Shown piece by piece: positions 1-64,000 of a DNA stretch of 64,000 nucleotides (position 1 is its first letter; every line of letters starts with the position of its first letter). The notes under the pieces were generated by a model, which was not told the origin of the DNA, did not search any database, and saw only the letters and a list, made by a program, of their open reading frames with translations. Made by a program: the position numbers and the translations under genes. The stretch spans positions 1,674,001 through 1,738,000 of the forward strand of contig NZ_CP080647.1 in the NCBI RefSeq assembly GCF_019599145.1, read 5' to 3'. The DNA comes from Streptomyces akebiae. Lineage in GTDB: Bacteria > Actinomycetota > Actinomycetes > Streptomycetales > Streptomycetaceae.

Positions 1-692
1 GGGCTGACCTGGCTCCAGATCCCGCGCACCATGCCCTCGCTGAAGGCGACGTAGACGACGAGGAGGATGGAACCCCGGTCGACGAGGCCGAGGATCCGCT
101 TGTGCCGGGTGACGAAGCCGCCGATCCAGCGGCGTGCCAGTTGTCCGGCGACGAACGGCACCAGCAGTTGGAGCACGATCTTCAGCAGCGAGTCGGCGGA
201 GAAGCCGCCGACGCTGCCGCCGAGCAGGCTCGCCGCGAGCAGCGGGGTGATGACGATGCCCGCGAGGGAGGAGAAGGAGCCCGCGCAGATCGCGGCGGGG
301 ACGTTGCCCCGGGCCATCGAGGTGAAGGCGATCGAGGACTGGATGGTCGACGGGACGAGGGTGAGGAAGAGCAGCCCGGTGTAGAGGGAGGGGCTCAGGA
401 ACACCGGTTCGAGGCCGCGGGCCGCCAGGCCCAGCAGGGGGAAGACGACGAACGTGCACGCCAGGACGGTGAGGTGGAGTCGCCAGTGCTTGAGGCCGTC
501 GAGCGCCTCGCGGGTGGAGAGCCGGGCGCCGTAGAGGAAGAAGAGAAAGGCGATCGCGGCCGTGGACGCCCCCGAGGCGACCTCGGCGGCCGTACCCCGC
601 GCCGGGAGGAGCGCCGCGACGCCCACCGTCCCGAGCAACAGCAGGATGTACGGGTCGATCGGCATCCAACTCGGCCACTTCAGGCGTTTCAC
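1..692 (-). CDS. Bile acid:sodium symporter family transporter (C-terminus beyond window)
   Basis: Read on the minus strand from a GTG at 692, the frame stays open to the window edge, giving 230 residues of a protein whose relatives are about 320-340 residues, so the C-terminal third is missing. It begins VKRLKWPS, then shows alternating long hydrophobic helices (for example ILLLLGTVGVAAL, AAIAFLFFLYGARLS and LLFLTLVPSTIQSS). The STIQSS and GARLS pieces are typical of the SBF-like/YfeH branch of the bile acid:sodium symporter (BASS) superfamily, which are inner-membrane, probably sodium-coupled, organic-anion transporters. The substrate cannot be read from sequence. It is divergent from a LysR gene across a 132-bp gap, the usual layout in which the LysR protein controls its neighbour. 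An ATG at 665 is an alternative start. Confidence 0.85.
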   Translation of the reverse strand, partial: MKRLKWPSWMPIDPYILLLLGTVGVAALLPARGTAAEVASGASTAAIAFLFFLYGARLSTREALDGLKHWRLHLTVLACTFVVFPLLGLAARGLEPVFLSPSLYTGLLFLTLVPSTIQSSIAFTSMARGNVPAAICAGSFSSLAGIVITPLLAASLLGGSVGGFSADSLLKIVLQLLVPFVAGQLARRWIGGFVTRHKRILGLVDRGSILLVVYVAFSEGMVRGIWSQVS

Positions 693-824
693 GGTGCTCC
701 ACGTGCTGTCGATGCGGGTGTGTCAGGGGCCGGAAGGCCCCTCTCCATCGTCCTCTCCCGGCCCTTGATCGGGAATCCTTCATACCGCTCTGACTGTCAT
801 CGCGTTCCACGATAAGCGGGTAGG

Positions 825-1709
825 GTGGCGATCGTGTACGACCCCTCCCATCTGCGCACCTTCCTCGCCGTGGCCCAGACCCTGAGCTTCACCCAGGCCG
901 CCCGGCGGCTGGGGCTGCGGCAGTCCACGGTCAGTCAGCACGTACGCCGGCTGGAGGACGCGGCCGGGCGGCAGTTGTTCTCCCGGGACACGCACTCCGT
1001 GGAGCTGACGGAGGACGGCGAGGCGATGCTCGGCTTCGCCCGGCGACTGCTGGAGGTGCACGAGCAGGCGACGGCGTTCTTCACCGGGACCCGGCTGCGC
1101 GGACGGCTGCGTTTCGGCGCCTCGGAGGACTTCGTGCTGACCCGGCTCCCGGAGATCCTGGAGGCCTTCCGGCACGACCATCCCGAGGTGGACCTGGAAC
1201 TGACCGTCGAGCTGTCGGGCACGCTGCACGAACGGCTCACGGCCGGCAAGCTCGATCTGGTGCTGGCGAAACGCCGCCCGGAGGACCCCCGCGGCGAACC
1301 CGTCTGGACGGACCGGCTGGTGTGGATCGGCGCGGAGCGGCTCCGCCTCGACGCCGACCGCCCGGTCCCGCTGATCGTCTACCCGCCGCCGGGCATCACC
1401 CGCGCCCTGGCCCTGGAGGCGCTGGAGCGCGAGGGCCGCGCCTGGCGCGTCGCCTGCACCAGCGGCAGCCTCAACGGGCTCATCGCCGCCGCCCGTGCGG
1501 GCCTCGGCGTGATGGCGCATTCCCGTCGCCTGGTGCCGCCTGGTCTGGTCCGCGTTCCGGAGCGGGCCGGACTGCCGGAACTCGGCGAGGTCGACTTCGT
1601 CCTCGTCCACGGCCGGCGTCCGGGAGCGGCGACGAGCGCGGCCGACGCCCTCGCGGCGGCCATCCTGGCCGGCGGCGACCGGCTCCACGGCCGCGCGCGG
1701 GGGGTGTGA
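825..1709 (+). CDS. LysR-family transcriptional regulator
   Basis: A 294-residue protein with the standard LysR layout. The winged helix-turn-helix occupies about residues 8-66, with LRTFLAVAQTLSFTQAARRLG and STVSQHVRRLE as the recognition region, then a linker helix and a periplasmic-binding-protein-like effector domain (about 92-285). LysR proteins bind near their own promoter and respond to a small molecule tied to the adjacent pathway. Here the adjacent divergent gene is the BASS transporter, so control of its expression is the simplest inference. The GTG at 825 has only a weak ribosome-binding site. A second GTG at 834, with TAGGGTGG upstream, may be the true start. The effector is unknown. 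Confidence 0.93.
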   Translation: MAIVYDPSHLRTFLAVAQTLSFTQAARRLGLRQSTVSQHVRRLEDAAGRQLFSRDTHSVELTEDGEAMLGFARRLLEVHEQATAFFTGTRLRGRLRFGASEDFVLTRLPEILEAFRHDHPEVDLELTVELSGTLHERLTAGKLDLVLAKRRPEDPRGEPVWTDRLVWIGAERLRLDADRPVPLIVYPPPGITRALALEALEREGRAWRVACTSGSLNGLIAAARAGLGVMAHSRRLVPPGLVRVPERAGLPELGEVDFVLVHGRRPGAATSAADALAAAILAGGDRLHGRARGV

Positions 1710-2019
1710 GGGCACGGCGGACGCGACGGACTCGACGGGTACGGCAGACGCGGCGAACCTGAACGATGCTCGCGTTCTCCCAGGCCAAACCGTGCCCTCG
1801 CGGACACGCACCGTCATCGGAGCGTGCGGGTTCGGTGGAGATTGCGCTACCGAAACTTACTGATGCGTCAGGAATTGCGCCGGAGACCTCCCCATCTGCG
1901 TGCGTATTCCGGTGCCGCCCCCTGCCACACCTCCCCATGCGCCCCCTCCACAACCCTCCCGCCCGTCCCCCCGGTGAGGTAGCTTTCACGCGCTGTGCGG
2001 AGCGCCACGAGGAGCGGGT
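1710..2019. promoter_or_regulatory. 310-bp intergenic region with a candidate operator before the acyl-CoA ligase
   Basis: No gene is supported here. The stretch is less GC-rich than its surroundings around 1845-1875. At 1857-1874 an imperfect inverted repeat has arms TTACTGA and TCAGGAA (6 of 7 pairs) around TGCG, about 150 bp before the ligase start. It is a plausible operator for a fatty-acid-responsive repressor, but no known consensus is matched exactly. The GGAG at 2011 is the ribosome-binding site for the TTG at 2020. Confidence 0.3.
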
Positions 2020-3846
2020 TTGCGCGAGTTCACCAACCCCCCGTTGGCGTCGGCGCCGCCGGTGGGCGGTCTGGCCGACGTCGTCTTCGAGTACGCCCAG
2101 GAGGACCCGACGTACATCGCGCTCGGCCGCAAGGACGAGCGGGGCGAGTGGCGCGACGTGACCTCCGCCGAGTTCCGCGACGAGGTCCTCGCACTGGCGA
2201 AGGGCCTGCTGGCGCAGGGCATCCGGTTCGGCGACCGGGTCGCCATCATGTGCCGTACGCGCTACGAGTGGACCCTCTTCGACTACGCGCTGTGGACCGT
2301 CGGCGCCCAGGTCGTCCCCGTCTACCCGACCTCCTCCGCCGAGCAGGTCTTCTGGATGCTCTACGACTCCCAGTGCACGGCGGCCATGGTCGAGCACGAG
2401 GACCACGCGATGACGATCGCCACGGTCATCGACCGGCTCCCGCAGCTGCGCAGGCTCTGGCAGCTGGACGTCGGCGCGGTCCAGGAACTGTACGAGTCCG
2501 GGGCGCACCTCGACGACGAGGTGGTGCACCGGCACCGCCGCGCGGTGACACCCGAGTCCGTCGCGACGATCATCTACACCTCCGGCACGACGGGCCGCCC
2601 CAAGGGCTGCGTCATCTCGCACGCCAACTTCATGGTCGAGGCGGACACGGTCATCGAGCGGTGGGCGCCGCTGTTCAAGTCCCGCAAGGGTGACGAGGCG
2701 GCGACGCTGCTGTTCCTGCCGCTCGCGCACGTCTTCGGGCGGATGGTGCAGGTCGCGGGTATCCGGGGGAAGGTCAAGTTCGGCCATCAGCCGCAGCTCA
2801 ACGCGGCCGTCCTGCTGCCCGACCTCGCCGCCTTCAGGCCGACGTTCTTCCTCGCGGTGCCGTACATCTTCGAGAAGGTCTTCAACGCGAGCCGGCGTAA
2901 GGCCGAACGCGAGGGCAGGGCCGGCCCGTTCGAGAAGGCCGTCGAGGTCGCCGTGAAGTACGCCGACGCGATGGAGGCGCGGGCCTGGGGCATCGGACCC
3001 GGCCCGTCGGCGGGGCTGCGGATGCAGCACCAGTTCTTCGACAAGGTCGTCTACGGCAAGATCCGTGAGGCCATGGGCGGCCGGATCAAGTACGCGATGT
3101 CGGGCGGTTCGGCGATGGACCGCCGGCTCGGCCTGTTCTTCGCGGGCGCGGGCGTCCACATCTTCGAGGGGTACGGCCTGACGGAGTGCACGGCGGCCGC
3201 GACCGCCAACCCGCCCGAGCGCACCCGGTACGGCACCGTCGGCCAGGCCATCCCCGGCATGACCGTGCACATCGCGGACGACGGCGAGATCTGGCTGCGC
3301 GGCCCCAACGTCTTCCAGGGCTACCTCAACAACCAGAAGGCCACCGACGAGACCCTGCACGACGGCTGGCTCGCCACCGGCGACCTGGGCTCCCTCGACG
3401 AGGACGGTTATCTCACCATCACCGGGCGCAAGAAGGAGATCCTGGTGACCTCGGGCGGCAAGAGCGTCTCGCCCGCGATCCTGGAGGAGCGGGTGCGCGA
3501 CCATCCGCTGGTCGCCCAGTGCATCGTCGTCGGCAACGACCGCCCGTACATCGCCGCCCTGGTCACCCTGGACGGGGAGGCCGTGGAGCACTGGCTGCAG
3601 ATGCACAACAAGGTGAAGCTGTCGCCGGCCGAGCTGGTGCGCGACCCGGAGCTGGAGACCGAGGTGCGGCGGGCGGTGGTCGCCGCCAACACCCTGGTCT
3701 CGCAGGCCGAGTCGATCCGTACGTTCCGGATCCTCGCCCACCAGTTCACCGAGGAGCACGGCCTGTTGACGCCTTCGCTGAAGCTGAAGCGGAAGGCGAT
3801 CGAGAAGGCGTACGCGACCGAGGTCGAGGCGCTGTACCGGGCGTGA
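2020..3846 (+). CDS. AMP-dependent long-chain acyl-CoA synthetase (FadD15-like)
   Basis: 608 residues, full length for the family. It activates fatty acids to acyl-adenylates and then acyl-CoA in the cytosol or at the membrane face. The P-loop-like A3 motif YTSGTTGRPKG is at about 186-196. Later hallmarks are GYGLTE (A5), the ATP ribose-binding TGDLG with DGWLATGDLGSLDEDGY, and the hinge/catalytic lysine region GRKKEILVTSGGKSVSP, which is characteristic of the FadD15/long-chain group rather than acetyl-CoA synthetases. The TTG start at 2020 is chosen because GGAG lies just upstream and the protein then starts MREFT, as close relatives do. It stands alone. The next gene is convergent and only 21 bp away. 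Confidence 0.93.
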   Translation: MREFTNPPLASAPPVGGLADVVFEYAQEDPTYIALGRKDERGEWRDVTSAEFRDEVLALAKGLLAQGIRFGDRVAIMCRTRYEWTLFDYALWTVGAQVVPVYPTSSAEQVFWMLYDSQCTAAMVEHEDHAMTIATVIDRLPQLRRLWQLDVGAVQELYESGAHLDDEVVHRHRRAVTPESVATIIYTSGTTGRPKGCVISHANFMVEADTVIERWAPLFKSRKGDEAATLLFLPLAHVFGRMVQVAGIRGKVKFGHQPQLNAAVLLPDLAAFRPTFFLAVPYIFEKVFNASRRKAEREGRAGPFEKAVEVAVKYADAMEARAWGIGPGPSAGLRMQHQFFDKVVYGKIREAMGGRIKYAMSGGSAMDRRLGLFFAGAGVHIFEGYGLTECTAAATANPPERTRYGTVGQAIPGMTVHIADDGEIWLRGPNVFQGYLNNQKATDETLHDGWLATGDLGSLDEDGYLTITGRKKEILVTSGGKSVSPAILEERVRDHPLVAQCIVVGNDRPYIAALVTLDGEAVEHWLQMHNKVKLSPAELVRDPELETEVRRAVVAANTLVSQAESIRTFRILAHQFTEEHGLLTPSLKLKRKAIEKAYATEVEALYRA

Positions 3847-3867
3847 TCCCGCTCGCCCCCGCGCCGC

Positions 3868-4653
3868 TCAGACCAGTTGGTAGCCCCGCATGTTCCGCAG
3901 CAGCAGGTGGCAGTTCCGCAGGGAACCCGAAGTGTCGCCCAGGGAGCGGTAGATGCCCCACTTGGGGCGAAGCCGGTCCGCGAGGAAGGTGTCGACGCCG
4001 CTGCGGGAGACGTCGATGAGCGTGGTCGAGCCCTTCTTGAGGATCCAGCGCACCGAACCTGCCGAGCCGTTGCCGACCTTGACCTGGAAGTCGACGTCGA
4101 CCCAGGAGTCGTGCAGGGGCGCCAGATCGGTGCGGCCGACGAGGATGTCGTCGATCGGCAGTTTCAACTCGATGGTCTGTGCGCCTCCCCCATCCCGCCG
4201 CAGGGACTGCACGACGAGCGGCGAGGTGCCGGCGCCGGGCTGTTTCATCTGCATGATGTGCGTGAAGCTGGTGGTCGCCTGCAGCGAGGCCGGGATGTAC
4301 ATCTGGTAGGTGACCCGCCAGGTCTGGCCCTCGGTCCAGCGCAGAAAGCCGCTGGCGGTCCGCAGCCCGGTGACCTCGTGGCGTTGGCGGTCGGTGGAGG
4401 TGTCCCGGTCGACGGTGTGCATGTCGAACCGCCAGGTGTCGCCGGTGGCGCGGATGTGCGGCGCGGCCGAGGTGTGGGAGTCGGCGCGGTCGTCCTCCAG
4501 CGTCTCGAAGGCGCGCAGCCCGTCGGCGCTCGCCGAGGGGGACCACTTCAACTGCCAGGAGGCGGCGTGCGCGGCGGGGGCCGGCAGCCCGACGGCGGCC
4601 GCCGCGGCACCGCCGAGCGCGGCGCCCAGAACGTTCCTTCGCGTGGGGGTCAT
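3868..4653 (-). CDS. Tat-exported polysaccharide-lyase-like secreted protein
   Basis: About 261 residues from the ATG at 4653 (an in-frame ATG at 4668 adds five residues). It opens with MTPTRRNVLGAALGG, a twin-arginine signal with an Ala-rich hydrophobic core and a cleavage region near APAAHA, so the product should be exported folded. The mature part begins WQLKWSPSASADG and is a beta-rich domain of about 230 residues with WRVTYQMYIP, FTHIMQMKQP and a C-terminal PKWGIYRSLGD segment. These match the jelly-roll heparin-lyase-I / alginate-glucuronan-lyase superfamily (PF14099, PL20-like). A secreted polysaccharide lyase is the likeliest role. The exact polymer is not determinable, and a non-catalytic binding protein cannot be excluded. 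Confidence 0.7.
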   Translation of the reverse strand: MTPTRRNVLGAALGGAAAAAVGLPAPAAHAASWQLKWSPSASADGLRAFETLEDDRADSHTSAAPHIRATGDTWRFDMHTVDRDTSTDRQRHEVTGLRTASGFLRWTEGQTWRVTYQMYIPASLQATTSFTHIMQMKQPGAGTSPLVVQSLRRDGGGAQTIELKLPIDDILVGRTDLAPLHDSWVDVDFQVKVGNGSAGSVRWILKKGSTTLIDVSRSGVDTFLADRLRPKWGIYRSLGDTSGSLRNCHLLLRNMRGYQLV

Positions 4654-4886
4654 GAGCCATCCATTCACGTACGTGATTGATATTCACCGACGTGCGTCGC
4701 GGCAAGGGACAGACTTCACGCATGACCGCGTCCGGTCAATGGTCCAGACCGATACGCTGGAACCGCCGGATCCATTTCCGGCCATTCTGCGATTCGGCGT
4801 GCGAGCGAGCCGCTCAGGAATGCATCGCGCGCCGTGATCGTTGACGATGGGAAGTACCACCCGACGACTTAAAGGATCGAGAGCTC

Positions 4887-5723
4887 GTGAGCAGCAAGGT
4901 CCCCCCGATCATCCTGAACAACGGCGTCGAGATGCCCCAGCTGGGCTTCGGCGTGTGGCAGGTGCCGGACGACGAGGCCGAGCAGGCGGTCACCACCGCC
5001 CTGGAGGCCGGCTACCGGAGCATCGACACCGCCGCGATCTACGGCAACGAGGAGGGCACCGGCAAGGCCCTCGCCAAGGCCGGCGTCGCCCGCAAGGACC
5101 TCTTCGTCACCACCAAACTCTGGAACAGCGACCAGGGCTACGACTCCACCCTGCGCGCCTTCGACGAGTCCCTGGACAAGCTCGGCCTGGAGTACGTGGA
5201 TCTGTATCTGATCCACTGGCCGCTGCCGGCCCGGGGCACCTTCGTCGACACGTTCAAGGCGTTCGAGAAGCTCTACGCCGACGGCCGCGCGAAGGCCATC
5301 GGTGTCTCCAACTTCCTTCCGGAGCACCTTCAGACGCTGATCGAGGCCACCAACGTCATCCCGGCCGTCAACCAGATCGAGCTGCACCCGCACCTCCAGC
5401 AGCTCGCCGCCCGCGAGTACCACGCGGAGCAGGGCATCGCCACCGAGGCCTGGTCGCCGCTCGGCCAGGGCAAGGGGCTCCTGGAGGTCCCGGCGATCAT
5501 CGCGATCGCGCAGAAGCACGGCCGCACCCCCGCCCAGGTGGTGCTGCGCTGGCACCTCCAGCTGGGCAACGTGGTCATCCCCAAGTCCGTGACCCCGTCC
5601 CGCATCAAGGAGAACATCGAGGTCTTCGACTTCTCCCTGGACACCGAGGACATCGCCGCGATCAGCGCGCTGAACGAGGACCGGCGCATCGGCCCGGACC
5701 CGGCGACGTTCAACCAGGCCTGA
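4887..5723 (+). CDS. Aldo/keto reductase (NADPH-dependent)
   Basis: 278 residues, the normal size for the AKR (beta/alpha)8 barrel. The catalytic tetrad is intact: Asp47 and Tyr52 in SIDTAAIYGNE, Lys77 in VTTKLW and His110 in YLIHWP. The NADPH phosphate-binding motif is present near the end as IPKSVTPSRIKEN. It most resembles the 2,5-diketo-D-gluconate-reductase branch, which in practice reduces a wide range of aldehydes and ketones. The GTG at 4887 is preceded by AAAGGA. The gene is monocistronic and ends against a strong hairpin (5794-5830) shared with the convergent dehydrogenase gene. Confidence 0.94.
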   Translation: MSSKVPPIILNNGVEMPQLGFGVWQVPDDEAEQAVTTALEAGYRSIDTAAIYGNEEGTGKALAKAGVARKDLFVTTKLWNSDQGYDSTLRAFDESLDKLGLEYVDLYLIHWPLPARGTFVDTFKAFEKLYADGRAKAIGVSNFLPEHLQTLIEATNVIPAVNQIELHPHLQQLAAREYHAEQGIATEAWSPLGQGKGLLEVPAIIAIAQKHGRTPAQVVLRWHLQLGNVVIPKSVTPSRIKENIEVFDFSLDTEDIAAISALNEDRRIGPDPATFNQA

Positions 5724-5793
5724 GGCAGGGGCCGCCGGTCGGCATGCGCCGGCCGGCTTCCCTCGGCCGGCCCCCCGCTCGCCGGGACGCCAC

Positions 5794-5830
5794 GAGACCG
5801 CCCGTCGGAATCCGTCCGAAGGGCGGTCTC
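5794..5830. terminator. Bidirectional terminator between the AKR and SDR genes
   Basis: A perfect 10-bp inverted repeat, GAGACCGCCC / GGGCGGTCTC, encloses an inner TCGGA / TCCGA pairing, giving a 15-bp two-part stem. It sits between two convergent genes. There is no T-run, as is common for actinomycete terminators. Confidence 0.85.
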
Positions 5831-5874
5831 GTCCGTCCGGTGCGACGGACCGTGGCGAACCGCGGAACCCGCGC

Positions 5875-6576
5875 TCAGACCGGCTGGCCGATCGGCCGTA
5901 CGACCACGGTGTTGATGTCGACCCCGGCCGGCTGGCGGATCGCCCAGACCACGGAGTCGGCGATCTGGTCGGCGGTGAGGAGATGGCCGGGCGGTAGAGC
6001 GCCGTAGCTGTCCCAGAACGGGGTCTCCACCCGGCCGGGCGCGATCAGCGTCACCCCCACCCCCCACTCGGTGACCTGCCGCCGGGTGTTCTCGGCGAGC
6101 CCGGTGACGGCCCACTTGGTCGCACCGTAGATGTTCCCCGGCCCGTGGATGAACCCGGCGACGCTGCCGACCAGCATGATCCGCCCCCGGGTCTCCTTGA
6201 GGGCGTCGATGGACGCCCGGACGAGCAGGGCGGGGCCGAGCACATTGGTCAGCACCATCTCCGGCCACCCGGCCGGATCACCCTCGGCGACCGTGTCGTG
6301 GGTGCCGAAGCCGGCGTTGGCGATGACGGTGTCGATCCGCCCGAACTCCTTCAGCGTGGCGTCCACCGCCGCCTGTACGTCCGCGTATTCGGCCGCGTGC
6401 CCCGGGACGGTCAAGAGTCCTTCGGGTTCGCCGAGTTCGGTGGCGAACGCGCGCAACCGCTCGGCCCTGCGCCCGGTGACGGCCACCCGGTGGCCGAGGT
6501 CGAGCAACTGCCGGGCGACAGCGGCCCCGATTCCGCTGGATCCGCCGGTGATGAGCGCCACTGGTGCGTCGGTCAT
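5875..6576 (-). CDS. Short-chain dehydrogenase/reductase (SDR)
   Basis: 233 residues, a classical SDR. The cofactor-binding TGGSSGIG is at 10-17, NAG occurs in VIANAGFG, the catalytic Ser is in VGSVAGF, and YGATK carries the Tyr-Lys pair. The sequence VTGRRAERL after the second strand suggests NADP preference. The substrate is unknown; members of this YdfG-like group reduce 3-hydroxy acids or small carbonyls. Start ATG 6576 has GGGGGA about 8 nt upstream. It is convergent with the aldo/keto reductase, with a shared hairpin terminator between them. Confidence 0.94.
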   Translation of the reverse strand: MTDAPVALITGGSSGIGAAVARQLLDLGHRVAVTGRRAERLRAFATELGEPEGLLTVPGHAAEYADVQAAVDATLKEFGRIDTVIANAGFGTHDTVAEGDPAGWPEMVLTNVLGPALLVRASIDALKETRGRIMLVGSVAGFIHGPGNIYGATKWAVTGLAENTRRQVTEWGVGVTLIAPGRVETPFWDSYGALPPGHLLTADQIADSVVWAIRQPAGVDINTVVVRPIGQPV

Positions 6577-6700
6577 GGATATCCCCCTGTGGTTCCGGCC
6601 GACCGGGTGAGCTCCGGCCGACCTGCGGAGTCCATCACTTGGAGCACTCTCGAAGTCAAGTACCGCCGGAACCGGGGGACTTCACAGGGCGCTCGGCTCG

Positions 6701-7633
6701 TCACCGCCGAGCGACATGGACCGTGTGGGCCGCGAGGACGAAGAGGTCCGTGCGGTGGTGCACGCCCGCCTTGTCGTCGGGGTCGAGGAGGCGGTCGACC
6801 GTCGACAGGTCGTCGGCGTCGAGGAAGTCCGCCAGCATTCCACGGGCGCGCTGGAACTGGCCCACGGCGTACGCGCGGGCGGCCTCGTCGACCGGGGCCG
6901 GAAGGTCCAGCAGGAAGGTGCGGGACGTGGCGTCGCGCAGACCCACGGCGGTGAGCAGCCCCGGCCAGTCCTCGGTCTCCGGGACGCTGCCGGGCACCGA
7001 GGCGCGCATCTCGGTGAACCACCGGTCCTCCGCCGCGTCGATCCGGGACTGCAGTCCGGGACGGCCGATGCCGATGTCACGCGGCAGGAACCGGCTGGGC
7101 AGCCCACCCTCGACGAGGGCCAATGTGCCGCCGGGCGCGAGGCGTTCGGCGAAGGCGGCGAGCGCGGCGCGCTGATCGCCGAGGTGGTGCAGGCTGCGGC
7201 TGGCCCACATCAGGTCGGCCGGGTAGTCCAAGTCCCCGACACCGTCCGGGAGTTGCGCCTCAAGGGTGCCGAACCGGTCGGCGAGGCCCAGCTCCCGCGC
7301 ACGCGTCCGCGCCCGTTCCAGCAGGGGTCCGGAGCCGTCCAGCGCGACGACCCGGGCACCGGGGAACGTCTCGGCCAGCAGACAGCTCATGACCCCCGGG
7401 CCGCTGCCGACGTCGACGACCAGCCCCGGCTCGGGCTGCCGCGTGGCGACCCACGCGGCGGCCTGCCGGTTCAGTGGCGCGAACAGTTCCGCCTGCCCCA
7501 CCAGATGCTCGGCCAGCTCGGCCCAGTCGAGGTCGGTGTGGTGGGCAGGGCCGTGCTCGTGGCCGTGGCCGTGGCCGTGCGCGCACTGGCGTCCGGGCCG
7601 GTGCGGATCCTGGCCGTGGTGGTGCTGTCCCAT
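6701..7633 (-). CDS. SAM-dependent methyltransferase with a His-rich N-terminus
   Basis: 310 residues. The core (about 60-220) is a class I Rossmann methyltransferase: VVDVGSGPGV (motif I), VVALDGSGPLLERA (the acidic residue after strand 2), WASRSLHHL (motif IV) and LAPGGTLALVEGG (post-motif). The remarkable part is the first 32 residues, which contain 11 histidines (positions 4-6, 11, 19, 21, 23, 25, 27, 31 and 32) and one Cys, including an alternating HGHGHGHEHG run. Such tails normally bind Ni, Zn or Co, as in metal chaperones and transporters. A perfect palindrome 66 bp upstream of the start (7699-7713) could be an operator. The methylated substrate is unknown. Confidence 0.88.
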   Translation of the reverse strand: MGQHHHGQDPHRPGRQCAHGHGHGHEHGPAHHTDLDWAELAEHLVGQAELFAPLNRQAAAWVATRQPEPGLVVDVGSGPGVMSCLLAETFPGARVVALDGSGPLLERARTRARELGLADRFGTLEAQLPDGVGDLDYPADLMWASRSLHHLGDQRAALAAFAERLAPGGTLALVEGGLPSRFLPRDIGIGRPGLQSRIDAAEDRWFTEMRASVPGSVPETEDWPGLLTAVGLRDATSRTFLLDLPAPVDEAARAYAVGQFQRARGMLADFLDADDLSTVDRLLDPDDKAGVHHRTDLFVLAAHTVHVARR

Positions 7634-7698
7634 GACGGTGTGCCTCTCTTCCGGGTGCCGTCAGCCTGCTCCGACACACCGGAGAACCACCAGCTCTC

Positions 7699-7713
7699 TT
7701 GCCGTATCGGCAA
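7699..7713. promoter_or_regulatory. Perfect 15-nt palindrome upstream of the His-rich methyltransferase
   Basis: TTGCCG-TAT-CGGCAA is perfectly symmetrical. It lies 66 bp before the methyltransferase start, downstream of the DHFR-like gene's stop. It is short for a terminator (6-bp arms, 3-nt loop) and looks more like a repressor site. The cognate regulator is not in the window. Confidence 0.4.
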
Positions 7714-7737
7714 TTCGCCCGTGCCGATCCAGCGCGG

Positions 7738-8334
7738 TCAGCCCTGCTCCGCCACCCGGTACACACAGACGTTCGCGCCCGTGCCGCTGGTGGTCGTGGA
7801 GACCAGTTCCAGGGTGTGCTTGGCGCCGTCGCCGGGGAAGATCGTCTTCCCGCCGCCGAGGAGGACCGGCATGACGATCAGGACGAGCTCGTCGACGAGC
7901 CCCTCCTGGAGGAGGGTGCGGGCGAGCGTCGGGCTGCCCATGACCAGCAGGTCACCCCCCGCGGTCTCGCGCAGCTTGCGGATCTCGGCGACCGCCTCCG
8001 CGCCCGGGACGAGCGTGGTGTTGTCCCAGGTCAGCTCGGAGTCGGTGAGCGTCGCGGACACGACGTACTTGCGGATGGAGTTCATCCGGTCGGCGAAGGG
8101 GTCGCCCGCACGGTCGGGCCACGCCCCGGCCATGGCCTTCCAGGTGCGACGGCCGTACAGCAGCGCGTCGGCCTTCTCCAGCGCGGCGTCCCAGGCGCCG
8201 CCCACGACCTCCGGGTCGAAGAACGGGTGGGTCCAGCCGCCATGGGCGAACCCGCCGTCGGTGTCCTCGTCGGGACCGCCGGGCGCCTGCACGACACCGT
8301 CCAGGCTCATGAACTCGCAGATCACGATGCGCAT
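7738..8334 (-). CDS. Dihydrofolate reductase family protein (RibD C-terminal type)
   Basis: 198 residues. The N-terminus RIVICEFMSLDGVVQ is the typical start of the RibD-C/DHFR-like group (YyaP/YwjB-like), and LLYGRRTWKAM with GDLLVMGSPTLARTLL marks the NADPH-binding half. C-terminal VMPVLLGGGKTIF is also diagnostic. These are probably NADPH-dependent reductases of pteridine- or flavin-precursor-like compounds. They are not the cell's main folA enzyme, and the physiological substrate is generally unknown. ATG 8334 follows AAGAGAA. The promoter must lie between this start and the terminator hairpin of the upstream cellulase gene. Confidence 0.9.
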   Translation of the reverse strand: MRIVICEFMSLDGVVQAPGGPDEDTDGGFAHGGWTHPFFDPEVVGGAWDAALEKADALLYGRRTWKAMAGAWPDRAGDPFADRMNSIRKYVVSATLTDSELTWDNTTLVPGAEAVAEIRKLRETAGGDLLVMGSPTLARTLLQEGLVDELVLIVMPVLLGGGKTIFPGDGAKHTLELVSTTTSGTGANVCVYRVAEQG

Positions 8335-8451
8335 GGGGTTCTCTTTTCTCGTACCGTCACGGGCTTACGGCGATGAAGACCGCCGCGCCGCCCGGAACTC
8401 ATCGCACCCACCCACCTCCATCATCGTGACGTGGCTCACACGGACATGCCA

Positions 8452-8500
8452 CCGGTCCGCCAGGGGGTGGGGGAAGCGTGACTGACCCCTGGCGGACCGG
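8452..8500 (-). terminator. Terminator of the GH6 cellulase gene
   Basis: A perfect 15-bp inverted repeat (CCGGTCCGCCAGGGG and its complement) with a 19-nt loop begins 16 bp beyond the cellulase stop codon. It separates that gene from the co-directional DHFR-like gene. Confidence 0.88.
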
Positions 8501-8515
8501 CTCATGCGAGCGGAC

Positions 8516-10222
8516 TCAGAGCGCGGGGTACGCGTTCTGCATCAGCTGCTGGAACTGGGCGGAGAACCAGTGCCCGGCGATCGGCGCGTTCGCCAGGGCA
8601 CCGGACATGTTGTTGCCGTTGCGCGCGTTGCCCGTGTACGTCGGGTCGCACATGCGGTCGAAACCCTTGCCCTCGTCGTTCGGGATGGCGGAGCTGGACC
8701 CGTCGGACTCACCCGGCGGCTTCATCCACACGTAGGCGTCGATACCCGGCTCGGGGGAGGCCTTCGGCCGCTCGCCGAGGCCGGCACCGGACTGGTTGCA
8801 CCAGTTGCCGATGTGGATACGGCGGTCGTAGCGGCCGCCGTTGACGAAGGTGTCCACGTTGGTCGTGGCGCCGGGACCGCTGGGCCGTGCGCTGCCGCCC
8901 CAACCGTTCCTGGAGGTGTCGATCAGCATGCCGATGTTCGAGTTGAACCCGACCGAGACCAGCTGGTTGCGGAAGGCCTGGGCGAAGGACAACTCGTCGA
9001 CGTAGCGGTTCCAGTCGACCCACTTCGACTCCCGGACGGAGGTGCCACCCACGGTCGAGTTGATGGTGAAGTTGTTCTCCTTCAGGGCGCTGTAGTTCGC
9101 CGTGTTGGTGATGAAGCCGTGGACGTCGTTGACCGTGGCGCCCTCGGCCGTGGCCGCCTCCTTGAAGGTGTTCGCGGAGGCGCCGAAGTTGTCGTCCCAC
9201 CCGATCCAGCCGTGGTGGCCGGCGTCGACGTAGTTGTAGACGTTCGGCACGTCGCCGAGCTTGTTGAGCGCGTAGCCGACGCCCTTGACGTAGTTGCCGT
9301 TGGCCTTCATGACATCGCACTGGGGGGTGGCCGTCGGGCGGCTGCCGGTGTTGGTGACCAGGTTCGGCAGCGAGTCGATCTCGACCGTGGTGACGATCCG
9401 CAGGCCGGCGTACTTCGAGTCGGCGAGGATGGCCGCGATCGGGTCGATGTACTGCGTCTTGTACTTGTCGATCTCCGTCGGGCCGAGCTCGCCGTTGGAG
9501 GCGAGGGCGGCGCAGTCACGGCCGGGCAGGTTGTAGATCACCAGCTGGATGGTCAGTTCGCCCGAGCCCTTCTGGCGCAGCGCCTCGTCGAGGTGGTCGC
9601 GCAGGCCCATACCGCTGCCCACGCCCTCGATGGCGGCGATCCGGTCCAGCCAGACACCGGTGGGCTGGTTGGAGATCCGGCTGCCGCCCGGCTCGGCGGC
9701 GGCCTTCGCGGACCACTCCGGGTTCACATACACCTTGGCGCCGGTGTACGGGTTGTCGACCTTCGCGCCCGGCGTGCCCGGGTCGGTGCCGCCTCCGCCG
9801 CCGTCGTCGACGTTGCAGGTCACGCCGTCGAGCGTGAAGGTCGTCGGGAGGGCGTTGGTGCCGCTGTAGGAGCCCTGGAAGCCGAAGCTGACCGAACCGC
9901 CGGTGGCCAGCGTGCCGTTGTAGGACTCGTTGGCGGCGGTCACCGAGGTGCCGCTCTGGGTGATCCGGGCGTTCCAGCCGCTGGTGACCTGCTGGTTGCC
10001 CGCGTACGACCACTTCACGGCCCACGAGGACTTGGCGGCGCTGTTGTTGGTGACCGTGACGGCGGCGGTGAAGCCGGTGGACCACTGGTTCTGCACCTTG
10101 TAGTCGACCGTGCAGGGGATCGCCTGGGCGCCGACGTCGTCGGGCACCGCGGCCACGGCGGTCCCGGCGGCGCCGGCGACCAGCGCCATCGCCGCGAGGA
10201 GTGCTGTTCTGGTACGGCTCAT
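8516..10222 (-). CDS. Secreted CBM2-GH6 cellobiohydrolase (Cel6B-type exoglucanase)
   Basis: 568 residues from ATG 10222 (GAGGAA 9 nt upstream). The signal peptide is MSRTRTALLAAMALVAGAAG with cleavage near AVA. A family 2 cellulose-binding module follows (about 38-140, CTVDYKVQNQWSTGF to TCNV, with the conserved Cys pair and Trp residues), then a Gly/Thr/Pro linker (DDGGGGGTDPGTPG) and a GH6 catalytic domain. GH6 signature 1 is seen as YNLPGRDCAALASNG. The catalytic-Asp region reads VEIDSLPN, the form found in bacterial exo-acting Cel6B enzymes. It should release cellobiose from non-reducing ends. It is divergent from the GH48 gene with CebR boxes between them, so cellobiose induction is likely. 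Confidence 0.95.
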   Translation of the reverse strand: MSRTRTALLAAMALVAGAAGTAVAAVPDDVGAQAIPCTVDYKVQNQWSTGFTAAVTVTNNSAAKSSWAVKWSYAGNQQVTSGWNARITQSGTSVTAANESYNGTLATGGSVSFGFQGSYSGTNALPTTFTLDGVTCNVDDGGGGGTDPGTPGAKVDNPYTGAKVYVNPEWSAKAAAEPGGSRISNQPTGVWLDRIAAIEGVGSGMGLRDHLDEALRQKGSGELTIQLVIYNLPGRDCAALASNGELGPTEIDKYKTQYIDPIAAILADSKYAGLRIVTTVEIDSLPNLVTNTGSRPTATPQCDVMKANGNYVKGVGYALNKLGDVPNVYNYVDAGHHGWIGWDDNFGASANTFKEAATAEGATVNDVHGFITNTANYSALKENNFTINSTVGGTSVRESKWVDWNRYVDELSFAQAFRNQLVSVGFNSNIGMLIDTSRNGWGGSARPSGPGATTNVDTFVNGGRYDRRIHIGNWCNQSGAGLGERPKASPEPGIDAYVWMKPPGESDGSSSAIPNDEGKGFDRMCDPTYTGNARNGNNMSGALANAPIAGHWFSAQFQQLMQNAYPAL

Positions 10223-10366
10223 GAGTGCGGGTTCCTCTTCCGTAGTGGGGTGTACGAGGAGGAGTCGTCGCGCTGTCGCCGAGGCGAGTAAAAGAACTGA
10301 ACGCTGGGGGTGTGCGCGGAGCGTCCCTCGCAGCCCGGACACGCCCGGGACGAGCGCGTCGACTGA

Positions 10367-10380
10367 TGGAACCGCTCCCA
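10367..10380. promoter_or_regulatory. CebR-like operator (imperfect), GH6 side
   Basis: TGGAACCGCTCCCA matches the CebR palindrome TGGGAGCGCTCCCA at 12 of 14 positions. It is about 145 bp upstream of the GH6 start codon. CebR is the cellobiose-responsive LacI-family repressor of Streptomyces cellulase genes. Confidence 0.65.
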
Positions 10381-10518
10381 CTGGTGCTGGTGAAGGTAGC
10401 GCCAAGTGACGGTAAAAGACAGAGGTGTTGCGTTATTGCGCTCGATGAATCTTTTCTGCGTGATCGAATCTTTTCGACTCTTCAAACACCTTGACCCCTA
10501 GGGCCCTCCTCCTCAATA

Positions 10519-10532
10519 TGGGAGCGCTCCCA
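10519..10532. promoter_or_regulatory. CebR operator (perfect palindrome), GH48 side
   Basis: TGGGAGCGCTCCCA, identical to the published CebR box, lies 68 bp upstream of the GH48 start. It is the strongest evidence that the locus belongs to the cellobiose regulon. The cebR gene itself is not in the window. Confidence 0.92.
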
Positions 10533-10600
10533 CTGGTTCAAGGCTTGTTGTTGCTGCTCCGCCCCCACCTTCGCAAGAGCCGCACGGAAGGAACCAGAGC

Positions 10601-13516
10601 ATGCACCCCAGACGGAGACGCCGTGCCTCGCGGCGCCTGTGGACGGCCGCGGTCGCGGCCCTCACCCTCCCCTTGACGATGCTCGGTACGGGTTCAACTC
10701 CCGCCAATGCGGCGGCAGTTGCCTGCAACGTCGACTACAAGACCAACGACTGGGGCTCCGGTTTCACCGCGGAGCTCACCCTCTCCAACCGTGGCACCGA
10801 GGCGATCAGCGGCTGGACCCTGACCTACGACTACGCGGGCAACCAGACGCTCACCAGCGGCTGGAGCGGCACCTGGTCGCAGTCCGGGAAGACCGTGACC
10901 GCGCGGAACGCGTCCTGGAACGGCACGATCGCCGTCGGGGCCGCGGTGACCACCGGCGCCCAGTTCACGTACAGCGGCACGAACGCGGCGCCGACCAACT
11001 TCGCGATCAACGGCACCACGTGCGTGGGCGCGCACCAGCCGCCGATCACGGTGCTGACCAGCCCGGCGCCGGGCGCGGTGTACTCGCAGGGCACGGCGGT
11101 CCCGATGGCGGCCACCGCCGCCGCCGCGGACAACGCGACGATCACGAAGGTCGAGTTCTACGACGACACCACGCTGCTGGGCACCGACACGACCTCGCCG
11201 TACACGTACTCCGCCACGGGGTTGGGCGTGGGCAGTCACTCGCTGGTGGCCAAGGCGTACGACAGCCTGGGCGCGTCGGCGAACTCCACGCCGGTCGGCA
11301 TCACGGTCGCCTCGGGTCCCGCCGTGGTGGTCTCGCCGACCCAACTGGGCGTCCGCCAGGGCCAGTCGGGCACGTACGACGTGAAACTTTCGACCCAGCC
11401 GTCCGGCAACGTGACGGTGTCGACCGCGCGGGCGTCCGGCAACACCGGACTGTCGGTGACGGGCGGCGGGTCGCTGACCTTCACGCCGTCGAACTGGAGC
11501 ACCGCCCAGAAGGTGACGGTGACCGCGAACGCCTCCGGCACCGGCTCGGCCGTCTTCGACTCGACGGCCACCGGCCACGCCAAGGCCTCGGTGACCGTGA
11601 CCCAGCTGGCCGCGTCGAGCGAGTACGACGAGCGGTTCCTGGAGCTCTACGGCAAGATCACCAACCCGGCGAACGGGTACTTCTCGCCCGAGGGCATCCC
11701 GTACCACTCGGTGGAGACGCTGATCGTCGAGGCGCCGGACCACGGTCATGAGACCACCTCGGAGGCGTACAGCTACCTCCTGTGGCTCCAGGCCATGTAC
11801 GGCAAGGTGACGGGCGACTGGTCCAAGTTCAACGGGGCCTGGGAGATCATGGAGAAGTACATGATCCCGACCAAGCCCGACCAGCCCACCAACTCCTTCT
11901 ACAACGCCTCCAAGCCGGCGACGTACGCCCCGGAGCACGACACCCCCAACGAGTACCCGGCGCAGCTCAACACCGGTGTCTCGGTCGGTCCGGACCCCAT
12001 CGCCGCCGAGCTGAAGAGCGCGTACGGCACGGACGACGTGTACGGCATGCACTGGCTGCAGGACGTCGACAACGTCTATGGCTACGGCAACTCGCCCGGC
12101 AAGTGCGAGGCGGGGCCGACGGACACCGGCCCGTCGTACATCAACACCTTCCAGCGCGGGCCGCAGGAGTCGGTGTGGGAGACCGTCCCGCAGCCCACCT
12201 GCGACCAGTTCAAGTACGGCGGCCCGAACGGGTACCTGGACCTGTTCACCGGTGACGCGCAGTACGCCAAGCAGTGGAAGTTCACCAACGCCCCGGACGC
12301 CGACGCACGGGCCGTGCAGGCCGCGTACTGGGCGGACGTCTGGGCCAAGCAGCAGGGCAAGGGCGCGGACGTCTCCGCGACCATCGGCAAGGCCGCGAAG
12401 ATGGGCGACTACCTCCGCTACTCGATGTACGACAAGTACTTCAAGAAGATCGGGAACTGTGTGGGGGCCACGTCCTGCCCGGCCGGCACCGGCAAGGACG
12501 CCTCGCACTACCTGATGTCCTGGTACTACGCGTGGGGCGGCGCCACCGACACGGCGGCCGGCTGGGCCTGGCGCATCGGCTCCAGCCACACGCACGGCGG
12601 CTACCAGAACCCGCTGGCCGCCCACGCCCTCGCCAACTACGCCCCGCTGAAGCCCAAGTCGTCGACCGGGCAGGCGGACTGGGCCAAGTCCCTGGACCGG
12701 CAGATCGAGTTCTACCGCTGGCTGCAGTCGAACGAGGGCGGCATCGCGGGCGGCGCCACCAACAGCTGGGCGGGGCGGTACGCCACTCCCCCGGCCGGGA
12801 CGCCGACCTTCTACGGCATGTTCTACGACTCGAAGCCGGTGTACCACGACCCGCCGTCGAACCAGTGGTTCGGCTTCCAGGCGTGGTCCATGGAGCGGGT
12901 CGCCGAGTACTACCAGCAGACGGGGAACGCCGCCGCGAAGACGGTCCTGGACAAGTGGGTCGACTGGGCGCTCTCCAAGACGACGATCAATCCGGACGGT
13001 ACCTACCGGATCCCGTCGACGCTGCAGTGGTCGGGCGCGCCAGACACCTGGAACGCGTCGAGTCCCGGTGCGAACGCGGGGCTCCACGTGACCGTCGCCG
13101 ACTACACCGACGACGTGGGTGTGGCCGCGGCGTATGCCAAGACGCTGACGTACTACGCGGACCGCTCCGGTGACGCGGACGCGGCCCGGGTCGCCAAGGC
13201 GCTGCTCGACGGCATGTGGGACCACCACCAGGACGGCCTGGGGATCGCGGTCCCCGAGACCCGGGCGGACTACAACCGGTTCGACGACCGGGTGTACGTG
13301 CCGAGCGGGTGGACCGGGAAGATGCCGAACGGCGACACCATCGACTCGAACTCGACCTTCGCCTCCATCCGGTCGTTCTACGAGGACGATCCGGCCTGGT
13401 CGAAGATCGAGGCGTATCTGGCCGGTGGGGCCGCGCCCTCGTTCACGTATCACCGGTTCTGGGCCCAGGCGGACATCGCCCTGGCCATGGGTTCGTACGC
13501 GGAGCTTCTGGAGTAG
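10601..13516 (+). CDS. Secreted CBM2-GH48 reducing-end cellobiohydrolase
   Basis: 971 residues. After a signal peptide ending near ANAAAVA comes a CBM2 (about 40-143), a bacterial Ig-like domain (about 147-243, [12 protein letters not shown] to VASG), a second beta-sandwich (about 245-340, [20 protein letters not shown]), and a GH48 catalytic domain of about 625 residues starting [12 protein letters not shown]. The GH48 general acid is the Glu in [12 protein letters not shown], and aromatic subsite residues such as [10 protein letters not shown] are present. GH48 enzymes attack cellulose chains processively from the reducing end and act with GH6 enzymes from the other end, matching the divergent neighbour. 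It is followed on the same strand by the GH74 gene after a stable hairpin. Confidence 0.96.
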
Positions 13517-13550
13517 CACCGCGGAGGACGTATGACAGCCGCGGACCGTT

Positions 13551-13597
13551 CGTGGCTGGTCGCACGGTTCCCCGCGCCCCTTCGGGGGCGCGGGGAT
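13551..13597 (+). repeat. Dispersed extragenic palindromic repeat, copy 1
   Basis: A copy of the family whose common core is GTGG-Y-B-S-TCGC, then about 5 nt, then TTCCCCGCGCCCCT. Here the 3' half folds into an 11-bp stem closed by a TTCG tetraloop (13570-13595). Other copies are at 32306, 42306 and 49656. Confidence 0.8.
13570..13595 (+). terminator. TTCG-loop hairpin between the GH48 and GH74 genes
   Basis: CCCCGCGCCCC-TTCG-GGGCGCGGGG pairs over 11 bp with a cUUCGg tetraloop, one of the most stable RNA loops. It lies 54 bp after the GH48 stop and 36 bp before the GH74 start, so it can act as a terminator or attenuator that sets how much GH74 transcript is made by read-through. Confidence 0.7.
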
Positions 13598-13630
13598 CTT
13601 TCCCCCCACAGTCAGGAGAGGACCCCCGCT

Positions 13631-16300
13631 GTGCGAAGAACCCGCATCCTCACCACCGTCCTGGCCCTCGCGGCCGGCCTTCTCGCCGGATCCCCACCCG
13701 CGTTGGCCGCCGACAGGGCCGAGAAGCCGACGGCCCTCGCCGCCGACACCTATACCTGGAAGAACGCCCGGATCGACGGCGGCGGCTTCGTCCCCGGCAT
13801 CGTCTTCAACCGCAAGGAACGCGACCTGGCGTACGCCCGCACCGACATCGGCGGCGCCTATCGCTGGGTGGAGTCGTCGAAGACCTGGACCCCGTTGCTC
13901 GACTCCGTCGGCTGGGACGACTGGGGGCACACCGGTGTCGTGAGCCTCGCCTCCGACCCGGTCGACCCGGACAAGGTGTACGTGGCGGCCGGGACGTACA
14001 CCAACAGCTGGGATCCGGGGAACGGGGCGATCCTGCGGTCGTCGGACCGGGGGGCCAGCTGGCAGAAGACCGGCCTGCCGTTCAAGCTGGGCGGGAACAT
14101 GCCGGGGCGGGGCATGGGCGAACGGCTGGCCGTGGACCCCCACCGCAACAGCGTGCTGTATCTGGGCGCGCCCAGCGGCAAGGGGCTGTGGCGGTCCACG
14201 GACTCGGGGGTCACCTGGTCGCAGGTGACCAACTTCCCGAACGTCGGCAACTACGTGGCCGATCCGTCCGACACCAGCGGCTACTCCAGCGACAACCAGG
14301 GCATCGTCTGGGTCACCTTCGACGAGTCGACGGGCACCGCCGGGAACGCCACGCGGACCCTCTACGTCGGGGTCGCCGACAAGGACAACGCGGTGTACCG
14401 GTCCACGGACGCGGGGGCCACCTGGTCGCGGGTGGCCGGGCAGCCGACCGGCCATCTGGCCCACAAGGGCGTCCTCGACACCGTGAACGGCCATCTGTAT
14501 CTGTCGTACAGCGACAAGGGCGGACCGTACGACGGCGGCAAGGGGCAGCTGTGGCGGTACGCGACCGCGACGGGCACCTGGACGAACGTCAGCCCGGTGG
14601 CGGAGGCCGACACCTACTACGGCTTCAGCGGGCTGACCGTCGACCGGCAGGACCCTGGCACGGTCATGGCGACGGCGTACAGCTCCTGGTGGCCGGACAC
14701 GCAGATCTTCCGCTCCACGGACAGCGGCGCCACCTGGACCAGGGCCTGGGACTACACGTCGTATCCGAACCGCTCGAACCGCTACACCATGGACGTGTCG
14801 TCGTCCCCCTGGCTGACCTGGGGCGCCAACCCCTCGCCGCCCGAGCAGACACCCAAACTCGGCTGGATGACCGAGGCGCTGGAGATCGACCCGTTCGACT
14901 CCGACCGGATGATGTACGGAACCGGCGCGACGATCTACGGCACGGAGAACCTGGGGAACTGGGACGACGGCAGCCAGTTCACCATCAAGCCGATGGTGCA
15001 GGGTCTGGAGGAGACGGCCGTCCTCGACCTGGCCTCTCCCCCGTCCGGCGCGCCGCTGCTCAGCGCGCTCGGTGACATCGGCGGCTTCCGGCACACGGAT
15101 CTGACGAAGGTCCCGTCGATGATGTTCACCCAGCCGAACTTCACGACGACGACCAGCCTGGACTACGCCGAGTCCAACCCGAACACGGTGGTGCGGGTGG
15201 GTAATCTGGACTCCGGTCCGCACATCGCGTTCTCCACGGACAACGGCGCCAACTGGTTCGCGGGCACCGATCCGTCGGGCGTGAGCGGCGGTGGCACGGT
15301 GGCCGCGGCCTCGGACGGCAGCCGGTTCGTGTGGAGCCCGGCCGGCACGGGCGTGCAGTACACGACCGGCTTCGGCAACGCGTGGTCGGCGTCGAGCGGC
15401 ATCCCGGCCGACGCGATCGTGGAGTCCGACCGGGTGGACCCGAGGACCTTCTACGGCTTCAAGTCCGGGAAGTTCTACGTCAGTACGGACGGCGGAGCGA
15501 CCTTCACCGCGTCGAACGCGACCGGCCTGCCCAGCGGGGACAGCGTCCGGTTCAAGGCGCTGCCCGGGGTGAAGGGCGACGTCTGGCTGGCCGGTGGCGC
15601 GACCGACGGGGCCTACGGGCTGTGGCACTCGACGGACGCCGGCGCGACCTGGACGAAGCTCTCCGGTGTCGAGCAGGCCGACACGATCGGCTTCGGCAAG
15701 GCGGCGACGGGAGCCTCTTACCAGACCCTCTACACCAGCGCCAAGATCGGTGGCGTACGCGGCATCTTCCGGTCGACGGACAAGGGCGCGACCTGGACCC
15801 GCATCAACGACGACGCCCACCGGTGGGGTTGGACGGGTGCGGCCATCACGGGTGACCCGAGGGTGTACGGGCGGGTCTACATCGCGACGAACGGGCGGGG
15901 GGTCGTCTACGGCGACTCCTCCGACACGGGAGGCGGCGGGGGTGGGGGCGGCGGTACGGACCCGGACCCCGAGCCGACGGGCGCGTGCGCGGTGACGTAC
16001 ACGATCACCAACCAGTGGTCGGGCGGTTTCCAGGCGGACGTGCGGCTCGCCAACACGGGCGCGAGCGCCTGGTCCGGCTGGGCGCTCGGCTGGACCTTCC
16101 CCGACGGCCAGAGCGTCTCCCAGCTCTGGAACGCCACCCATACGCAGACGGGGTCGGCGGTCACGGCCCGGAACATCGGCTGGAACGGCACGGTGGCGGC
16201 GGGGTCGTCGGTGAGCTTCGGCTTCACCGGAAGCTGGTCGGGGAGGAACGGCGAGCCGACCGCGTTCAAGCTCGGTGACCAGTCCTGCACGGTGACCTGA
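13631..16300 (+). CDS. Secreted GH74-CBM2 xyloglucanase
   Basis: 889 residues from GTG 13631 (AGGAGAGG upstream), starting VRRTRILTTVLALAAG, a signal peptide cleaved near ALA. An upstream in-frame ATG at 13532 would put the extragenic hairpin inside the coding region and is rejected. The GH74 domain is two seven-bladed propellers rich in STDSGATW repeats. The catalytic aspartates are in ARTDIGGAYRW (Asp72) and ALGDIGGFRH. After a linker (GGGGGGGGTDPDPEP) comes a C-terminal CBM2 (about 785-889). GH74 cleaves xyloglucan backbones, exposing cellulose to the GH6 and GH48 enzymes encoded beside it. A strong hairpin follows. Confidence 0.95.
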   Translation: MRRTRILTTVLALAAGLLAGSPPALAADRAEKPTALAADTYTWKNARIDGGGFVPGIVFNRKERDLAYARTDIGGAYRWVESSKTWTPLLDSVGWDDWGHTGVVSLASDPVDPDKVYVAAGTYTNSWDPGNGAILRSSDRGASWQKTGLPFKLGGNMPGRGMGERLAVDPHRNSVLYLGAPSGKGLWRSTDSGVTWSQVTNFPNVGNYVADPSDTSGYSSDNQGIVWVTFDESTGTAGNATRTLYVGVADKDNAVYRSTDAGATWSRVAGQPTGHLAHKGVLDTVNGHLYLSYSDKGGPYDGGKGQLWRYATATGTWTNVSPVAEADTYYGFSGLTVDRQDPGTVMATAYSSWWPDTQIFRSTDSGATWTRAWDYTSYPNRSNRYTMDVSSSPWLTWGANPSPPEQTPKLGWMTEALEIDPFDSDRMMYGTGATIYGTENLGNWDDGSQFTIKPMVQGLEETAVLDLASPPSGAPLLSALGDIGGFRHTDLTKVPSMMFTQPNFTTTTSLDYAESNPNTVVRVGNLDSGPHIAFSTDNGANWFAGTDPSGVSGGGTVAAASDGSRFVWSPAGTGVQYTTGFGNAWSASSGIPADAIVESDRVDPRTFYGFKSGKFYVSTDGGATFTASNATGLPSGDSVRFKALPGVKGDVWLAGGATDGAYGLWHSTDAGATWTKLSGVEQADTIGFGKAATGASYQTLYTSAKIGGVRGIFRSTDKGATWTRINDDAHRWGWTGAAITGDPRVYGRVYIATNGRGVVYGDSSDTGGGGGGGGGTDPDPEPTGACAVTYTITNQWSGGFQADVRLANTGASAWSGWALGWTFPDGQSVSQLWNATHTQTGSAVTARNIGWNGTVAAGSSVSFGFTGSWSGRNGEPTAFKLGDQSCTVT

Positions 16301-16320
16301 CACCCCGCGCAGGACGAGGA

Positions 16321-16352
16321 GAGGGCGCGCGTCCGGGTCGGCGCGCGCCCTC
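16321..16352 (+). terminator. Terminator of the GH74 gene
   Basis: An 11-bp GC-rich stem (GAGGGCGCGCG / CGCGCGCCCTC) with a 10-nt loop starts 21 bp after the GH74 stop. Confidence 0.85.
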
Positions 16353-16484
16353 TTCGTACCATGGACACCCGGTATGTCGAACCGAGTACACCCTCCCCTA
16401 TCGACATGTTCATGGCGGGCACAGAGGGGCATCCCAGAGTGTGTACGCACGGCTCGCCCGGAGACCTTCACAGAAGGAGCCCCT

Positions 16485-17408
16485 GTGCCGAACCACAGCC
16501 GCGTCACTCGCCGACTGGGCATGAAGACCGCCCTCGCCGCAGCGGTTCTGCTGCCGTTGTCCCGCACCACCGGACTGTCGGGCGAACCCGCCGTCGCGGA
16601 GGAGAGGAAGGAGGAGGTCACCGCCGCCCCGCCTCTGGCGACCATGTCCTTCAACCTGCGCTACGCGAGCACGGTGCAGCCCAACAGCTGGGCCGTGCGC
16701 AGGCCGGTGACGCGGGCACTGCTGCGGCAGGAGGCACCCCATGTCATCGGTACGCAGGAAGGCCTCCACCGGCAACTGCTCGACATCGAGGCCGACCTCG
16801 GGACGGACTACCGCTGGATCGGCACCGGCCGCGCGGGAGGCAACCGCGACGAGTTCATGGCCGTCTTCTACGACACCCGCCGGCTCGCGCCCGTCGAGTA
16901 CCGGCACTTCTGGCTCTCCGACACCCCGGAGGTGCCGGGGTCGAACACCTGGGGCGGCGGCTCCATCCGGATGGTCACGTGGGTCCGGTTCCGTGACCTG
17001 AAGGACGGCGACAGACAGTTCTACGTCCTCAACACGCACCTCGACAACGCCAGCCAGTACGCCCGCGACCGCGCCGCGGCCCTGATCGCCCAGCGCATCG
17101 CCGGACTCGACCGGTCGCTCCCCCTCGTCGTCACCGGCGACTTCAACGTGGCGGCCCACCGGAACACGGTCTACGACACGATGCTGGGCGCGGGGCTCGT
17201 CGACACCTGGGACACGGCGCCCGAGCGCAACGACCTCTACGCGACGTTCCACGGCTACCGCCCGCTGACCCCGGGCGGCGACCGCATCGACTGGATCCTG
17301 ACCACCCCGGGTATCACGGCGCACCGGGCTGCCATCAACACGTTCGCGTCCGGCGGCCAGTTCCCCAGCGACCATCTGCCCGTCCAGGCGTCCCTGACGC
17401 TGGGCTGA
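16485..17408 (+). CDS. Secreted endonuclease/exonuclease/phosphatase (EEP) family hydrolase
   Basis: 307 residues from GTG 16485 (AGAAGGAG 5 nt upstream). The N-terminus VPNHSRVTRRLGMKTALAAA plus a hydrophobic stretch is an export signal; RR near position 9 hints at Tat but the motif is loose. The EEP (DNase I-like) fold is shown by MSFNLRYAS (metal-site Asn), GTQEGL (metal-site Glu), NTHLDN, the catalytic VTGDFNV pair and C-terminal SDHLPV. Active-site residues are complete. Such secreted EEP proteins hydrolyse phosphodiesters of nucleic acids, lipids or sugars, so the substrate is open. It follows the cellulase genes but is separated by a terminator, so functional linkage is uncertain. Confidence 0.88.
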   Translation: MPNHSRVTRRLGMKTALAAAVLLPLSRTTGLSGEPAVAEERKEEVTAAPPLATMSFNLRYASTVQPNSWAVRRPVTRALLRQEAPHVIGTQEGLHRQLLDIEADLGTDYRWIGTGRAGGNRDEFMAVFYDTRRLAPVEYRHFWLSDTPEVPGSNTWGGGSIRMVTWVRFRDLKDGDRQFYVLNTHLDNASQYARDRAAALIAQRIAGLDRSLPLVVTGDFNVAAHRNTVYDTMLGAGLVDTWDTAPERNDLYATFHGYRPLTPGGDRIDWILTTPGITAHRAAINTFASGGQFPSDHLPVQASLTLG

Positions 17409-17436
17409 GGATCTCGGCGAAAGCCCGGGGCGGGCC

Positions 17437-17466
17437 GGGTGCCGGGCCGCACACGGACCGGCACCC
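17437..17466 (+). terminator. Terminator of the EEP gene
   Basis: A perfect 9-bp stem GGGTGCCGG / CCGGCACCC with a 12-nt loop starts 29 bp after the EEP stop. Its 3' arm overlaps the first bases of the lyase-gene relic. Confidence 0.7.
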
Positions 17467-17577
17467 TACGGCTGTACACCGTCCGCCTGGGCGCCTTTTG
17501 GCTGTTGGCGCGATGAAGAAACTGGTGTGCGGGGGCTGGTTGTAGGCGGTGTTCTGCCAGGCCAGCCCCGTGCTGCC
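17464..17577 (-). pseudogene. Relic: duplicated 3' end of the rhamnogalacturonan lyase (PL11) gene
   Basis: About 114 bp matches the C-terminal coding end of the intact PL11 gene at 20823 on, in the same orientation. The stretch 17511-17565 is identical to 20870-20924 over 55 bp, including wobble positions. On the minus strand it still reads GLAWQNTAYNQPPHTSFFI. Two single-base deletions near the end break the frame, although the stop-codon position is conserved. It has no start and cannot make a protein. The surrounding region 17409-17718 has no other gene. Together with the intact gene it brackets a 3.3-kb segment. Confidence 0.88.
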
Positions 17578-17718
17578 TGGGGCGGCCCACCCGTGGACCC
17601 GACAAGGCCGGCCCCGAATGGCCGTCGACGCGGGCGAAAGACCTACCCCTGCGCCTCCCCCACATGCCCCCGGCTCGTACCCGCCCGCAAAAGGGGCTGC
17701 CACCCGCAGTGTTGTGTC

Positions 17719-18294
17719 TCAGAGGCCCGCGAGGGCCGTGTCGATGATCCGATGGAGCGCCGGCCGGTCGAACGTCTTGGCCATGACCCGCAGCCCGGCG
17801 AGGGTGTTCTGGAGGAACAGCGCCTGGGCTCTGGCGTCGACGTTCCGGGCGACGTCACCGTCCCGCTGCCCCTGCGCGATGCAGGCGGCGAGGACCTCGA
17901 TCACGCCCTCCTCCATGCGGTGGACCACCCGTGCGGCCTCCGGGTCGCGTCCGCCGAGTTCCCCGATCGTGTTCTGGGCCAGGCACCCGCGCCGGACCGG
18001 CCCGTCCAGGTCCGCGTCCACCAGCAGCACGAAGTAGGCGCGGATGAGCTCCTTGGCGGTACCCGGCCGCGAGAGGAACTCCTCGGCCCGCTCGGACTGC
18101 ATCCGGTCGTAGAGGTCCAACGCCTTGCCGAACAGCTGACGCTTGGAACCGAAGGAGTGGTACAGGCTGCCCTTGGCCACCCCGGTCGCCTCCGCGAGGT
18201 CGACAGGGGACGTCTCGGCATAGCCCTTGGTCCAGAACGCCTCCATCGCCTGCGCGATGACCACGTCCGGTTCGAAGCTCTTCGGTCTGCCCAT
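17719..18294 (-). CDS. TetR-family transcriptional regulator
   Basis: 191 residues from ATG 18294 (MGRPKSFEPD, the usual start of this subgroup; an in-frame ATG at 18342 adds 16 residues). The helix-turn-helix is clear: DLAEATGVAKGSLYHSFGSKRQLF at about 27-50. The C-terminal part carries RRGCLAQNT, typical of TetR_C repressors near oxidoreductases (PF16925-like). It would repress a nearby gene until a ligand binds. No divergent target sits beside it, the nearest gene being the co-directional HxlR gene. It lies inside the segment bounded by the lyase-gene duplication, so its original partner may have been lost. Confidence 0.92.
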   Translation of the reverse strand: MGRPKSFEPDVVIAQAMEAFWTKGYAETSPVDLAEATGVAKGSLYHSFGSKRQLFGKALDLYDRMQSERAEEFLSRPGTAKELIRAYFVLLVDADLDGPVRRGCLAQNTIGELGGRDPEAARVVHRMEEGVIEVLAACIAQGQRDGDVARNVDARAQALFLQNTLAGLRVMAKTFDRPALHRIIDTALAGL

Positions 18295-18462
18295 ACCGCT
18301 ACCGTCGCCAGTATTTGACCTGGGGGTCGAATGCTCGGCCACGCCGGCCGGCGCCAGGATCAGGAGGTCGCTGTCCGCCCGACTCCAGGCGAACCTCCCG
18401 TCCAGGAGCGCACCGACTCGCGGCGCCGAGTGCGCGCAGAGAGGGCGAGCGGGCGTTTCGGT

Positions 18463-18813
18463 TCACCGGTCTGCGCCGCGGGCCGAGCCGGTGCGGGGAA
18501 GGTCCTGTTCGGCCCAGGCGGCCATGGCGTCGAAGACGACCTGAAGTCGCGTGCCTGCCGGGGTGAGCCGGTACTCCACCCGGGGCGGGACCTCCGGGTA
18601 TGCGGTGCGGGTGACCAGCCCGATGAGTACGAAGCGCCGTAGCCGTGAGGACAGGGTCTTGGGGCTGATCCCCGGTAGCGCGGCGCGCAACTCGGTGAAA
18701 CGTTTCGGGCCGGTCAGCAGCTCCCGCACGATCAGCGTCGCCCAGGGCCCGTCCAGCACGGTCAGGAACCGGGCGATCGGACATTCCGGCAGAGGGTGCT
18801 CCAGATCACTCAC
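18463..18813 (-). CDS. HxlR-family winged-helix regulator
   Basis: 116 residues, the full length of an HxlR protein. It carries CPIARFLTVLDGPWATLIVRELL (Cys near the N-terminus and the conserved LDGPW), then FTELRAALPGISPKTLSSRLR as recognition helix and EYRLTPAGTRL as wing. Cys11 is at the position used for thiol or electrophile sensing in several members. Start is GTG 18813 with GGAAA upstream. It is divergent from the SnoaL-like gene across 87 bp containing repeated GGGAACTG elements, so control of that gene and of itself is the natural inference. Confidence 0.92.
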   Translation of the reverse strand: MSDLEHPLPECPIARFLTVLDGPWATLIVRELLTGPKRFTELRAALPGISPKTLSSRLRRFVLIGLVTRTAYPEVPPRVEYRLTPAGTRLQVVFDAMAAWAEQDLPRTGSARGADR

Positions 18814-18825
18814 GCTTTCCCCATT

Positions 18826-18861
18826 AGTTCATTTGAGGGAACTGATTCCCTTGGGGAACTG
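18826..18861. promoter_or_regulatory. Candidate HxlR operator between divergent genes
   Basis: AGTTC-N8-GAACT forms an inverted repeat at 18826-18843. GGGAACTG occurs twice as a direct repeat (18837-18844 and 18854-18861), 17 bp apart. The region is AT-rich relative to its surroundings and lies just upstream of both starts. Confidence 0.45.
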
Positions 18862-18900
18862 TAGCCGGGTCAGCCCACACCAGACACCTTGGAGGACCTC

Positions 18901-19368
18901 ATGACCGCGATCGGTACGAACAACACCGCAAGCGAGATGGTGCGCTCGGCGACGAGCAACGCGTTGCGGGTCGCCGCGCGCGAACTGGAGCTCTACGACA
19001 CCGGCGACGTCGCCGGGGCGGACGAGGTGTTCGCCCCGGATGTGATCGACCACAACCCCGCCACCGACGCCGCCTCGGGCATCGACGGCATGCGGGCGTC
19101 GATCGCCGCGGTCCGTGACGGATTCACCGACACACAGCACCGGATCCTCTTCCAGCAGGAGCTCCCCGGCGGCTGGGCGGTCCTCCATTGGCGGATGACC
19201 GCGACCCACACCGGAGACGCCTTCGGATTCCCTGCCAGCGGCAACCAGGTCGACATCGACGGCCAGGACATCATGCGCATCGTCGACGGCAAGATCACCG
19301 AGATCTACCACGTCGAAGAACTGCTCAAGCTCACCCAGCAGATCAGCGGCGGCGCGCAGTCGGCGTGA
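18901..19368 (+). CDS. SnoaL-like / ester cyclase-family protein
   Basis: 155 residues from ATG 18901, preceded by GGAGG. The protein is an alpha+beta NTF2-like cone of the SnoaL-like polyketide-cyclase superfamily: LYDTGDVAGADEVFAPDVIDHNP near the N-terminus, then paired strands RMTATHTGDAFGFPASG and DIMRIVDGKITEIYHVEE. The His and Asp residues lining the pocket in these motifs are conserved in the family, whose non-antibiotic members bind or convert unknown small molecules. No polyketide synthase is nearby, so an antibiotic cyclase role is unlikely. Regulation by the divergent HxlR protein is inferred. Confidence 0.85.
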   Translation: MTAIGTNNTASEMVRSATSNALRVAARELELYDTGDVAGADEVFAPDVIDHNPATDAASGIDGMRASIAAVRDGFTDTQHRILFQQELPGGWAVLHWRMTATHTGDAFGFPASGNQVDIDGQDIMRIVDGKITEIYHVEELLKLTQQISGGAQSA

Positions 19369-19585
19369 AGATCGAGATTTCCGGGCAATGGCCTTGGCTC
19401 AGAGAAACGACTAGCCCAAAGCCGATGACTCCGCTCCAGATGGCAGGCACGGCGGACCTCCGCGACAACCCCGAGCGAGGCCAGCCTACGACCTCACACT
19501 GAAACCGGCATATCGAGCAAATCGTCCGAATGGCGCTAGCTGATGTGGGCACTCCAACCAGGGACCCCACAGATCGGAGCACACC

Positions 19586-19867
19586 ATGGTCATCAAGAAA
19601 CTGCACGACATGGGCATCCGCAGCGAACACGCCTACCTCGCCGCCTTCACCTCCATCGGCCTCTCCGTCGCCGCCTGGGCGACAAGCCTCAAGGCCGAAC
19701 CCGTCGGCGGCCTCGCCCGCGCCGACCGCTGGGGCATCTTCGTCGGCGAATGGGCACCCACCTTCTTCGGCCTCGGCGTCGCCCTCTCCCACTACGAGCA
19801 GCAGGACGGCACCCTCACCGCCAGCGTCCACGAACTGCGTGAGCGGAAGGAACGCCAAGCCGTCTGA
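19586..19867 (+). CDS. Small conserved membrane protein, function unknown
   Basis: 93 residues. Two probable membrane helices are visible: AYLAAFTSIGLSVAAWATSL (about 16-35) and WGIFVGEWAPTFFGLGVAL (about 49-67). A charged C-terminal tail HELRERKERQAV follows. The start is ATG 19586, 20 nt after a GGGA. I do not recognise a characterised family. The 217 bp upstream (19369-19585) hold no gene and are less GC-rich than the chromosome average, consistent with the mosaic nature of this segment. Confidence 0.7.
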   Translation: MVIKKLHDMGIRSEHAYLAAFTSIGLSVAAWATSLKAEPVGGLARADRWGIFVGEWAPTFFGLGVALSHYEQQDGTLTASVHELRERKERQAV

Positions 19868-20012
19868 CATGGCGTCGCGCGACTCCCGGGCCGCCACCTT
19901 TGCCGGATGGCCCGGGAGTCGACACGGATAGTCACAGAACAGTCACCACTCACCCACCCGACGCACCAGGGCACTACCGTCATGCCACCCGAAACACCCC
20001 AGGGGGGACGAC

Positions 20013-20483
20013 ATGACCAGCCCGTACACCACACCGCCCATGCCGCAGCCCGTCAGACCCGCACCCAGATGGGCCCGCAAGCGGTACGTGCTCCCCGCGC
20101 TCGGCTTCGCCTTCTTCATCGGCATCGGCGCCGGCGCCGGCGACCCGCAGACAGACGACGCGAAGAACACCGCCGCCAAGCCCGGCCCCACCACCACCGT
20201 CACAGCGACAACGACCACAGAAGCCAAAGCAAAGGCCGCGCCGACCGTGACCGCCACCAAAACGGTCAAGGTGAAGGTGAAGGTGAAGGTCACCGAGACC
20301 GTGACCGCCCAGCCCGCCGCGGACGACAACTCCGGCAGCAGCAGTGGGGGCGGTACGGGCAGCGTCCACTACTCGAACTGCTCGGAGGCACGCGCGGCCG
20401 GAGCCGCCCCCGTCCACCGCGGGGACCCCGGCTACGGCAGCCACCTCGACCGTGATGGCGACGGTGTCGGCTGCGACAGCTGA
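20013..20483 (+). CDS. Excalibur calcium-binding domain protein, membrane-anchored
   Basis: 156 residues. A short cytoplasmic N-terminus is followed by one helix, YVLPALGFAFFIGIGAGAG (about 26-44), then a Thr/Ala/Lys-rich low-complexity stalk containing a KVKVKVKV run, and a C-terminal excalibur domain (about 117-156) ending DRDGDGVGCDS. The DxDxDGxxC motif binds calcium and two Cys residues form the expected disulfide. Excalibur domains are found on extracellular actinobacterial and firmicute proteins and often accompany nucleases, but no nuclease domain is present here. Start ATG 20013 follows a GGGGGGA. Confidence 0.85.
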   Translation: MTSPYTTPPMPQPVRPAPRWARKRYVLPALGFAFFIGIGAGAGDPQTDDAKNTAAKPGPTTTVTATTTTEAKAKAAPTVTATKTVKVKVKVKVTETVTAQPAADDNSGSSSGGGTGSVHYSNCSEARAAGAAPVHRGDPGYGSHLDRDGDGVGCDS

Positions 20484-20509
20484 CATGCATGCGCCCGCCT
20501 CGACGGGGG

Positions 20510-20662
20510 ATGCGAGGCTCGTTGGCCGAACCGGGCTGCAAGCTGGTGGGCGGGGTGTTTGTCGGAAGTGGCGAGCAGCAGTTCACGTGCCCGTTCTGTG
20601 GGCCGGCACAGGAGCGGGCGTTGACGTGGGAGCAGGACTGGGTGCTGCTGGAGCCGGGCTGA
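20510..20662 (+). CDS. Possible 50-residue small protein with a CPFC motif
   Basis: An ATG at 20510 preceded by GGGGG opens a 50-codon frame containing GCKLVGG near the N-terminus, then CPFC at residues 27-30 and WEQDWVLLEPG at the end. CPFC resembles half of a zinc ribbon or a redox CxxC. It could be a genuine small protein, or the relic of a longer zinc-ribbon gene. Codon use is GC-biased as for real genes, but the short length means little. The rest of 20484-20822 contains only the terminator of the lyase gene. Confidence 0.3.
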   Translation: MRGSLAEPGCKLVGGVFVGSGEQQFTCPFCGPAQERALTWEQDWVLLEPG

Positions 20663-20760
20663 AGGTGGCCGCGCATCTGGTGCCGACAGAGCAGCGGTGG
20701 ATCGAGCGCGGACTGGCGTGCGCGGGGCAGCTGCCGGACGCCGGATGGACAACCGCCCAC

Positions 20761-20803
20761 GGCACAGGCCCCGCACCGGACCGATCTGTGCGGGGCCTGT
20801 GCC
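20761..20803 (-). terminator. Terminator of the rhamnogalacturonan lyase gene
   Basis: A perfect 15-bp inverted repeat (GGCACAGGCCCCGCA and its complement) with a 13-nt loop starts 20 bp past the lyase stop. No copy of it accompanies the duplicated 3' end at 17464. Confidence 0.88.
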
Positions 20804-20822
20804 GTTTCAGCCCGGGTGGTCC

Positions 20823-22688
20823 CTACGGCGTGTACACCGTCGGCCTGGGCGCCGTCGGCATGTTGGCACCGATGAAGAAACTGGTGTGCGGGGGCTGGTT
20901 GTAGGCGGTGTTCTGCCAGGCCAGGCCCGTGCGGTACATCGGGTCGTGGAGCAGGGTCGTGATCTTCGTGCCGGTCTCGATCGGGGTCGAGTAGATCCGC
21001 AGCGCCGTGTTGCCGCTGGTGCGCCAGACGACCTCCTCGCGCCAGTCGCCGAGGATGTCGCCGGAGAGGGCAGGGGTTGCCTTCGTCCCGTTGTTCGAGG
21101 AGACCCCGGATCCGGTCAGCAACCGGGTCTCGGCGGAGGTGCCGTACTTGTCGATCCGGGTGCCGTCGAGGAGTTCACGGACCGGGTCGCCGTCCCACCA
21201 GGAGAGGAAGTTGACCGACGAGGGCTCGCGGCCCTTCGTCGCGCCTGCCTCGTCGCGGATGGAGGTGTCGGAGGCCGACCACATCTCGGGCCCGTCGTTG
21301 CCGGCGTAGATGTCCCCGGCGACGCCCCGGCCGTTGTCGCAGCAGGCGGCGAGCTGCCAGCGGACCGCGCCGTTCGCGGGGTTGATGTACAGCTCGGCGG
21401 GCTGCGAGGTGGACTCGGAGACCTTGAAGTACTCCAGGCCGGGGGTGGACGCGTCGAGGTCGCCCAGGTGCTGGGCGTCGCCGTGGCCCGTCCGCGTGGT
21501 CCACAGGGCGCCCCCGTTGTCGTCCACGGCCATCGCGCCGTACACGATCTCGTCCCGGCCGTCGTTGTCGACGTCACCGACGGAGAGGCTGTGCGAGCCC
21601 TGGCCGTCGTAGCCCCGGCCGGAGTTGGTGGAGGAGCTGGTGTCGAAGGTCCAGCGGCGGGTGAAGGAGCCGCCCCGCCAGTCCCAGGCCGCGATCACCG
21701 AGCGGGTGTAGTAGCCGCGCGCCATGATCAGGGAGGGGCGGGCGCCGTCGAGATAGGCGGTACCGGCGAGGAAGCGGTCCACGCGGTTGCCGTACGAGTC
21801 GCCCCAGGACGAGACGGTGCCCCGGCCCGGGACGTAGTCGACGGTCTGCATCGCGCGCCCGGTCTGCCCGTTGAACATGGTCAGGTACTCGGGCCCCGTC
21901 AGGATGTAGCCGCTGGAGTTGCGGTGGTCGGCGGAGGAGCTGCCGATCACCGTCCCCGCCCCGTCGACCGTGCCGTCCGCCGTCTTGGCGGCGATCTCCG
22001 CCTTGCCGTCGCCGTCGTAGTCGTACACCTGGAACTGGGTGTAGTGCGCGCCCGAGCGGATGTTGCGGCCCAGGTCGATGCGCCACAGCCGGGTGCCGTC
22101 GAGCTTGATGCCGTCGATGATCGTGTTGCCGGTGTAGCCGGACTGGGAGTTGTCCTTGGCGTTCGTCGGCTGCCACTTCAGGACGAACTCCAGGGCGCCG
22201 TCGCCGTCGAGGTCGCCCACGGAGGCGTCGTTGGCCTCGTAGGTGTAGGCGACGCCGTCCGGGGTGGTGCCGCCGGCGGGTGCGCTGATCGGGACGTCCT
22301 TGTAGCCGGTGCGCAGTTGGACCGCGTGCACCGAGTCGCCCTGCTCCACACCGTTCACGATCGCGCGGACCGTGTAGTCGGCCTGGGCGGGGGCGCCGGC
22401 GTGGAAGTAGTTCGTCGAGCCGGTGATCGGCGTCGCGTTGACCTTCGTTCCGACCCGGTAGACGTTGAACGACACGTCGTTCGGGTCGGTGCCCAGCCAG
22501 CGCCAGCTGACCAGGTTGCCGCTGTCGACGTGCACGCTGACCACGCCCCGGTCGAGGCGCTCGACCTGGCGGGCGGTCGCGGCCTCGGCGGGCGTGCCGG
22601 TGAACGTGGTGAGTCCGGCGGCGACCAGGGCCGCTGTCACCAGCGAGCGCAGGGCTCGGCGTCTGTGGTGCCTGTGCGGGTGCTGCAC
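20823..22688 (-). CDS. Secreted rhamnogalacturonan lyase (PL11)
   Basis: 621 residues from GTG 22688 (GGAGG 7 nt upstream). A signal peptide with an unusual His/Arg-rich N-region (MQHPHRHHRRR) is cleaved near AEA. The mature protein is an eight-bladed propeller with calcium sites of the DGDGD type: GDLDGDGALEFVLKW, YDYDGDGKAEI and GDVDNDGRDEIVYG, plus DILGDWREEVVWR. These are diagnostic of PL11 enzymes such as YesW/YesX, which cleave rhamnogalacturonan I of pectin by beta-elimination. It complements the cellulose and xyloglucan enzymes 5-10 kb away. A 3'-end fragment of the gene is duplicated at 17464-17577. Confidence 0.95.
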   Translation of the reverse strand: MQHPHRHHRRRALRSLVTAALVAAGLTTFTGTPAEAATARQVERLDRGVVSVHVDSGNLVSWRWLGTDPNDVSFNVYRVGTKVNATPITGSTNYFHAGAPAQADYTVRAIVNGVEQGDSVHAVQLRTGYKDVPISAPAGGTTPDGVAYTYEANDASVGDLDGDGALEFVLKWQPTNAKDNSQSGYTGNTIIDGIKLDGTRLWRIDLGRNIRSGAHYTQFQVYDYDGDGKAEIAAKTADGTVDGAGTVIGSSSADHRNSSGYILTGPEYLTMFNGQTGRAMQTVDYVPGRGTVSSWGDSYGNRVDRFLAGTAYLDGARPSLIMARGYYTRSVIAAWDWRGGSFTRRWTFDTSSSTNSGRGYDGQGSHSLSVGDVDNDGRDEIVYGAMAVDDNGGALWTTRTGHGDAQHLGDLDASTPGLEYFKVSESTSQPAELYINPANGAVRWQLAACCDNGRGVAGDIYAGNDGPEMWSASDTSIRDEAGATKGREPSSVNFLSWWDGDPVRELLDGTRIDKYGTSAETRLLTGSGVSSNNGTKATPALSGDILGDWREEVVWRTSGNTALRIYSTPIETGTKITTLLHDPMYRTGLAWQNTAYNQPPHTSFFIGANMPTAPRPTVYTP

Positions 22689-22727
22689 GTGACGAACCTC
22701 CAGAAAGGACGGACGGGTTCCGCTCCT

Positions 22728-23046
22728 TCAGTCGCCACCGTTCCCGGCCACGTTGCCGTATCTTTCGGCCAGTTCGGCCACGGTCCTGACGATCCGGTGG
22801 CGCGGATCGGCCGGTTCCAGCACCCCGATGTCCGTGCCCAGCCGCGGGAACTCGCCGTGCGCGTGCTCGACCGACTCGACGGGCACCCTCGCCGTGGTCC
22901 AGCGGCCCTCTCCCGGGCTCCCGTCGACCGGCACGGCCCTGGGCACGGTCACGCCCGGCGCCAGCCGGACCAGCGCCTCCACCCGGTACAGCCGGGCGTG
23001 GAAGTCGCGCCGGTACGCGGACGACGGGGCGACCTGGCGCCAACCC
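22728..23046 (-). pseudogene. Relic: C-terminus of a WYL-domain (YafY-type) transcriptional regulator
   Basis: Minus-strand translation ending at the TGA at 22728 gives about 100 residues of a WYL-regulator C-terminal (WCX) extension: LYRVEALVRLAPGVT, GRWTTARVPVESVEHAHG, then LEPADPRHRIVRTVAELAERYG. The DNA-binding and WYL domains that should precede it are absent. Upstream the frame runs into a 9-bp tandem repeat (GGCCGACCT x3, 23047-23073) and then the methyltransferase gene in another frame. No plausible start exists, so it is a deletion remnant. This accounts for most of the 400 bp between the lyase and methyltransferase genes. Confidence 0.7.
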
Positions 23047-23073
23047 GGCCGACCTGGCCGACCTGGCCGACCG
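23047..23073. repeat. 9-bp tandem repeat, three copies
   Basis: GGCCGACCT, GGCCGACCT, GGCCGACCG lie exactly at the border between the WYL-regulator relic and the 3' end of the methyltransferase gene, marking the probable deletion junction. Confidence 0.75.
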
Positions 23074-23088
23074 ACTGGATCACGAAGT

Positions 23089-23832
23089 TCAGGCGGCCTT
23101 CCGGAACGCCCGCAGAGTGAACTCCGGGTCCGGGCGCGGCACGTCCTGGTCGGGCAGGGCCGCGAGGCGCAGCGCGAAGTCGTCGGCCAGCGGATCGCCC
23201 GGGGGCAGCGTGACGAACCAGCCCCGGCGCAGGTCGGCGACCGTGCGGCGGGGGCTGCGCCCTTGGCCGCGGCCGGGGAAGCGGGCCTGCCCGGCGGCAC
23301 GCAGACCGTGTTCGTCGGCGTACCTCTCGACGGCAGCGGCGGGGTCCATCGCCGCGGCCCGGGGCCGTGCGGCCAGCACCGCGTCGATGTCGCTGCCCAC
23401 GTTGTGGGAGGCGGCCTTGTCGACGGTGGTGACATACACACCACCGGGGCGGAGCACCCGGGCGCACTCCCCGACGACGGCCCGTACGTCCTCGGGGCCG
23501 CCCAGCAGATGGAGCAGCCACACACTGGTGACGGCGTCGAACTGCCCGCCACGGAAAGGGAGTCGGCGCCCGTCGCCGATCACGACGGAGCCGGGCAGCC
23601 GGGCGGCGGCCCGGCTCGCCATGGCGTGGGTGAGGTCGACCCCCGTGACCTGTGTCCCGGGCCGGGCGGCCGCGAACCGCCGGGTCACGATCCCGGTGCC
23701 GCAGGCGATGTCGAGCAGGCGGCGGGCGCCCTCGGGGACGAGGCCGAGCACGGCGCGGGCGGCGGCCTCGGCGCGGGGCTCGCCGCCCCGCAGGGCGTCG
23801 TAGTCGCCGGCCTCCCTGTCGTAGTCCAGCAC
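23089..23832 (-). CDS. Class I SAM-dependent methyltransferase
   Basis: 247 residues from GTG 23832 (VLDYDREAGDYDALRGG). Motif I is LLDIACGTGIVTRRFA, followed by VTGVDLTHAM, then GDGRRLPF and VLRPGGVYVTTVDKA. This is the UbiE/Methyltransf_11 type, and the N-terminal YDxxAxDYD is common in such small-molecule methyltransferases. The C-terminal EFTLRAFRKA is normal. It starts 5 bp after the stop of the pterin dehydratase gene, so the two form an operon. The acceptor substrate is unknown, and a link to pterin chemistry is only suggested by the operon. Confidence 0.9.
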   Translation of the reverse strand: MLDYDREAGDYDALRGGEPRAEAAARAVLGLVPEGARRLLDIACGTGIVTRRFAAARPGTQVTGVDLTHAMASRAAARLPGSVVIGDGRRLPFRGGQFDAVTSVWLLHLLGGPEDVRAVVGECARVLRPGGVYVTTVDKAASHNVGSDIDAVLAARPRAAAMDPAAAVERYADEHGLRAAGQARFPGRGQGRSPRRTVADLRRGWFVTLPPGDPLADDFALRLAALPDQDVPRPDPEFTLRAFRKAA

Positions 23833-23837
23833 CCGCC

Positions 23838-24143
23838 TCAGCTCGCCCCGTGACCGGGGGCGAGCGCCTCCACCCTGCGGGCCAGCTCGAAGTCCTTCTC
23901 GGTGACGGCGCCGCCCGCGCTGTGGGTGTGGATGGTCAGCGACACCGTGTCGTAGCCGAGCGTGAGGTCGGAGTGGTGGTCGAGCTCCTCCTGGGTCTGG
24001 GCGATGTGCACGACCATCGCGGTCGCCGCGAAGTGCGAGGCCAGCCGGTAGGAGCGGGCGATCCGGTCCCCGTCCAGCGACCAGCCGGGCAGCTCCGCCA
24101 GCCGGTCCTCGATCTCCTTCTGCGGCAAGGGTTCGACGGGCAT
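23838..24143 (-). CDS. Pterin-4a-carbinolamine dehydratase
   Basis: 101 residues, the normal size. The active-site His pair is in EELDHHSDLTLGYDTVSL with the partner His in TIHTHSAGG, followed by VTEKDFELARRVEAL, the family's C-terminal signature. The enzyme dehydrates 4a-hydroxytetrahydropterin, recycling the cofactor of aromatic amino-acid hydroxylases, although many bacterial members lack a hydroxylase partner and their role is unclear. None is visible nearby. ATG 24143 has a perfect GGAAGGAG upstream. First gene of a two-gene operon with the methyltransferase. Confidence 0.93.
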   Translation of the reverse strand: MPVEPLPQKEIEDRLAELPGWSLDGDRIARSYRLASHFAATAMVVHIAQTQEELDHHSDLTLGYDTVSLTIHTHSAGGAVTEKDFELARRVEALAPGHGAS

Positions 24144-24272
24144 GGCCCACTCCTTCCGGGACGTCCCCTCCGTGACGTGCGGTCCCTTCCAGCGTGCCAC
24201 AGACGGACCGCCGAGTCCCTGGTCAGGAGCCCGGACGCGCCACACCTCGATCGGCTCGGCTACGTTTTCCGC

Positions 24273-25130
24273 ATGACCAGTGTCCCGACCGGTACCCCGG
24301 GCCGTCCCACCGCGCCCGCCGACCAGGGCGTGGGCCCGCTGCTGCGGGCCTGGAGAGAGCGACGACGGGTCAGTCAGCTGGAGTTGGCGCTGCGTGCGGG
24401 TTCCTCGGCGCGGCACATCAGCTTCGTCGAGACGGGTCGCTCCCGCCCGAGCGAGGAGATGGTGCTCCGGCTCGCCGAGCACCTGGACGTACCCGTACGG
24501 GAGCGCAACGCGCTGCTGCTCGCGGCCGGTTACGCCCCGCGCTACCCGGAGACCCCGCTCGACGATCCGTCGATGGGCGCGCTGCGGGAGGGCATGGAAC
24601 GGCTGATCCAGGGCTACGAGCCGTATCCGGCGCTGGTGATGAACGCGACGTACGACGTCCTGGCCGCCAACCGGGGCATCGTCATGCTCCTCGGCGGGAT
24701 CCCCGAGTCGCTGCTCGTCCCTCCGCTCAACGCGATGCGGTTGACGCTGCATCCCGAGGGCATGGCGCCGCGCATCCGGAACCTGCGTGCCTGGCGCGGG
24801 CACCTGCTGGAGCAGATGGAGCGGCAGGTGGCGCTGCACCGTTCGGAGCCGCTGCGGGCGCTGTACGAGGAGGTGGCGGCGTATCCGCTGCCACCGGGTA
24901 CGCCCGAGGCCGATCCCGGCGAGGACGCGGGGGCGGAGCCCGGCGCGGAGCGGAGTGCCTACTTCGCGCTGCCGATGCGGATCGAGCACGAGGGCCGGGT
25001 GCTGTCCTTCGTCTCCTCGGTGTCCACCTTCAACACCCCCATGGACGTGACCGTGGCCGAGCTGGCCATCGAGACGTTCCTCCCGGCCGACCCGGCGACG
25101 GTCAAGTACCTGCACGGGCTGATGTCCTGA
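24273..25130 (+). CDS. XRE regulator with MmyB-like ligand-binding domain
   Basis: 285 residues from ATG 24273. An XRE helix-turn-helix (about 20-78, RVSQLELALRAGSSARHISFVETGRSRPS) is followed by an MmyB-like domain (about 95-270) with YPALVMNATYDVLAANRGIVML and the terminal ETFLPADPATVKYLHGL. MmyB domains are PAS-like and bind fatty acids or similar lipids in the methylenomycin regulator family. These repressors usually control an adjacent dehydrogenase gene. Here neighbours are a divergent pterin-dehydratase operon (130 bp away) and a convergent membrane-protein gene 3 bp beyond its stop. The divergent operon is the likelier target. Confidence 0.93.
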   Translation: MTSVPTGTPGRPTAPADQGVGPLLRAWRERRRVSQLELALRAGSSARHISFVETGRSRPSEEMVLRLAEHLDVPVRERNALLLAAGYAPRYPETPLDDPSMGALREGMERLIQGYEPYPALVMNATYDVLAANRGIVMLLGGIPESLLVPPLNAMRLTLHPEGMAPRIRNLRAWRGHLLEQMERQVALHRSEPLRALYEEVAAYPLPPGTPEADPGEDAGAEPGAERSAYFALPMRIEHEGRVLSFVSSVSTFNTPMDVTVAELAIETFLPADPATVKYLHGLMS

Positions 25131-25133
25131 CGC

Positions 25134-25577
25134 TCAGTCGGCGTCCGTCCGGTCGCGGGCCGCGCGGAGGGCGAGGTGCTGGACCGCCGCGAACCCGGCC
25201 ACGGTGACCGCCTGGAGCAGCGTCCACACCGCGCCGGCCGTGCTCGGCGTCAGCCACAGCACCAGGGCGACGAGGCTGAGGACCGCCCAGGCGAGGTTGG
25301 CCTCGATCACGGCCCGTACGGGCGGCGCCGGCGGGCGCTCACGCGCGGCCAGCAGGGCGACACCCGCCGCGTACACCGAGAGGAACGCGCCGAGCCCGAC
25401 GAGCAGCCCGGGGTCGACGCCGAGGAAGCGGCCGAGAGGGGCGGAGGCCAGGAGGTAGGCGAGCCCGTTCGCTCCGGTCACCGCCGCGTCGGCGGCCAGG
25501 AAGCGGCGCAGCATGGTGCGCGGGTCGGTGGTCCGGGCGAGGACGGCGAGCCGGCCCGTCGACATGGTCATGGACAT
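25134..25577 (-). CDS. Four-helix integral membrane protein, function unknown
   Basis: 147 residues with four predicted membrane helices: about 36-52 (VTGANGLAYLLASAPLG), 59-79 (LVGLGAFLSVYAAGVALLA), 93-111 (LAWAVLSLVALVLWLT) and 116-138 (AVWTLLQAVTVAGFAAVQHL). The small, Ala/Leu-rich fold and the LRAARD end resemble uncharacterised actinobacterial SPW/DoxX-sized proteins, but no catalytic motif is visible. It is convergent with the MmyB-type regulator gene with a 3-bp gap. The 268 bp beyond its start (25578-25845) contain no gene. Confidence 0.8.
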   Translation of the reverse strand: MSMTMSTGRLAVLARTTDPRTMLRRFLAADAAVTGANGLAYLLASAPLGRFLGVDPGLLVGLGAFLSVYAAGVALLAARERPPAPPVRAVIEANLAWAVLSLVALVLWLTPSTAGAVWTLLQAVTVAGFAAVQHLALRAARDRTDAD

Positions 25578-25845
25578 GGCACATCACGCTCCGTCGAGGT
25601 GGTGGGCGGGAAACGGAAGGGCCCGGAGGCCCAGGACCCCGAGAGGTACCCGGTGAACCCCGGTGACCTCACCCTGCCGCGCGGGGCGTACGGCGGTCGA
25701 TTACCTCCGAGGTCATGGCTCCCCGTATCCTGCGGCGGCGTCGGGACCGGAGCCCGGCGGAGCATCGCGTTCCGGCTGGCTCTGTGAGATCCCCACCTGG
25801 TCATGACAGACTGGTGAGGGATCTCGGCGCGTGGGGAGGCGTGGC

Positions 25846-26709
25846 GTGAGTGAGCGGCGGCCCGCGCCCACCGTGGGTCAGGTGGTGCTCGGAAGACGGC
25901 TCCAGGAACTGCGGGAGTCCGCCGGGCTCAAGCGCGAGGAGGCGGCACGCGTCCTCCGGGTCGCCCCGGCGACCGTACGGCGCATGGAGACCGCCGACGT
26001 CGCGCTCAAGATCCCGTACGTCCAGGTGCTGCTGACGACGTACGGTGTCGCCGAGCACGAGGTCGCCGCCTTCGTGACGCTGGCCGAGGAGGCGAACAAG
26101 CCGGGGTGGTGGCAGCGGTTCCACGATGTGCTCCCCGACTGGTTCAGCGTGTACGTCAGTCTGGAGGGCGCGGCACATCTGATCCGGCAGTACGAGCCGC
26201 ACTTCGTGCCGGGGATGCTGCAGACGGAGGAGTACGCGCGGGCCGTGATGGAGGCCGGGACGGTCGGGCAGACCGGTCCCGAGGCGATCGAACGGCATGT
26301 GTCGCTACGGATGGCGAGACAGAAACTCCTCACGCAGGAGAAGCCGCCGCACCTGTGGGTGATCATGGACGAGACGGCCCTCGCGCGTCCGGTGAGCATC
26401 CGCTCCCAGGTCATGCGCGACCAGCTCGACCGTCTCCTCGAAGTCACCGAGAGGGACCATGTGATCCTCCAGGTCTGCGAGTTCGCCGACGGCCCCCACC
26501 CGGGCACCTACGCCCCCTTCTCCCTCTTCCGCTTCGCCGAACCCGAACTCCCCGACATGGTCTACACCGAGTACCTCACCGGCGCCCTCTACCTCGACTC
26601 CCGCACCGAGGTCGCCCTCCACCTCGAAGTCCTCGACCACATGGCCGCACACGCGGCCTCCGCCGAGAGGACGAGACAGATCCTGAAGCGGTACCGCGAC
26701 AGGTACTGA
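25846..26709 (+). CDS. XRE regulator with DUF5753 (Scr1/WhiJ-like)
   Basis: 287 residues from GTG 25846 (GGGGAGG 6 nt upstream; an in-frame GTG at 25831 is less likely). The XRE domain is about 15-70 (LKREEAARVLRVAPATVRRMET). DUF5753 follows (about 95-278) with EPHFVPGMLQTEEYARA, LWVIMDETAL and the terminal TRQILKRYRDRY. These proteins usually sit next to a small DUF397 partner and influence development in Streptomyces. No DUF397 gene is adjacent: the next gene is dnaK on the other strand, and the upstream gene is a membrane protein. Confidence 0.93.
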   Translation: MSERRPAPTVGQVVLGRRLQELRESAGLKREEAARVLRVAPATVRRMETADVALKIPYVQVLLTTYGVAEHEVAAFVTLAEEANKPGWWQRFHDVLPDWFSVYVSLEGAAHLIRQYEPHFVPGMLQTEEYARAVMEAGTVGQTGPEAIERHVSLRMARQKLLTQEKPPHLWVIMDETALARPVSIRSQVMRDQLDRLLEVTERDHVILQVCEFADGPHPGTYAPFSLFRFAEPELPDMVYTEYLTGALYLDSRTEVALHLEVLDHMAAHAASAERTRQILKRYRDRY

Positions 26710-26758
26710 GCGGCTCACCCACGGCCCGCGCACGCCCGGCCCGGCCCCCGCGGAAGGC

Positions 26759-28615
26759 TCACGCCGCCCCTCCCTTCGGCCCCCTCTCCTCGTCCACGAT
26801 CTCCGCGTCGACCACGGTCTCGTCCTCGGTGGGGTCGGGGGGCGGCGGGTCGGCCTGGGCGCGGGAGGAGGCCGCGTACATGGACTGGCCCATGCGCTGG
26901 CTGACGGTGGAGAGGTGGTCGACGGCGGTGCGCAGGGGCGCGGTGTCCTCGGGGTGCTCCAGGAGCCGTTTCACCTCCGCCACCGCGGCCTCCACCTCGG
27001 CCCTGCTGTCGGCGGGGACACGTTCCTCGTTGTCGCGGAGGAACTTCTCGGTCTGGTAGGCGAGTTGCTCGGCGTGGTTGCGGGTCTCGGCCGCCTCACG
27101 GCGCCGGCGGTCGTCGTCGGCGTACTGCTCGGCCTCCCGCATCATGCGGTCGATGTCGTCCTTGGGGAGCGCGGAGCCGCCGGTCACCGTCATCTTCTGT
27201 TCTCGGCCGGTGGCGAGATCCTTCGCCGAGACATGCATGATGCCGTTCGCGTCGATGTCGAAGGCCACCTCGATCTGCGGGACGCCACGCGGCGCGGGCG
27301 GCAGTCCGGTGAGGTCGAAGACGCCCAGCTTCTTGTTGTACGCGGCGATCTCCCGCTCACCCTGGTACACCTGGATGCCGACCGAGGGCTGGTTGTCGGC
27401 CGCCGTCGTGAAGATCTCCGAACGGCGCGTGGGAATCGTCGTGTTGCGCTCGATGAGCTTGGTCATGATGCCGCCCTTGGTCTCGATGCCCAGGGACAAC
27501 GGGGTGACGTCGAGCAGCAGCACGTCCTTCACGTCACCGCGGATGACGCCCGCCTGCAGCGCGGCGCCGACCGCCACCACCTCGTCGGGGTTCACCCCCT
27601 TGTGCGGGTCCTTGCCGGTGAGCTCCCGCACCAGGTCGCTCACGGCGGGCATCCGTGTCGAACCGCCCACGAGGATGACGTGGTCGATCGCGGCGAGCTT
27701 CACCCCGGCGTCCTTGACGGCCTGGTGGAAGGGCGTCCTGCACCGGTCGAGCAGGTCGGCGGTCAGCTCCTGGAACTGGGCGCGCGTCAGCCCCTCCTCC
27801 AGATGGAGGGGCCCCTCGGCGGAGGCGGTGATGTACGGGAGGTTGATGGACGTCCCGGAGGAGCTGGACAGCTCGATCTTGGCCCGCTCCGCCCCCTCGC
27901 GCAGCCGCTGCAACGCCATCTTGTCGCGGCCGAGATCGACGCCGTGCTGCCCCTGGAAGCGCTTGACGAGATGGTCGACCACCCGCTGGTCCCAGTCGTC
28001 GCCCCCGAGCCGGGTGTCGCCGTTGGTGGCCTTCACCTCGATGACCCCGTCACCGATCTCCAGGAGGGAGACGTCGAAGGTGCCGCCGCCGAGGTCGAAG
28101 ACGAGGACGGTCTGCTCCTCGGCCCGGTCCAGGCCGTACGCGAGGGCCGCGGCCGTGGGCTCGTTGACGATCCGCAGGACCTTCAGGCCCGCGATCTCCC
28201 CCGCCTCCTTGGTCGCCTGCCGCTGCGCGTCGTCGAAGTACGCGGGCACGGTGATGACGGCGTCGGTGACGTCCTCGCCGAGATACGACTCCGCGTCCCG
28301 CTTCAGCTTCTGCAGGACGCGCGCGGACAGTTCCTGGGCCCGGTAGCGGGTACCGTCCACGGAACCCTGCGCGGGGAAGCGCCAACTCGCGTCCCCCATA
28401 TGGCGTTTGACGGAGCGCGCGGTGCGCTCCACGTTCGTCACGGCCTGCCGCTTGGCGACCTCGCCGACGAGCACCTCGCCGTTCTTGGCGAAGGCCACCA
28501 CCGACGGTGTGGTCCGCTGCCCCTCCGCGTTGACGACGACGGTCGGCTCGCCGCCCTCCAGAACGGCCACCACCGAGTTCGTCGTACCGAGATCGATCCC
28601 GACCGCACGCCCCAT
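26759..28615 (-). CDS. Hsp70 chaperone DnaK (solo paralogue)
   Basis: 618 residues from ATG 28615, giving [22 protein letters not shown]. The nucleotide-binding domain has all phosphate and connect motifs ([40 protein letters not shown]). The substrate domain starts at about 380 ([14 protein letters not shown]). The C-terminus ends in an acidic segment rather than the EEVD-like tail. It is not followed by grpE, dnaJ or hspR, whereas the main Streptomyces dnaK operon has all three, so this is a second copy. A near-consensus HAIR element overlapping a TTGACA -35 lies about 75-95 bp upstream, implying repression by HspR and induction by heat. Confidence 0.93.
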
Positions 28616-28687
28616 CGCCGTCCCCTTCCAGCGGAGTTCCGCAAGGATCCGCAAGGTCCGCCAAGTGTTCCCACCACCAGCACAAAA

Positions 28688-28708
28688 CTTGAGTGGGTTC
28701 TTGTCAAC
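28688..28708 (-). promoter_or_regulatory. HAIR-like HspR operator and promoter of dnaK
   Basis: CTTGAGT, exactly 7 bases, then TGTCAAC matches the HAIR consensus CTTGAGT-N7-ACTCAAG at 11 of 14 positions, with one half perfect. Read toward dnaK it contains TTGACA (28707-28702), followed after 17 nt by TGTGCT, a fair actinomycete promoter. A repressor here would block RNA polymerase directly. Confidence 0.65.
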
Positions 28709-28739
28709 GGGGCGGAGACGGGGCGCACGAAGCAGGCGG

Positions 28740-29165
28740 TCAGACCAGTTCGGCCGTCAGCGTGATCGTCGTGCCGGTCAGGGCCTGGCTGACCGGGCAG
28801 TTCTTCTTTGCGCCCTCGGCCGCCTCCTGGAAGCCGGCCTCGTCCAGGCCGGGGACCTCGCCGCGGACGGTGAGGTGGATGCCGGTGATGCCCTCACCGG
28901 GCTGGAAGGTCACGTCGGCCTTGGTCTCCAGGCGGGTGGGCGGGGTGCCCGCGCCGGTGAGGCCGTGGGAGAGCGCCATGGAGAAGCAGCTGGAGTGGGC
29001 GGCCGCGATCAGCTCCTCGGGGCTGGTCTTGCCGTTCGCCTGCTCCGCGCGCGACGGCCACGACACCGGCTGCGAGCCGATGCCGGAGGAGTCGAAGGTG
29101 ACGGTGCCGGTGCCCTTGAGCAGCTCGCCTTCCCAGACGGTGTGTGCGGTGCGCGTGGTGGCCAC
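28740..29165 (-). CDS. OsmC-family thiol peroxidase
   Basis: 141 residues. The two redox cysteines of OsmC/Ohr proteins are in place: Cys60 in [13 protein letters not shown] and Cys123 in [10 protein letters not shown], and [14 protein letters not shown] matches the N-terminal strand region. OsmC reduces organic hydroperoxides using lipoyl or dithiol donors in the cytosol. The order and the [12 protein letters not shown] segment favour OsmC over Ohr. ATG 29165 has GAAAGGA upstream. It is upstream of dnaK in the same direction but separated by dnaK's own promoter. A 14-bp tandem repeat occupies its promoter region. Confidence 0.94.
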
Positions 29166-29194
29166 GATGAGTCCTTTCTATGGGTCACGATGCC

Positions 29195-29265
29195 GGAGTC
29201 CCGCGTAGTGGGGGTCCCGTTGCGGAAGTTCCGTCGCGGGGATCCCGTTGCCGGGGTTCCGTGCC
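29195..29265. repeat. 14-bp imperfect tandem repeat upstream of osmC
   Basis: About five degenerate units with consensus GGGGNTCCCGTTGC (variants include GGAAGTTCCGTCGC and GGGGATCCCGTTGC). It fills most of the 132 bp between the OsmC start and the VWA-protein stop. Confidence 0.6.
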
Positions 29266-29297
29266 CCCATCCGATCACACTCCGGCGGACGGGAGGC

Positions 29298-31109
29298 TCA
29301 TCTCACTCTGAACACCGGCCCCTGCGCGGTGAACGGCAGGCGAGCACCCTGGGGAATCAGGTAGGCGTGCTCCCGCCGCACCCGCAGCACGTCGCACCAG
29401 CCGTCCGTGATGACGAGGACCGGCGCGCCCGGCGGGAAGTCGTCGGCGCGGTGCAGCAGGTCGACGCCCGGCTGCAGCTCCGTACCGCCGCGCCCGCGCA
29501 CCCGCACCCGCCCCGCGATCTCGGTGACCGGCAGGAATCCCGCGTCGTGCGGGGCCGCGTCGCAGAAGACGACCCGGGCGGCCGGTACGTCACGGGCCGC
29601 GGCGTACGAGGCGATCGCGCCCAGCGCCTTGCCGAGCAGCGTCCGGTCCATGGAGCCGGAGGTGTCGAGGACGACGCCGAAGGTGCAGCGGGCGATCTCC
29701 TCGGGTGGGAAGTACCGCCCCGCGCGCGGGATGTCGGGGGTGGCGGACTGCCGGCGCGAGGGGCGCGCGTAGGTCCGTACGGCCTGGGGGCTGGGCACGA
29801 ACTCGTCGAACCAGCGGGCCAGTCGCGCGTCCCAGGGCAGGGGCGGATGGCTGAGGGCACGGATCTCCTCGACCAGACCGGCGGGCAGGAGTCCGCGTTC
29901 CTGCCGCTCGTGCAGATCGAAGCCCCGGGCGAGGCCCCGGCGGTAGAACTCGTCGAGGTCCACGTAGTCGCGCGGCGAGCCGAGCGGACCGCCGAGGATG
30001 TCGCCGACGCCCTTGCCGCGGGGGGTGGCGAGCCGGCGCATCCGGCGCAGGTCGCCGACGATCCGGTCGTAGACCTCCTCGGCCGACAGTCCGGCCAGCT
30101 CGGGGTCGTACAGCAGTCCGTCGGGCATGGTGCCGACCTGCATCTCGCGCAACCAGCCGTTGATGACGTAGTCGGCGGCGATGTTGAACAGATACGGGTC
30201 GCGGGTGCCGCAGCGGTCACCGTGGCGCAGGGCGGCGTGCAGCATCTCGTGGGCGAGGATGAACCGCCACTCCTCGTCGTCGAACCGGCGGAGCGGGTTG
30301 ATGTAGATCTCACCCGCCTCCGCGTCGACGGCCGCGACGGAGATGCCGTGGGCGTGGGCGAGTTCGACGTCGGCGACGATCCGGATGCCGGCCGCGATGC
30401 CGCCGAGCAGCGGGTAGGAGGAGATGAACCAGCTCAGCGCCTTCTCCCAGGGCCGCATGCGGACCGGCTCGTCGTCCAGGGACGCGCGGCGGCCGCCGGC
30501 CATGTCCATCGCGGCGGACATCGTGCGGGTGAGGGCGTGCGCGAAGGCGAGCTGCCAGTCCGTGGGCGTGCCCCGCCACGTGGGCCAGGGCAGCAGCAGC
30601 TGGTCGGGCTCGTCACCGGCCGTACCGCAGTGCTCGTACGCCGCCGGGAGCCCGCCGCGGCGCCAGTGGGCGGCGAGGCGTTCCTCGTCGCCGTCCGGGT
30701 AGCGGTCGGGCAGGTTCTCGGGTGTCAGGCCGACGGGGAAGGTGAGCAGGAACCGGTTGACGGCGACGCAGCGGGCGGCGAGGTCGAACCGGTCGGGCTG
30801 GGTACGCACGCCCTGCGCCGCCGGGACGTGCCCGAAGCCCAGGTGGATGGCGGCGTGGGCGATGGCCCAGGCCCAGGCCTCGGGGGCGGCGAGCCGGTCG
30901 GGGTGCGCGTGCAGCACTCCCTCGGAGTCGACCCGGACGAGGCCCCGGTGGGGCGCGAGATCGCACTTCTCCTTGCGGCAGACGGTGAACCCGACCGCCC
31001 GCAGCGCGGAGTTGCTCCGCGCCGCCTCCAACCCCGCCTCGAACGCCTCACCGGCGAGGTCGCGCTTCGTCTTCCGTGTGCCCCGCCCCTTGCCGCCGGC
31101 CGTGCTCAC
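29298..31109 (-). CDS. VWA-like protein with N-terminal metallopeptidase domain (DUF2201 family)
   Basis: 603 residues. The N-terminal half is the DUF2201_N putative metallopeptidase: IAHAAIHLGFGH near 85-96, and the zinc motif HEMLH (His287, Glu288, His291). The C-terminal half (about 470-603) is a VWA-like domain with VVLDTSGSMDRTLLG, where Asp482 begins an intact MIDAS DxSxS, and VITDGWCDVLRV. It overlaps the MoxR-type ATPase gene by 4 bp (ATGA), so the products are co-translated and almost certainly work together, as MoxR/VWA pairs generally do in chaperone-like remodelling or metal insertion. The actual target is unknown. Confidence 0.9.
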   Translation of the reverse strand: MSTAGGKGRGTRKTKRDLAGEAFEAGLEAARSNSALRAVGFTVCRKEKCDLAPHRGLVRVDSEGVLHAHPDRLAAPEAWAWAIAHAAIHLGFGHVPAAQGVRTQPDRFDLAARCVAVNRFLLTFPVGLTPENLPDRYPDGDEERLAAHWRRGGLPAAYEHCGTAGDEPDQLLLPWPTWRGTPTDWQLAFAHALTRTMSAAMDMAGGRRASLDDEPVRMRPWEKALSWFISSYPLLGGIAAGIRIVADVELAHAHGISVAAVDAEAGEIYINPLRRFDDEEWRFILAHEMLHAALRHGDRCGTRDPYLFNIAADYVINGWLREMQVGTMPDGLLYDPELAGLSAEEVYDRIVGDLRRMRRLATPRGKGVGDILGGPLGSPRDYVDLDEFYRRGLARGFDLHERQERGLLPAGLVEEIRALSHPPLPWDARLARWFDEFVPSPQAVRTYARPSRRQSATPDIPRAGRYFPPEEIARCTFGVVLDTSGSMDRTLLGKALGAIASYAAARDVPAARVVFCDAAPHDAGFLPVTEIAGRVRVRGRGGTELQPGVDLLHRADDFPPGAPVLVITDGWCDVLRVRREHAYLIPQGARLPFTAQGPVFRVR

Positions 31110-32167
31110 CGGCGTGCCTCCACCAGCCGGGGCATGTCACGGGCCGCCTCGACGAGGAACCAGGCGGGCAGCACGGGATTGCCGTCGGCGTCGTCGGCGA
31201 TGACGGTCTGGGCGACCTCGACGGAGATCTCCGCGAGCCGCACCAGCAGGGACTTGGCGCGGTACGCGGTCTGCCGTCCGTTCGCCGACATGTGCTGCTT
31301 GCTGACCGGCAGTTCCTTGACCAGCCGGCCGCGGAAGGAGTCGGCGAGGTAGTACAGCAGGTCGCGGTCCTCCAGACGGTGGGGCCAGCCGGCCTCGCCC
31401 TTGAGGATCGCCTCGATGCCGAACCGGCTGCGCACGATCTTGACGTAACCGCAGAAGGCCACCGCGTGCGCCGGCGTCAGCGTGCCGTGCGCGAGGACCT
31501 TCAGGGTCTCCTCGTCGAGGTCGTGCCCGAAGGAGTGCAGCGCGTCGGAGAGCATGTGCCAGGAGCGGGGCGTGGAGAACGGCTCCTCGGTCTTCGGCGG
31601 CTTGGACCACAGGTGGTCCGGGCGGTCGGTGAGGTGGTCCAGGACCCAGGGGTGGATGCCGTTGCCCTCGGCCCAGACCAGCCAGTCCTTCGCCGAGGCC
31701 TGGAGGTGGACGTGGGTGAGGCGGTTGACCAGGGCGGAGGCGATGGGGCGGGCCAGGGCGTTGTCGGTGGCGCGGTTGCCTGCGCCGATGACGATCGAGC
31801 CCTTCGGCAGCTCGTAGTTGCCGATACGGCGGTCCAGGATCAACGAGTAGAAGGCCTTCTGCACATCCGGGGTGGCCGCGTTCAGCTCGTCCAGGAACAG
31901 GCAGTACGGCTCGTCCCGGGCGATCGCCTCCGGCGGGCAGAACACGGAGCGGCCGTCGCGGATCTGCGGGACGCCCATCAGGTCCTCCGGCGCGAGCTGC
32001 GTACCGAGGAGGCTCACGCACTCCAGGCCCAGCGACTCGGCGAAGTCCCGCACCAGGGAGGACTTGCCGATGCCGGGGGCGCCCCAGACGAAGACGGGCC
32101 GCACGGTGGCGAGGCCGAGCAGCAGCTCGGGGATGCGGGAGGGGGTGACGGTCACGGCTGCCTGCAA
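31106..32167 (-). CDS. MoxR-type AAA+ ATPase
   Basis: 353 residues. Walker A is WGAPGIGKSS (Lys35), Walker B is LFLDELN, sensor 1 is VIGAGNRATDN and the arginine-finger region is ASALVNRLTHVHL. The insert and order fit the MoxR/RavA clade. After the AAA core, the C-terminal 150 residues are helical. It translates into the VWA-metallopeptidase gene through a 4-bp overlap. MoxR ATPases form hexameric rings that act on, or together with, VWA proteins to mature or remodel enzymes. No candidate client is encoded in the same operon. Confidence 0.92.
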   Translation of the reverse strand: MQAAVTVTPSRIPELLLGLATVRPVFVWGAPGIGKSSLVRDFAESLGLECVSLLGTQLAPEDLMGVPQIRDGRSVFCPPEAIARDEPYCLFLDELNAATPDVQKAFYSLILDRRIGNYELPKGSIVIGAGNRATDNALARPIASALVNRLTHVHLQASAKDWLVWAEGNGIHPWVLDHLTDRPDHLWSKPPKTEEPFSTPRSWHMLSDALHSFGHDLDEETLKVLAHGTLTPAHAVAFCGYVKIVRSRFGIEAILKGEAGWPHRLEDRDLLYYLADSFRGRLVKELPVSKQHMSANGRQTAYRAKSLLVRLAEISVEVAQTVIADDADGNPVLPAWFLVEAARDMPRLVEARR

Positions 32168-32260
32168 GGCGTGGGCTCCAGGGGTTGGTCCTGCGGACGT
32201 TGCGGACAGTCTGGTGACCGCTTCGCGGGAGCGCAGCCGAATTTTCTGTGGGCCGGGTGC

Positions 32261-34429
32261 CTATGCGTCTGCCGGGTTCTGTTGGGAGGCGGGTGCGGGT
32301 CGCCTCGTGGCCGGTCGCGCAGTTCCCCGCGCCCCTTCAGGGCGCTCCTGCCCGGCAAGGGGGACCTGGGGGCCGTCCGCTTCCCGGAGCCATCGTCGCA
32401 GGACCCGGTGGACGTGCTCCGCGCCGACCAGGTCCGCGCCTTCCTGCACCGGCTCGGAGAGGACCAGCGGGGACATCAGGAAGGGGCGGGACTGACAGCC
32501 GCCCAGGCCGCCGTGGGAGCCGATCTGTTCCTCGAAGGCGAGGACTTCGCCGTCGGTCGGCTCGTACCAGGAGTTGACCATGATGTCGGCGGTGTGGGGG
32601 AAGCCGTGCGTGCGGCGTACGGCGTCGGCGGCCCCGGGGCCGAAGTCGGCCAGGGGGCCCGGGTGTTCGTCGCTCAGTTCGTCGATCGGGATCTCCGCGC
32701 CGTGCGCGCCGAGGACGACACCGCCGTGTTCCTCGCTGCGGACGAGGACGAAGCCGATGCCGGGGTGGTTGGCGAGGGTGGACAGCAGGGCGGGGTGGCG
32801 GGCGTCGATCTCCTCGCGGCTCATCCGGTGGGAGACGTCGGGGAAGGAGACGAGGCCGAGGTTGCCCGAGGCCAGGGTGATGGGCTCGGAGCGGCGGGTG
32901 GGGCGGTGCTCCTCGACGCCCTCCTCGACGGGGATGCGCAGCGCGGCCCGTACCGCGGCGCGTGCCTCGGCGCCGCTGTGCGTGCGCTGGGCGCGGCGCG
33001 GGACGGGCAGGCCGCAGCCGGCCCGCACCAGGTCGCCGAGGGTGAGGCCGTATCGGGCGAGGAAGGTCTCGCCGGGGCTCTGGCCGTGGTCGGAGAGGAG
33101 GACGATCCGGTAGGCGCGCGGGGCGTGTTCGGCGACCTGGGCGATCAGCGCGAGGGAACGGTCCAGGCGCTGGAGGATCTTCGCGGCGTCCCCGCTGTGC
33201 GGGCCGGAGTGGTGCGCGACCTCGTCGTAGGCCACCAGGTCCGCGTAGATCGCGGCGCGGCCCGCGAGCATGTCCCCGATCACCGCGGCGACGACGACGT
33301 CGCGCTCGACGACGGTCGCGAAGGCCCTGATGAACGGGTAGAGCCCGCCGCGCTTGACGCGGGGGCGCTGCTCGGTGAACCGGGCCCGGCCGGACTGGCC
33401 GATCTCCCGCAGGACGTCGGCGACGAAGGACATGGCGGTGCGGACGGCGTTGGCGGGGTCGGAGAAGTACGCGAAATAGCCGGCGCGGGAGCGGTTCCGC
33501 CTCCCCCGGCGAGCCGCGATCGACAGCACCAGCGCGAGCTGCTCGGCGCCGCCGCTGAAGAGATTGCCGCGGCTGGCGCCGTCGACGGTCAGCAGACCGC
33601 CGTCGCCGGTGCGGTCGACGGCCCGGCGCTGGAGCTCCGCGGCGCTGGAGGGCCGGTTGCAGACCATCACCTCCCGGGTGTCCTTCTCGTACCAGCGGAA
33701 GGCCGGCACGTCGTGGTTGGTGCCGTGCAGGATGCCGAGCTGGCTGGCGCCGGTCTGGCTGGACCAGTCGGTACGCCACGGGGTGAGCCGGTGCGTGGGC
33801 CGGGGGCGGACGGCGCCGGCCGACGCGGGCGGCGCGAGGCCCAGCCACTCGGCGACGGTCGGCATCAGCCCGTTCCGCGTCGCCGACTCCAGCACGTCGT
33901 GGCCGACGCCGTCGAGTTGGAGGAAGACGGTGCCGGGTCCGGCGGGCCCCGGACGGCCTGCCGCGTGTCTGCGGCGGCGGTCGGCCAGGCGGTACAGGCG
34001 GCGCCGGTAGGCGTCGTCGTCCCGTACGGCGAGGGCGCCGCCGGTGGCGGAGGCGACGGCGGACATCACCGCGGCGACGACCACGGCGGTCTCGGGCGCG
34101 GCCGCCCCCTGGCCGGAGGGGGTGAGCCGCAGGGCGAGGAGGAGCAGGGAGCCGTTGAGGAAGAAGACGAGCAGGCCGAGGACGAGCGCCGGGACCAGCA
34201 GCAGGGCCCGCACCAGCAGCGGCCACACGAGCGAGGACAGCAGACCGAACGCGCCGGCGCCGAACGCCGCGGTCACGGCGATCCGCGTGGCGCTCTCACC
34301 GCTCTCGGCCTGGAGCCGGAAGTCGGGCAGCGCGCCGGCGAGTACGAGCATGGTCAGCGTGGACACCGCCCATACGGCGAGCATCCGCCAGATCCCGCTC
34401 AGCACCCTCCGCCAACGACCACCGCCCAC
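32261..34429 (-). CDS. Membrane-anchored alkaline-phosphatase-superfamily hydrolase with holin-like N-terminus
   Basis: 722 residues. Three or four membrane helices (about 14-34, 51-72, 74-102 and 109-135) resemble the phage_holin_4_2 family. The remainder is an alkaline-phosphatase-like phosphodiesterase domain with metal-site motifs LQLDGVGHDVL, SSQTGASQLGILHGTNHD, DLVAYDEVAHHSG and VLLSDHGQSPGETF. Complete metal ligands suggest an active phosphodiesterase or phosphotransferase facing the periplasmic side. The last 35 or so codons lie over an extragenic repeat (32306-32345), giving an odd basic Pro/Arg/Ala tail. It is probably transcribed alone: 93 bp separate it from the MoxR gene downstream. 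Confidence 0.85.
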   Translation of the reverse strand: MGGGRWRRVLSGIWRMLAVWAVSTLTMLVLAGALPDFRLQAESGESATRIAVTAAFGAGAFGLLSSLVWPLLVRALLLVPALVLGLLVFFLNGSLLLLALRLTPSGQGAAAPETAVVVAAVMSAVASATGGALAVRDDDAYRRRLYRLADRRRRHAAGRPGPAGPGTVFLQLDGVGHDVLESATRNGLMPTVAEWLGLAPPASAGAVRPRPTHRLTPWRTDWSSQTGASQLGILHGTNHDVPAFRWYEKDTREVMVCNRPSSAAELQRRAVDRTGDGGLLTVDGASRGNLFSGGAEQLALVLSIAARRGRRNRSRAGYFAYFSDPANAVRTAMSFVADVLREIGQSGRARFTEQRPRVKRGGLYPFIRAFATVVERDVVVAAVIGDMLAGRAAIYADLVAYDEVAHHSGPHSGDAAKILQRLDRSLALIAQVAEHAPRAYRIVLLSDHGQSPGETFLARYGLTLGDLVRAGCGLPVPRRAQRTHSGAEARAAVRAALRIPVEEGVEEHRPTRRSEPITLASGNLGLVSFPDVSHRMSREEIDARHPALLSTLANHPGIGFVLVRSEEHGGVVLGAHGAEIPIDELSDEHPGPLADFGPGAADAVRRTHGFPHTADIMVNSWYEPTDGEVLAFEEQIGSHGGLGGCQSRPFLMSPLVLSEPVQEGADLVGAEHVHRVLRRWLREADGPQVPLAGQERPEGARGTARPATRRPAPASQQNPADA
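32306..32345 (+). repeat. Dispersed extragenic palindromic repeat, copy 2 (inside a 3' coding end)
   Basis: CGTGGCCGGTCGCGCAG then TTCCCCGCGCCCCTTCAGGG. It matches copy 1 at most positions. Unlike the other copies it lies within a reading frame, the antisense tail of the alkaline-phosphatase-like gene. Confidence 0.8.
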
Positions 34430-34660
34430 GTTCGGCCATCCTCACGTCCTGTTCGTGGGCCCAGACTGTCATACGGGGTGGGGGCGCCGGGGTGGCATCC
34501 CGGGGTGGCACGGGGGCACGGCCCGGGCAGGGGCGGGCAGGGGCGGGCAGGCTCGGGACCTGCTGTACGTCGCGGGCCGCGGGACGTGGCGGCCGGTGGC
34601 GCCGTTCCCCCGCACCCCTCGAAGAGCTTCCCGGCACCGGAAGCGGCGCCCCCTCCCGCC
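34430..34660. repeat. Intergenic stretch with 10-bp tandem repeat
   Basis: No gene. Between 34524 and 34551 the unit GGGCAGGGGC is repeated almost three times, and CGGGGTGGCA occurs twice just before it. A degenerate copy of the extragenic repeat family (GCCGTTCCCCCGCACCCCT) lies near 34600. Confidence 0.5.
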
Positions 34661-35176
34661 TCAGCGGCCGTCGTAGCCCGCCGTCGGCATCGACAGGCGG
34701 CGGTGGACGCGGGCCTTCATCTGGGCGTCGTAGGCGGGTTCGGCGTGGCCGACGGTCTCGACGCGGATGCCGCGCCGGGCGCACTCGGCGGTGAAGTCGT
34801 CGACGGAGGCCAGGGCGCGTTCCAGGACGCGGTGGCTGGGGGCGACGAAGAGATCGACCAGGCCGGCGTCGACGTCGGTCCAGAGGGCGCCGTGATCGGG
34901 GCGCAGACCGCGTACGAGCAGCTCGCGCGTCACCACATAGCCGCGCTCGGCCGCCCAGCGGGCGCACATGGCGTGCTGGCTGCGGGAGTCGACCAGGAAG
35001 GGGTCCGCCTCCAGTTCCTCCAGCGGCGTCAGGCTGGCTATGGCCGCGACGCGCACCACGGGGCCACGTCCACCGGGGCCGCGGCCGGCGGTGCCCCGAC
35101 CGGCCGTGCCGCGTCCGTGAGCCGCGTCCTGGCACGCCACGCCGCAGACGCCGCTCCTGTCTCCCTTGTCTCCCAT
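34661..35176 (-). CDS. Serine-resolvase-N-terminal-like protein, function unknown
   Basis: 171 residues from ATG 35176 (GGAGGGGG upstream). After a Gly/Arg-rich N-terminus (GRGTAGRGTAGRGPGGRG) there is a domain with RSQHAMCARWAAERGYVVTRELL, then WTDVDAGLVDLFVAPS and ALASVDDFTAECARRGIRVET. This spacing imitates the catalytic domain of serine recombinases (S-x-x-x-Q, cWA..G, D-x-x-x-D and a long helix followed by a short strand), but the nucleophilic Ser motif YxRxS is not convincing and no DNA-binding domain follows. It is probably a domesticated, non-recombining relative. It is divergent from an MBL-fold gene. Confidence 0.6.
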   Translation of the reverse strand: MGDKGDRSGVCGVACQDAAHGRGTAGRGTAGRGPGGRGPVVRVAAIASLTPLEELEADPFLVDSRSQHAMCARWAAERGYVVTRELLVRGLRPDHGALWTDVDAGLVDLFVAPSHRVLERALASVDDFTAECARRGIRVETVGHAEPAYDAQMKARVHRRLSMPTAGYDGR

Positions 35177-35338
35177 GCTGTTCCCCCTCCCCAGGGGCCG
35201 GGCCCCCGTCCTGCGGAGCGAACCGCGGACGCCGGAACCGGCATGCCCGCCCACGGCATGATCCGCCGGACGGGCTCAGGCCGCAGACCCTACTCCAGCC
35301 CGTAGGCTCGGGGGAGTAGCGCGAAGGAGGCGAACGGA

Positions 35339-36112
35339 GTGCCGGTGGAGATCACATGGTGGGGTCATGCGACCTGCACCGTGGAGGACTCGGGTACGAG
35401 GGTGCTGACCGACCCCCTTTTCACGCGCCGGCTCGCGCATCTGCGCAGGCGCCGGGGCGCGCTCCCGCCGCCGGAGGCCGCGGTCGCGGACGTGGCGCTG
35501 GTGTCGCATCTCCACGCCGATCATCTGCACGTCCCCTCCCTGGCCCGGCTCGCCCCGGGGACCCGGCTGGTGGTTCCGAGGGGCGCGCCTCGCCAGGTGC
35601 CGGGGCTGCGCAGGCTGGCGCATCTGCGGCTCTGTGAAGCGGCGCCGGGGGACGAGGTCAGGGTGGGTGACCTGGTCGTACGCGCTGTTTCCGCGCGGCA
35701 CGACGGGCGGCGGCTGCCGGTCGGACCGCATCGTTCACCCGCGCTCGGCTTCGTCGTGGAGGGCGAGGCGCGCACCTATTTCGCCGGGGACACCGGGCTG
35801 TTCGAGACCATGTCCAAGGAAGTCGGGCCGGTCGACGTGGCGCTGCTGCCGGTCGGTGGATGGGGCCCGTACCTCGGCGAGGGCCATCTGGACGCGGGGC
35901 GCGCGGCGGAGGCGCTTGCGCTGCTCGCGCCCCGGAGCGCGGTTCCGGTGCACTACGGCACGTACTGGCCGATCGGCATGGACGCCGTGCGCCCCCATGA
36001 ATTCCACGCCCCCGGCGAGGAGTTCGTACGCCTCGCCGCCGTACGCGCTCCCGAGGTGGCCGTGCACCGGCTGGGGCACGGAGAGAGCGTACGGCCGGGG
36101 GTGGCGCGATGA
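35339..36112 (+). CDS. MBL-fold metal-dependent hydrolase (UlaG/NAPE-PLD-like)
   Basis: 257 residues. Starts VEITWWGHATCTVE, and the HxHxDH motif is SHLHADHLH. FAGDTGLFE supplies the bridging Asp and PVHYGTYWP the last His, so the dinuclear metal site is complete. The group is that of UlaG-like and NAPE-PLD-like lactonases/phosphodiesterases, not beta-lactamases. GTG 35339 has AAGGAGG upstream. It precedes a DedA-family gene by 43 bp on the same strand, and another MBL gene of the same group lies just beyond in the opposite direction. A role in membrane-lipid phosphodiester turnover is conceivable but not shown. Confidence 0.9.
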   Translation: MPVEITWWGHATCTVEDSGTRVLTDPLFTRRLAHLRRRRGALPPPEAAVADVALVSHLHADHLHVPSLARLAPGTRLVVPRGAPRQVPGLRRLAHLRLCEAAPGDEVRVGDLVVRAVSARHDGRRLPVGPHRSPALGFVVEGEARTYFAGDTGLFETMSKEVGPVDVALLPVGGWGPYLGEGHLDAGRAAEALALLAPRSAVPVHYGTYWPIGMDAVRPHEFHAPGEEFVRLAAVRAPEVAVHRLGHGESVRPGVAR

Positions 36113-36155
36113 GACGCCCGCCGGCAGGGGCCACAGAGGTCGTGGAGGAAGCTCG

Positions 36156-36770
36156 GTGATCGTCCTGGCCGCGGTGAGCACTCCCGTGCCGTACGCGTCC
36201 ACCCAGCAGGCGATCGGCTATCCCACGCTGTTCCTGCTGGTGCTGATCGGAGCGCTGGTACCGGTGGTGCCGACCGGGGCGCTGGTCAGTTCGGCGGCCG
36301 TGGTGGCGTTCCATCAGACGGCGCCGCTCTCGCTGCTGATGGTGTTCGTGGTGGCGTCGGTCGCCGCGTTCCTCGGGGACATCGCGCTGTACTGGCTGGG
36401 GCGGCGCGGGATGGGGTCCAAGAACGGTTCGCGCTGGCTGGAGGCGATCCGCCGCCGTGCGCCGGAGGACCGGCTGGCCCAGGCGCAGGCGAAGCTCGAC
36501 GACCACGGCGTGACCGTGCTGGTGCTGTCCCGGCTGATGCCGGCCGGGCGTCTGCCGGTGATGCTGGCCTGTCTGCTGTCGAAGATGCCGTTGCGGCGGT
36601 TCGCCCGGGGGAATCTGCCGGCGTGCCTCGCGTGGGCCGTGACGTACCAGTTGATCGGCATCCTGGGCGGGTCCTTGTTCAAGGAGCCGTGGGAAGGGGT
36701 GTTGGCGGCGGTCGTGTTGACGTTGCTGATCAGTGTGGTGCCGAGTGTGTGGCGGCGGGTCGTCCGCTGA
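36156..36770 (+). CDS. DedA-family (VTT domain) membrane protein
   Basis: 204 residues from GTG 36156 (GGAGGAAG upstream). Hydrophobic segments include PTLFLLVLIGALVPVVPTGAL (with the re-entrant-loop Pro pair), SLLMVFVVASVAAFLGDIALYWLGRR (with the family's G-D and GRR), SRLMPAGRLPVMLACLL and the final VLAAVVLTLLISVVPSVW. DedA/VTT proteins are lipid scramblases or flippases, and bacterial members influence undecaprenyl phosphate and phospholipid handling. Probably co-transcribed with the MBL hydrolase upstream, and ends at a hairpin shared with the convergent MBL gene. Confidence 0.9.
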   Translation: MIVLAAVSTPVPYASTQQAIGYPTLFLLVLIGALVPVVPTGALVSSAAVVAFHQTAPLSLLMVFVVASVAAFLGDIALYWLGRRGMGSKNGSRWLEAIRRRAPEDRLAQAQAKLDDHGVTVLVLSRLMPAGRLPVMLACLLSKMPLRRFARGNLPACLAWAVTYQLIGILGGSLFKEPWEGVLAAVVLTLLISVVPSVWRRVVR

Positions 36771-36800
36771 GCGCCTGTGGTCGTGGTGTTCGGCGCTGTT

Positions 36801-36845
36801 CCCGTGCCCGTGAAGGGCGGGCTGTGCCCCCTTCAGCGGCACGGG
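36801..36845. terminator. Bidirectional terminator between dedA-like and MBL genes
   Basis: An outer 8-bp stem CCCGTGCC / GGCACGGG and, after a 2x2 internal loop, an inner 7-bp stem TGAAGGG / CCCTTCA, placed between two convergent genes. Confidence 0.8.
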
Positions 36846-36858
36846 TGCGCTCCGTCGG

Positions 36859-37983
36859 TCAGTCCAGCACGCGGGAGCCGCCGATCGGCAGGTCCCACAG
36901 GTTCTCGCGCGGCAGTCCGGCCGCCTGCCATGCCGTCCTCACCCGCCGCAAGGGTTCCAGGACCGGTTCGGCCGACAGGACGAAGGTGGCCCAGTGCATG
37001 GGGGCCATGTGGCGGGCGCCGAGGTCCCGGAAGGCGCGGACCGCTTCCTCCGGGTCGCAGTGCACGTCGCTCAGCCACCAGCGGGGGTCGTAGGCGCCGA
37101 TGGGCAGGAGCGCGACGTCGATGCCGGGGTGACGGCGGCCGATGAGGGAGAACCAGTGGCCGTAGCCGGTGTCGCCTGCGAAGTAGAGGCGCCTGCCGTC
37201 GGGGGCCGTGAGGACCCAGCCGCCCCACAGGGAGCGGCAGGTGTCGGTGAGGGTGCGCTTGGACCAGTGGTGGGCCGGTACGAAGTCGAAGCGGACACCG
37301 TCGAGTTCCGCCGCCTCCCACCAGTCCAGCTCGGTGACCCGGTCGAACCGGCGCCGCCGGAACCAGCGGCCGAGTCCGGCGGGCACGAACACCGGGGTGT
37401 CGCGCGGGAGTCTGGCCAGGGTGGGGGCGTCGAGGTGGTCGTAGTGGTTGTGGCTGATGACCACCGCGTCCACGCGGGGCAGCGCGTCCCAGTCGATGCC
37501 CACAGGGGTGATCCGTGCCGGGGTACCCAGGATGCGGCGGGACCAGACGGGGTCGGTGAGGACGGTCAGCCCGCCGATCCGCACCACCCAACTCGCGTGC
37601 CCCGCCCAGGAGACGGCGACGGTACGGGCGTCCACCCTCGGCAACGGGCCGGGCTCGTACGGCAGTCGCGGGATGTCGACTAGCCCGTCGGCGCCGGGCC
37701 GTACCGCGCCCTCTCGGGCGAACCGGGCGAAGGCCTTCAGCCCGGGGAGCGGCGCGGTGAGCCGGTCGGCGAAGGACCTCGGCCAGCGGCGCGGCTCACC
37801 GAGCGGCCGGGGCTCGGCGAGCGGTGGGAGGAGGGGTGTCCCGGGCGCCGGATCGTCGGCGTGCCTGGTTGTCGACGTGGGGGGCGGAGTCGCCGAGGTG
37901 GCCGGGGTGGGGGTGGCCGGGGTGGGGGCGGTCGCCCCTGGCGGGGTCGTCGTGGAGGTGGTCGACTCGGACTGCTGCGTCAT
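36859..37983 (-). CDS. MBL-fold hydrolase with Thr/Pro-rich N-terminal tail (NAPE-PLD-like)
   Basis: 374 residues. The first 45 or so residues are Thr/Pro/Ala low complexity (TPATPTPATSATPPPTS), with no signal peptide visible. The catalytic part carries VSWAGHASWVVRIGG, SHNHYDHLD (HxHxDH), VPAHHWSKR, YFAGDTGYGHWF and PMHWATF. The HHWS-to-FAGDTGYG pattern identifies the NAPE-PLD/RomA-like group, which hydrolyses phosphodiesters or lipid-like esters. All metal ligands are retained. Upstream by 107 bp on the same strand is the lysine-free aminotransferase-fold gene, so the two may share a transcript. Confidence 0.9.
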   Translation of the reverse strand: MTQQSESTTSTTTPPGATAPTPATPTPATSATPPPTSTTRHADDPAPGTPLLPPLAEPRPLGEPRRWPRSFADRLTAPLPGLKAFARFAREGAVRPGADGLVDIPRLPYEPGPLPRVDARTVAVSWAGHASWVVRIGGLTVLTDPVWSRRILGTPARITPVGIDWDALPRVDAVVISHNHYDHLDAPTLARLPRDTPVFVPAGLGRWFRRRRFDRVTELDWWEAAELDGVRFDFVPAHHWSKRTLTDTCRSLWGGWVLTAPDGRRLYFAGDTGYGHWFSLIGRRHPGIDVALLPIGAYDPRWWLSDVHCDPEEAVRAFRDLGARHMAPMHWATFVLSAEPVLEPLRRVRTAWQAAGLPRENLWDLPIGGSRVLD

Positions 37984-38090
37984 CGAGGAGGCTCCCGTCG
38001 CTGAGAGTCGTCACGAAGGATCGTCGTCGCTGAAGGCCACTGAGGGTCGCCGGGGTCGGTCGCCGAGGTCTCCCGGATCGCCGAGGAGCG

Positions 38091-39308
38091 TCATCGCAGG
38101 TCCTCGAACGCCGTCCCGAGAAGCGCCAACACCCGTGCCACATGGGGTAGTTCCAGGGGATCGGGCGCCGTGAGGGCCTGGGCGCGCTCCGCGTCGGTGG
38201 TGCCGAGGAACGCGTCGGTGGACAGCCGGACACGCAGCGCCCCGAGGTCGTCCCCGAACCGGTGACCGCCGGGCGCGGGCATCCCGAGCCGGTCGGTGAG
38301 GAAGTCCTCCAGCTCCTGGGCGTCCCCGACGCCGTACCCGGCGAGGGCCGGGCCCAGCGGGGCGAGGTCGGCGTACAGATGCCGTCCGGCGCGCGGCGGC
38401 AGGGCGAGCGCCCCGGCGGCGACCACGGCCCGGTGCGCGGCGTCGGCGAGGCGCGCGTGCAGGCGTACGGCGGCGGCGAGCCGTTCGGTCACGGGCTCCG
38501 GCTCGTCGAGCGCGTGGGCGGCAGCCGCGGCGACGGGGGTGGCGACCCGGGCGCCCAGCGCGGTGAGCACGTCCAGGACCCGGTCGCGCAGCCCCGCCCC
38601 GTTCTCGTTCGCCGGGAAGCGGGCGACGGCGGCCGGCCAGCCGGCCGGCAGGAAGGCACCGGCGAGGTCGCTGACGACGGTGACCCGGTCGGGCAGCATC
38701 TCGGCGGGGCTGAGCAGCACGGTGTCGTGCGGGTCGTGCACGGTGTCGCGCCAGGTCTCGTCGCTGACCAGCTGCAACCCCTCCCCCAGGGCCGCCTCCA
38801 TGGCCTCGTGCACCAGTTCGGGCGGGGCCACGGTCGCGGTCGGGTCGTCGGCGACGCACAGCACGAGCAGCCGGGGATCGCCTCCCTCGGCACGGATCCT
38901 GCGGACGGTCTCCAGGAGCGCGTACGGGTCCGGAACGCCCCCGCACTCGGCGGGTGTGGCCACGTGGAAGACGGATCTCCCCAAGGCACGTGCCTGCGGC
39001 TCCCACCAGGCGGCGCACGGCCGAGGGAGCAGCACGTCGCCCCCGATCGCGGCGGTCAGGGCGAGGAGCAGGGCGGGGGCACCGGGAGCGGCCAGTACCC
39101 GGTCCCGGGTGGTGGCCAGTCCGCGCCGCTCCCAGTAACCGCAGGCGGCGTCCAGGAGGGCGGGATCACCACCGAGCGGGACGGGGTGGGGGCGGTCCGC
39201 CGCGGCGGAGAGCACGGCGGCCAGTGCGGGCAGGACGGGCAGTCCCTGGGCGGGAAGGGGCGGGCCGTAGCGGACCGGACCGTGCCCTTCCGGATCCGTC
39301 CGCCGCAT
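38091..39308 (-). CDS. Class I/II aminotransferase-fold protein without any lysine (probable pseudoenzyme)
   Basis: 405 residues, normal length for fold-type I aminotransferases. Recognisable landmarks are PGAPALLLALTAAI (active-site start), CVADDPTATVAPPELV (the usual NPTG region), VSDETWRD (Asp183 for the PLP ring nitrogen, Tyr replaced by Trp186) and SDLAGAFLPAGWPAA, where family members have SxSKxFxxxGxRxG. The PLP-binding Lys is Gly217 and the phosphate-binding Arg is Pro225. No lysine occurs anywhere in the protein, so an internal aldimine cannot form. It may be a regulatory or scaffold relative. Start ATG 39308. It is followed by the MBL gene after 107 bp. Confidence 0.82.
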   Translation of the reverse strand: MRRTDPEGHGPVRYGPPLPAQGLPVLPALAAVLSAAADRPHPVPLGGDPALLDAACGYWERRGLATTRDRVLAAPGAPALLLALTAAIGGDVLLPRPCAAWWEPQARALGRSVFHVATPAECGGVPDPYALLETVRRIRAEGGDPRLLVLCVADDPTATVAPPELVHEAMEAALGEGLQLVSDETWRDTVHDPHDTVLLSPAEMLPDRVTVVSDLAGAFLPAGWPAAVARFPANENGAGLRDRVLDVLTALGARVATPVAAAAAHALDEPEPVTERLAAAVRLHARLADAAHRAVVAAGALALPPRAGRHLYADLAPLGPALAGYGVGDAQELEDFLTDRLGMPAPGGHRFGDDLGALRVRLSTDAFLGTTDAERAQALTAPDPLELPHVARVLALLGTAFEDLR

Positions 39309-39516
39309 GTGTGCCTCCGCCCGCTCCGGTGCGTTGCCCGGTGCTCACCCCCGCGGGATCGCTCCGGGACGTCGATAGGTGCTCCCTCGTGCGTACGGGG
39401 TGCGGCGGCGTGCCGTGTCCGAACCCGGCAGGCGTCGCGCGCGCCCTCGGCCTGTCAGTACCCAGGCTCACCCGCCCCAAGGGCCCCGCTGCGGGTTGCA
39501 CCGGTCACACGCCCGC

Positions 39517-40212
39517 TCATGGCGTCCACCGGTCCCGGCGGCGCAGCCGGTGCACGGCCGCGCCGAGCGCTCCCGCGACGAGGAGGCCACCGGCGACCAT
39601 GGCCGGGACCGAGTCGGTGAAGGCACCGCCCTCGCCCGCGTGGGAGCCGCGCTGGACCGGGGCCGGCTGGTGGGTGGAGTGAGGGGAGGGCTGGTGCGTG
39701 GGCTGTCGGGTCGGTTGGTGCGTGGGCTCGTCGGTGGGCCCGTACTGATCGCCGCCGAGGGAGCCGCCGAGGGAGACGTCGAAGGCGGCGCTCCACTGTT
39801 TGCCCTCGCCGCCCGGGGCCGCCGGGCACATGCCGTCGACGCCCCACTCGGTGGCCGGGTTCGCCTCGTCGACGGCGGCCTCGAAGTCCGCGGCGGGCGC
39901 GATCTTCGCCGTGCCCTGGTACGACGGGCCGGCGGCGGAGTCGCCGTCGCCGGGGAGGCGTTGCAGCGTGACCGTGCCCTGTTCGAACGCCTGTGAACTG
40001 GCCTCGATGGTCGCGGGGACGGTGCCGCCGGCCGGGTCGCAGGCGACGGAGAAGGTGAGGGTGCCGCCCGGTTCGACGGACTGCGGGTTCACCTCGGCCG
40101 CGGGATCCGCGTACGAGGGCGGGGCGGCGGCGCCCAGGACGACACCGATCAGGGCGGTGGCGGACAGGACACGGGCTCTGCGGCGCATGGGCGGACGCGT
40201 GGGCGGGGGCAT
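39517..40212 (-). CDS. Secreted, C-terminally anchored protein of unknown function
   Basis: 231 residues from ATG 40212 (AAGGAG 9 nt upstream). Signal peptide RVLSATALIGVVLGAAAPPSYA, then a beta-rich domain of about 110 residues beginning VNPQSVEPGGTLTFSVAC with two Cys residues likely to pair. A surface-exposed stalk of THQPT-type repeats (about 158-178) leads to a membrane helix VPAMVAGGLLVAGALGAAV and the basic tail HRLRRRDRW. The layout is that of a cell-surface protein anchored in the membrane rather than by sortase. The domain recalls YcnI/lipoprotein-like Ig folds, but I do not recognise a family. Confidence 0.78.
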   Translation of the reverse strand: MPPPTRPPMRRRARVLSATALIGVVLGAAAPPSYADPAAEVNPQSVEPGGTLTFSVACDPAGGTVPATIEASSQAFEQGTVTLQRLPGDGDSAAGPSYQGTAKIAPAADFEAAVDEANPATEWGVDGMCPAAPGGEGKQWSAAFDVSLGGSLGGDQYGPTDEPTHQPTRQPTHQPSPHSTHQPAPVQRGSHAGEGGAFTDSVPAMVAGGLLVAGALGAAVHRLRRRDRWTP

Positions 40213-40369
40213 GGAGGGGACTCCTTCGGGCGGCTCCGGCGGGCGGGGGGCACGACCGCCGTGCCCCGCGTCCATCAGAGCGCTGTGCCCGGCGGGGCGC
40301 GCGCCGCCGGGCACCATTCGCGGGACTCGAAGGGCCGACCGGGTGACGGTCGGGGCGCTCCGGCTCGGC

Positions 40370-41086
40370 TCAGCCGGAGAGCGAGACCAGTTCCCGCTCC
40401 AGGCCCCTGCCCCTCTTCTCCACCACGGCCGACGCGACGTCCGACAGCTTGCGGTTGGTGCCCTGGGAGATGCGGCGCAGCACGGTGAACGCGGCGTCCG
40501 CGTCGCAGCCGAGGACGTGCATGACCATGCCGCAGGCCTGGTCGACGACGGGCCGAGAGCGCAGGGCGGCGCCGAGCTGGTCGAGTTCGGTGAGGGCGGC
40601 CCGGTAGGAGCGGTCGCGGACGATACAGGTCGCGGCGAGGTCGCCGAGGGCGCGGGCGGCGCCGTGCGGGGCGTCCTCCAGGGCGTGGGGGCGGAAGCTG
40701 TAGAGGCTGAGGGTCACGGTGAGACCCGAGCGCCTGAAGGGGAGCGTGATGCTGGACCGTACGCCCGCGTCGAGGGCCGCCGCCCGGTACTCCGGCCAGC
40801 GTTCCTCTCGCAGCAGATCGGCGGAGTCCACGGGCTCACCGCGCTCCAGCGCGGCCGGCAGCGGCCCGTCGCCCGAGCGCAGTTGGACGGCGACGAGTCC
40901 GGCGAGGTCGGGGTGGGTGACCGCGGCGGGCCGCTCGGTGCCGCTGTCGGACACCATGCCGCTGGCACCGCAGCAGTCGTTGGTGCAGCGGGCGGCCTGT
41001 TCGACGAGTTCGGAGAGCCTTCTGTCCGGATGTGCGGATTCCACCGATTCCCGGCCCACGCGGCCGAGTTGTTCTCTTTCCGGCAT
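40370..41086 (-). CDS. GAF-ANTAR antitermination regulator
   Basis: 238 residues. A GAF sensor domain (about 28-165) contains DSADLLREERWPEYRAAALDAG and TVTLSLYS. The C-terminal ANTAR RNA-binding domain (about 172-232) is LGAALRSRPVVDQACGMVMHVLGCDADAAFTVLRR with VASAVVE. ANTAR proteins bind paired hexanucleotide stem-loops in nascent RNA to prevent termination. Here the GAF domain would sense a ligand or redox state. It is divergent from a PAS/GAF protein gene, and the two probably form a signalling unit. A GTTT-N15-GGGAAG SigB-like element, weak, lies upstream. Confidence 0.9.
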   Translation of the reverse strand: MPEREQLGRVGRESVESAHPDRRLSELVEQAARCTNDCCGASGMVSDSGTERPAAVTHPDLAGLVAVQLRSGDGPLPAALERGEPVDSADLLREERWPEYRAAALDAGVRSSITLPFRRSGLTVTLSLYSFRPHALEDAPHGAARALGDLAATCIVRDRSYRAALTELDQLGAALRSRPVVDQACGMVMHVLGCDADAAFTVLRRISQGTNRKLSDVASAVVEKRGRGLERELVSLSG

Positions 41087-41195
41087 GATGCACGCCTCCT
41101 CCTCCGCTCGTCTTCCCGCGCACCTGCGCGGAAAACGAACCGTCGGCTTCCGATGCGGTCGTGCCCCCGCGCCCTCCAGGCGCTACGTTCGTCGC

Positions 41196-42308
41196 ATGGC
41201 CCAGACGGACGAATTCGGTGAGGAACTCGCGGATTTCGTCCGCCGTGTCGCGGAGCTCAAGGCGGCCCGCTCGGTTCCCTCGGGAGACCTCCCGACGGTC
41301 CTGGACGCGGCCATCTTCGAACTCGACCATGTCGCCGACCGGTTGTGGCCGTGGTACGAGCGGCTGACCGCCTCGGGTCCGGTCGGTGGCACCTCGTCCG
41401 CCGCGCAGGAACACCAGTTGCTGAAGACCGTGTTCCAGACCCTGCCGCTGCCGGTGGTGCTGGTGGACCGCGAGACGGTGGTGCGGCGCCTGAACCAGGC
41501 CGCGACCGCCTTCACCGGCGTACGGTCCGGCTACGCCACGGGCCGTCCGCTCAGCGGTTTCCTCGCCCATGCCGACCGGGGCGCGTTCCGTTCCCAGACG
41601 GCCGCCGTGGCCCGGGGCGAGGGCGACCGCAGCCTCAACGTCCATCTGCAGCAGCGCCCGTCGTTCCCGGTCCGCGCCACGCTCACACAGCTGCGCCCCG
41701 GCAGCGGCGAGCCGCGCAACACCGTCCTGGTCGTCCTCCAGCCGGCCGGGCACCGGATGCCGACCGTCGAGCCGCTGCGTCCGTTGCCCAACCTCACCGA
41801 GACCACGCGTCACGCGGACCTGATGGATCTCGTCGACACGATGACCACGGCCCTGCTGACGGCCCCCGTCGGCGCGGCCCTCGACCGCGCGGCCCGTGTC
41901 CTGCACGGCCGCTTCGCGGACTGGGTGATCGCCGACACGACGAACCCCGGCCTCGCGCGCTCGACGGTCCTCGCCCCCTCGGAGGAGGGGGCGAAGCTCC
42001 TGGCGGCACAGGACCCCGCCACCTGCCCCCTCGTCGTCACCGCCGCCCGGGGCGGCACCCCCGCCCTCCAGATCCGTCCCGCCGACCCGGCCGCCTTCGG
42101 CCACGACGGCTCCGGGGCCCCGGTTCTCGTGAAGGCCGACGTGACCTCCCTGCTGACGGTGCCCCTGGCGCCCCCGGAAGGCCCGGTCAAAGGCGTCCTG
42201 ACCCTCTTCCGCTCAGGCGCCCGCCTGGCCTTCTCGATGGCCGAGGCCCAGGCGATGGACATGATGTCCCGCCACCTCGCCCTGGCCATGGAAACCCGGG
42301 CCCCGTGA
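41196..42308 (+). CDS. PAS-GAF sensory protein
   Basis: 370 residues from ATG 41196. Helical N-terminus (1-75), a PAS domain (about 76-190) opening LPLPVVLVDRETVVRRLNQAA, and a C-terminal GAF domain (about 205-365) with VTSLLTVPLAPPEGPVKGVLTLFR. There is no phosphatase (PP2C), kinase or DNA-binding domain, unlike most Streptomyces PAS-GAF regulators, which end in SpoIIE phosphatases. It may therefore act through a partner such as the divergent ANTAR protein or the adjacent sigma-factor pathway. A copy of the extragenic repeat starts at its stop codon. Confidence 0.87.
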   Translation: MAQTDEFGEELADFVRRVAELKAARSVPSGDLPTVLDAAIFELDHVADRLWPWYERLTASGPVGGTSSAAQEHQLLKTVFQTLPLPVVLVDRETVVRRLNQAATAFTGVRSGYATGRPLSGFLAHADRGAFRSQTAAVARGEGDRSLNVHLQQRPSFPVRATLTQLRPGSGEPRNTVLVVLQPAGHRMPTVEPLRPLPNLTETTRHADLMDLVDTMTTALLTAPVGAALDRAARVLHGRFADWVIADTTNPGLARSTVLAPSEEGAKLLAAQDPATCPLVVTAARGGTPALQIRPADPAAFGHDGSGAPVLVKADVTSLLTVPLAPPEGPVKGVLTLFRSGARLAFSMAEAQAMDMMSRHLALAMETRAP

Positions 42309-42341
42309 GGGGCGCGGGAAACCGCGCGAGCAGCCACAACG
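42306..42341 (-). repeat. Dispersed extragenic palindromic repeat, copy 3
   Basis: Minus-strand copy: GTGGCTGCTCGCGCGG then TTTCCCGCGCCCCTCA. It starts exactly at the stop codon of the PAS-GAF gene, between convergent genes. Confidence 0.78.
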
Positions 42342-42398
42342 AACCGGCAGCCGACGACGAACCCGAACCCCACGGCACCCCCGGCTCACCCGGCGGAG

Positions 42399-43187
42399 CT
42401 ACACCGCATCCTTCATCACCTGGTCCCGCAGCCGGTCACAGCACCGGCTGATCAAGCGCGACACGTGCATCTGGGAGATCCCCAACTGCTCGGCGATGCG
42501 GCTCTGCGTCATGTCTCCGAAGAAGCGCATGTACAGGATCGCCCGCTCCCGCTCCGGCAGCGCGGCCAGGCGGGGCTTCACGGCCTCCCTGTCCACCACC
42601 GTGTCCAGCGCGGGATCCATCGACCCGAGCGCGTCGCTCAGCGAGTAGCCGTCCTCGCTCCCCGGCAGCTCCGCGTCCAGCGACAGCGCCGTGAAACTCT
42701 CCAGGGCCTCCAGCCCGACCTGGACGTCCTCCTCGCTCATGTTCGCGTGCGCCGCGATCTCCGCGACGGTGGGGCGCCGCCCGGAGATCGTCTGGGACAG
42801 GTCCTGACTGGCGAACCGCACGCGGTTGCGCAGGTCCTGGACCCGGCGCGGCACGTGCAGGGTCCACATGTGGTCCCGGAAGTGCCGCTTGATCTCACCG
42901 GTGACGGTGGGTACGGCATAGCTCTCGAAGGCGTTGCCGCGCTCGGGGTCGTAGCGGTCGACGGCCTTGACGAGGCCGAGGTACGCGACCTGGCGCAGGT
43001 CCTCGTAGCTCTCGCCGCGGCTGCGGAACCGGCCCGCGAGCCGTTCGGCCATGGGGAGCCACGCTTCGATGATCTGATCACGCAGGGTGTCCCGCTGCTG
43101 ACCTGCGGGAAGTGCGGCCAGTCGACGGAAGGCCTCCGCGGTGTCGGGGGCGTCGTCGTGCGGGTGGTGCTTGGCCTGAGTACGCAT
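42399..43187 (-). CDS. SigB/SigF/SigG-family RNA polymerase sigma factor
   Basis: 262 residues from ATG 43187 (longer in-frame starts upstream are possible). Region 2 is AERLAGRFRSRGESYEDLRQVAYLGLVKAVDRYDPERG followed by FESYAVPTVTGEIKRHFRD. Region 3 includes RRPTVAEIAAHANMSEEDV. Region 4 is ALPERERAILYMRFFGDMTQSRIAEQLGISQMHVSRLISR. This is the stress/development group (SigB, SigF, SigH and relatives) that recognises GNNT...GGGTAC-type promoters and is normally held by an anti-sigma factor. No anti-sigma or anti-anti-sigma gene is adjacent. At least one perfect promoter of the expected type lies 2 kb downstream (45266). Confidence 0.95.
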   Translation of the reverse strand: MRTQAKHHPHDDAPDTAEAFRRLAALPAGQQRDTLRDQIIEAWLPMAERLAGRFRSRGESYEDLRQVAYLGLVKAVDRYDPERGNAFESYAVPTVTGEIKRHFRDHMWTLHVPRRVQDLRNRVRFASQDLSQTISGRRPTVAEIAAHANMSEEDVQVGLEALESFTALSLDAELPGSEDGYSLSDALGSMDPALDTVVDREAVKPRLAALPERERAILYMRFFGDMTQSRIAEQLGISQMHVSRLISRCCDRLRDQVMKDAV

Positions 43188-43362
43188 GGTGCGTCGCAAC
43201 TCCCTGGATGGCGCTCTGGGATGGACGGTCACCGTGGGGGCGCGGACGTGCGCACGAGACAGCACATCCGGGATGGAATGATCGCCTCTTCCACGGACGT
43301 GCCTCCTGTCCGAAGCACTGTTATGCGCCTGCCCCGGATCATGCACGGCAAACACATTCGAA

Positions 43363-43386
43363 GTTTTCCGTTCCGCCCGCGGGTGA
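43363..43386 (+). promoter_or_regulatory. SigB-type promoter candidate for the TPP-enzyme gene
   Basis: GTTT, 14 nt, GGGTGA: the -10 differs from GGGTAC/T at one important base. It lies 35 bp before the start codon, in the 233-bp gap shared with the divergent sigma-factor gene. Confidence 0.45.
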
Positions 43387-43420
43387 CTCGCTCGGGAGAT
43401 CACACCCCGGGAGGTCCAGT

Positions 43421-45229
43421 ATGAGCACCACCGTCGCCGATCACATCTTGCGGAGGCTGCGCGCATGGGGAGTCGAACAGGTATTCGGATATCCGGGGGA
43501 CGGCATCAACGGGCTGCTCGCGGCCTGGGGCCGGGCCGAGGACCGGCCCCGGTTCATCCAGTCCCGGCACGAGGAGATGTCCGCGTTCCAGGCGGTCGGG
43601 TACGCCAAGTTCTCCGGTCGGCTGGGGGTGTGCGCGGCGACGTCGGGTCCGGGCGCGATCCATCTGCTCAACGGCCTGTACGACGCCAAGCTGGACCATG
43701 TGCCGGTGCTGGCGATCGTCGGCCAGACGCACCGCAGCGCGATGGGCGGTTCCTACCAGCAGGAGGTCGACCTGCACACCCTGTTCAAGGACGTGGCCTC
43801 GGACTTCGTCGAGACGGTGACCGTGCCCGAGCAGCTGCCGAACGTCCTCGACCGGGCGATCCGCACCGCCCGCGCCCGCCGCGCGCCGACGGCCGTCATC
43901 GTCCCCGGTGACGTGCAGGAACTGGAGTACTCGGCGCCGACCCACGAGTTCAAGATGGTCCCCTCCAGCCTGGGCGGCGGCGCCTGGACGACGGTGCCGT
44001 CCACCGAGTCGGTGGAGCGGGCCGCCGAGATCCTGAACGCCGGCGACAAGGTCGCGATCCTCATCGGGCAGGGCGCCGCCGGTGCCCGTGCCGAGGTGAC
44101 CCGGATCGCCGAGCTGCTCGGCGCGGGCGTCGCCAAGGCGCTCCTCGGCAAGGACGCGCTGAGCGACGAACTGCCGTACGTCACCGGCTCGATCGGGCTG
44201 CTGGGCACGCGCCCGTCGTACGAGCTGATGCGCGACTGCGACACGCTGCTGACCATCGGCTCGTCGTTCCCGTACTCCCAGTTCCTGCCGGACTTCGGCA
44301 AGGCGCGGGCCGTGCAGATCGACATCGACCCGCACATGGTCGGGATGCGCTACCCGTACGAGGTGAATCTCGTCGGGGACGCCAAGGCGACGCTGGAGCG
44401 GCTGATCCCCCTGATCGATCCGGAGCGGGGCCGCGAGTGGTACGACGAGGTGTGCGCGGGGGTGGCGCGCTGGCGCGAGGTGACGGCCCGTCGCGCGGAG
44501 CTGTCGGCCGATCCGATCAACCCGGAGCTGGTGGCCCACGCCCTCGATCCGCTGCTGCCGGACGACGCGATCATCTCCTCGGACTCCGGTTCGGCGGCGA
44601 ACTGGTACGCCCGGCACATCACCATGCGCGGACGCATGCGCGGTTCGCTGTCGGGCACGCTGGCGACGATGGGCTGCGGGGTGCCGTACGCGATCGGCGC
44701 GAAGTTCGCACACCCGGACCGTCCGGCGATCGCCCTGGTCGGGGACGGGGCGATGCAGATGAACGGCATGGCGGAGCTGATCACGGCGGCCAAGTACGCG
44801 GACCGCTGGGAGGATCCGCGGCTGGTGGTGGCCGTCTGGAACAACCACGACCTCAACCAGGTGACGTGGGAGCTGCGGGCGATGGGCGGCGAGCCCTCCT
44901 TCCTGCCCTCGCAGGAGCTGCCGGACGTCCAGTACGCCGCCTTCGCGCGCTCGCTCGGGCTGACCGGGATCCGCGTGGAGAAGCCCGAGGACGTCGAGGC
45001 GGGCTGGCGCGCGGCCCTCTCGGCGGACGGTCCGGCGGTGGTGGAGTTCCTCACCGACCCGGCGGTGCCCCCGATCCCGCCGCACGCGACCTGGGAGCAG
45101 ATGGAGTCCACGGCCGCCTCGATCCTCAAGGGCGACGCCGACCGGGCGTCCATGGTCAAGCAGGGCTTCAAGGCGAAGCTGCAGGAGTTCCTGCCGGGCA
45201 CCAGGTCGAAGGACGACAGCGCGTCGTGA
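43421..45229 (+). CDS. Thiamine-diphosphate-dependent enzyme (pyruvate oxidase/acetolactate-synthase-like)
   Basis: 602 residues from ATG 43421 (GGGAGG upstream). The three POX-family domains are present: pyrimidine-binding (GVEQVFGYPGDGINGL with the catalytic Glu in SRHEEMSAFQAVGYAK), central FAD/ADP-type domain (about 200-330), and PP-binding GDGAMQMNGMAELITAAKY ending with Asn in WNNHDLNQ. It differs from biosynthetic IlvB and resembles the stress-linked pyruvate-oxidase-like proteins of actinomycetes, which would convert pyruvate to acetate or acetyl phosphate. A SigB-like promoter candidate precedes it. Confidence 0.88.
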   Translation: MSTTVADHILRRLRAWGVEQVFGYPGDGINGLLAAWGRAEDRPRFIQSRHEEMSAFQAVGYAKFSGRLGVCAATSGPGAIHLLNGLYDAKLDHVPVLAIVGQTHRSAMGGSYQQEVDLHTLFKDVASDFVETVTVPEQLPNVLDRAIRTARARRAPTAVIVPGDVQELEYSAPTHEFKMVPSSLGGGAWTTVPSTESVERAAEILNAGDKVAILIGQGAAGARAEVTRIAELLGAGVAKALLGKDALSDELPYVTGSIGLLGTRPSYELMRDCDTLLTIGSSFPYSQFLPDFGKARAVQIDIDPHMVGMRYPYEVNLVGDAKATLERLIPLIDPERGREWYDEVCAGVARWREVTARRAELSADPINPELVAHALDPLLPDDAIISSDSGSAANWYARHITMRGRMRGSLSGTLATMGCGVPYAIGAKFAHPDRPAIALVGDGAMQMNGMAELITAAKYADRWEDPRLVVAVWNNHDLNQVTWELRAMGGEPSFLPSQELPDVQYAAFARSLGLTGIRVEKPEDVEAGWRAALSADGPAVVEFLTDPAVPPIPPHATWEQMESTAASILKGDADRASMVKQGFKAKLQEFLPGTRSKDDSAS

Positions 45230-45265
45230 GCCGCCGCCCGGCCCTCGATCCCTGGCCCGGCCTCC

Positions 45266-45290
45266 GTGTCGGTGCCGGGGGTTCGGGTAC
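45266..45290 (+). promoter_or_regulatory. Perfect SigB-type promoter upstream of the DUF2795 gene
   Basis: GTGT, 15 nt, GGGTAC: every conserved base of the Streptomyces SigB consensus GNNT-N14/16-GGGTAY is present. The -10 ends 33 bp before the ATG at 45324. Confidence 0.7.
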
Positions 45291-45323
45291 GCGGGGGGCC
45301 ACCAACCCATCTGGAGGGGAGTC

Positions 45324-45797
45324 ATGCAGCGAGGCAGCGACCGGCTGAGCGCCCACCGCGACGACGAGATGAAGCACGAACTGCAGGGGTTGCTCCGTTC
45401 GGGGCATCCCACCCGGACGGAGGAGTGGAACGACCCCGAGCCCTACGCCGAGGACGACCCGGAGGTGGCGTACGGGCCGGTGACGCCGAGCCGGGCGCCC
45501 GCCCGGGTGGAGGCGCTACGGCTCGAACTGGCCCGGATCCTGGGCCGTACGTCGTTCCCGGCGGGCCCCGCCGAGCTGATCCGGACCCTGCGGGGCCGGC
45601 ACGCCCCGGACGGGCTCGTGGCGCCCCTGGAGCGGCTGCCGCGGAAGGCGCGCTACGACTCGGCCCACCAGCTCGCGGAGGCCGTGGTCCAGGTCCAGGA
45701 CGAGAGCGGTGAGTCCGGGGAGAGCGGGCGGACGGGGGGCGGTGCCGCACGGCCTCCGGCGGACGCCACGGAATCCGCACACGACGGGGACACATAG
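45324..45797 (+). CDS. DUF2795 domain protein
   Basis: 157 residues with GGAGGGGA before the ATG. The DUF2795 domain is in the second half (about 65-125): LELARILGRTSFPAGPAELIRTLRGRHAP, then LERLPRKARYDSAHQLAEAV. The N-terminus is acidic and carries HELQGLLRSGHPTRTEEW, the C-terminus is Glu/Ser/Gly low complexity. DUF2795 proteins are small helical proteins, frequent among stress-induced Streptomyces genes and without known activity. A perfect SigB-type promoter upstream supports a general-stress role. Confidence 0.85.
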   Translation: MQRGSDRLSAHRDDEMKHELQGLLRSGHPTRTEEWNDPEPYAEDDPEVAYGPVTPSRAPARVEALRLELARILGRTSFPAGPAELIRTLRGRHAPDGLVAPLERLPRKARYDSAHQLAEAVVQVQDESGESGESGRTGGGAARPPADATESAHDGDT

Positions 45798-45810
45798 GCC
45801 CCCAGCTCGC

Positions 45811-45816
45811 GGGTAC
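45811..45816 (+). promoter_or_regulatory. SigB-type -10 candidate for the CBS gene
   Basis: GGGTAC with ACAT (expected GNNT) 15 nt upstream, 69 bp before the CBS-protein start. Weaker than the promoter at 45266 because of the -35 mismatch. Confidence 0.35.
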
Positions 45817-45885
45817 TGCGGGCAAGGTCACGCCGATGCGGGCGTGCCCCCCGGCCGGGGCGGAGCGAGGAAAGGCCCGGAGACC

Positions 45886-46368
45886 ATGGCCGAGTTCGTG
45901 AGGGAAGTCATGACCCCAGGAGCGGTGGCGGTCCGCCCGGACGCCTCGCTCGTGGAGGCGGCTCAGCTGATGCGCGCCGAGAACATCGGGGATGTGCTCG
46001 TGGCGGCCGACGGGCAGGTGATCGGGGTCCTGACCGACCGCGACATCACCCTGCGGGCCGTCGCCGACGGTGCGGACCCGCTGACGGTGAGCGCCCAGGC
46101 CGTCTGCACCCCGAACCCGGTCGTGGTCGGCCCGGACGACGCGGTGGCCGCCGCGGTCGAGCTGATGCGCGACCACGCGATACGCCGGCTCCCCGTCGTG
46201 CAGGACGGGCACCCGGTGGGCATGGTCAGCCTCGGTGACCTGGCCGTCGCCCAGGACCCCGGCTCGGCGCTCGCCCACATCAGCCGGGCGGAACCGGAGC
46301 CCTGGCCGGGGACGGACCCGGCCTCCGGGGGCGGCCCCGGGATCGGCCCGGGTCCGGTCCCGGCCTGA
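45886..46368 (+). CDS. Tandem CBS-domain protein
   Basis: 160 residues from ATG 45886. Two CBS motifs fill residues 1-130: VREVMTPGAVAVRPDASLVEAAQLMRAENIGDVLV and ...PVVVGPDDAVAAAVELMRDHAIRRLPVVQDGHPVGMVSLGDLA. The tail is Pro/Gly-rich and disordered. CBS pairs (Bateman modules) bind adenine nucleotides and act as energy sensors. Stand-alone versions are typical of hypoxia and dormancy regulons in actinobacteria. It sits with DUF2795, TPP-enzyme and sigma-factor genes, consistent with a stress role. Confidence 0.92.
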   Translation: MAEFVREVMTPGAVAVRPDASLVEAAQLMRAENIGDVLVAADGQVIGVLTDRDITLRAVADGADPLTVSAQAVCTPNPVVVGPDDAVAAAVELMRDHAIRRLPVVQDGHPVGMVSLGDLAVAQDPGSALAHISRAEPEPWPGTDPASGGGPGIGPGPVPA

Positions 46369-46529
46369 CGGAGCGGCCCGGCTTCGGTCCGCCGGACCGG
46401 GGCCGGGCCCCGCCCCCTCCCGCCGCACCGGCTCGCGGCCGCCCGGCCCGCCGCCCGCGGCCCGCCCCGACCACCCGGCACCCCACGACCCCGGCACCAC
46501 CCGCTCGGACAGCGACCGGCACGGAGACC

Positions 46530-46859
46530 ATGGACGACGACAGCGTGAGCACCGATCAGCGGCCCGACCGCTCCCGTACCCCCGTCCTGGAGGCCCTGGA
46601 GCACTACCGGCGCACCGGCCGTCGGCCCTTCTCACCGCCCGGCCACAAGGGCGGTACGGGTGTGGACGCCCGGGTCGCCCTGACGCTCGGCCCCGATGTG
46701 TTCGCCTCGGACGTACTCGCCCGCAACGGGCTCGACGACCGGCGGATGTCGGGCAGGGTCCTGGAGCGGGCCCTACCTCGGATCCGGGGTGCACACGGCA
46801 TGTACGTACCCGATCCGTCGGACCCGGAGCTGCGCACCCTGCGCGTGGTGGCCCCGTGA
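46530..46859 (+). pseudogene. Internally deleted Orn/Lys/Arg decarboxylase gene (109 residues left)
   Basis: The first 75 or so residues match the N-terminus of stand-alone Orn/Lys/Arg decarboxylases: TPVLEALEHYRRTGRRPFSPPGHKGG, then VALTLGPDVFASDVL and NGLDDR. The last 23 or so, GMYVPDPSDPELRTLRVVA, match the family's C-terminal end. Roughly 370-400 residues between them, with the PLP lysine and substrate site, are missing, and the junction (about 46775-46800) is in frame. The product cannot be a decarboxylase. It could be a stable mini-protein or a decaying gene. An ATG start and GC-biased codons are kept. Confidence 0.75.
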
Positions 46860-46873
46860 CCGACGGCCTACCA

Positions 46874-46930
46874 GGCACGGAACACGGAACACGGAACAAG
46901 GCACCGAACAAGGCACGGAACAAGGCAAGG
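46874..46930. repeat. Imperfect tandem repeat in the leader of the DJ-1 gene
   Basis: ACGGAAC occurs three times at 7-bp intervals, followed by three 13- to 14-bp units of the AAGGCACGGAACA type. It fills the space between the decarboxylase remnant and the DJ-1 ribosome-binding site. Confidence 0.65.
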
Positions 46931-46948
46931 AGAGGAGATCGAGCAGCC

Positions 46949-47491
46949 ATGCGTATCGCATTCCTGACAGCACCCGAGGGTGTCGAGCAGATCGAGCTGA
47001 CCGAGCCATGGCAGGCGGCGGAGAACGCCGGTCACGAACCCGTGCTGGTGTCGACGAAGTCCGGGCGGATCCAGGCCTTCGACCATCTCGACAAGGCGGA
47101 CACGTTCGCCGTGGACGCCGTGGTGGGCGAGGCTCCGGCCGAGTCGTTCGACGCGCTGGTCCTGCCCGGTGGGGTGGCGAACCCGGACTTCCTGCGCATG
47201 GACGACCAGGCCGTGTCGTTCGTCCGCTCCTTCTTCGAGCGGGGCCGTCCCGTCGCGGCGATCTGTCACGCGCCGTGGACGCTGGTGGAGGCGGACGTGG
47301 TGCGCGGCCGGGTCCTGACCTCGTGGCCGAGTCTGCGCACGGACATCCGCAACGCGGGCGGCACCTGGGTGGACGAGCAGGTGAGGATCTGCGACCACGG
47401 CTCCAACAAGCTGGTGACCAGCCGCAAACCGGACGACCTCAAGGCGTTCTGTGAGGCGTTCCTCGATGTCTTTTCCCAGGAGGCCGCCTGA
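46949..47491 (+). CDS. DJ-1/PfpI-family protein (glutamine-amidotransferase-like)
   Basis: 180 residues from ATG 46949. The nucleophile elbow is AAICHAPWTLVEA with Cys about 109 followed by His, and the family Glu is in PEGVEQIELTEPW. LPGGVANPDFLR and GGTWVDEQV complete the PfpI/YraA signature. Such proteins act in carbonyl or oxidative stress, as deglycase, glyoxalase or protease-like enzymes; which one is debated. Its stop overlaps the catalase start by one base (TGATG), so it and the catalase are translationally coupled. It lies downstream of the decarboxylase remnant. Confidence 0.9.
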   Translation: MRIAFLTAPEGVEQIELTEPWQAAENAGHEPVLVSTKSGRIQAFDHLDKADTFAVDAVVGEAPAESFDALVLPGGVANPDFLRMDDQAVSFVRSFFERGRPVAAICHAPWTLVEADVVRGRVLTSWPSLRTDIRNAGGTWVDEQVRICDHGSNKLVTSRKPDDLKAFCEAFLDVFSQEAA

Positions 47492-49596
47492 TGAGCTCAC
47501 CCATGGACCGCAAGCAGGAGCAGCGTGAGGCGGCCCACCCGGTCGACCCGGCCTCGGGCCCCCTCACCACCGACCAGGGCGTGGCCGTCGACCACACCGA
47601 CGACTCACTGACCGTCGGTGAGCGCGGGCCGACCCTGATGGAGGACTTCCACTTCCGGGAGAAGCTCACCCACTTCGACCACGAGCGGATCCCGGAGCGG
47701 GTGGTCCACGCCCGGGGCGCGGGCGCGTACGGGTACTTCGAACCGTACGAGTCCTGTGCGGAGTTCACCCGCGCCGCGTTCCTCCAGGACCCGTCGGTCC
47801 GCACCCCGGTCTTCGTACGGTTCTCGACCGTGCAGGGACCGCGCGGCTCGGCGGACACCGTGCGGGACGTACGCGGCTTCGCGACCAAGTTCTATACGTC
47901 CGAGGGCAATTACGACCTGGTCGGGAACAACTTCCCGGTCTTCTTCATCCAGGACGGGATCAAGTTCCCCGACTTCGTGCACGCGGTGAAGCCGGAGCCG
48001 CACAACGACATCCCGACGGGCGCGTCCGCGCACGACACGCTCTGGGACTTCGTGTCCCTCCAGCCGGAGACACTGCACGCGATCATGTGGCTGATGTCCG
48101 ACCGGGCGATCCCGCGCAGCTACCGCATGATGCAGGGCTTCGGCGTGCACACCTTCCGCTTCGTGACCGCCGACGGGCGGGGCACGTTCGTGAAGTTCCA
48201 CTGGAAGCCGAAGCTGGGCACGCACTCGCTGGTGTGGGACGAGGCGCAGGAGTGCCAGGGCCGGGACCCGGACTTCAACCGCCGGGACCTGTGGGACGCC
48301 ATCGAGGCCGGTGAGTTCCCCGAGTGGGAGCTGGGCGTCCAACTGGTGCCGGAGGAGGACGAGTTCGCCTTCGACTTCGATCTGCTCGACGCCACGAAGC
48401 TCATCCCCGAGGAGCAGGTGCCGGTGCGGCCGATCGGCCGTATGGTGCTGGACCGCAACCCCGAGAACTTCTTCGCGGAGACGGAACAGGTCGCCTTCCA
48501 CACCGCGAACGTCGTCCCGGGCATCGACTTCACCAACGACCCGCTGCTGCAGGCCCGCAACTTCTCCTACCTGGACACCCAGTTGATCCGCCTCGGCGGC
48601 CCCAACTTCAGCCAGCTGCCGGTGAACCGCCCCGTGGCCCCCGTGCGCACCAACCACCGCGACGGCTATCACCAGTCGGCGATCCACCGCGGCACGAACT
48701 ACTTCCCGAACTCCCTCGGCGGGGGCTGCCCGGCCCACGCGGGCGTCGACCCGCACGCGTACACGCACCTCGCCGAGCGCGTCGACGGCGCCAAGATCCG
48801 CCGCCGCAGCGAGAGTTTCAAGGATCACCACAGCCAGCCCGCCATGTTCTGGAACAGCATGGCGCCCTGGGAGAAGCAGCACATCGTGGCCGCCTTCCGT
48901 TTCGAACTGGGCAAGGTCGGCGCCCTCTCCGTCCGCGCCCGCACGGTGGAGCAACTGACCAAGGTGGACCCGGAGTTGGCGGCCGAGGTGGCGAAGGGCA
49001 TCGGCGTGCCCGTCCCGTCGGACGCCGAGCCGGTGGCGTACAAGCTCACCTCTCCGGCCCTCAGCCTGGAGGCGCAGCGCGGCCCCGGTTCCATCCGTAC
49101 CCGGCAGATCGCCGTGCTGGTCGCCGACGGTGTGGACGCCGAGCAGGTGACCGCTGTGCGGGAGGCGCTGGCGGCCGAGGGGGCGATCGTGGAGGCGCTG
49201 GCGGCCCAGGACGGCACCGTACGCGGCGCGGACGGCGCGGAGTACACCGTGGACCGGGCCCTGCCGACGGTGGCGTCCGTCCTGTACGACGCCGTACTCC
49301 TCCCCGGTGGTCCCGTCGGCACCCCGCCCCAGGCGACCGACCCCGACGCCATGCGCTTCGTCCGCGACGCCTACCGGCACGGCAAGCCGATCGGCGCCCT
49401 GGGGTCCGGCGTCGGTGTCGTCGCCGCCCTCCGACCCGAGGGGGTCCGTCTCTCCTCCGAGTTCCACCATGTGGTGGCGGACCGGGGCGTGGTGACGGAC
49501 ACGGCCCAGGGCACCGCGAGCGAGGACTTCACCAGGGAGTTCGTGTCGGCGATCGCGGCCCACCGCCACTGGAACCGCCCACCGACCCGCAGCTGA
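47491..49596 (+). CDS. katE: Large-subunit monofunctional catalase (KatE/HPII type)
   Basis: 701 residues, the length of clade-2 catalases. Catalytic His73 is in [16 protein letters not shown], the distal Asn in [12 protein letters not shown], and the heme-ligating Tyr in [18 protein letters not shown]. After about 530 residues comes a C-terminal class-I-glutaminase/DJ-1-like domain ([17 protein letters not shown] to [10 protein letters not shown]), characteristic of HPII and lacking the amidotransferase Cys. It degrades hydrogen peroxide in the cytosol. It is coupled to the DJ-1 gene upstream, itself a free-standing version of the same fold. A strong terminator follows. Confidence 0.96.
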
Positions 49597-49612
49597 CGGC
49601 GACGACACGCAC

Positions 49613-49643
49613 CTGGGGCGCCTCTCGAAGAGGGGCGCCCCAG
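49613..49643 (+). terminator. Terminator of the catalase gene
   Basis: CTGGGGCGCCTCTC pairs with GAGGGGCGCCCCAG over 14 bp (one G-T) around a GAA triloop, 17 bp after the stop. Confidence 0.88.
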
Positions 49644-49655
49644 TGCTTTCCGTCG

Positions 49656-49690
49656 TTCAGGGGCGCGGGAATCGCGCGAGCAACCACGAC
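49656..49690 (-). repeat. Dispersed extragenic palindromic repeat, copy 4
   Basis: Minus-strand copy: GTCGTGGTTGCTCGCGCG then ATTCCCGCGCCCCTGAA. Located between the catalase terminator and the convergent TIGR03086 gene. Confidence 0.78.
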
Positions 49691-49743
49691 GCACCCGAGC
49701 CCCGCGACGCACGATCAGCCCGCCCCTGGACCGGCCCAGGGCC

Positions 49744-50337
49744 CTAAGGCCTCCGCCCGAGCAGACACAGCAACCTGGTCTGCGCATCGGCCCCCGCGGG
49801 CGGAGTCACCGGCGCCCCGAACAGCCCACTCTTCTCCAGGTCACCGGCGTACGGAGCGATCTCGTCCATCGCGAACCGCACCAACTCCCCCGGCAGCCGC
49901 TCGTCCGCCCCGATCGCCCGCGACAGATCCCACGCGTGCACGACGAGGTCGGCGACCATCTGCGCGCAGTACGCGGTCGCCGGAGTGTCGCCGTAGGACA
50001 GGTGGACCGTGCGGTCGAGCGCGCCGGGCGCCGTGAACGCCTCGCGCGCGGAGTGTGCGGCGGTGTCCCAGGAGGCCGCGGGGTCGGGCCCCAGCAGATC
50101 CCCTTCGAACGTGTCGCCGACCTCTTCGATCATGCAGCTGTCCCGTACCAACGAGGGCACCCACAGCTGCTCGGAGACGAGGTGGTTGACGAGGTCACGG
50201 ACCGACCACTCGGCGCAGGGCGTGTCCGCCCCCCACTGGTCGTCCCGGACGGCGTGGACCCGCGTGCCGAAGAGGTCCTGGGCCTCGGCGTGCCGGTCGA
50301 GCAGCGCACGCGTCCCCGCATTCGCCCCGGGTCTCAT
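49744..50337 (-). CDS. TIGR03086-family (DinB/maleylpyruvate-isomerase-like) metal-binding protein
   Basis: 197 residues from ATG 50337. LLDRHAEAQDLFGTRVHAVRDDQWGADTPCAEWSVRDLVNHLVSE gives the DinB-like four-helix bundle start with His near the N-terminus (DRH) and the NHL His. Later VADLVVHAWDLSRAIG supplies the third metal His. Relatives use mycothiol as cofactor for isomerisation or transfer. Terminal LLCLLGRRP is typical. It overlaps the upstream DUF6158 gene by 4 bp (ATGA), so the two are co-translated, and it is convergent with the catalase gene. Confidence 0.9.
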   Translation of the reverse strand: MRPGANAGTRALLDRHAEAQDLFGTRVHAVRDDQWGADTPCAEWSVRDLVNHLVSEQLWVPSLVRDSCMIEEVGDTFEGDLLGPDPAASWDTAAHSAREAFTAPGALDRTVHLSYGDTPATAYCAQMVADLVVHAWDLSRAIGADERLPGELVRFAMDEIAPYAGDLEKSGLFGAPVTPPAGADAQTRLLCLLGRRP

Positions 50338-50567
50338 GTCGCCGCCGGCCCTCGATCCCGCGCGCCGTCGCGGGTACGGCCCGGGACGACCGGCCGGCGT
50401 GGGTGGCGACGCAGATACTCGCCCTCCAGTTGGGCCATCCGTTCGTTGTGGGTGCGCAACGCCTCGCTCGACCCGTGCAGCAGCGTGTCGTGCCGCGTGC
50501 GGTGGATCGACTCCAGTTCCTTCATCAACTGCTGATCGTCCAGTTGGTCCGGGTGCACTCCGGTCAT
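50334..50567 (-). CDS. DUF6158 family small protein
   Basis: 77 residues from ATG 50567 (an in-frame ATG at 50597 is possible). The whole protein matches the actinobacterial DUF6158 type: DDQQLMKELESIHRTRHDTLL, then AQLEGEYLRRHPRRPVVPGRTRDGARDRG. It is helical, highly charged and has no known activity. Translationally coupled to the TIGR03086 protein. The huge hairpin just upstream (50613-50652) isolates the pair from the ABC-F gene. Confidence 0.8.
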   Translation of the reverse strand: MTGVHPDQLDDQQLMKELESIHRTRHDTLLHGSSEALRTHNERMAQLEGEYLRRHPRRPVVPGRTRDGARDRGPAAT

Positions 50568-50612
50568 GGTGGTACCCCGATCTCGGTGGTCCTCCATCCA
50601 CTGTACGAAGAT

Positions 50613-50652
50613 CCCGCGTCCCGGGCTCCCGCGCGGGAGCCCGGGGCGCGGG
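50613..50652 (-). terminator. Terminator of the ABC-F gene
   Basis: A nearly perfect 18-bp stem: CCCGCGT then CCCGGGCTCCCG pairs with CGGGAGCCCGGG then GCGCGGG, leaving a 2- to 4-nt loop. It starts 4 bp past the ABC-F stop codon. Confidence 0.9.
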
Positions 50653-50655
50653 GCC

Positions 50656-52275
50656 CTAGCGGGCGCGCTCCACGCGTCGCTCGTCCCAGACCGGCTCCGG
50701 GGTCTCCCGGACCCGGCCGTCGGAGCCGAAGACCAGATAGCGATCGAACGAACGAGCGAACCAGCGGTCGTGGGTGACGGCGAGGACCGTCCCGTCGAAG
50801 GCCTCCAGACCCTCCTGGAGAGCCTCGGCCGACTCCAGGTCGAGGTTGTCCGTGGGTTCGTCGAGCAGGAGTGCGGTGACGCCCTGCAACTCCAGGAGCA
50901 GGATCTGGAAGCGGGCCTGCTGGCCCCCGGAGAGCCGGTCGAAGGGCTGCTCGGCCTGTCTGGTGAGCTCGTAGCGGCGCAGCCGGGACATGGCGGCCCC
51001 CCGGTCCTGCGCGTGCTCCTTCCACAGGATGTCGAGCAGCGTCCGCCCCTCCAGCTCGGGATGGGCGTGCGTCTGCGCGAAGTGTCCGGGGACGACCCTG
51101 GCGCCGAGCCTCCACACCCCCGTGTGGGCCACGTCGTCGCCGGCGAGCAGCCGCAGGAAGTGGGACTTGCCCGAGCCGTTGGAGCCGAGGACGGCGACCC
51201 GTTCGCCGTAGAAGACCTCCAGGTCGAAGGGTTTCATCAGGCCCGTGAGCTCAAGTCCCTCGCAGGTCACGGCCCGCACGCCCGTACGGCCGCCCTTGAG
51301 CCGCATGGTGATGTCCTGCTCGCGCGGCGGCTCCGGCGGCGGCCCGGCCTCCTCGAACTTGCGCAGTCTGGTCTGGGCGGCGGCGTACCGCGAGGCCATC
51401 TCATGGCTGACCGCCGCCGCTTGACGGAGCGTCAGCACCAGCTTCTTCAGCTGGGCGTGCTTCTCGTCCCAGCGGCGCCGCAGTTCCTCGAAGCGCTCGA
51501 AGCGCTGCCGCCGGGCCTCGTGGTAGGTGTCGAACCCACCGCCGTGCACCCAGGCGTCCGCGCCCGCCGGCCCCGGCTCCACGCTGACGATCTTCTCGGC
51601 GGCGCGGGAGAGCAGTTCCCGGTCGTGGGAGACGAAGAGCACGGTCTTGCGGGTCTCCTTCAGCCGCTCCTCCAGCCAGCGCTTGCCGGGGACGTCGAGG
51701 TAGTTGTCGGGCTCGTCGAGGAGGAGCACCTGGTCGGTGCCGCGCAGCAGCGCCTCCAGGACGAGCCGCTTCTGCTCACCGCCGGAGAGCGTCCGCACCT
51801 GCCGCCACTGCGCCTTCTCGTAGGGCACGCCGAGCGCGGCCATGGTGCAGATGTCCCACAGGGTCTCGGCCTCGTAGCCGCGCACCTCGGCCCAGTCGGA
51901 GAGGGCCTGCGCGTAAGCCAGCTGAGCCGCCTCGTCGTCCACGGTCATGATCCCGTGCTCGGCGGCGTCGACCGCCTTCGCGGCCTCCCGGATCCCCGGC
52001 TGCGCGACCGACACCAGCAGGTCCCGCACGGTCGTCTCGTCCCGCACCGACCCCACGAACTGCCGCATCACCCCGAGGCCCCCACTGACGGTGACCGATC
52101 CGCCGTGCGGCTTCAGCTCCCCGGAGATCAGCCGCAGCAATGTCGTCTTGCCGGCCCCGTTGGGCCCGACGAGCGCGACGACCGCCCCTTCCCCCACCCG
52201 GAAGGACACGTCCCCGAGCAGCGCCCTCCCGTCCGGCAGGTAGTACTCCAGATGAGCGGCTTCGAGATGTCCCAT
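50656..52275 (-). CDS. ABC-F family ATPase (ribosome-associated)
   Basis: 539 residues from ATG 52275. Two ABC cassettes: Walker A GPNGAGKTT and GSNGSGKSH, signature LSGGEQKRL and LSGGQQARF, Walker B LLLDEPDNYLD and LLLDEPTDNLD. Between them lies a 90-residue charged linker (about 245-330) with the P-site tRNA-interacting motif region, and there is no membrane domain. ABC-F proteins bind the ribosomal E site and rescue stalled or antibiotic-bound ribosomes. The group cannot be assigned to resistance or housekeeping from sequence alone; absence of an upstream leader ORF is against an inducible resistance type. Confidence 0.92.
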   Translation of the reverse strand: MGHLEAAHLEYYLPDGRALLGDVSFRVGEGAVVALVGPNGAGKTTLLRLISGELKPHGGSVTVSGGLGVMRQFVGSVRDETTVRDLLVSVAQPGIREAAKAVDAAEHGIMTVDDEAAQLAYAQALSDWAEVRGYEAETLWDICTMAALGVPYEKAQWRQVRTLSGGEQKRLVLEALLRGTDQVLLLDEPDNYLDVPGKRWLEERLKETRKTVLFVSHDRELLSRAAEKIVSVEPGPAGADAWVHGGGFDTYHEARRQRFERFEELRRRWDEKHAQLKKLVLTLRQAAAVSHEMASRYAAAQTRLRKFEEAGPPPEPPREQDITMRLKGGRTGVRAVTCEGLELTGLMKPFDLEVFYGERVAVLGSNGSGKSHFLRLLAGDDVAHTGVWRLGARVVPGHFAQTHAHPELEGRTLLDILWKEHAQDRGAAMSRLRRYELTRQAEQPFDRLSGGQQARFQILLLELQGVTALLLDEPTDNLDLESAEALQEGLEAFDGTVLAVTHDRWFARSFDRYLVFGSDGRVRETPEPVWDERRVERAR

Positions 52276-52389
52276 GGGGCGCATTGTCCGAGGCGGACGA
52301 ACGCCCGGGCAAATCCATTTCCCCATCTCACCGCCTCGCTGGGCCCGCGGGCCGTCGCGGCGGACCACCCGGACGGGAGAACCGCCGCT

Positions 52390-52426
52390 CAGGGGCTGTT
52401 CGCCGGTGGTCGGCGAACGGCCCCTG
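52390..52426 (-). terminator. Terminator of the ABC importer operon
   Basis: CAGGGGCTGTTCGCCG pairs with CGGCGAACGGCCCCTG over 16 bp (one T-G pair) with a 5-nt loop, 9 bp after the stop of the ATPase gene. Confidence 0.88.
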
Positions 52427-52435
52427 GCGCCTCCC

Positions 52436-53566
52436 CTAGTCCTGGGTGAGCAGATAGGCCCGGTCCGGGTCGAAGGTGACGTCGACGTTGGTCCCCTCGG
52501 TCAGGGCGTCGCGTGGGTCGACGCCCGCCTCGGTGACCGTGACGGTGCCGCCGGTCGTCTCCACCTCGTAGTCGATCGTCGCGCCGTGGAAGGTGGAGCG
52601 GAGGACCGCGCCGATGCCGGTGCCGCCGTCGGTGACGGCGGACAGTCGCGCCGTCTCCGGCCGCACCATCAGATAGGCGCCGACGGCCTTGGCGGTCACC
52701 TTGGGGTGCGCCGCGACGGTGAGCCGTCGGCCGAGGACGGTCACGGTGCCCCGTCCGTCGACAACCCGCTCGGGCACCGCCTCCAGGAAGTTCGCCCGGC
52801 CGATGAAGTCGGCGACGAACACGCTGGCCGGCCGGGCGTATATCTCGCCCGGTGTGGCGGCCTGCTCCACCCGACCCTTGTTCATCACCACGATCCGGTC
52901 GGACATGCTCATCGCCTCGTCCTGGTCGTGGGTGACGTAGAGGCTGGTGATGCCGAACATCTTCTGGATGCGCCGGATCTCGGCCCGCATCGCGTCCCGC
53001 AGCTTGGCGTCCAGGTTGGACAGCGGTTCGTCGAAGAGCAGGACCTTCGGCTGCACGACCAGGGCGCGGGCGAGCGCCACCCGCTGCTGCTGGCCACCGG
53101 ACAGCTCGTGCGGGCTGCGGTCCTCCAGGCCGACCAGGTTCATGCTGGTGACGGCCATCCGCATGCTGGTGGCGATGTCGTCGCGGGTACGCCGCTGCAG
53201 GCGCATCCCGTAGGCGATGTTCTCCGCGACCGTCATGTGCGGGAACAGCGCGTAGCTCTGGAACACCATCGCCATGGGCCGGCGCTGGGGAGGCATGGCG
53301 TCGATGGCCCTGCCGTCGAGGAGGATGCTGCCGCTGGAGGAGTCCTCGAACCCGGCGACCATGCGCAGAGTGGTGGTCTTGCCGCAGCCGGACGGGCCGA
53401 GCAGGGTGATGAACTCGCCGGGTTCGATGTCGAGCGAGACGCTGTCGACGGCCGTGACGGTGCCGGAGCGGCCGGTGAACCGTTTGGTCAGGGCGTCGAG
53501 CCGCAGATGTCCGCTGTCGGTCTCGCGCGTCGGCGCGAGGGTGAGTTCGGGCGCGGCGGCGGTCAT
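52436..53566 (-). CDS. ABC importer ATPase (AfuC/FbpC/PotA type)
   Basis: 376 residues from ATG 53566. Walker A GPSGCGKTT, Q-loop VFQSYALFPHMTV, signature ELSGGQQQRVALARAL, Walker B VLLFDEPLSNLDAK, H-loop VTHDQDEAM. The C-terminal 120 residues form a TOBE regulatory domain. The start overlaps the permease stop by 4 bp (ATGA), so binding protein, permease and ATPase are one coupled operon, ended by a strong hairpin. It energises uptake by the fused permease. Substrate assignment depends on the binding protein. Confidence 0.93.
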   Translation of the reverse strand: MTAAAPELTLAPTRETDSGHLRLDALTKRFTGRSGTVTAVDSVSLDIEPGEFITLLGPSGCGKTTTLRMVAGFEDSSSGSILLDGRAIDAMPPQRRPMAMVFQSYALFPHMTVAENIAYGMRLQRRTRDDIATSMRMAVTSMNLVGLEDRSPHELSGGQQQRVALARALVVQPKVLLFDEPLSNLDAKLRDAMRAEIRRIQKMFGITSLYVTHDQDEAMSMSDRIVVMNKGRVEQAATPGEIYARPASVFVADFIGRANFLEAVPERVVDGRGTVTVLGRRLTVAAHPKVTAKAVGAYLMVRPETARLSAVTDGGTGIGAVLRSTFHGATIDYEVETTGGTVTVTEAGVDPRDALTEGTNVDVTFDPDRAYLLTQD

Positions 53567-55311
53567 GACTTCTGCCTTTCGGAGGTGGCGGTGCGCTGGA
53601 GGGCGGCACCCGTGCCGACGAGCACACGGATGAGGGCGAAGCCCGCCAGTACCAGCACGGTCAGCACGGTGCAGTAGGCGAAGGCGACGCCGTAGCGGCC
53701 GGTGCCCGCGGCGCTGAGGACCTGGGAGGTGATGATCTTCGTCTGCGGGGTGACCAGCAGGACGATCGTCGAGACGGACGTCATGCTGCGGGCGAAGCTG
53801 TAGCTCAGCCCGGTGAGCAGTGCCGGGCGGATGAGCGGGAGCGTCACCCGGCGGAACGTCTGGAGGGGGCTGGCACCCAGGTCCGTGGACGCCTGCTCGA
53901 TATAGGGGTGCAGCTGCGTGAGCGAGCCGACGGCGGTGCGCTGGCCCGCCGGGACGCTGCGCACGACGTAGGCCAGGACGATGGCGACCGCGCCCCCGGC
54001 GACGGCGCTGCCGCCGACCAGGCTGGGGAAGGCGTGGACCGGGCCGATCCAGCGGTCGGGCCGGTAGGCGAGGACGAAGCCGATGCCGAGCACGGTGCCG
54101 GGGACGGCGACGCCGAGGGTGCCGCCGAGGTCGAGCAGCCAGGCCGTACGGTCCAGGTGCCGGACGACCAGCCAGGCGATGACCAGGCCGACGAGGCCGG
54201 CGACGGGGGTGGCGATGGCGGCGAACCGGAGGGTGTCCAGGACGGCTTCCACTCCCACCCCGGCGACGACCTCCTTGAGGTAGTCGAGGGTGAAGGTGTT
54301 GTCGACGCCGAACACCCGGGTCACCGAGCCGACGAGGACCGTGCCGTAGAGGCTGAGGATCACCGCGGCGGCCAGCAGGGCCAAGCCGTAGAAGGGCCAG
54401 CGTGCCCAGCCCGTGATCAGGTGGACGCTGCCGGAGGGGCGGCCGGTGATGGTGGTGCGGACCTTGCGGCTCATCCAGTGCCGCTGCCCGAAGTACATCG
54501 CGAGCGACGGCACCAGCAGGATCACGCAGTAGACGGCGGCCCCTGTGATGTCGTACTCGCCGGTGACCGCGAGATAGGCGCGGCTGGCGAGGACCGTGTA
54601 GTCGCCGCCGAGCACCAGGGGGTTGGCGAGGTCGGCGATGGCCTCCACGAACAGCAGCAGGAACGGCGCGACCAGACCGGGTGCCACCAGCGGCAGGATC
54701 AGTGTCCGCAGGATCCGCCACCGCGAGGCGCCCATGTTCATGGCGGCCTCCTCCAGCGCCGGGTCCAGCCCGCGCAGCATGCCGAGCAGCCCCAGATACG
54801 CCACCGGGAAGAGGGACAGCGACAGGACGAACACCAGCCCGTCCAGGCCGTAGACGTCGTACTCCACCCCGAAGACGCCGTTGCTGACGACACCGCGCCG
54901 GCCGTACAGCACGACCGTGGCGGTGGCGATCGCGAAGGGCGGGCTGACGATCGGCATCAGGGCGATGACGTGCAGGATCTTCTTGCCGGGCACATCGAGG
55001 CGGGTCTGCACGAAGGCGAACAGGAAGCCGAGCGCCGTACCGCAGAGGCCGACGAGGGCGCCGAGGACGAGGGTGTTGCGCAGGACGACGAGATCGACCC
55101 AGGAGGTGAAGAACTCGGCGTAGCGGGGCAGCGCTTCGGGGGCGAAGGCGGTGGCGAGCACGGCGGCCAGCGGCACCACGGCGCCCACCACCACGAGCAG
55201 GGCGACGACGGCGATCAGGACCCGGACCCCCAGGTCGGTCCGGCGGCGCCGGCGCGGAGCCGCCACCCGCGCGGGGGTGGACGGCTCGCGCTCGGAGAGG
55301 ATCGCGGTCAT
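53563..55311 (-). CDS. ABC importer permease, two fused membrane domains (AfuB/FbpB type)
   Basis: 582 residues with about 12 membrane helices in two halves. Each half carries the coupling-helix EAA motif, EEAAMNMGASRWRILRTLILP and EQASTDLGASPLQTFRRVTLP. A single polypeptide with two such domains is typical of the Fe(III)/2-aminoethylphosphonate/hexose-phosphate class. The N-terminal tail PARVAAPRRRRRTD is cytoplasmic. The start overlaps the stop of the binding-protein gene by 4 bp, and its stop overlaps the ATPase start. Confidence 0.93.
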   Translation of the reverse strand: MTAILSEREPSTPARVAAPRRRRRTDLGVRVLIAVVALLVVVGAVVPLAAVLATAFAPEALPRYAEFFTSWVDLVVLRNTLVLGALVGLCGTALGFLFAFVQTRLDVPGKKILHVIALMPIVSPPFAIATATVVLYGRRGVVSNGVFGVEYDVYGLDGLVFVLSLSLFPVAYLGLLGMLRGLDPALEEAAMNMGASRWRILRTLILPLVAPGLVAPFLLLFVEAIADLANPLVLGGDYTVLASRAYLAVTGEYDITGAAVYCVILLVPSLAMYFGQRHWMSRKVRTTITGRPSGSVHLITGWARWPFYGLALLAAAVILSLYGTVLVGSVTRVFGVDNTFTLDYLKEVVAGVGVEAVLDTLRFAAIATPVAGLVGLVIAWLVVRHLDRTAWLLDLGGTLGVAVPGTVLGIGFVLAYRPDRWIGPVHAFPSLVGGSAVAGGAVAIVLAYVVRSVPAGQRTAVGSLTQLHPYIEQASTDLGASPLQTFRRVTLPLIRPALLTGLSYSFARSMTSVSTIVLLVTPQTKIITSQVLSAAGTGRYGVAFAYCTVLTVLVLAGFALIRVLVGTGAALQRTATSERQKS

Positions 55312-56387
55312 GACTTGGGCGCCTGCGCGACGTCTTCGTCGAACCACTTGGTCAGCTCCGACTTCCGCGCCCCGGCCTCGGCGGCGTCGTAGTCCACGAC
55401 CTTGATGCTCGCCAGGTCGACGACCTTGTCCGAGACCTTGGCGGCGGGGTTGGTCGGGAACTGGTACGCCTTGACGCTCGGGCCGATCTCCTGGGCGTCG
55501 GGGGTCAGCGCCCAGTCGACGAACTTCTTCGCGCTCGCGAGGTTCTTCGCACCCTTGACCAGCGCGACCCCGCCGGTCTCGTAGCCGGTTCCCTCGGACG
55601 GGAAGGTCACTTCGAGGTCGGGGAAACCGGCCTCCTGGGTGGCTATGCAGTCGTGGGAGAAGATCACGCCGACGGCGACCTCGCCGCGGGCCGTCATCTG
55701 CGCGGGAGCCGCGCCGGACTTGGTGTACTGGAGCACGTTCGGGTGGAGGTCGCGCATGTAGTCGAGCGCCTCGGGCTCGTCGCCGCCCGCCAGCTGCACC
55801 TGCGTCCACAGGGCCGTGTACGCGGTGCCCGATGTGGAGGGGTGTGCGATGCCGATGTCCTTCTTGAGCTTCGGGTCGAGGAGATCGGCCCAGGACTCCG
55901 GGGCGTCGAGGCCCTTCTCCTTCAGCAGTTCCCTGTTGCTGCAGAAGCCGAGCGCGCCGACGTAGACGCCGGTCCACAGCCCGGAGGCGTCCTTGTACTT
56001 GGCGGGGATGGCCGCGGCGTTCGCCGACACGTAGGGCTCCAGCAGGCCCTGCTCGCCGGCGGCCGCGTATCCGTCGGCGGGTCCGCCGTACCAGACGTCG
56101 AACTCGGCGTTGCCCTCACCGGCCTGGATCCGGGCGAGGGCCTCGCCGCTGGAGAGGCGGACGAAGTCGGCCTTCAGGTCCGTGGTCTCGGCGAACCGCT
56201 CCGTGGTGGCGGCGCACCACTCCTCGGTCGCCCCGCAGGCCACGTGCACGATGCCGCCGTCCTGTCCGGAGCCGGCCTGCACGGTGTCGCGGGCGCAGCC
56301 GCTCGCGACGGCGACGGCCAGGGCCGCGAGGGCCGTCGTCCATGCCGCGCCACGGCGTGCGCGTCTTCTCCTGGTCACCAGTGTCAC
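55308..56387 (-). CDS. ABC importer substrate-binding lipoprotein (AfuA/Fe-type family)
   Basis: 359 residues from GTG 56387 (GGAGG 8 nt upstream). A lipobox ASGC with Cys31 is the acylation site. The mature protein is a type II periplasmic binding protein: FDVWYGGPADGYAAAGEQGLLEPY and IGIAHPSTSGTAYTALWTQ, then FPSEGTGYETGGVALVKGAKN. The adjacent Tyr pair that binds ferric iron in FbpA is not seen, so a phosphorylated sugar or phosphonate is as likely a ligand as iron. First gene of the importer operon, preceded by GGTGAC repeats and a two-component system gene pair. Confidence 0.9.
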   Translation of the reverse strand: MTLVTRRRRARRGAAWTTALAALAVAVASGCARDTVQAGSGQDGGIVHVACGATEEWCAATTERFAETTDLKADFVRLSSGEALARIQAGEGNAEFDVWYGGPADGYAAAGEQGLLEPYVSANAAAIPAKYKDASGLWTGVYVGALGFCSNRELLKEKGLDAPESWADLLDPKLKKDIGIAHPSTSGTAYTALWTQVQLAGGDEPEALDYMRDLHPNVLQYTKSGAAPAQMTARGEVAVGVIFSHDCIATQEAGFPDLEVTFPSEGTGYETGGVALVKGAKNLASAKKFVDWALTPDAQEIGPSVKAYQFPTNPAAKVSDKVVDLASIKVVDYDAAEAGARKSELTKWFDEDVAQAPKS

Positions 56388-56471
56388 GGCGTTGACCTCC
56401 GCATTCTCAGGCCTGGTACGGCTCGGCCGGGCGATGTTTCGGCCAGATTAGGAGCGGGTGAACGGGGTCCC

Positions 56472-56522
56472 GGTGACGGCGGAGTGAGCCCCGGTGACAG
56501 CGCCGTCACCGAGCACGTCACC
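56472..56522. promoter_or_regulatory. GGTGAC repeat cluster upstream of the importer operon
   Basis: GGTGAC at 56472 and 56493 and GTCACC at 56505 and 56517. On the minus strand this gives GGTGAC-N6-GGTGAC, a 12-bp direct repeat, and a perfect inverted pair GGTGAC-N6-GTCACC. It lies between the response-regulator stop and the importer start, and is a likely binding site for that OmpR-type regulator. Confidence 0.55.
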
Positions 56523-56540
56523 TGCGCCCGCCGGGGGCGG

Positions 56541-57308
56541 TCACCCGGCGGGCGGACCGTCCGGCGCGCCGGTGGGGACGTCCTCGGTGTCCTCGTCGTC
56601 CGCCGGCAGGTCCGGCATCAGATAGCCGACCCCGCGCAGCGTGCGGATGTACGCCGCGCCGCCCGGCACCCCGGCCAGCCGCGAGCGCAGTCGGTACACC
56701 GTGGACTTGACCACGTCCCGGCCTCCCAGCAGGTCCGAGGTGCCCCACACCTCCCGCAGCAGGTCCTGCCAGGACTGCGGCACACCCCGCCGGGAGGCGA
56801 GATGGGTCAGCAGCTTGAACTCCGTGAACGGCAGGTCCAGCCGGTGCGGGCCCAGGCGGGCCGACTGCGCCACCGGGTCGATCACCAGCCGGCCCACGCT
56901 CAGCGCGGCTCCGCCGCCCCGGCGGTGGCGCCGGACCAGGGCCTGGGCGCGCAGGGCCACCTCACGCGGGTGGAACGGCTTGGTCACGTAGTCGTCCGCG
57001 CCGTGCTCCAGACCGGCGATCACGTCGTCGTGCTGTGACAGCGCGGTGAGGAGCATGACCGGTACGTCCGAGCGGGCCCGGATCCGTCCGCACAGGGTGA
57101 GCCCGTCCATCGCCGGCATCATCACGTCCAGGACGACCAGGTCGACGGCGCGGGTGCGCAGCAGATTGAGGGCGGTGGCCCCGTCGTGCGCGGTGAGCAC
57201 CGTGAAGCCCTGTGTCTGCAGGGCGAACTCGATGATGATCGTCATCTGTGGCTCGTCGTCGACCACCAGCACGGTGGGCCCGGCCGCTGTCCGTGTCTCC
57301 CCCGTCAT
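56541..57308 (-). CDS. OmpR-family response regulator
   Basis: 255 residues from ATG 57308. Receiver domain with acidic pair VVDDEP, phospho-acceptor Asp61 in VVLDVMMP, Thr/Ser in LLTALS, and Lys in VTKPFHP. The C-terminal winged helix has FTEFKLLTHLASRRGVP and TVYRLRSRLAG, ending in a TLRGVGYLM wing. The start overlaps the kinase stop (ATGA). It would be phosphorylated by the adjacent kinase and probably regulates the importer operon just downstream, where direct repeats fit an OmpR-type dimer. Confidence 0.95.
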   Translation of the reverse strand: MTGETRTAAGPTVLVVDDEPQMTIIIEFALQTQGFTVLTAHDGATALNLLRTRAVDLVVLDVMMPAMDGLTLCGRIRARSDVPVMLLTALSQHDDVIAGLEHGADDYVTKPFHPREVALRAQALVRRHRRGGGAALSVGRLVIDPVAQSARLGPHRLDLPFTEFKLLTHLASRRGVPQSWQDLLREVWGTSDLLGGRDVVKSTVYRLRSRLAGVPGGAAYIRTLRGVGYLMPDLPADDEDTEDVPTGAPDGPPAG

Positions 57309-58111
57309 GACGCGTCCGGCAGCGTCAACAGGAAGGTCGTCCCACGGGACGACGCGGTGTGCACCATGATCTCGCCTCCGTGCAGTTCCACCACCGTCTT
57401 CGTGATCACCAGACCCAGGCCGGTCCCGTCGGCCAGGGGGCGCCCGGTGGCGAAGCGGTGGAACAGCCGGTGCCGTTCCGCCCGTGTCATCCCGGCCCCG
57501 TCGTCGGTGACGTACACCGCTACGCCGGTGTCGATCAGCGCGACCCGGACGTCGATGCTGCCGCCCGTGGTGGTGAACCGGCTGGCGTTCGACAGCAGGT
57601 TCGTCAGCGCCTGGGTCAGGAGCATCGGGTCCGCCGGGATCCTCGGCATCACCTGCGGCACGTCCAGACCGATCCGCTGGTCGCGCTGGGCGCACAGCGG
57701 GCGCATCGCGGTGACGACGTCGCGCACCAGCACCGACACGTCCACCTTCTCCATCCGCGGAGTGAAGAGACCGGCCTCGATCTTCGCCTGGATCAGCAGG
57801 CTCTCGCACAGGCCGATGACCTGCGTGGACTGGTGATCGGCCACCTGCAGCAGCCGTTCCTGGGCCGCCGTCAGCGGGCCCGGCGCCCCCTCGCGCAGCA
57901 GGTCCACCGCGCCCTTGACCATGCTGAGCGGTGTGCGCAGTTCGTGGCTGAGCCCGGTCACCTGCTCCGCCCGTCGCTCCACGAGCCGCTCCAGCTGTTC
58001 CAGTTCCGCGATGCGGGCCGCGGCGGCCCCGCGCATCCGCAGGAACGTCGACAGGGCGGCGACTCCCGCGCCACCGAGCGCGGCCACCGACAACCACCAG
58101 ACGGTGACCAT
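57305..58111 (-). CDS. Sensor histidine kinase without a sensor domain
   Basis: 268 residues, short for a membrane kinase. One membrane helix at 4-24 is followed directly by a coiled coil (30-52), HisKA with His56 in GLSHELRTPLSM, and HATPase_c with N box LTNLLSNASRF, G1 VTDDGAGM and G2 GTGLGLVITK. Because no extracytoplasmic loop or PAS/GAF/HAMP domain is present, the signal must come from a partner in or near the membrane, such as the adjacent binding-protein-dependent importer. Forms an overlapping pair with the response-regulator gene. Confidence 0.93.
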   Translation of the reverse strand: MVTVWWLSVAALGGAGVAALSTFLRMRGAAAARIAELEQLERLVERRAEQVTGLSHELRTPLSMVKGAVDLLREGAPGPLTAAQERLLQVADHQSTQVIGLCESLLIQAKIEAGLFTPRMEKVDVSVLVRDVVTAMRPLCAQRDQRIGLDVPQVMPRIPADPMLLTQALTNLLSNASRFTTTGGSIDVRVALIDTGVAVYVTDDGAGMTRAERHRLFHRFATGRPLADGTGLGLVITKTVVELHGGEIMVHTASSRGTTFLLTLPDAS

Positions 58112-58275
58112 GGCCCGTCCTCCTCAGAAGCCGCCCTCAGCTGAGGGGCGAGGGCGGGTCCCGTGCATTCTGCACGGCCTCCGTCGGTACGACAATCAGT
58201 TCCCTACCCGACATATCAGGGACCGCTTCCACCCCGCCCGACACGCTTGCGGCGCCATGGGGTACCCGTGGACCC

Positions 58276-59769
58276 ATGACCCCAGACGTCGACCTCACCG
58301 TCCGCCCCCCGGGCCACCACATCCTCCGTGACCGTTTCCTCGCCGCCGACAGCCGTCTCTTCAACGCGGTGGCCACGCGCGACTGGCCCGGTGCCCACCC
58401 CCTCCTGCCGAAGCTGAGCCGCGCCGCGAACCACGGGGTGCTGTGGTTCGCTACGGCGGCGGCGATCGCGGCGACCCGGAGCCCGAGGGCCCGCAAGGCG
58501 GCCGTCCGGGGCGTCGCCTCGCTCGCGCTCGCCTCGGCGACCATCAACACCCTCGGCAAGCGTTCGATCCGCCGCCCCCGTCCGGTCCTGGACAACGTGC
58601 CGCTGACCCGTCAGCTGAAGCGGCAGCCGATCACCACGTCGTTCCCGTCGGGCCACTCCGCCTCCGCCGCCGCCTTCGCCGCCGGTGTCGCCCTGGAGTC
58701 GCGCGGCTGGGGCGCCGCGGTCGCCCCGCTGGCCGCCGCCGTGGCGCTGTCCCGCGTGTACACGGGCGCGCACTTCCCGAGCGACGTCCTGGTGGGCGCC
58801 GCCCTGGGCGTGGGCGCCGCCTACGCCGTACGGGGCATCGTGCCGACCCGCGACCAGCTGCCACCGCCCGGCCGCCCCTACGTGGACGCGCCCGCGCTGC
58901 CGGACGGCGACGGCCTGGTCGTGGTCGCCAACCGGGCCTCCGGCACGTCGGACCGGGTGCGCGCACTGCGGGACGTGCTGCCCGGTGCCGAGGCCGTGGA
59001 GTGCGAGCCGGAGGACATGCGCGCCGAACTGGAGAAGGCCGCCGCCCACGCCCGGGTGCTCGGCGTGTGCGGCGGCGACGGCACGGTGAACGCCGCCGCC
59101 GAGGTGGCCCTGCGCCACGGCCTTCCCCTCGCCGTACTCCCCGGCGGCACGCTCAACCACTTCGCTTACGACCTCGGTGTGGAGGACGTACGCGACCTGG
59201 GCCGCGCGGTGCGCCAGGGCGAGGCCGTCCGGGTGGACCTCGGGCACTTCAGCACCGGCGACACGGAGGGCCACTTCCTCAACACGTTCAGCCTCGGCGT
59301 CTACCCCGAGCTGGTCCGGGAGCGCGAGCGCTGGGAGAAGATGGTCGGCGGCTGGCCGGCGGGGGTCGTCGCGGCCCTGCGGGTCCTGCGTTCCGACCGG
59401 CATCCGCTCCAGGCCACCTTCGAGGGCCGGCCCCGCCCGATCTGGCTGCTCTTCGCGGGCAACGGCACCTATCACCGGCTGGGCTTCGCCCCCGCCCGGC
59501 GTTTCGACCTGGCCGACGGGCTGCTGGACGTCCGTGTCGTGCACGGCGGCCGCCGCCCGGCCCTACGGCTGCTGGCCGCGGCCGTCGCGGGCCCGCTGAC
59601 CCGGACCCCGGTCCACGCGGCCGTCCGCGTGCGGCGGCTCCGGGTGGACGGCATCGCACCGGGCACCCTCCTCGCGTACGACGGCGAAGTCACCGAGGCG
59701 CAGGGCGATCTGACGCTCCGGAAGATCCCGGAGGCGCTGACGGTGTACCGGCCCGTGCCGATGCGCTGA
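58276..59769 (+). CDS. PAP2 phosphatase - diacylglycerol kinase fusion protein
   Basis: 497 residues. N-terminal PAP2 lipid phosphatase: KRSIRRPRP (from Lys95), PSGHS (125-129) and SRVYTGAHFPSD (159-170), with membrane helices around. C-terminal DAGK catalytic domain: VCGGDGTVNAAAE (GGDGT at 266-270), LPGGTLNHFA (289-298) and the LLFAGNGTYH site. One half removes a phosphate from a lipid phosphate or undecaprenyl diphosphate, the other adds one to a lipid or sphingoid-like alcohol. The combination is common in actinobacteria. Divergent from the kinase gene. Confidence 0.93.
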   Translation: MTPDVDLTVRPPGHHILRDRFLAADSRLFNAVATRDWPGAHPLLPKLSRAANHGVLWFATAAAIAATRSPRARKAAVRGVASLALASATINTLGKRSIRRPRPVLDNVPLTRQLKRQPITTSFPSGHSASAAAFAAGVALESRGWGAAVAPLAAAVALSRVYTGAHFPSDVLVGAALGVGAAYAVRGIVPTRDQLPPPGRPYVDAPALPDGDGLVVVANRASGTSDRVRALRDVLPGAEAVECEPEDMRAELEKAAAHARVLGVCGGDGTVNAAAEVALRHGLPLAVLPGGTLNHFAYDLGVEDVRDLGRAVRQGEAVRVDLGHFSTGDTEGHFLNTFSLGVYPELVRERERWEKMVGGWPAGVVAALRVLRSDRHPLQATFEGRPRPIWLLFAGNGTYHRLGFAPARRFDLADGLLDVRVVHGGRRPALRLLAAAVAGPLTRTPVHAAVRVRRLRVDGIAPGTLLAYDGEVTEAQGDLTLRKIPEALTVYRPVPMR

Positions 59770-59894
59770 CTCACCCCGCCACCCCACACGGGTGCGTCCA
59801 CAATTCAAGACGGCGGTCTCATCATTCGACACGGTCGCGTACGGTTCGAGGACGAACCCGCGGTTGTCGCGGTCCTCGTGGAAGGGGAACGGCC

Positions 59895-60716
59895 ATGCCG
59901 AAGGCACAGGAGACCGCCGTCTACACGCACGGGCACCACGAGTCGGTGCTGCGCTCGCACACCTGGCGCACCGCCGCCAACTCGGCGGCCTACCTCCTCA
60001 GTTCGCTGAAGCCCCACATGAAGGTCCTGGACATCGGCTGCGGGCCGGGCACCATCACCGCCGACCTGGCCGCCCTGGTCCCGGACGGCCACGTCACCGG
60101 CGTCGACCACGCACCCGGCATCCTGGACCAGGCCCGGGCCACGGCCGCCGAACGCGGCCTGGAGAACGTGGACTTCGCCGTCGCGGACGTCCACGCCCTG
60201 GACTTCCCGGACGACACCTTCGACGTGGTCCACGCGCACCAGGTGCTCCAGCACGTCGGCGACCCGGTGCAGGCTCTGCGCGAGATGCGCCGGGTGACCA
60301 GGCCCGGCGGGATCGTCGCCGCCCGTGACTCCGACTACGCCGCGATGACCTGGTTCCCGGAGTCGGCGGGCCTGGACGACTGGCTCGACCTGTACCGCCG
60401 GGTGGCCCGCGCCAACGGCGGTGAGCCCGACGCGGGACGCCGGCTGAAGTCCTGGGCGCTGCGCGCCGGGCTCACCGACATCACGGCCACCTCCGCCACC
60501 TGGACCTACGCCACGGCCCAGGAGCGGGCCTGGTGGAGCGGACTGTGGGCGGACCGGACGGTCGCCTCCTCCTACGCCGAGCGGGCCACCGAGGGCGGTC
60601 ATGCCACGGCCGGGGAACTGCGGGCGATCGCGGAGTCCTGGCGGGAATGGGGACGGCAGGAGGACGGCTGGTTCGCCGTACTGCACGGAGAAATTCTCTG
60701 CCGCAAGGCGGCCTGA
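59895..60716 (+). CDS. Class I SAM-dependent methyltransferase (UbiE-like)
   Basis: 273 residues from ATG 59895 (GGAAGGGGAA upstream). Motif I VLDIGCGPGTITADLA, motif II VTGVDHAPGILDQA, motif III FAVADVHALDFPD, then VLQHVGDPVQALREMRRVTRPGGIVAARDSDY. The C-terminal part is tryptophan-rich (WTYATAQERAWWSGLW), as in a group of actinobacterial methyltransferases of unknown substrate. The leader has a 7-bp inverted repeat (CGAGGAC / GTCCTCG, 59847-59878) just before the ribosome-binding site. It is followed by a tiny membrane-protein gene. Confidence 0.9.
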   Translation: MPKAQETAVYTHGHHESVLRSHTWRTAANSAAYLLSSLKPHMKVLDIGCGPGTITADLAALVPDGHVTGVDHAPGILDQARATAAERGLENVDFAVADVHALDFPDDTFDVVHAHQVLQHVGDPVQALREMRRVTRPGGIVAARDSDYAAMTWFPESAGLDDWLDLYRRVARANGGEPDAGRRLKSWALRAGLTDITATSATWTYATAQERAWWSGLWADRTVASSYAERATEGGHATAGELRAIAESWREWGRQEDGWFAVLHGEILCRKAA

Positions 60717-60759
60717 ACGCGAGAATCCTGGAAACACGGACCATCAGGAGGTTCGCATA

Positions 60760-60930
60760 ATGGTTCCCATCCTGTTGGTGCTGCTTCTGGTGCTGATTCT
60801 CTTCGGCGCCGGATTCGCGGTGAAGGTTCTCTGGTACATCGCATTGGCCGTCCTGGTGCTGTGGCTCCTCGGCTTCCTGGTGCGCGGCACGTCCGCCTCC
60901 GGAGGAAGGAGCCGCTGGTACAGGTGGTGA
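60760..60930 (+). CDS. Very small hydrophobic membrane protein (lmo0937/DUF5670-like)
   Basis: 56 residues. The ATG at 60760 follows a strong AGGAGG. Two helices, PILLVLLLVLILFGAGFAV and LWYIALAVLVLWLLGFLV, are joined by a short turn, with a basic tail GGRSRWYRW. It matches the pattern of the lmo0937 family of stress-inducible small membrane proteins (phrase LWLLGFLVRG). Convergent with gvpK, 2 bp away. Confidence 0.8.
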   Translation: MVPILLVLLLVLILFGAGFAVKVLWYIALAVLVLWLLGFLVRGTSASGGRSRWYRW

Positions 60931-60932
60931 CG

Positions 60933-61214
60933 TCACTCCCGCGGTAGCAACGGTCCGAGCGGCCCGAGGTCCAGATTCAGGTCCTCGGGCCGCAGGCCGT
61001 AGCGGTCGCGCAGCTCGGTCATGCGGTCGTCCAGCAGCATCAGCGTGAGCCCGATGCGCTCCTCCTGGTCCTCCGAGAGCTCTCCGGTGTCGAAGCGGCG
61101 CAGCGCCTGTCGCTCCATGAGCTGACGGAGCAGCTCGACGACGGTCAGGACCAGTTTGACCAGGTCCCTCTCGACCGTGTCGGGCTCCAGTTCGAGACGG
61201 TTCCGGCCGGTCAC
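60933..61214 (-). CDS. gvpK: Gas vesicle protein GvpK
   Basis: 93 residues from GTG 61214, which overlaps the stop of gvpS by 4 bp (GTGA). LELEPDTVERDLVKLVLTVVELLRQLMERQALRRFDTGELSEDQEERIGLTLM is the core GvpK signature, ending RPEDLNLDLGPLGPLL. GvpK is a minor shell-associated or assembly protein of gas vesicles. It is the distal gene of a coupled cluster whose order (Z-J-L-S-K) equals that of S. coelicolor. Streptomyces clusters carry gvp genes although visible vesicles have not been reported in most species. Confidence 0.92.
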   Translation of the reverse strand: MTGRNRLELEPDTVERDLVKLVLTVVELLRQLMERQALRRFDTGELSEDQEERIGLTLMLLDDRMTELRDRYGLRPEDLNLDLGPLGPLLPRE

Positions 61215-61399
61215 TCGATGCCTCCCCAAGGTGACGGGACCTGTGCGTTCACGGAGCTGATCAGCGCGTTGAGATCGATGCGGACGAGATCGACGTCCGC
61301 GATGCGCAGGGTGAGGTCCCCGGTGATGACGACCCCGCCGGCGAGCAGCCGGTCGAGGAGATCGACGAGGGCGACCTCACGACGTTCGATCACGGTCAC
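61211..61399 (-). CDS. gvpS: Gas vesicle protein GvpS (GvpA/GvpJ-like)
   Basis: 62 residues from GTG 61399, overlapping the gvpL stop by 4 bp. The single domain EVALVDLLDRLLAGGVVITGDLTLRI, then DLVRIDLNALISSV, is the gas-vesicle structural fold, shorter than GvpJ and without the main shell protein's second helix length. It could be a minor structural component or nucleation factor. Confidence 0.88.
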   Translation of the reverse strand: MTVIERREVALVDLLDRLLAGGVVITGDLTLRIADVDLVRIDLNALISSVNAQVPSPWGGIE

Positions 61400-62229
61400 C
61401 GGCCGTCCACCCCGCCCCCTGCGGCGCCTGTCGCGGCACCCCCGCTGTCTCCGGTCTCTCCGCCTTCTCCGGTCTCTCCGCCTTCTCCACTGAAGGAATA
61501 GGCGGCCCACGGTCCGGTGAGTTCCACTCGCAATCCCGGTTCCTCGCCCTTGGTGCGGTCCACCAGTTCCACGAATTCCTCGGAATGGGCGCGCGGCACC
61601 AGATAGGCCGCGTTGAGCACATTGCGTCCGGGAACGCCTGAGAGGGCGGAATTCTGCGGCGCGTGCAGCCGGGTGTCCTCGGCGAATTCCGCGAGAGTTT
61701 CGTGCAACCGGCGGGCGAACCGGTCGGCGTTCTCCCACATCTCCTCGTGGGCCCTGTGGCTGCGCCTCCGCTGCCGCAGATAGTCCCGCCCGCTGGAGAC
61801 CTTCGCGGGCGCCTGGGACGACTCCCGTTCCTCGGACTCCGCGTAGACCTTCACGCCCCACTCCACCCGACCCGCGAGCCGGTCCAGGGTGCGCCGGAAG
61901 CCCTCCTCGCGGGCCTCCAGCATGACCCGTACGCCGCTGTCGTCGCGGAAGACGGTGCCGAGCCGGAGCGGCAGCGGGGTGGTGACGACGGTGAGGGCGT
62001 CGATCACGCTCTGGTGGGCCCGGGCCGTCTCGGTCAGCCAGTCCAGGTCCTCCAGATGGGCACGGAGCGGTTGCTCCGCGAAGTCGCGCTCCGGCACCTC
62101 GCTGACCACGGCGATCAGGTCGTGGTGGCGCAGTTGCCGGGGCGGCGCGCCCGCGACGCCCTTGAGCTGGGACTGGAGCGCGGCGTCGAAGGGGCGACAG
62201 ACGGCGTACACGTACCGCAGTCCGGTCAT
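61396..62229 (-). CDS. gvpL: Gas vesicle protein GvpL/GvpF family
   Basis: 277 residues from ATG 62229. RYVYAVCRPFDAALQ opens the GvpL/F fold, and VVTTPLPLRLGTVFRDDSGVRVML with ERESSQAP and GRDYLRQRRR are typical. The region ALSGVPGRNVLNAAYLVP is near the C-terminus. A Gly/Glu/Thr-rich tail (SGEGGETGEGGETGDSG) is unique to this copy. GvpL/F proteins interact with other Gvp proteins in assembly. Both ends overlap their neighbours by 4 bp. Confidence 0.92.
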   Translation of the reverse strand: MTGLRYVYAVCRPFDAALQSQLKGVAGAPPRQLRHHDLIAVVSEVPERDFAEQPLRAHLEDLDWLTETARAHQSVIDALTVVTTPLPLRLGTVFRDDSGVRVMLEAREEGFRRTLDRLAGRVEWGVKVYAESEERESSQAPAKVSSGRDYLRQRRRSHRAHEEMWENADRFARRLHETLAEFAEDTRLHAPQNSALSGVPGRNVLNAAYLVPRAHSEEFVELVDRTKGEEPGLRVELTGPWAAYSFSGEGGETGEGGETGDSGGAATGAAGGGVDGR

Positions 62230-62591
62230 GAGGGCTCCTCTCTGGCGCGGCCGCGTTCGATGGCCGGCTCCGGCTCCCGCCGGAGCCCGCCGTCGTCCAG
62301 CTCCGCGAGCCGGGCGCGCAACTCGGCGTTCTCACGGGAGAGTTCGTCACGGCGTGCGTGGGACGACAGCGCCGGGTCGGTCTCCCACCAGTCGATCCCC
62401 ATCTCCTTGGCCTTGTCGACGGAGGCGACGATCAGGCGCAGCTTGATGGTGAGCAGTTCGATGTCGAGCAGGTTGATGCGGATGTCACCCGCGATCACCA
62501 GGCCCTTATCGAGGACGCGCTCCAGGATGTCGGCCAGGTTGGCACTCCCGTTCTGCCCGTACGGCTCGGGGACTCGGCTCGGGAACGTCAT
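62226..62591 (-). CDS. gvpJ: Gas vesicle protein GvpJ (GvpA family)
   Basis: 121 residues. The GvpA-type domain is at 18-68: NLADILERVLDKGLVIAGDIRINLLDIELLTIKLRLIVASVDKAKEMGIDWW. A charged helical tail with coiled-coil character follows (RRDELSRENAELRARLAEL). The longer C-terminus marks it as a J-type minor protein rather than the main shell protein GvpA. Both ends overlap neighbouring genes by 4 bp. Confidence 0.92.
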   Translation of the reverse strand: MTFPSRVPEPYGQNGSANLADILERVLDKGLVIAGDIRINLLDIELLTIKLRLIVASVDKAKEMGIDWWETDPALSSHARRDELSRENAELRARLAELDDGGLRREPEPAIERGRAREEPS

Positions 62592-63790
62592 CGGCGACTC
62601 CCGCCGGCGGCGACCCGCTCCTCGTCCTCATCCTCGTACGGTTCCTCGTCCATGTCCTCCCCGGCGTCGCCCTCGGCCTCGGGAACGTCCTCGTACTCGC
62701 CCTCCGGTACCTCGTCCGGGTCCTCCAGGTCGCCTTCCTCGTCCTCGTCGACGTACCCTTCGGCCTCTTCGTCCTCGTCCGGCTCGGCCTCGTCGGCGTC
62801 CTCGTCCTCCTCGTACTCGCCCTCGGCCTCGCCGTCCTCCGACGCCTCGTCGTCGGGCAGCTCCTCCTGCTCCTCGTCCTCCCGCTCCTCCTCGGCGAGG
62901 GCGTCCTCGTGGCTGACGACGACGTCGCCGTCGCGGATCTCGCCGCGCCAGCCGTCCTCGGCCTCGCCCCTGAGGGTGATGAAGCGGGCGAAGTTCTTGA
63001 GGTCGAGCCGGGCCCGGCGGCCCTGGGCGCGCCAGATGTTGCCGGTCTTCTCGAAGAGGCCCTGCGGGTAGTACTCCATCACCAGCAGGACCCGGGTGAG
63101 GTCGTCGGCGAGGGAGTGGAAGGTGACCGCGCCCTTCGTGGTGCCCTTGGCGCCCTCCGACGTCCAGGTGATCCGCTGGTCGGGCACCTGTTCGGTGGTG
63201 TGGGCCTTCCAGCTGCGGTTGGACCAGAAGACCTTCAGCTGCCAGTCGGAGTGGGTGTCGTCGGCCCGGTTGGCGCTCTTCACCCCCTTGGCGAAGGTGC
63301 TGAAGCTCTGGTACTGGGTCCACTGGTCGTAAGCGGTGCGCAGCGGCACCCCGACGTCGATGGACTCGATGATCACCGTGGGCTTGCTGCCCGAGCCGCC
63401 CTTGCCCTTGCCCTTGCCGCCGAAGAGGTTCTTGAGTCCGCCGAGCACGTTGTCCTTGGCGCGGCCCGCGCCCACCTCCAGAGCGGTGCGCAGCGGCCCC
63501 TTGCCCTCGGCGAGCTTGCGGCCGCTGTCGAGGGCCAGCTTGGCGAAGCCGGGGCTGTTGCCGTCGGCGATGTCGTTGAGCTTGCCGGTCGTCTCGCCGA
63601 GTTTGCGGCCGGCGCCGACGAGGAGCCGCTGGACCTGGGCGGCCAGATACTCCTGGGCCTCGGCCTTGAGGTGGTCGACGGCCTCGCTGTGGGCGACGTC
63701 GGAGAGCGGATTGCTCTTCGTCGCGTCCTTTGCCCGGTCCGCCGCCTCGCCGGTCGCGCGGCCGGTCGCCGTTCCGAGGGTCTCAGTCAT
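62588..63790 (-). CDS. SRPBCC-domain gas vesicle cluster protein (GvpZ-like) with a long acidic tail
   Basis: 400 residues from ATG 63790 (in-frame GTG at 63793 also possible). A helical N-terminal part (1-130) is followed by an SRPBCC/polyketide-cyclase domain (about 140-285): VIIESIDVGVPLRTAYDQWTQYQSF, WTSEGAKGTTKGAVTFHSL, LVMEYYPQG. The last 110 or so residues are almost entirely Asp and Glu (EEEREDEEQEELPDDE and on). It occupies the gvpZ position in the cluster. The acidic tail is unusual in strength. Its start lies inside the last codons of the upstream gene with the basic tail. Confidence 0.75.
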   Translation of the reverse strand: MTETLGTATGRATGEAADRAKDATKSNPLSDVAHSEAVDHLKAEAQEYLAAQVQRLLVGAGRKLGETTGKLNDIADGNSPGFAKLALDSGRKLAEGKGPLRTALEVGAGRAKDNVLGGLKNLFGGKGKGKGGSGSKPTVIIESIDVGVPLRTAYDQWTQYQSFSTFAKGVKSANRADDTHSDWQLKVFWSNRSWKAHTTEQVPDQRITWTSEGAKGTTKGAVTFHSLADDLTRVLLVMEYYPQGLFEKTGNIWRAQGRRARLDLKNFARFITLRGEAEDGWRGEIRDGDVVVSHEDALAEEEREDEEQEELPDDEASEDGEAEGEYEEDEDADEAEPDEDEEAEGYVDEDEEGDLEDPDEVPEGEYEDVPEAEGDAGEDMDEEPYEDEDEERVAAGGSRR

Positions 63791-64000
63791 CACCGCCGCC
63801 TCCCCTCGTCGTCCGTGACCGCGTGGCCTTGCGAGCGGCCTTCTTGGCCGGTGCGGTCCTCTTCGTCTGAGCCGCCTTCTTCGCCGGGGCGGTCTTCTTG
63901 GCGGCCGTCTTCTTGGCGGCGGCCTTCTTGGGCGGGGGCTTCTTCGCCGCCGGCCCGCGTGGTGACCGCCGCGACTCCTCGGGCGCGTCGTGGCCGGGCT
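63783..64000 (-). CDS. C-terminal end of an upstream gas vesicle cluster gene (GvpY-like), Lys/Ala-rich tail
   Basis: Only the last 71 codons are in the window. They encode a histone-H1-like tail: repeated AKKTA, PAKKAA and KKPPPKKAA units with about 17 lysines, ending RSRTTRGGGDD. The gvp cluster order suggests gvpY, but the folded part is outside the window, so that is positional inference. Its stop codon lies within the first bases of the next gene (8-bp overlap), so the two products are made together. Confidence 0.6.
   Translation of the reverse strand, partial: PGHDAPEESRRSPRGPAAKKPPPKKAAAKKTAAKKTAPAKKAAQTKRTAPAKKAARKATRSRTTRGGGGDD

Follow-up and report, generated by a model that had tools for sequence, protein, structure and literature searches.

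Fold type I enzymes usually form dimers, and tryptophan synthase β belongs to another fold type than the aminotransferases. Dead members of pyridoxal phosphate (PLP) enzyme families that serve as partners are already known: hLCB1 (SPTLC1), a subunit of serine palmitoyltransferase, is described in PMC3794620 as having a PLP fold without the PLP lysine and pairs with its catalytic relative LCB2, and the TSB-like protein of eudicots is, according to the abstract of PMC12727527, a paralogue of a PLP enzyme that lacks catalysis of its own and acts by activating TSA, its partner. Our searches of the open-licence PMC literature yielded no description of the protein family treated here; the papers that the broader ones listed deal, by title and abstract, with other subjects.

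Here we analysed a gene within a 64,000-nucleotide stretch of Streptomyces akebiae DNA, which as a whole is termed the window. Its product shares with hLCB1 the PLP fold and the missing PLP lysine, but its conserved neighbour is an unrelated metallo-β-lactamase (MBL)-fold hydrolase and not a catalytic relative. Like TSB-like it is a pseudoenzyme of PLP-enzyme origin that may work by activating a partner; TSB-like differs in deriving from tryptophan synthase β and in having an unrelated partner and reaction. The nearest known enzymes are fold type I aminotransferases of class I/II, among them Thermus AspAT (1bjw), plant prephenate aminotransferase (5wmh) and actinobacterial proteins such as P0126–P0130, with which the protein shares the predicted fold, the family PF00155 and the equivalents of Asp183 and Arg359, and from which it differs by lacking the Schiff-base lysine, the phosphate arginine, the stacking tryptophan and the NPTG asparagine. 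The neighbouring hydrolase, MBL1, resembles NAPE-PLD in sequence over 252 query residues with the HxHxDH stretch aligned, but is bacterial and has the pseudoenzyme gene in front of it; in the portions of the literature returned, no bacterial role of NAPE-PLD was found.

38091..39308, minus strand: lysine-free class I/II aminotransferase-fold pseudoenzyme, 405 aa (translation, Pfam, alignment, predicted fold)
36859..37983, minus strand: MBL1, NAPE-PLD-type MBL-fold hydrolase, next gene downstream (PDB 4qn9, Pfam PF12706)

Aminotransferase fold and PLP site

The open reading frame on the minus strand starts with ATG, ends with TGA and encodes 405 residues including 34 arginines and no lysine; the plus strand of 38091–39308 is broken by a stop, and no known gene was recognised there. 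The product scores 45.7 bits against Pfam PF00155 (Aminotran_1_2; cut-off 19.7), placing it within the family, and structure prediction yielded an intact full-length fold type I aminotransferase with large and small domain (residues 14–405). The same genome encodes a catalytic paralogue (locus L002) with normal motifs that is 41% identical to the pseudoenzyme. Translation and alignment to this paralogue bore out the first-pass annotation, which had reported a protein devoid of lysine with Gly217 and Pro225 at the positions of the PLP lysine and the phosphate arginine; the aminotransferase landmarks that it named were likewise recovered, with Asp183 kept, the NPTG motif degraded to DPTA and the fold predicted over the full length.

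We aligned 419 homologues obtained from two protein searches (120 matches listed for each) and from fetched loci, after two proteins of 700 aa or more had been removed from the 421 collected. They split into 71 proteins with the PLP residues, termed catalytic, and 348 (329 distinct) without Lys217. Following the roles of class I aminotransferases, we take position 217 to be the Schiff-base residue, Ser77 and Arg225 to form the phosphate cup, Trp99 to be the ring-stacking residue and Asp183 the pyridine-nitrogen aspartate, and Arg359 to be the equivalent of the class I substrate-carboxylate arginine with which it aligns.

38658..38660, minus strand: codon 217, Gly replacing the PLP Schiff-base Lys (Lys in 71/71 catalytic and 0/348 clade members; Gly in 298/348)
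38634..38636, minus strand: codon 225, Pro replacing the PLP phosphate-binding Arg (Arg in 71/71 catalytic; in the clade Pro 336/348, Arg 8/348)
39075..39080, minus strand: codons 77–78, Ala-Pro replacing Ser-Lys (Lys78 in 71/71 catalytic, 0/348 clade)
38760..38762, minus strand: codon 183, Asp retained (348/348 clade, 71/71 catalytic)
38232..38234, minus strand: codon 359, Arg retained (337/348 clade, 71/71 catalytic; position from PDB alignment)

All 71 catalytic proteins have Lys217, Lys78, Trp99, Asn155, Tyr186 and Arg225, and 70 of them have Ser77. The Lys217-less clade has lost the first four completely (each 0/348) and retains the others as remnants, with Ser77 in 9, Tyr186 in 33 and Arg225 in 8 of 348 members; the window protein itself carries Ala99 at the ring-stacking position and Asp155 in place of the NPTG asparagine. 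Measured against a PLP-dependent aminotransferase, the Schiff-base lysine, the phosphate cup, the stacking tryptophan and the NPTG asparagine are missing, and the pyridine-nitrogen aspartate and the carboxylate arginine are present. With Lys217 absent throughout the clade and no lysine in the window protein, the pseudoenzyme would be unable to form a PLP aldimine, in line with the first-pass annotation. Non-covalent use of PLP was judged unlikely because the phosphate-binding and stacking residues are lost.

Most named entries among the 120 matches listed carry the annotation 'aminotransferase class I/II-fold pyridoxal phosphate-dependent enzyme', at odds with the sequences, so that a metabolic model using this gene as an aminotransferase would be wrong. 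The product of 38091–39308 appears to be a genuine member of a pseudoenzyme family that is annotated as an enzyme.

The residues that remain bear on whether the old pocket could have been rebuilt for a new PLP-independent reaction or for non-covalent use of a cofactor. Asp183, Glu184 and Arg361 are found in all 348 clade members, the last at a position where the catalytic proteins have either Arg or Lys, and the clade-specific residues Trp101, Asp155, Thr185, Asp214 and Pro221 are near-invariant (332–345 of 348) and adjoin old active-site positions in the sequence. Many further clade-specific residues lie on the helices 128–140 and 163–175. The predominance of Gly at position 217 indicates that this position is itself constrained, and the retention of Arg359 fits the same picture. 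Set against this, hardly any member retains the phosphate cup, Trp99 or Asn155, the residue at position 217 can also be Ala, Ser, Pro, Glu, Phe, Asp or Val, and the former PLP-lysine loop near residue 217 carries insertions in some divergent members (L150, L165, L167). We regard a rebuilt enzyme as improbable.

Distribution and selection

Orthologue-level matches at E ≤ 1e-30 were obtained in 36 of 37 genomes of the same genus, a few of them as fragments or split copies, and in none of 24 genomes of other families, indicating that the pseudoenzyme is not peculiar to one genome. Across Streptomycetaceae, 217 of 297 drawn genomes and 14 of 17 genera yielded a match, a count that includes catalytic homologues. 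Among 182 locus proteins (one per locus, matches longer than 250 residues), 16 have the PLP lysine; the loci retained from named genomes, the best 80 of 403, are all Streptomyces. The catalytic paralogue is patchy, a second match of 40–44% identity being listed in only 4 of the 37 genomes of the genus. At L002 it occupies 1306–2661, directly after an open reading frame that by eye resembles an AMP-forming ligase, and could be part of a biosynthetic cluster.

Phylogenetic analysis omitted members shorter than 330 aa and near-copies (at 70% and 65% identity). In a tree of 49 representatives, calculated with the discriminating columns masked and the outgroup rows omitted and rooted by midpoint only, the Lys217-less proteins are separated from all others by a branch supported at 100/100; on this tree Lys217 changes once and Arg225 twice. 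An earlier quick tree, rooted with two weaker homologues from the own genome, nested the Lys217-less clade inside the catalytic proteins, although this rooting is tentative because the outgroup branches are long. The first-branching rows P0121–P0124, two of them named Wenjunlia, have Arg225 and lack Lys217, so that by parsimony the lysine was lost first, making these early branches a case in which the dismantling of a PLP site can be read.

Ten close relatives gave a median dN/dS of 0.20 (45 pairs). Together with the tree, this shows a clade under purifying selection with a single loss of Lys217, and the suggestion of a pseudoenzyme thus holds for the clade as a whole. In no genome match listed did we find an internal stop codon, and columns are invariant at 348/348 although identity spans about 48–100%. 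These data weigh heavily on the idea of a decaying gene or of an annotation or sequencing artefact, which could draw on a few irregular copies: one genome of the genus has the match in two overlapping pieces (G005:C1:6479954-6481098), and there is a further split or fragmentary copy in G031 and contig-end pieces in G001 and G010. Since Gly217 and Pro225 occur in all 120 matches listed, the window protein included, a frame error, which had been named as a possible refutation, is not suspected. Pseudogene and frame error were rejected on the basis of the purifying selection and of these shared residues; decay or artefact has a negligible probability in our estimate, a reading that the conservation in effect refutes.

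Lysine content

The total absence of lysine had been put down to selection, for example against pupylation, with the question whether it extends to all homologues. The alignment answers in the negative: 29 of the 120 homologues listed contain 1–3 lysines, spread over 15 alignment columns, and among the 329 distinct Lys217-less proteins 226 have none and 103 have 1–3. Strict absence is thus not a property of the orthologues.

For comparison, we used 800 kb of the own genome with a crude gene caller whose genes cover 65% of the DNA. None of the 75 called genes of 350–449 aa is lysine-free (mean 8.3 Lys), and among those of at least 350 aa one of 195 is. The pseudoenzyme gene is, however, extreme in composition, lying at the 99th percentile for G+C at codon positions 1 and 2 (Lys and Arg codons excluded), within a 2-kb stretch whose G+C of 0.762 is the highest of the 32 in the window. 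A composition regression over 311 genes predicts about 2.9 lysines, and zero corresponds to z = −1.7 with an r2 of only 0.22, placing the absence in the tail of the distribution without making it extraordinary. Several flanking genes are lysine-poor as well, such as the phosphodiesterase-like NPPase of the window.

32261..34429, minus strand: phosphodiesterase-like protein with N-terminal holin-type membrane domain, 722 aa, 3 Lys (PF01663, PF04020, synteny)

Selection against lysine itself, be it to escape pupylation or acetylation, could account for the large lysine-free share of the clade, for a family Lys/(Lys+Arg) of 0.014 that is below all ten countable neighbouring families (0.046–0.274), for the presence of lysine in all eight background genes of comparable composition, and for Lys111, which is present in 53 of 71 catalytic relatives and replaced by Arg in 329 of 348 clade members. 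The scattered lysines of the closest relatives and the compositional expectation of about three point the other way, as do the lysine-poor neighbours, and the losses include the active-site pair Lys78 and Lys217, both invariant in catalytic relatives that average 4.56 lysines. We rejected lysine avoidance as the main cause on the first three of these grounds and consider it very improbable as an explanation. The absence would stem mainly, as partly shown here, from the loss of the two active-site residues against an already low lysine content of both the family and the DNA region, and some additional bias against lysine may act in the pseudoenzyme family. Judged from the sequences, the strong signal is that the PLP site is gone in its entirety, rather than the lack of lysine.

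The MBL1 neighbour and the gene junction

MBL1 matches NAPE-PLD (PDB 4qn9) with E = 1.6e-57 over residues 122–373, with the stretch SHNHYDHLD aligned at the HxHxDH metal motif, so that both the MBL-domain homology and the metal motif place it as a probable member of the NAPE-PLD family. To count adjacency, loci of at least 46% identity were used, a few of which are fragments not covering position 217; removing 21 identical copies left 161 distinct loci, six of which break off at the gene or immediately behind it, leaving 155 informative ones. MBL1 lies directly downstream on the same strand in 147 of these 155, and its adjacency in lysine-less loci extends over nine genera. In a direct comparison, MBL1 was present in 11 of 11 lysine-less loci and any tested neighbour in 0 of 9 catalytic loci.

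37984..38090, minus strand: gap of 107 bases separating the pseudoenzyme stop codon from the start of MBL1 (window)
37959..37990, minus strand: DNA block at the MBL1 start, CTCCTCGATGACGCAGCAGTCCGAGTCGACC (near base-for-base identity in 12 chosen junctions)

Four-base stop/start overlaps are a common sign of translational coupling. Such an overlap joins the two genes in 93 of the 161 distinct loci, or of the 147 with MBL1 (91 ATGA, 2 GTGA), and in none of the 12 distinct loci with MBL1 from other genera, although the genes are close there too. The overlap is limited to the own-genus loci seen and thus appears to be young rather than ancient. In the close group of the window the pseudoenzyme frame stops earlier and a gap comes before MBL1, while the sequence at the MBL1 start hardly changes across the 12 chosen junctions. 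A scan of 36600–40500 for consensus promoters and terminators found neither (0.5 terminator-like sites expected by chance). Given the frequent overlap, and the 107-base gap in the window with no terminator-like site, the shared transcript proposed by the first-pass annotation is likely. The block at 37959–37990 is conserved also at third codon positions, with very different flanks, and is a possible regulatory or translation element.

Based on these data, we lean towards a non-catalytic pseudo-aminotransferase that helps or controls the NAPE-PLD-like hydrolase encoded next to it, or the same membrane-lipid process. Sequence and tree show that a PLP aminotransferase of actinobacterial type lost its Schiff-base lysine and the rest of the PLP site in a forebear of those Streptomycetaceae that now carry the gene, and synteny shows the gene immediately ahead of one for a NAPE-PLD-type hydrolase in almost every locus seen. 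The predicted fold, Asp183, the carboxylate Arg359 and the clade-specific residues were kept, and the protein, without chemistry of its own, may bind another protein or a ligand that resembles an amino acid or bears a carboxylate, which could help or regulate the hydrolase or the same lipid process. The family is conserved, arose once and in most loci precedes a gene of NAPE-PLD type; it would then act on or with that hydrolase. If this link is functional, a bacterial dead PLP enzyme would have been reused as a partner beside a homologue of a mammalian lipid-signalling enzyme. In a narrower version, the protein would serve a bacterial NAPE-PLD as its dedicated chaperone or regulatory subunit, sensing an amino-acid-like or carboxylate ligand via the retained Asp183 and Arg359 and controlling the release of N-acyl amines or a related lipid; this is more speculative, and we think it rather unlikely.

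Counting against the link to the hydrolase are the eight informative distinct loci (five of the own genus, three of other genera) in which MBL1 is not adjacent despite enough downstream DNA, the young overlap and a synteny that is partly regional. Seven of the eight were checked: five violate none of 70 conserved columns and two violate 2–3, without clear relaxation, indicating either that MBL1 resides elsewhere in those genomes or that the role is independent of it. An independent role, with the protein acting as a scaffold, a ligand sensor or the heterodimer partner of another aminotransferase and the operon reflecting economy only, would also accommodate the confinement of the overlap to the genus, the dimers typical of fold type I, the lysine-less partner known from hLCB1, and the 41% identical catalytic paralogue in the own genome. 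Adjacency over nine genera and the patchy occurrence of that paralogue speak against it, and we rate this alternative as unlikely.

Wider neighbourhood

In many loci the synteny extends past MBL1 to a DedA protein, a second MBL-fold hydrolase (MBL2) and the phosphodiesterase-like membrane protein, which suggests that part of the linkage between pseudoenzyme and MBL1 reflects a conserved chromosomal region.

36123..36770, plus strand: DedA/VTT membrane protein, convergent neighbour, provisional start (family search, synteny)
35339..36112, plus strand: MBL2, second MBL-fold hydrolase, UPF0173-like, below the model's cut-off (family search, synteny)

Upstream on the same strand, 39517–40317 encodes a protein with PT-rich repeats (PF04886, below the cut-off) and, by eye, a signal-like N terminus, which is less conserved than most other neighbours.
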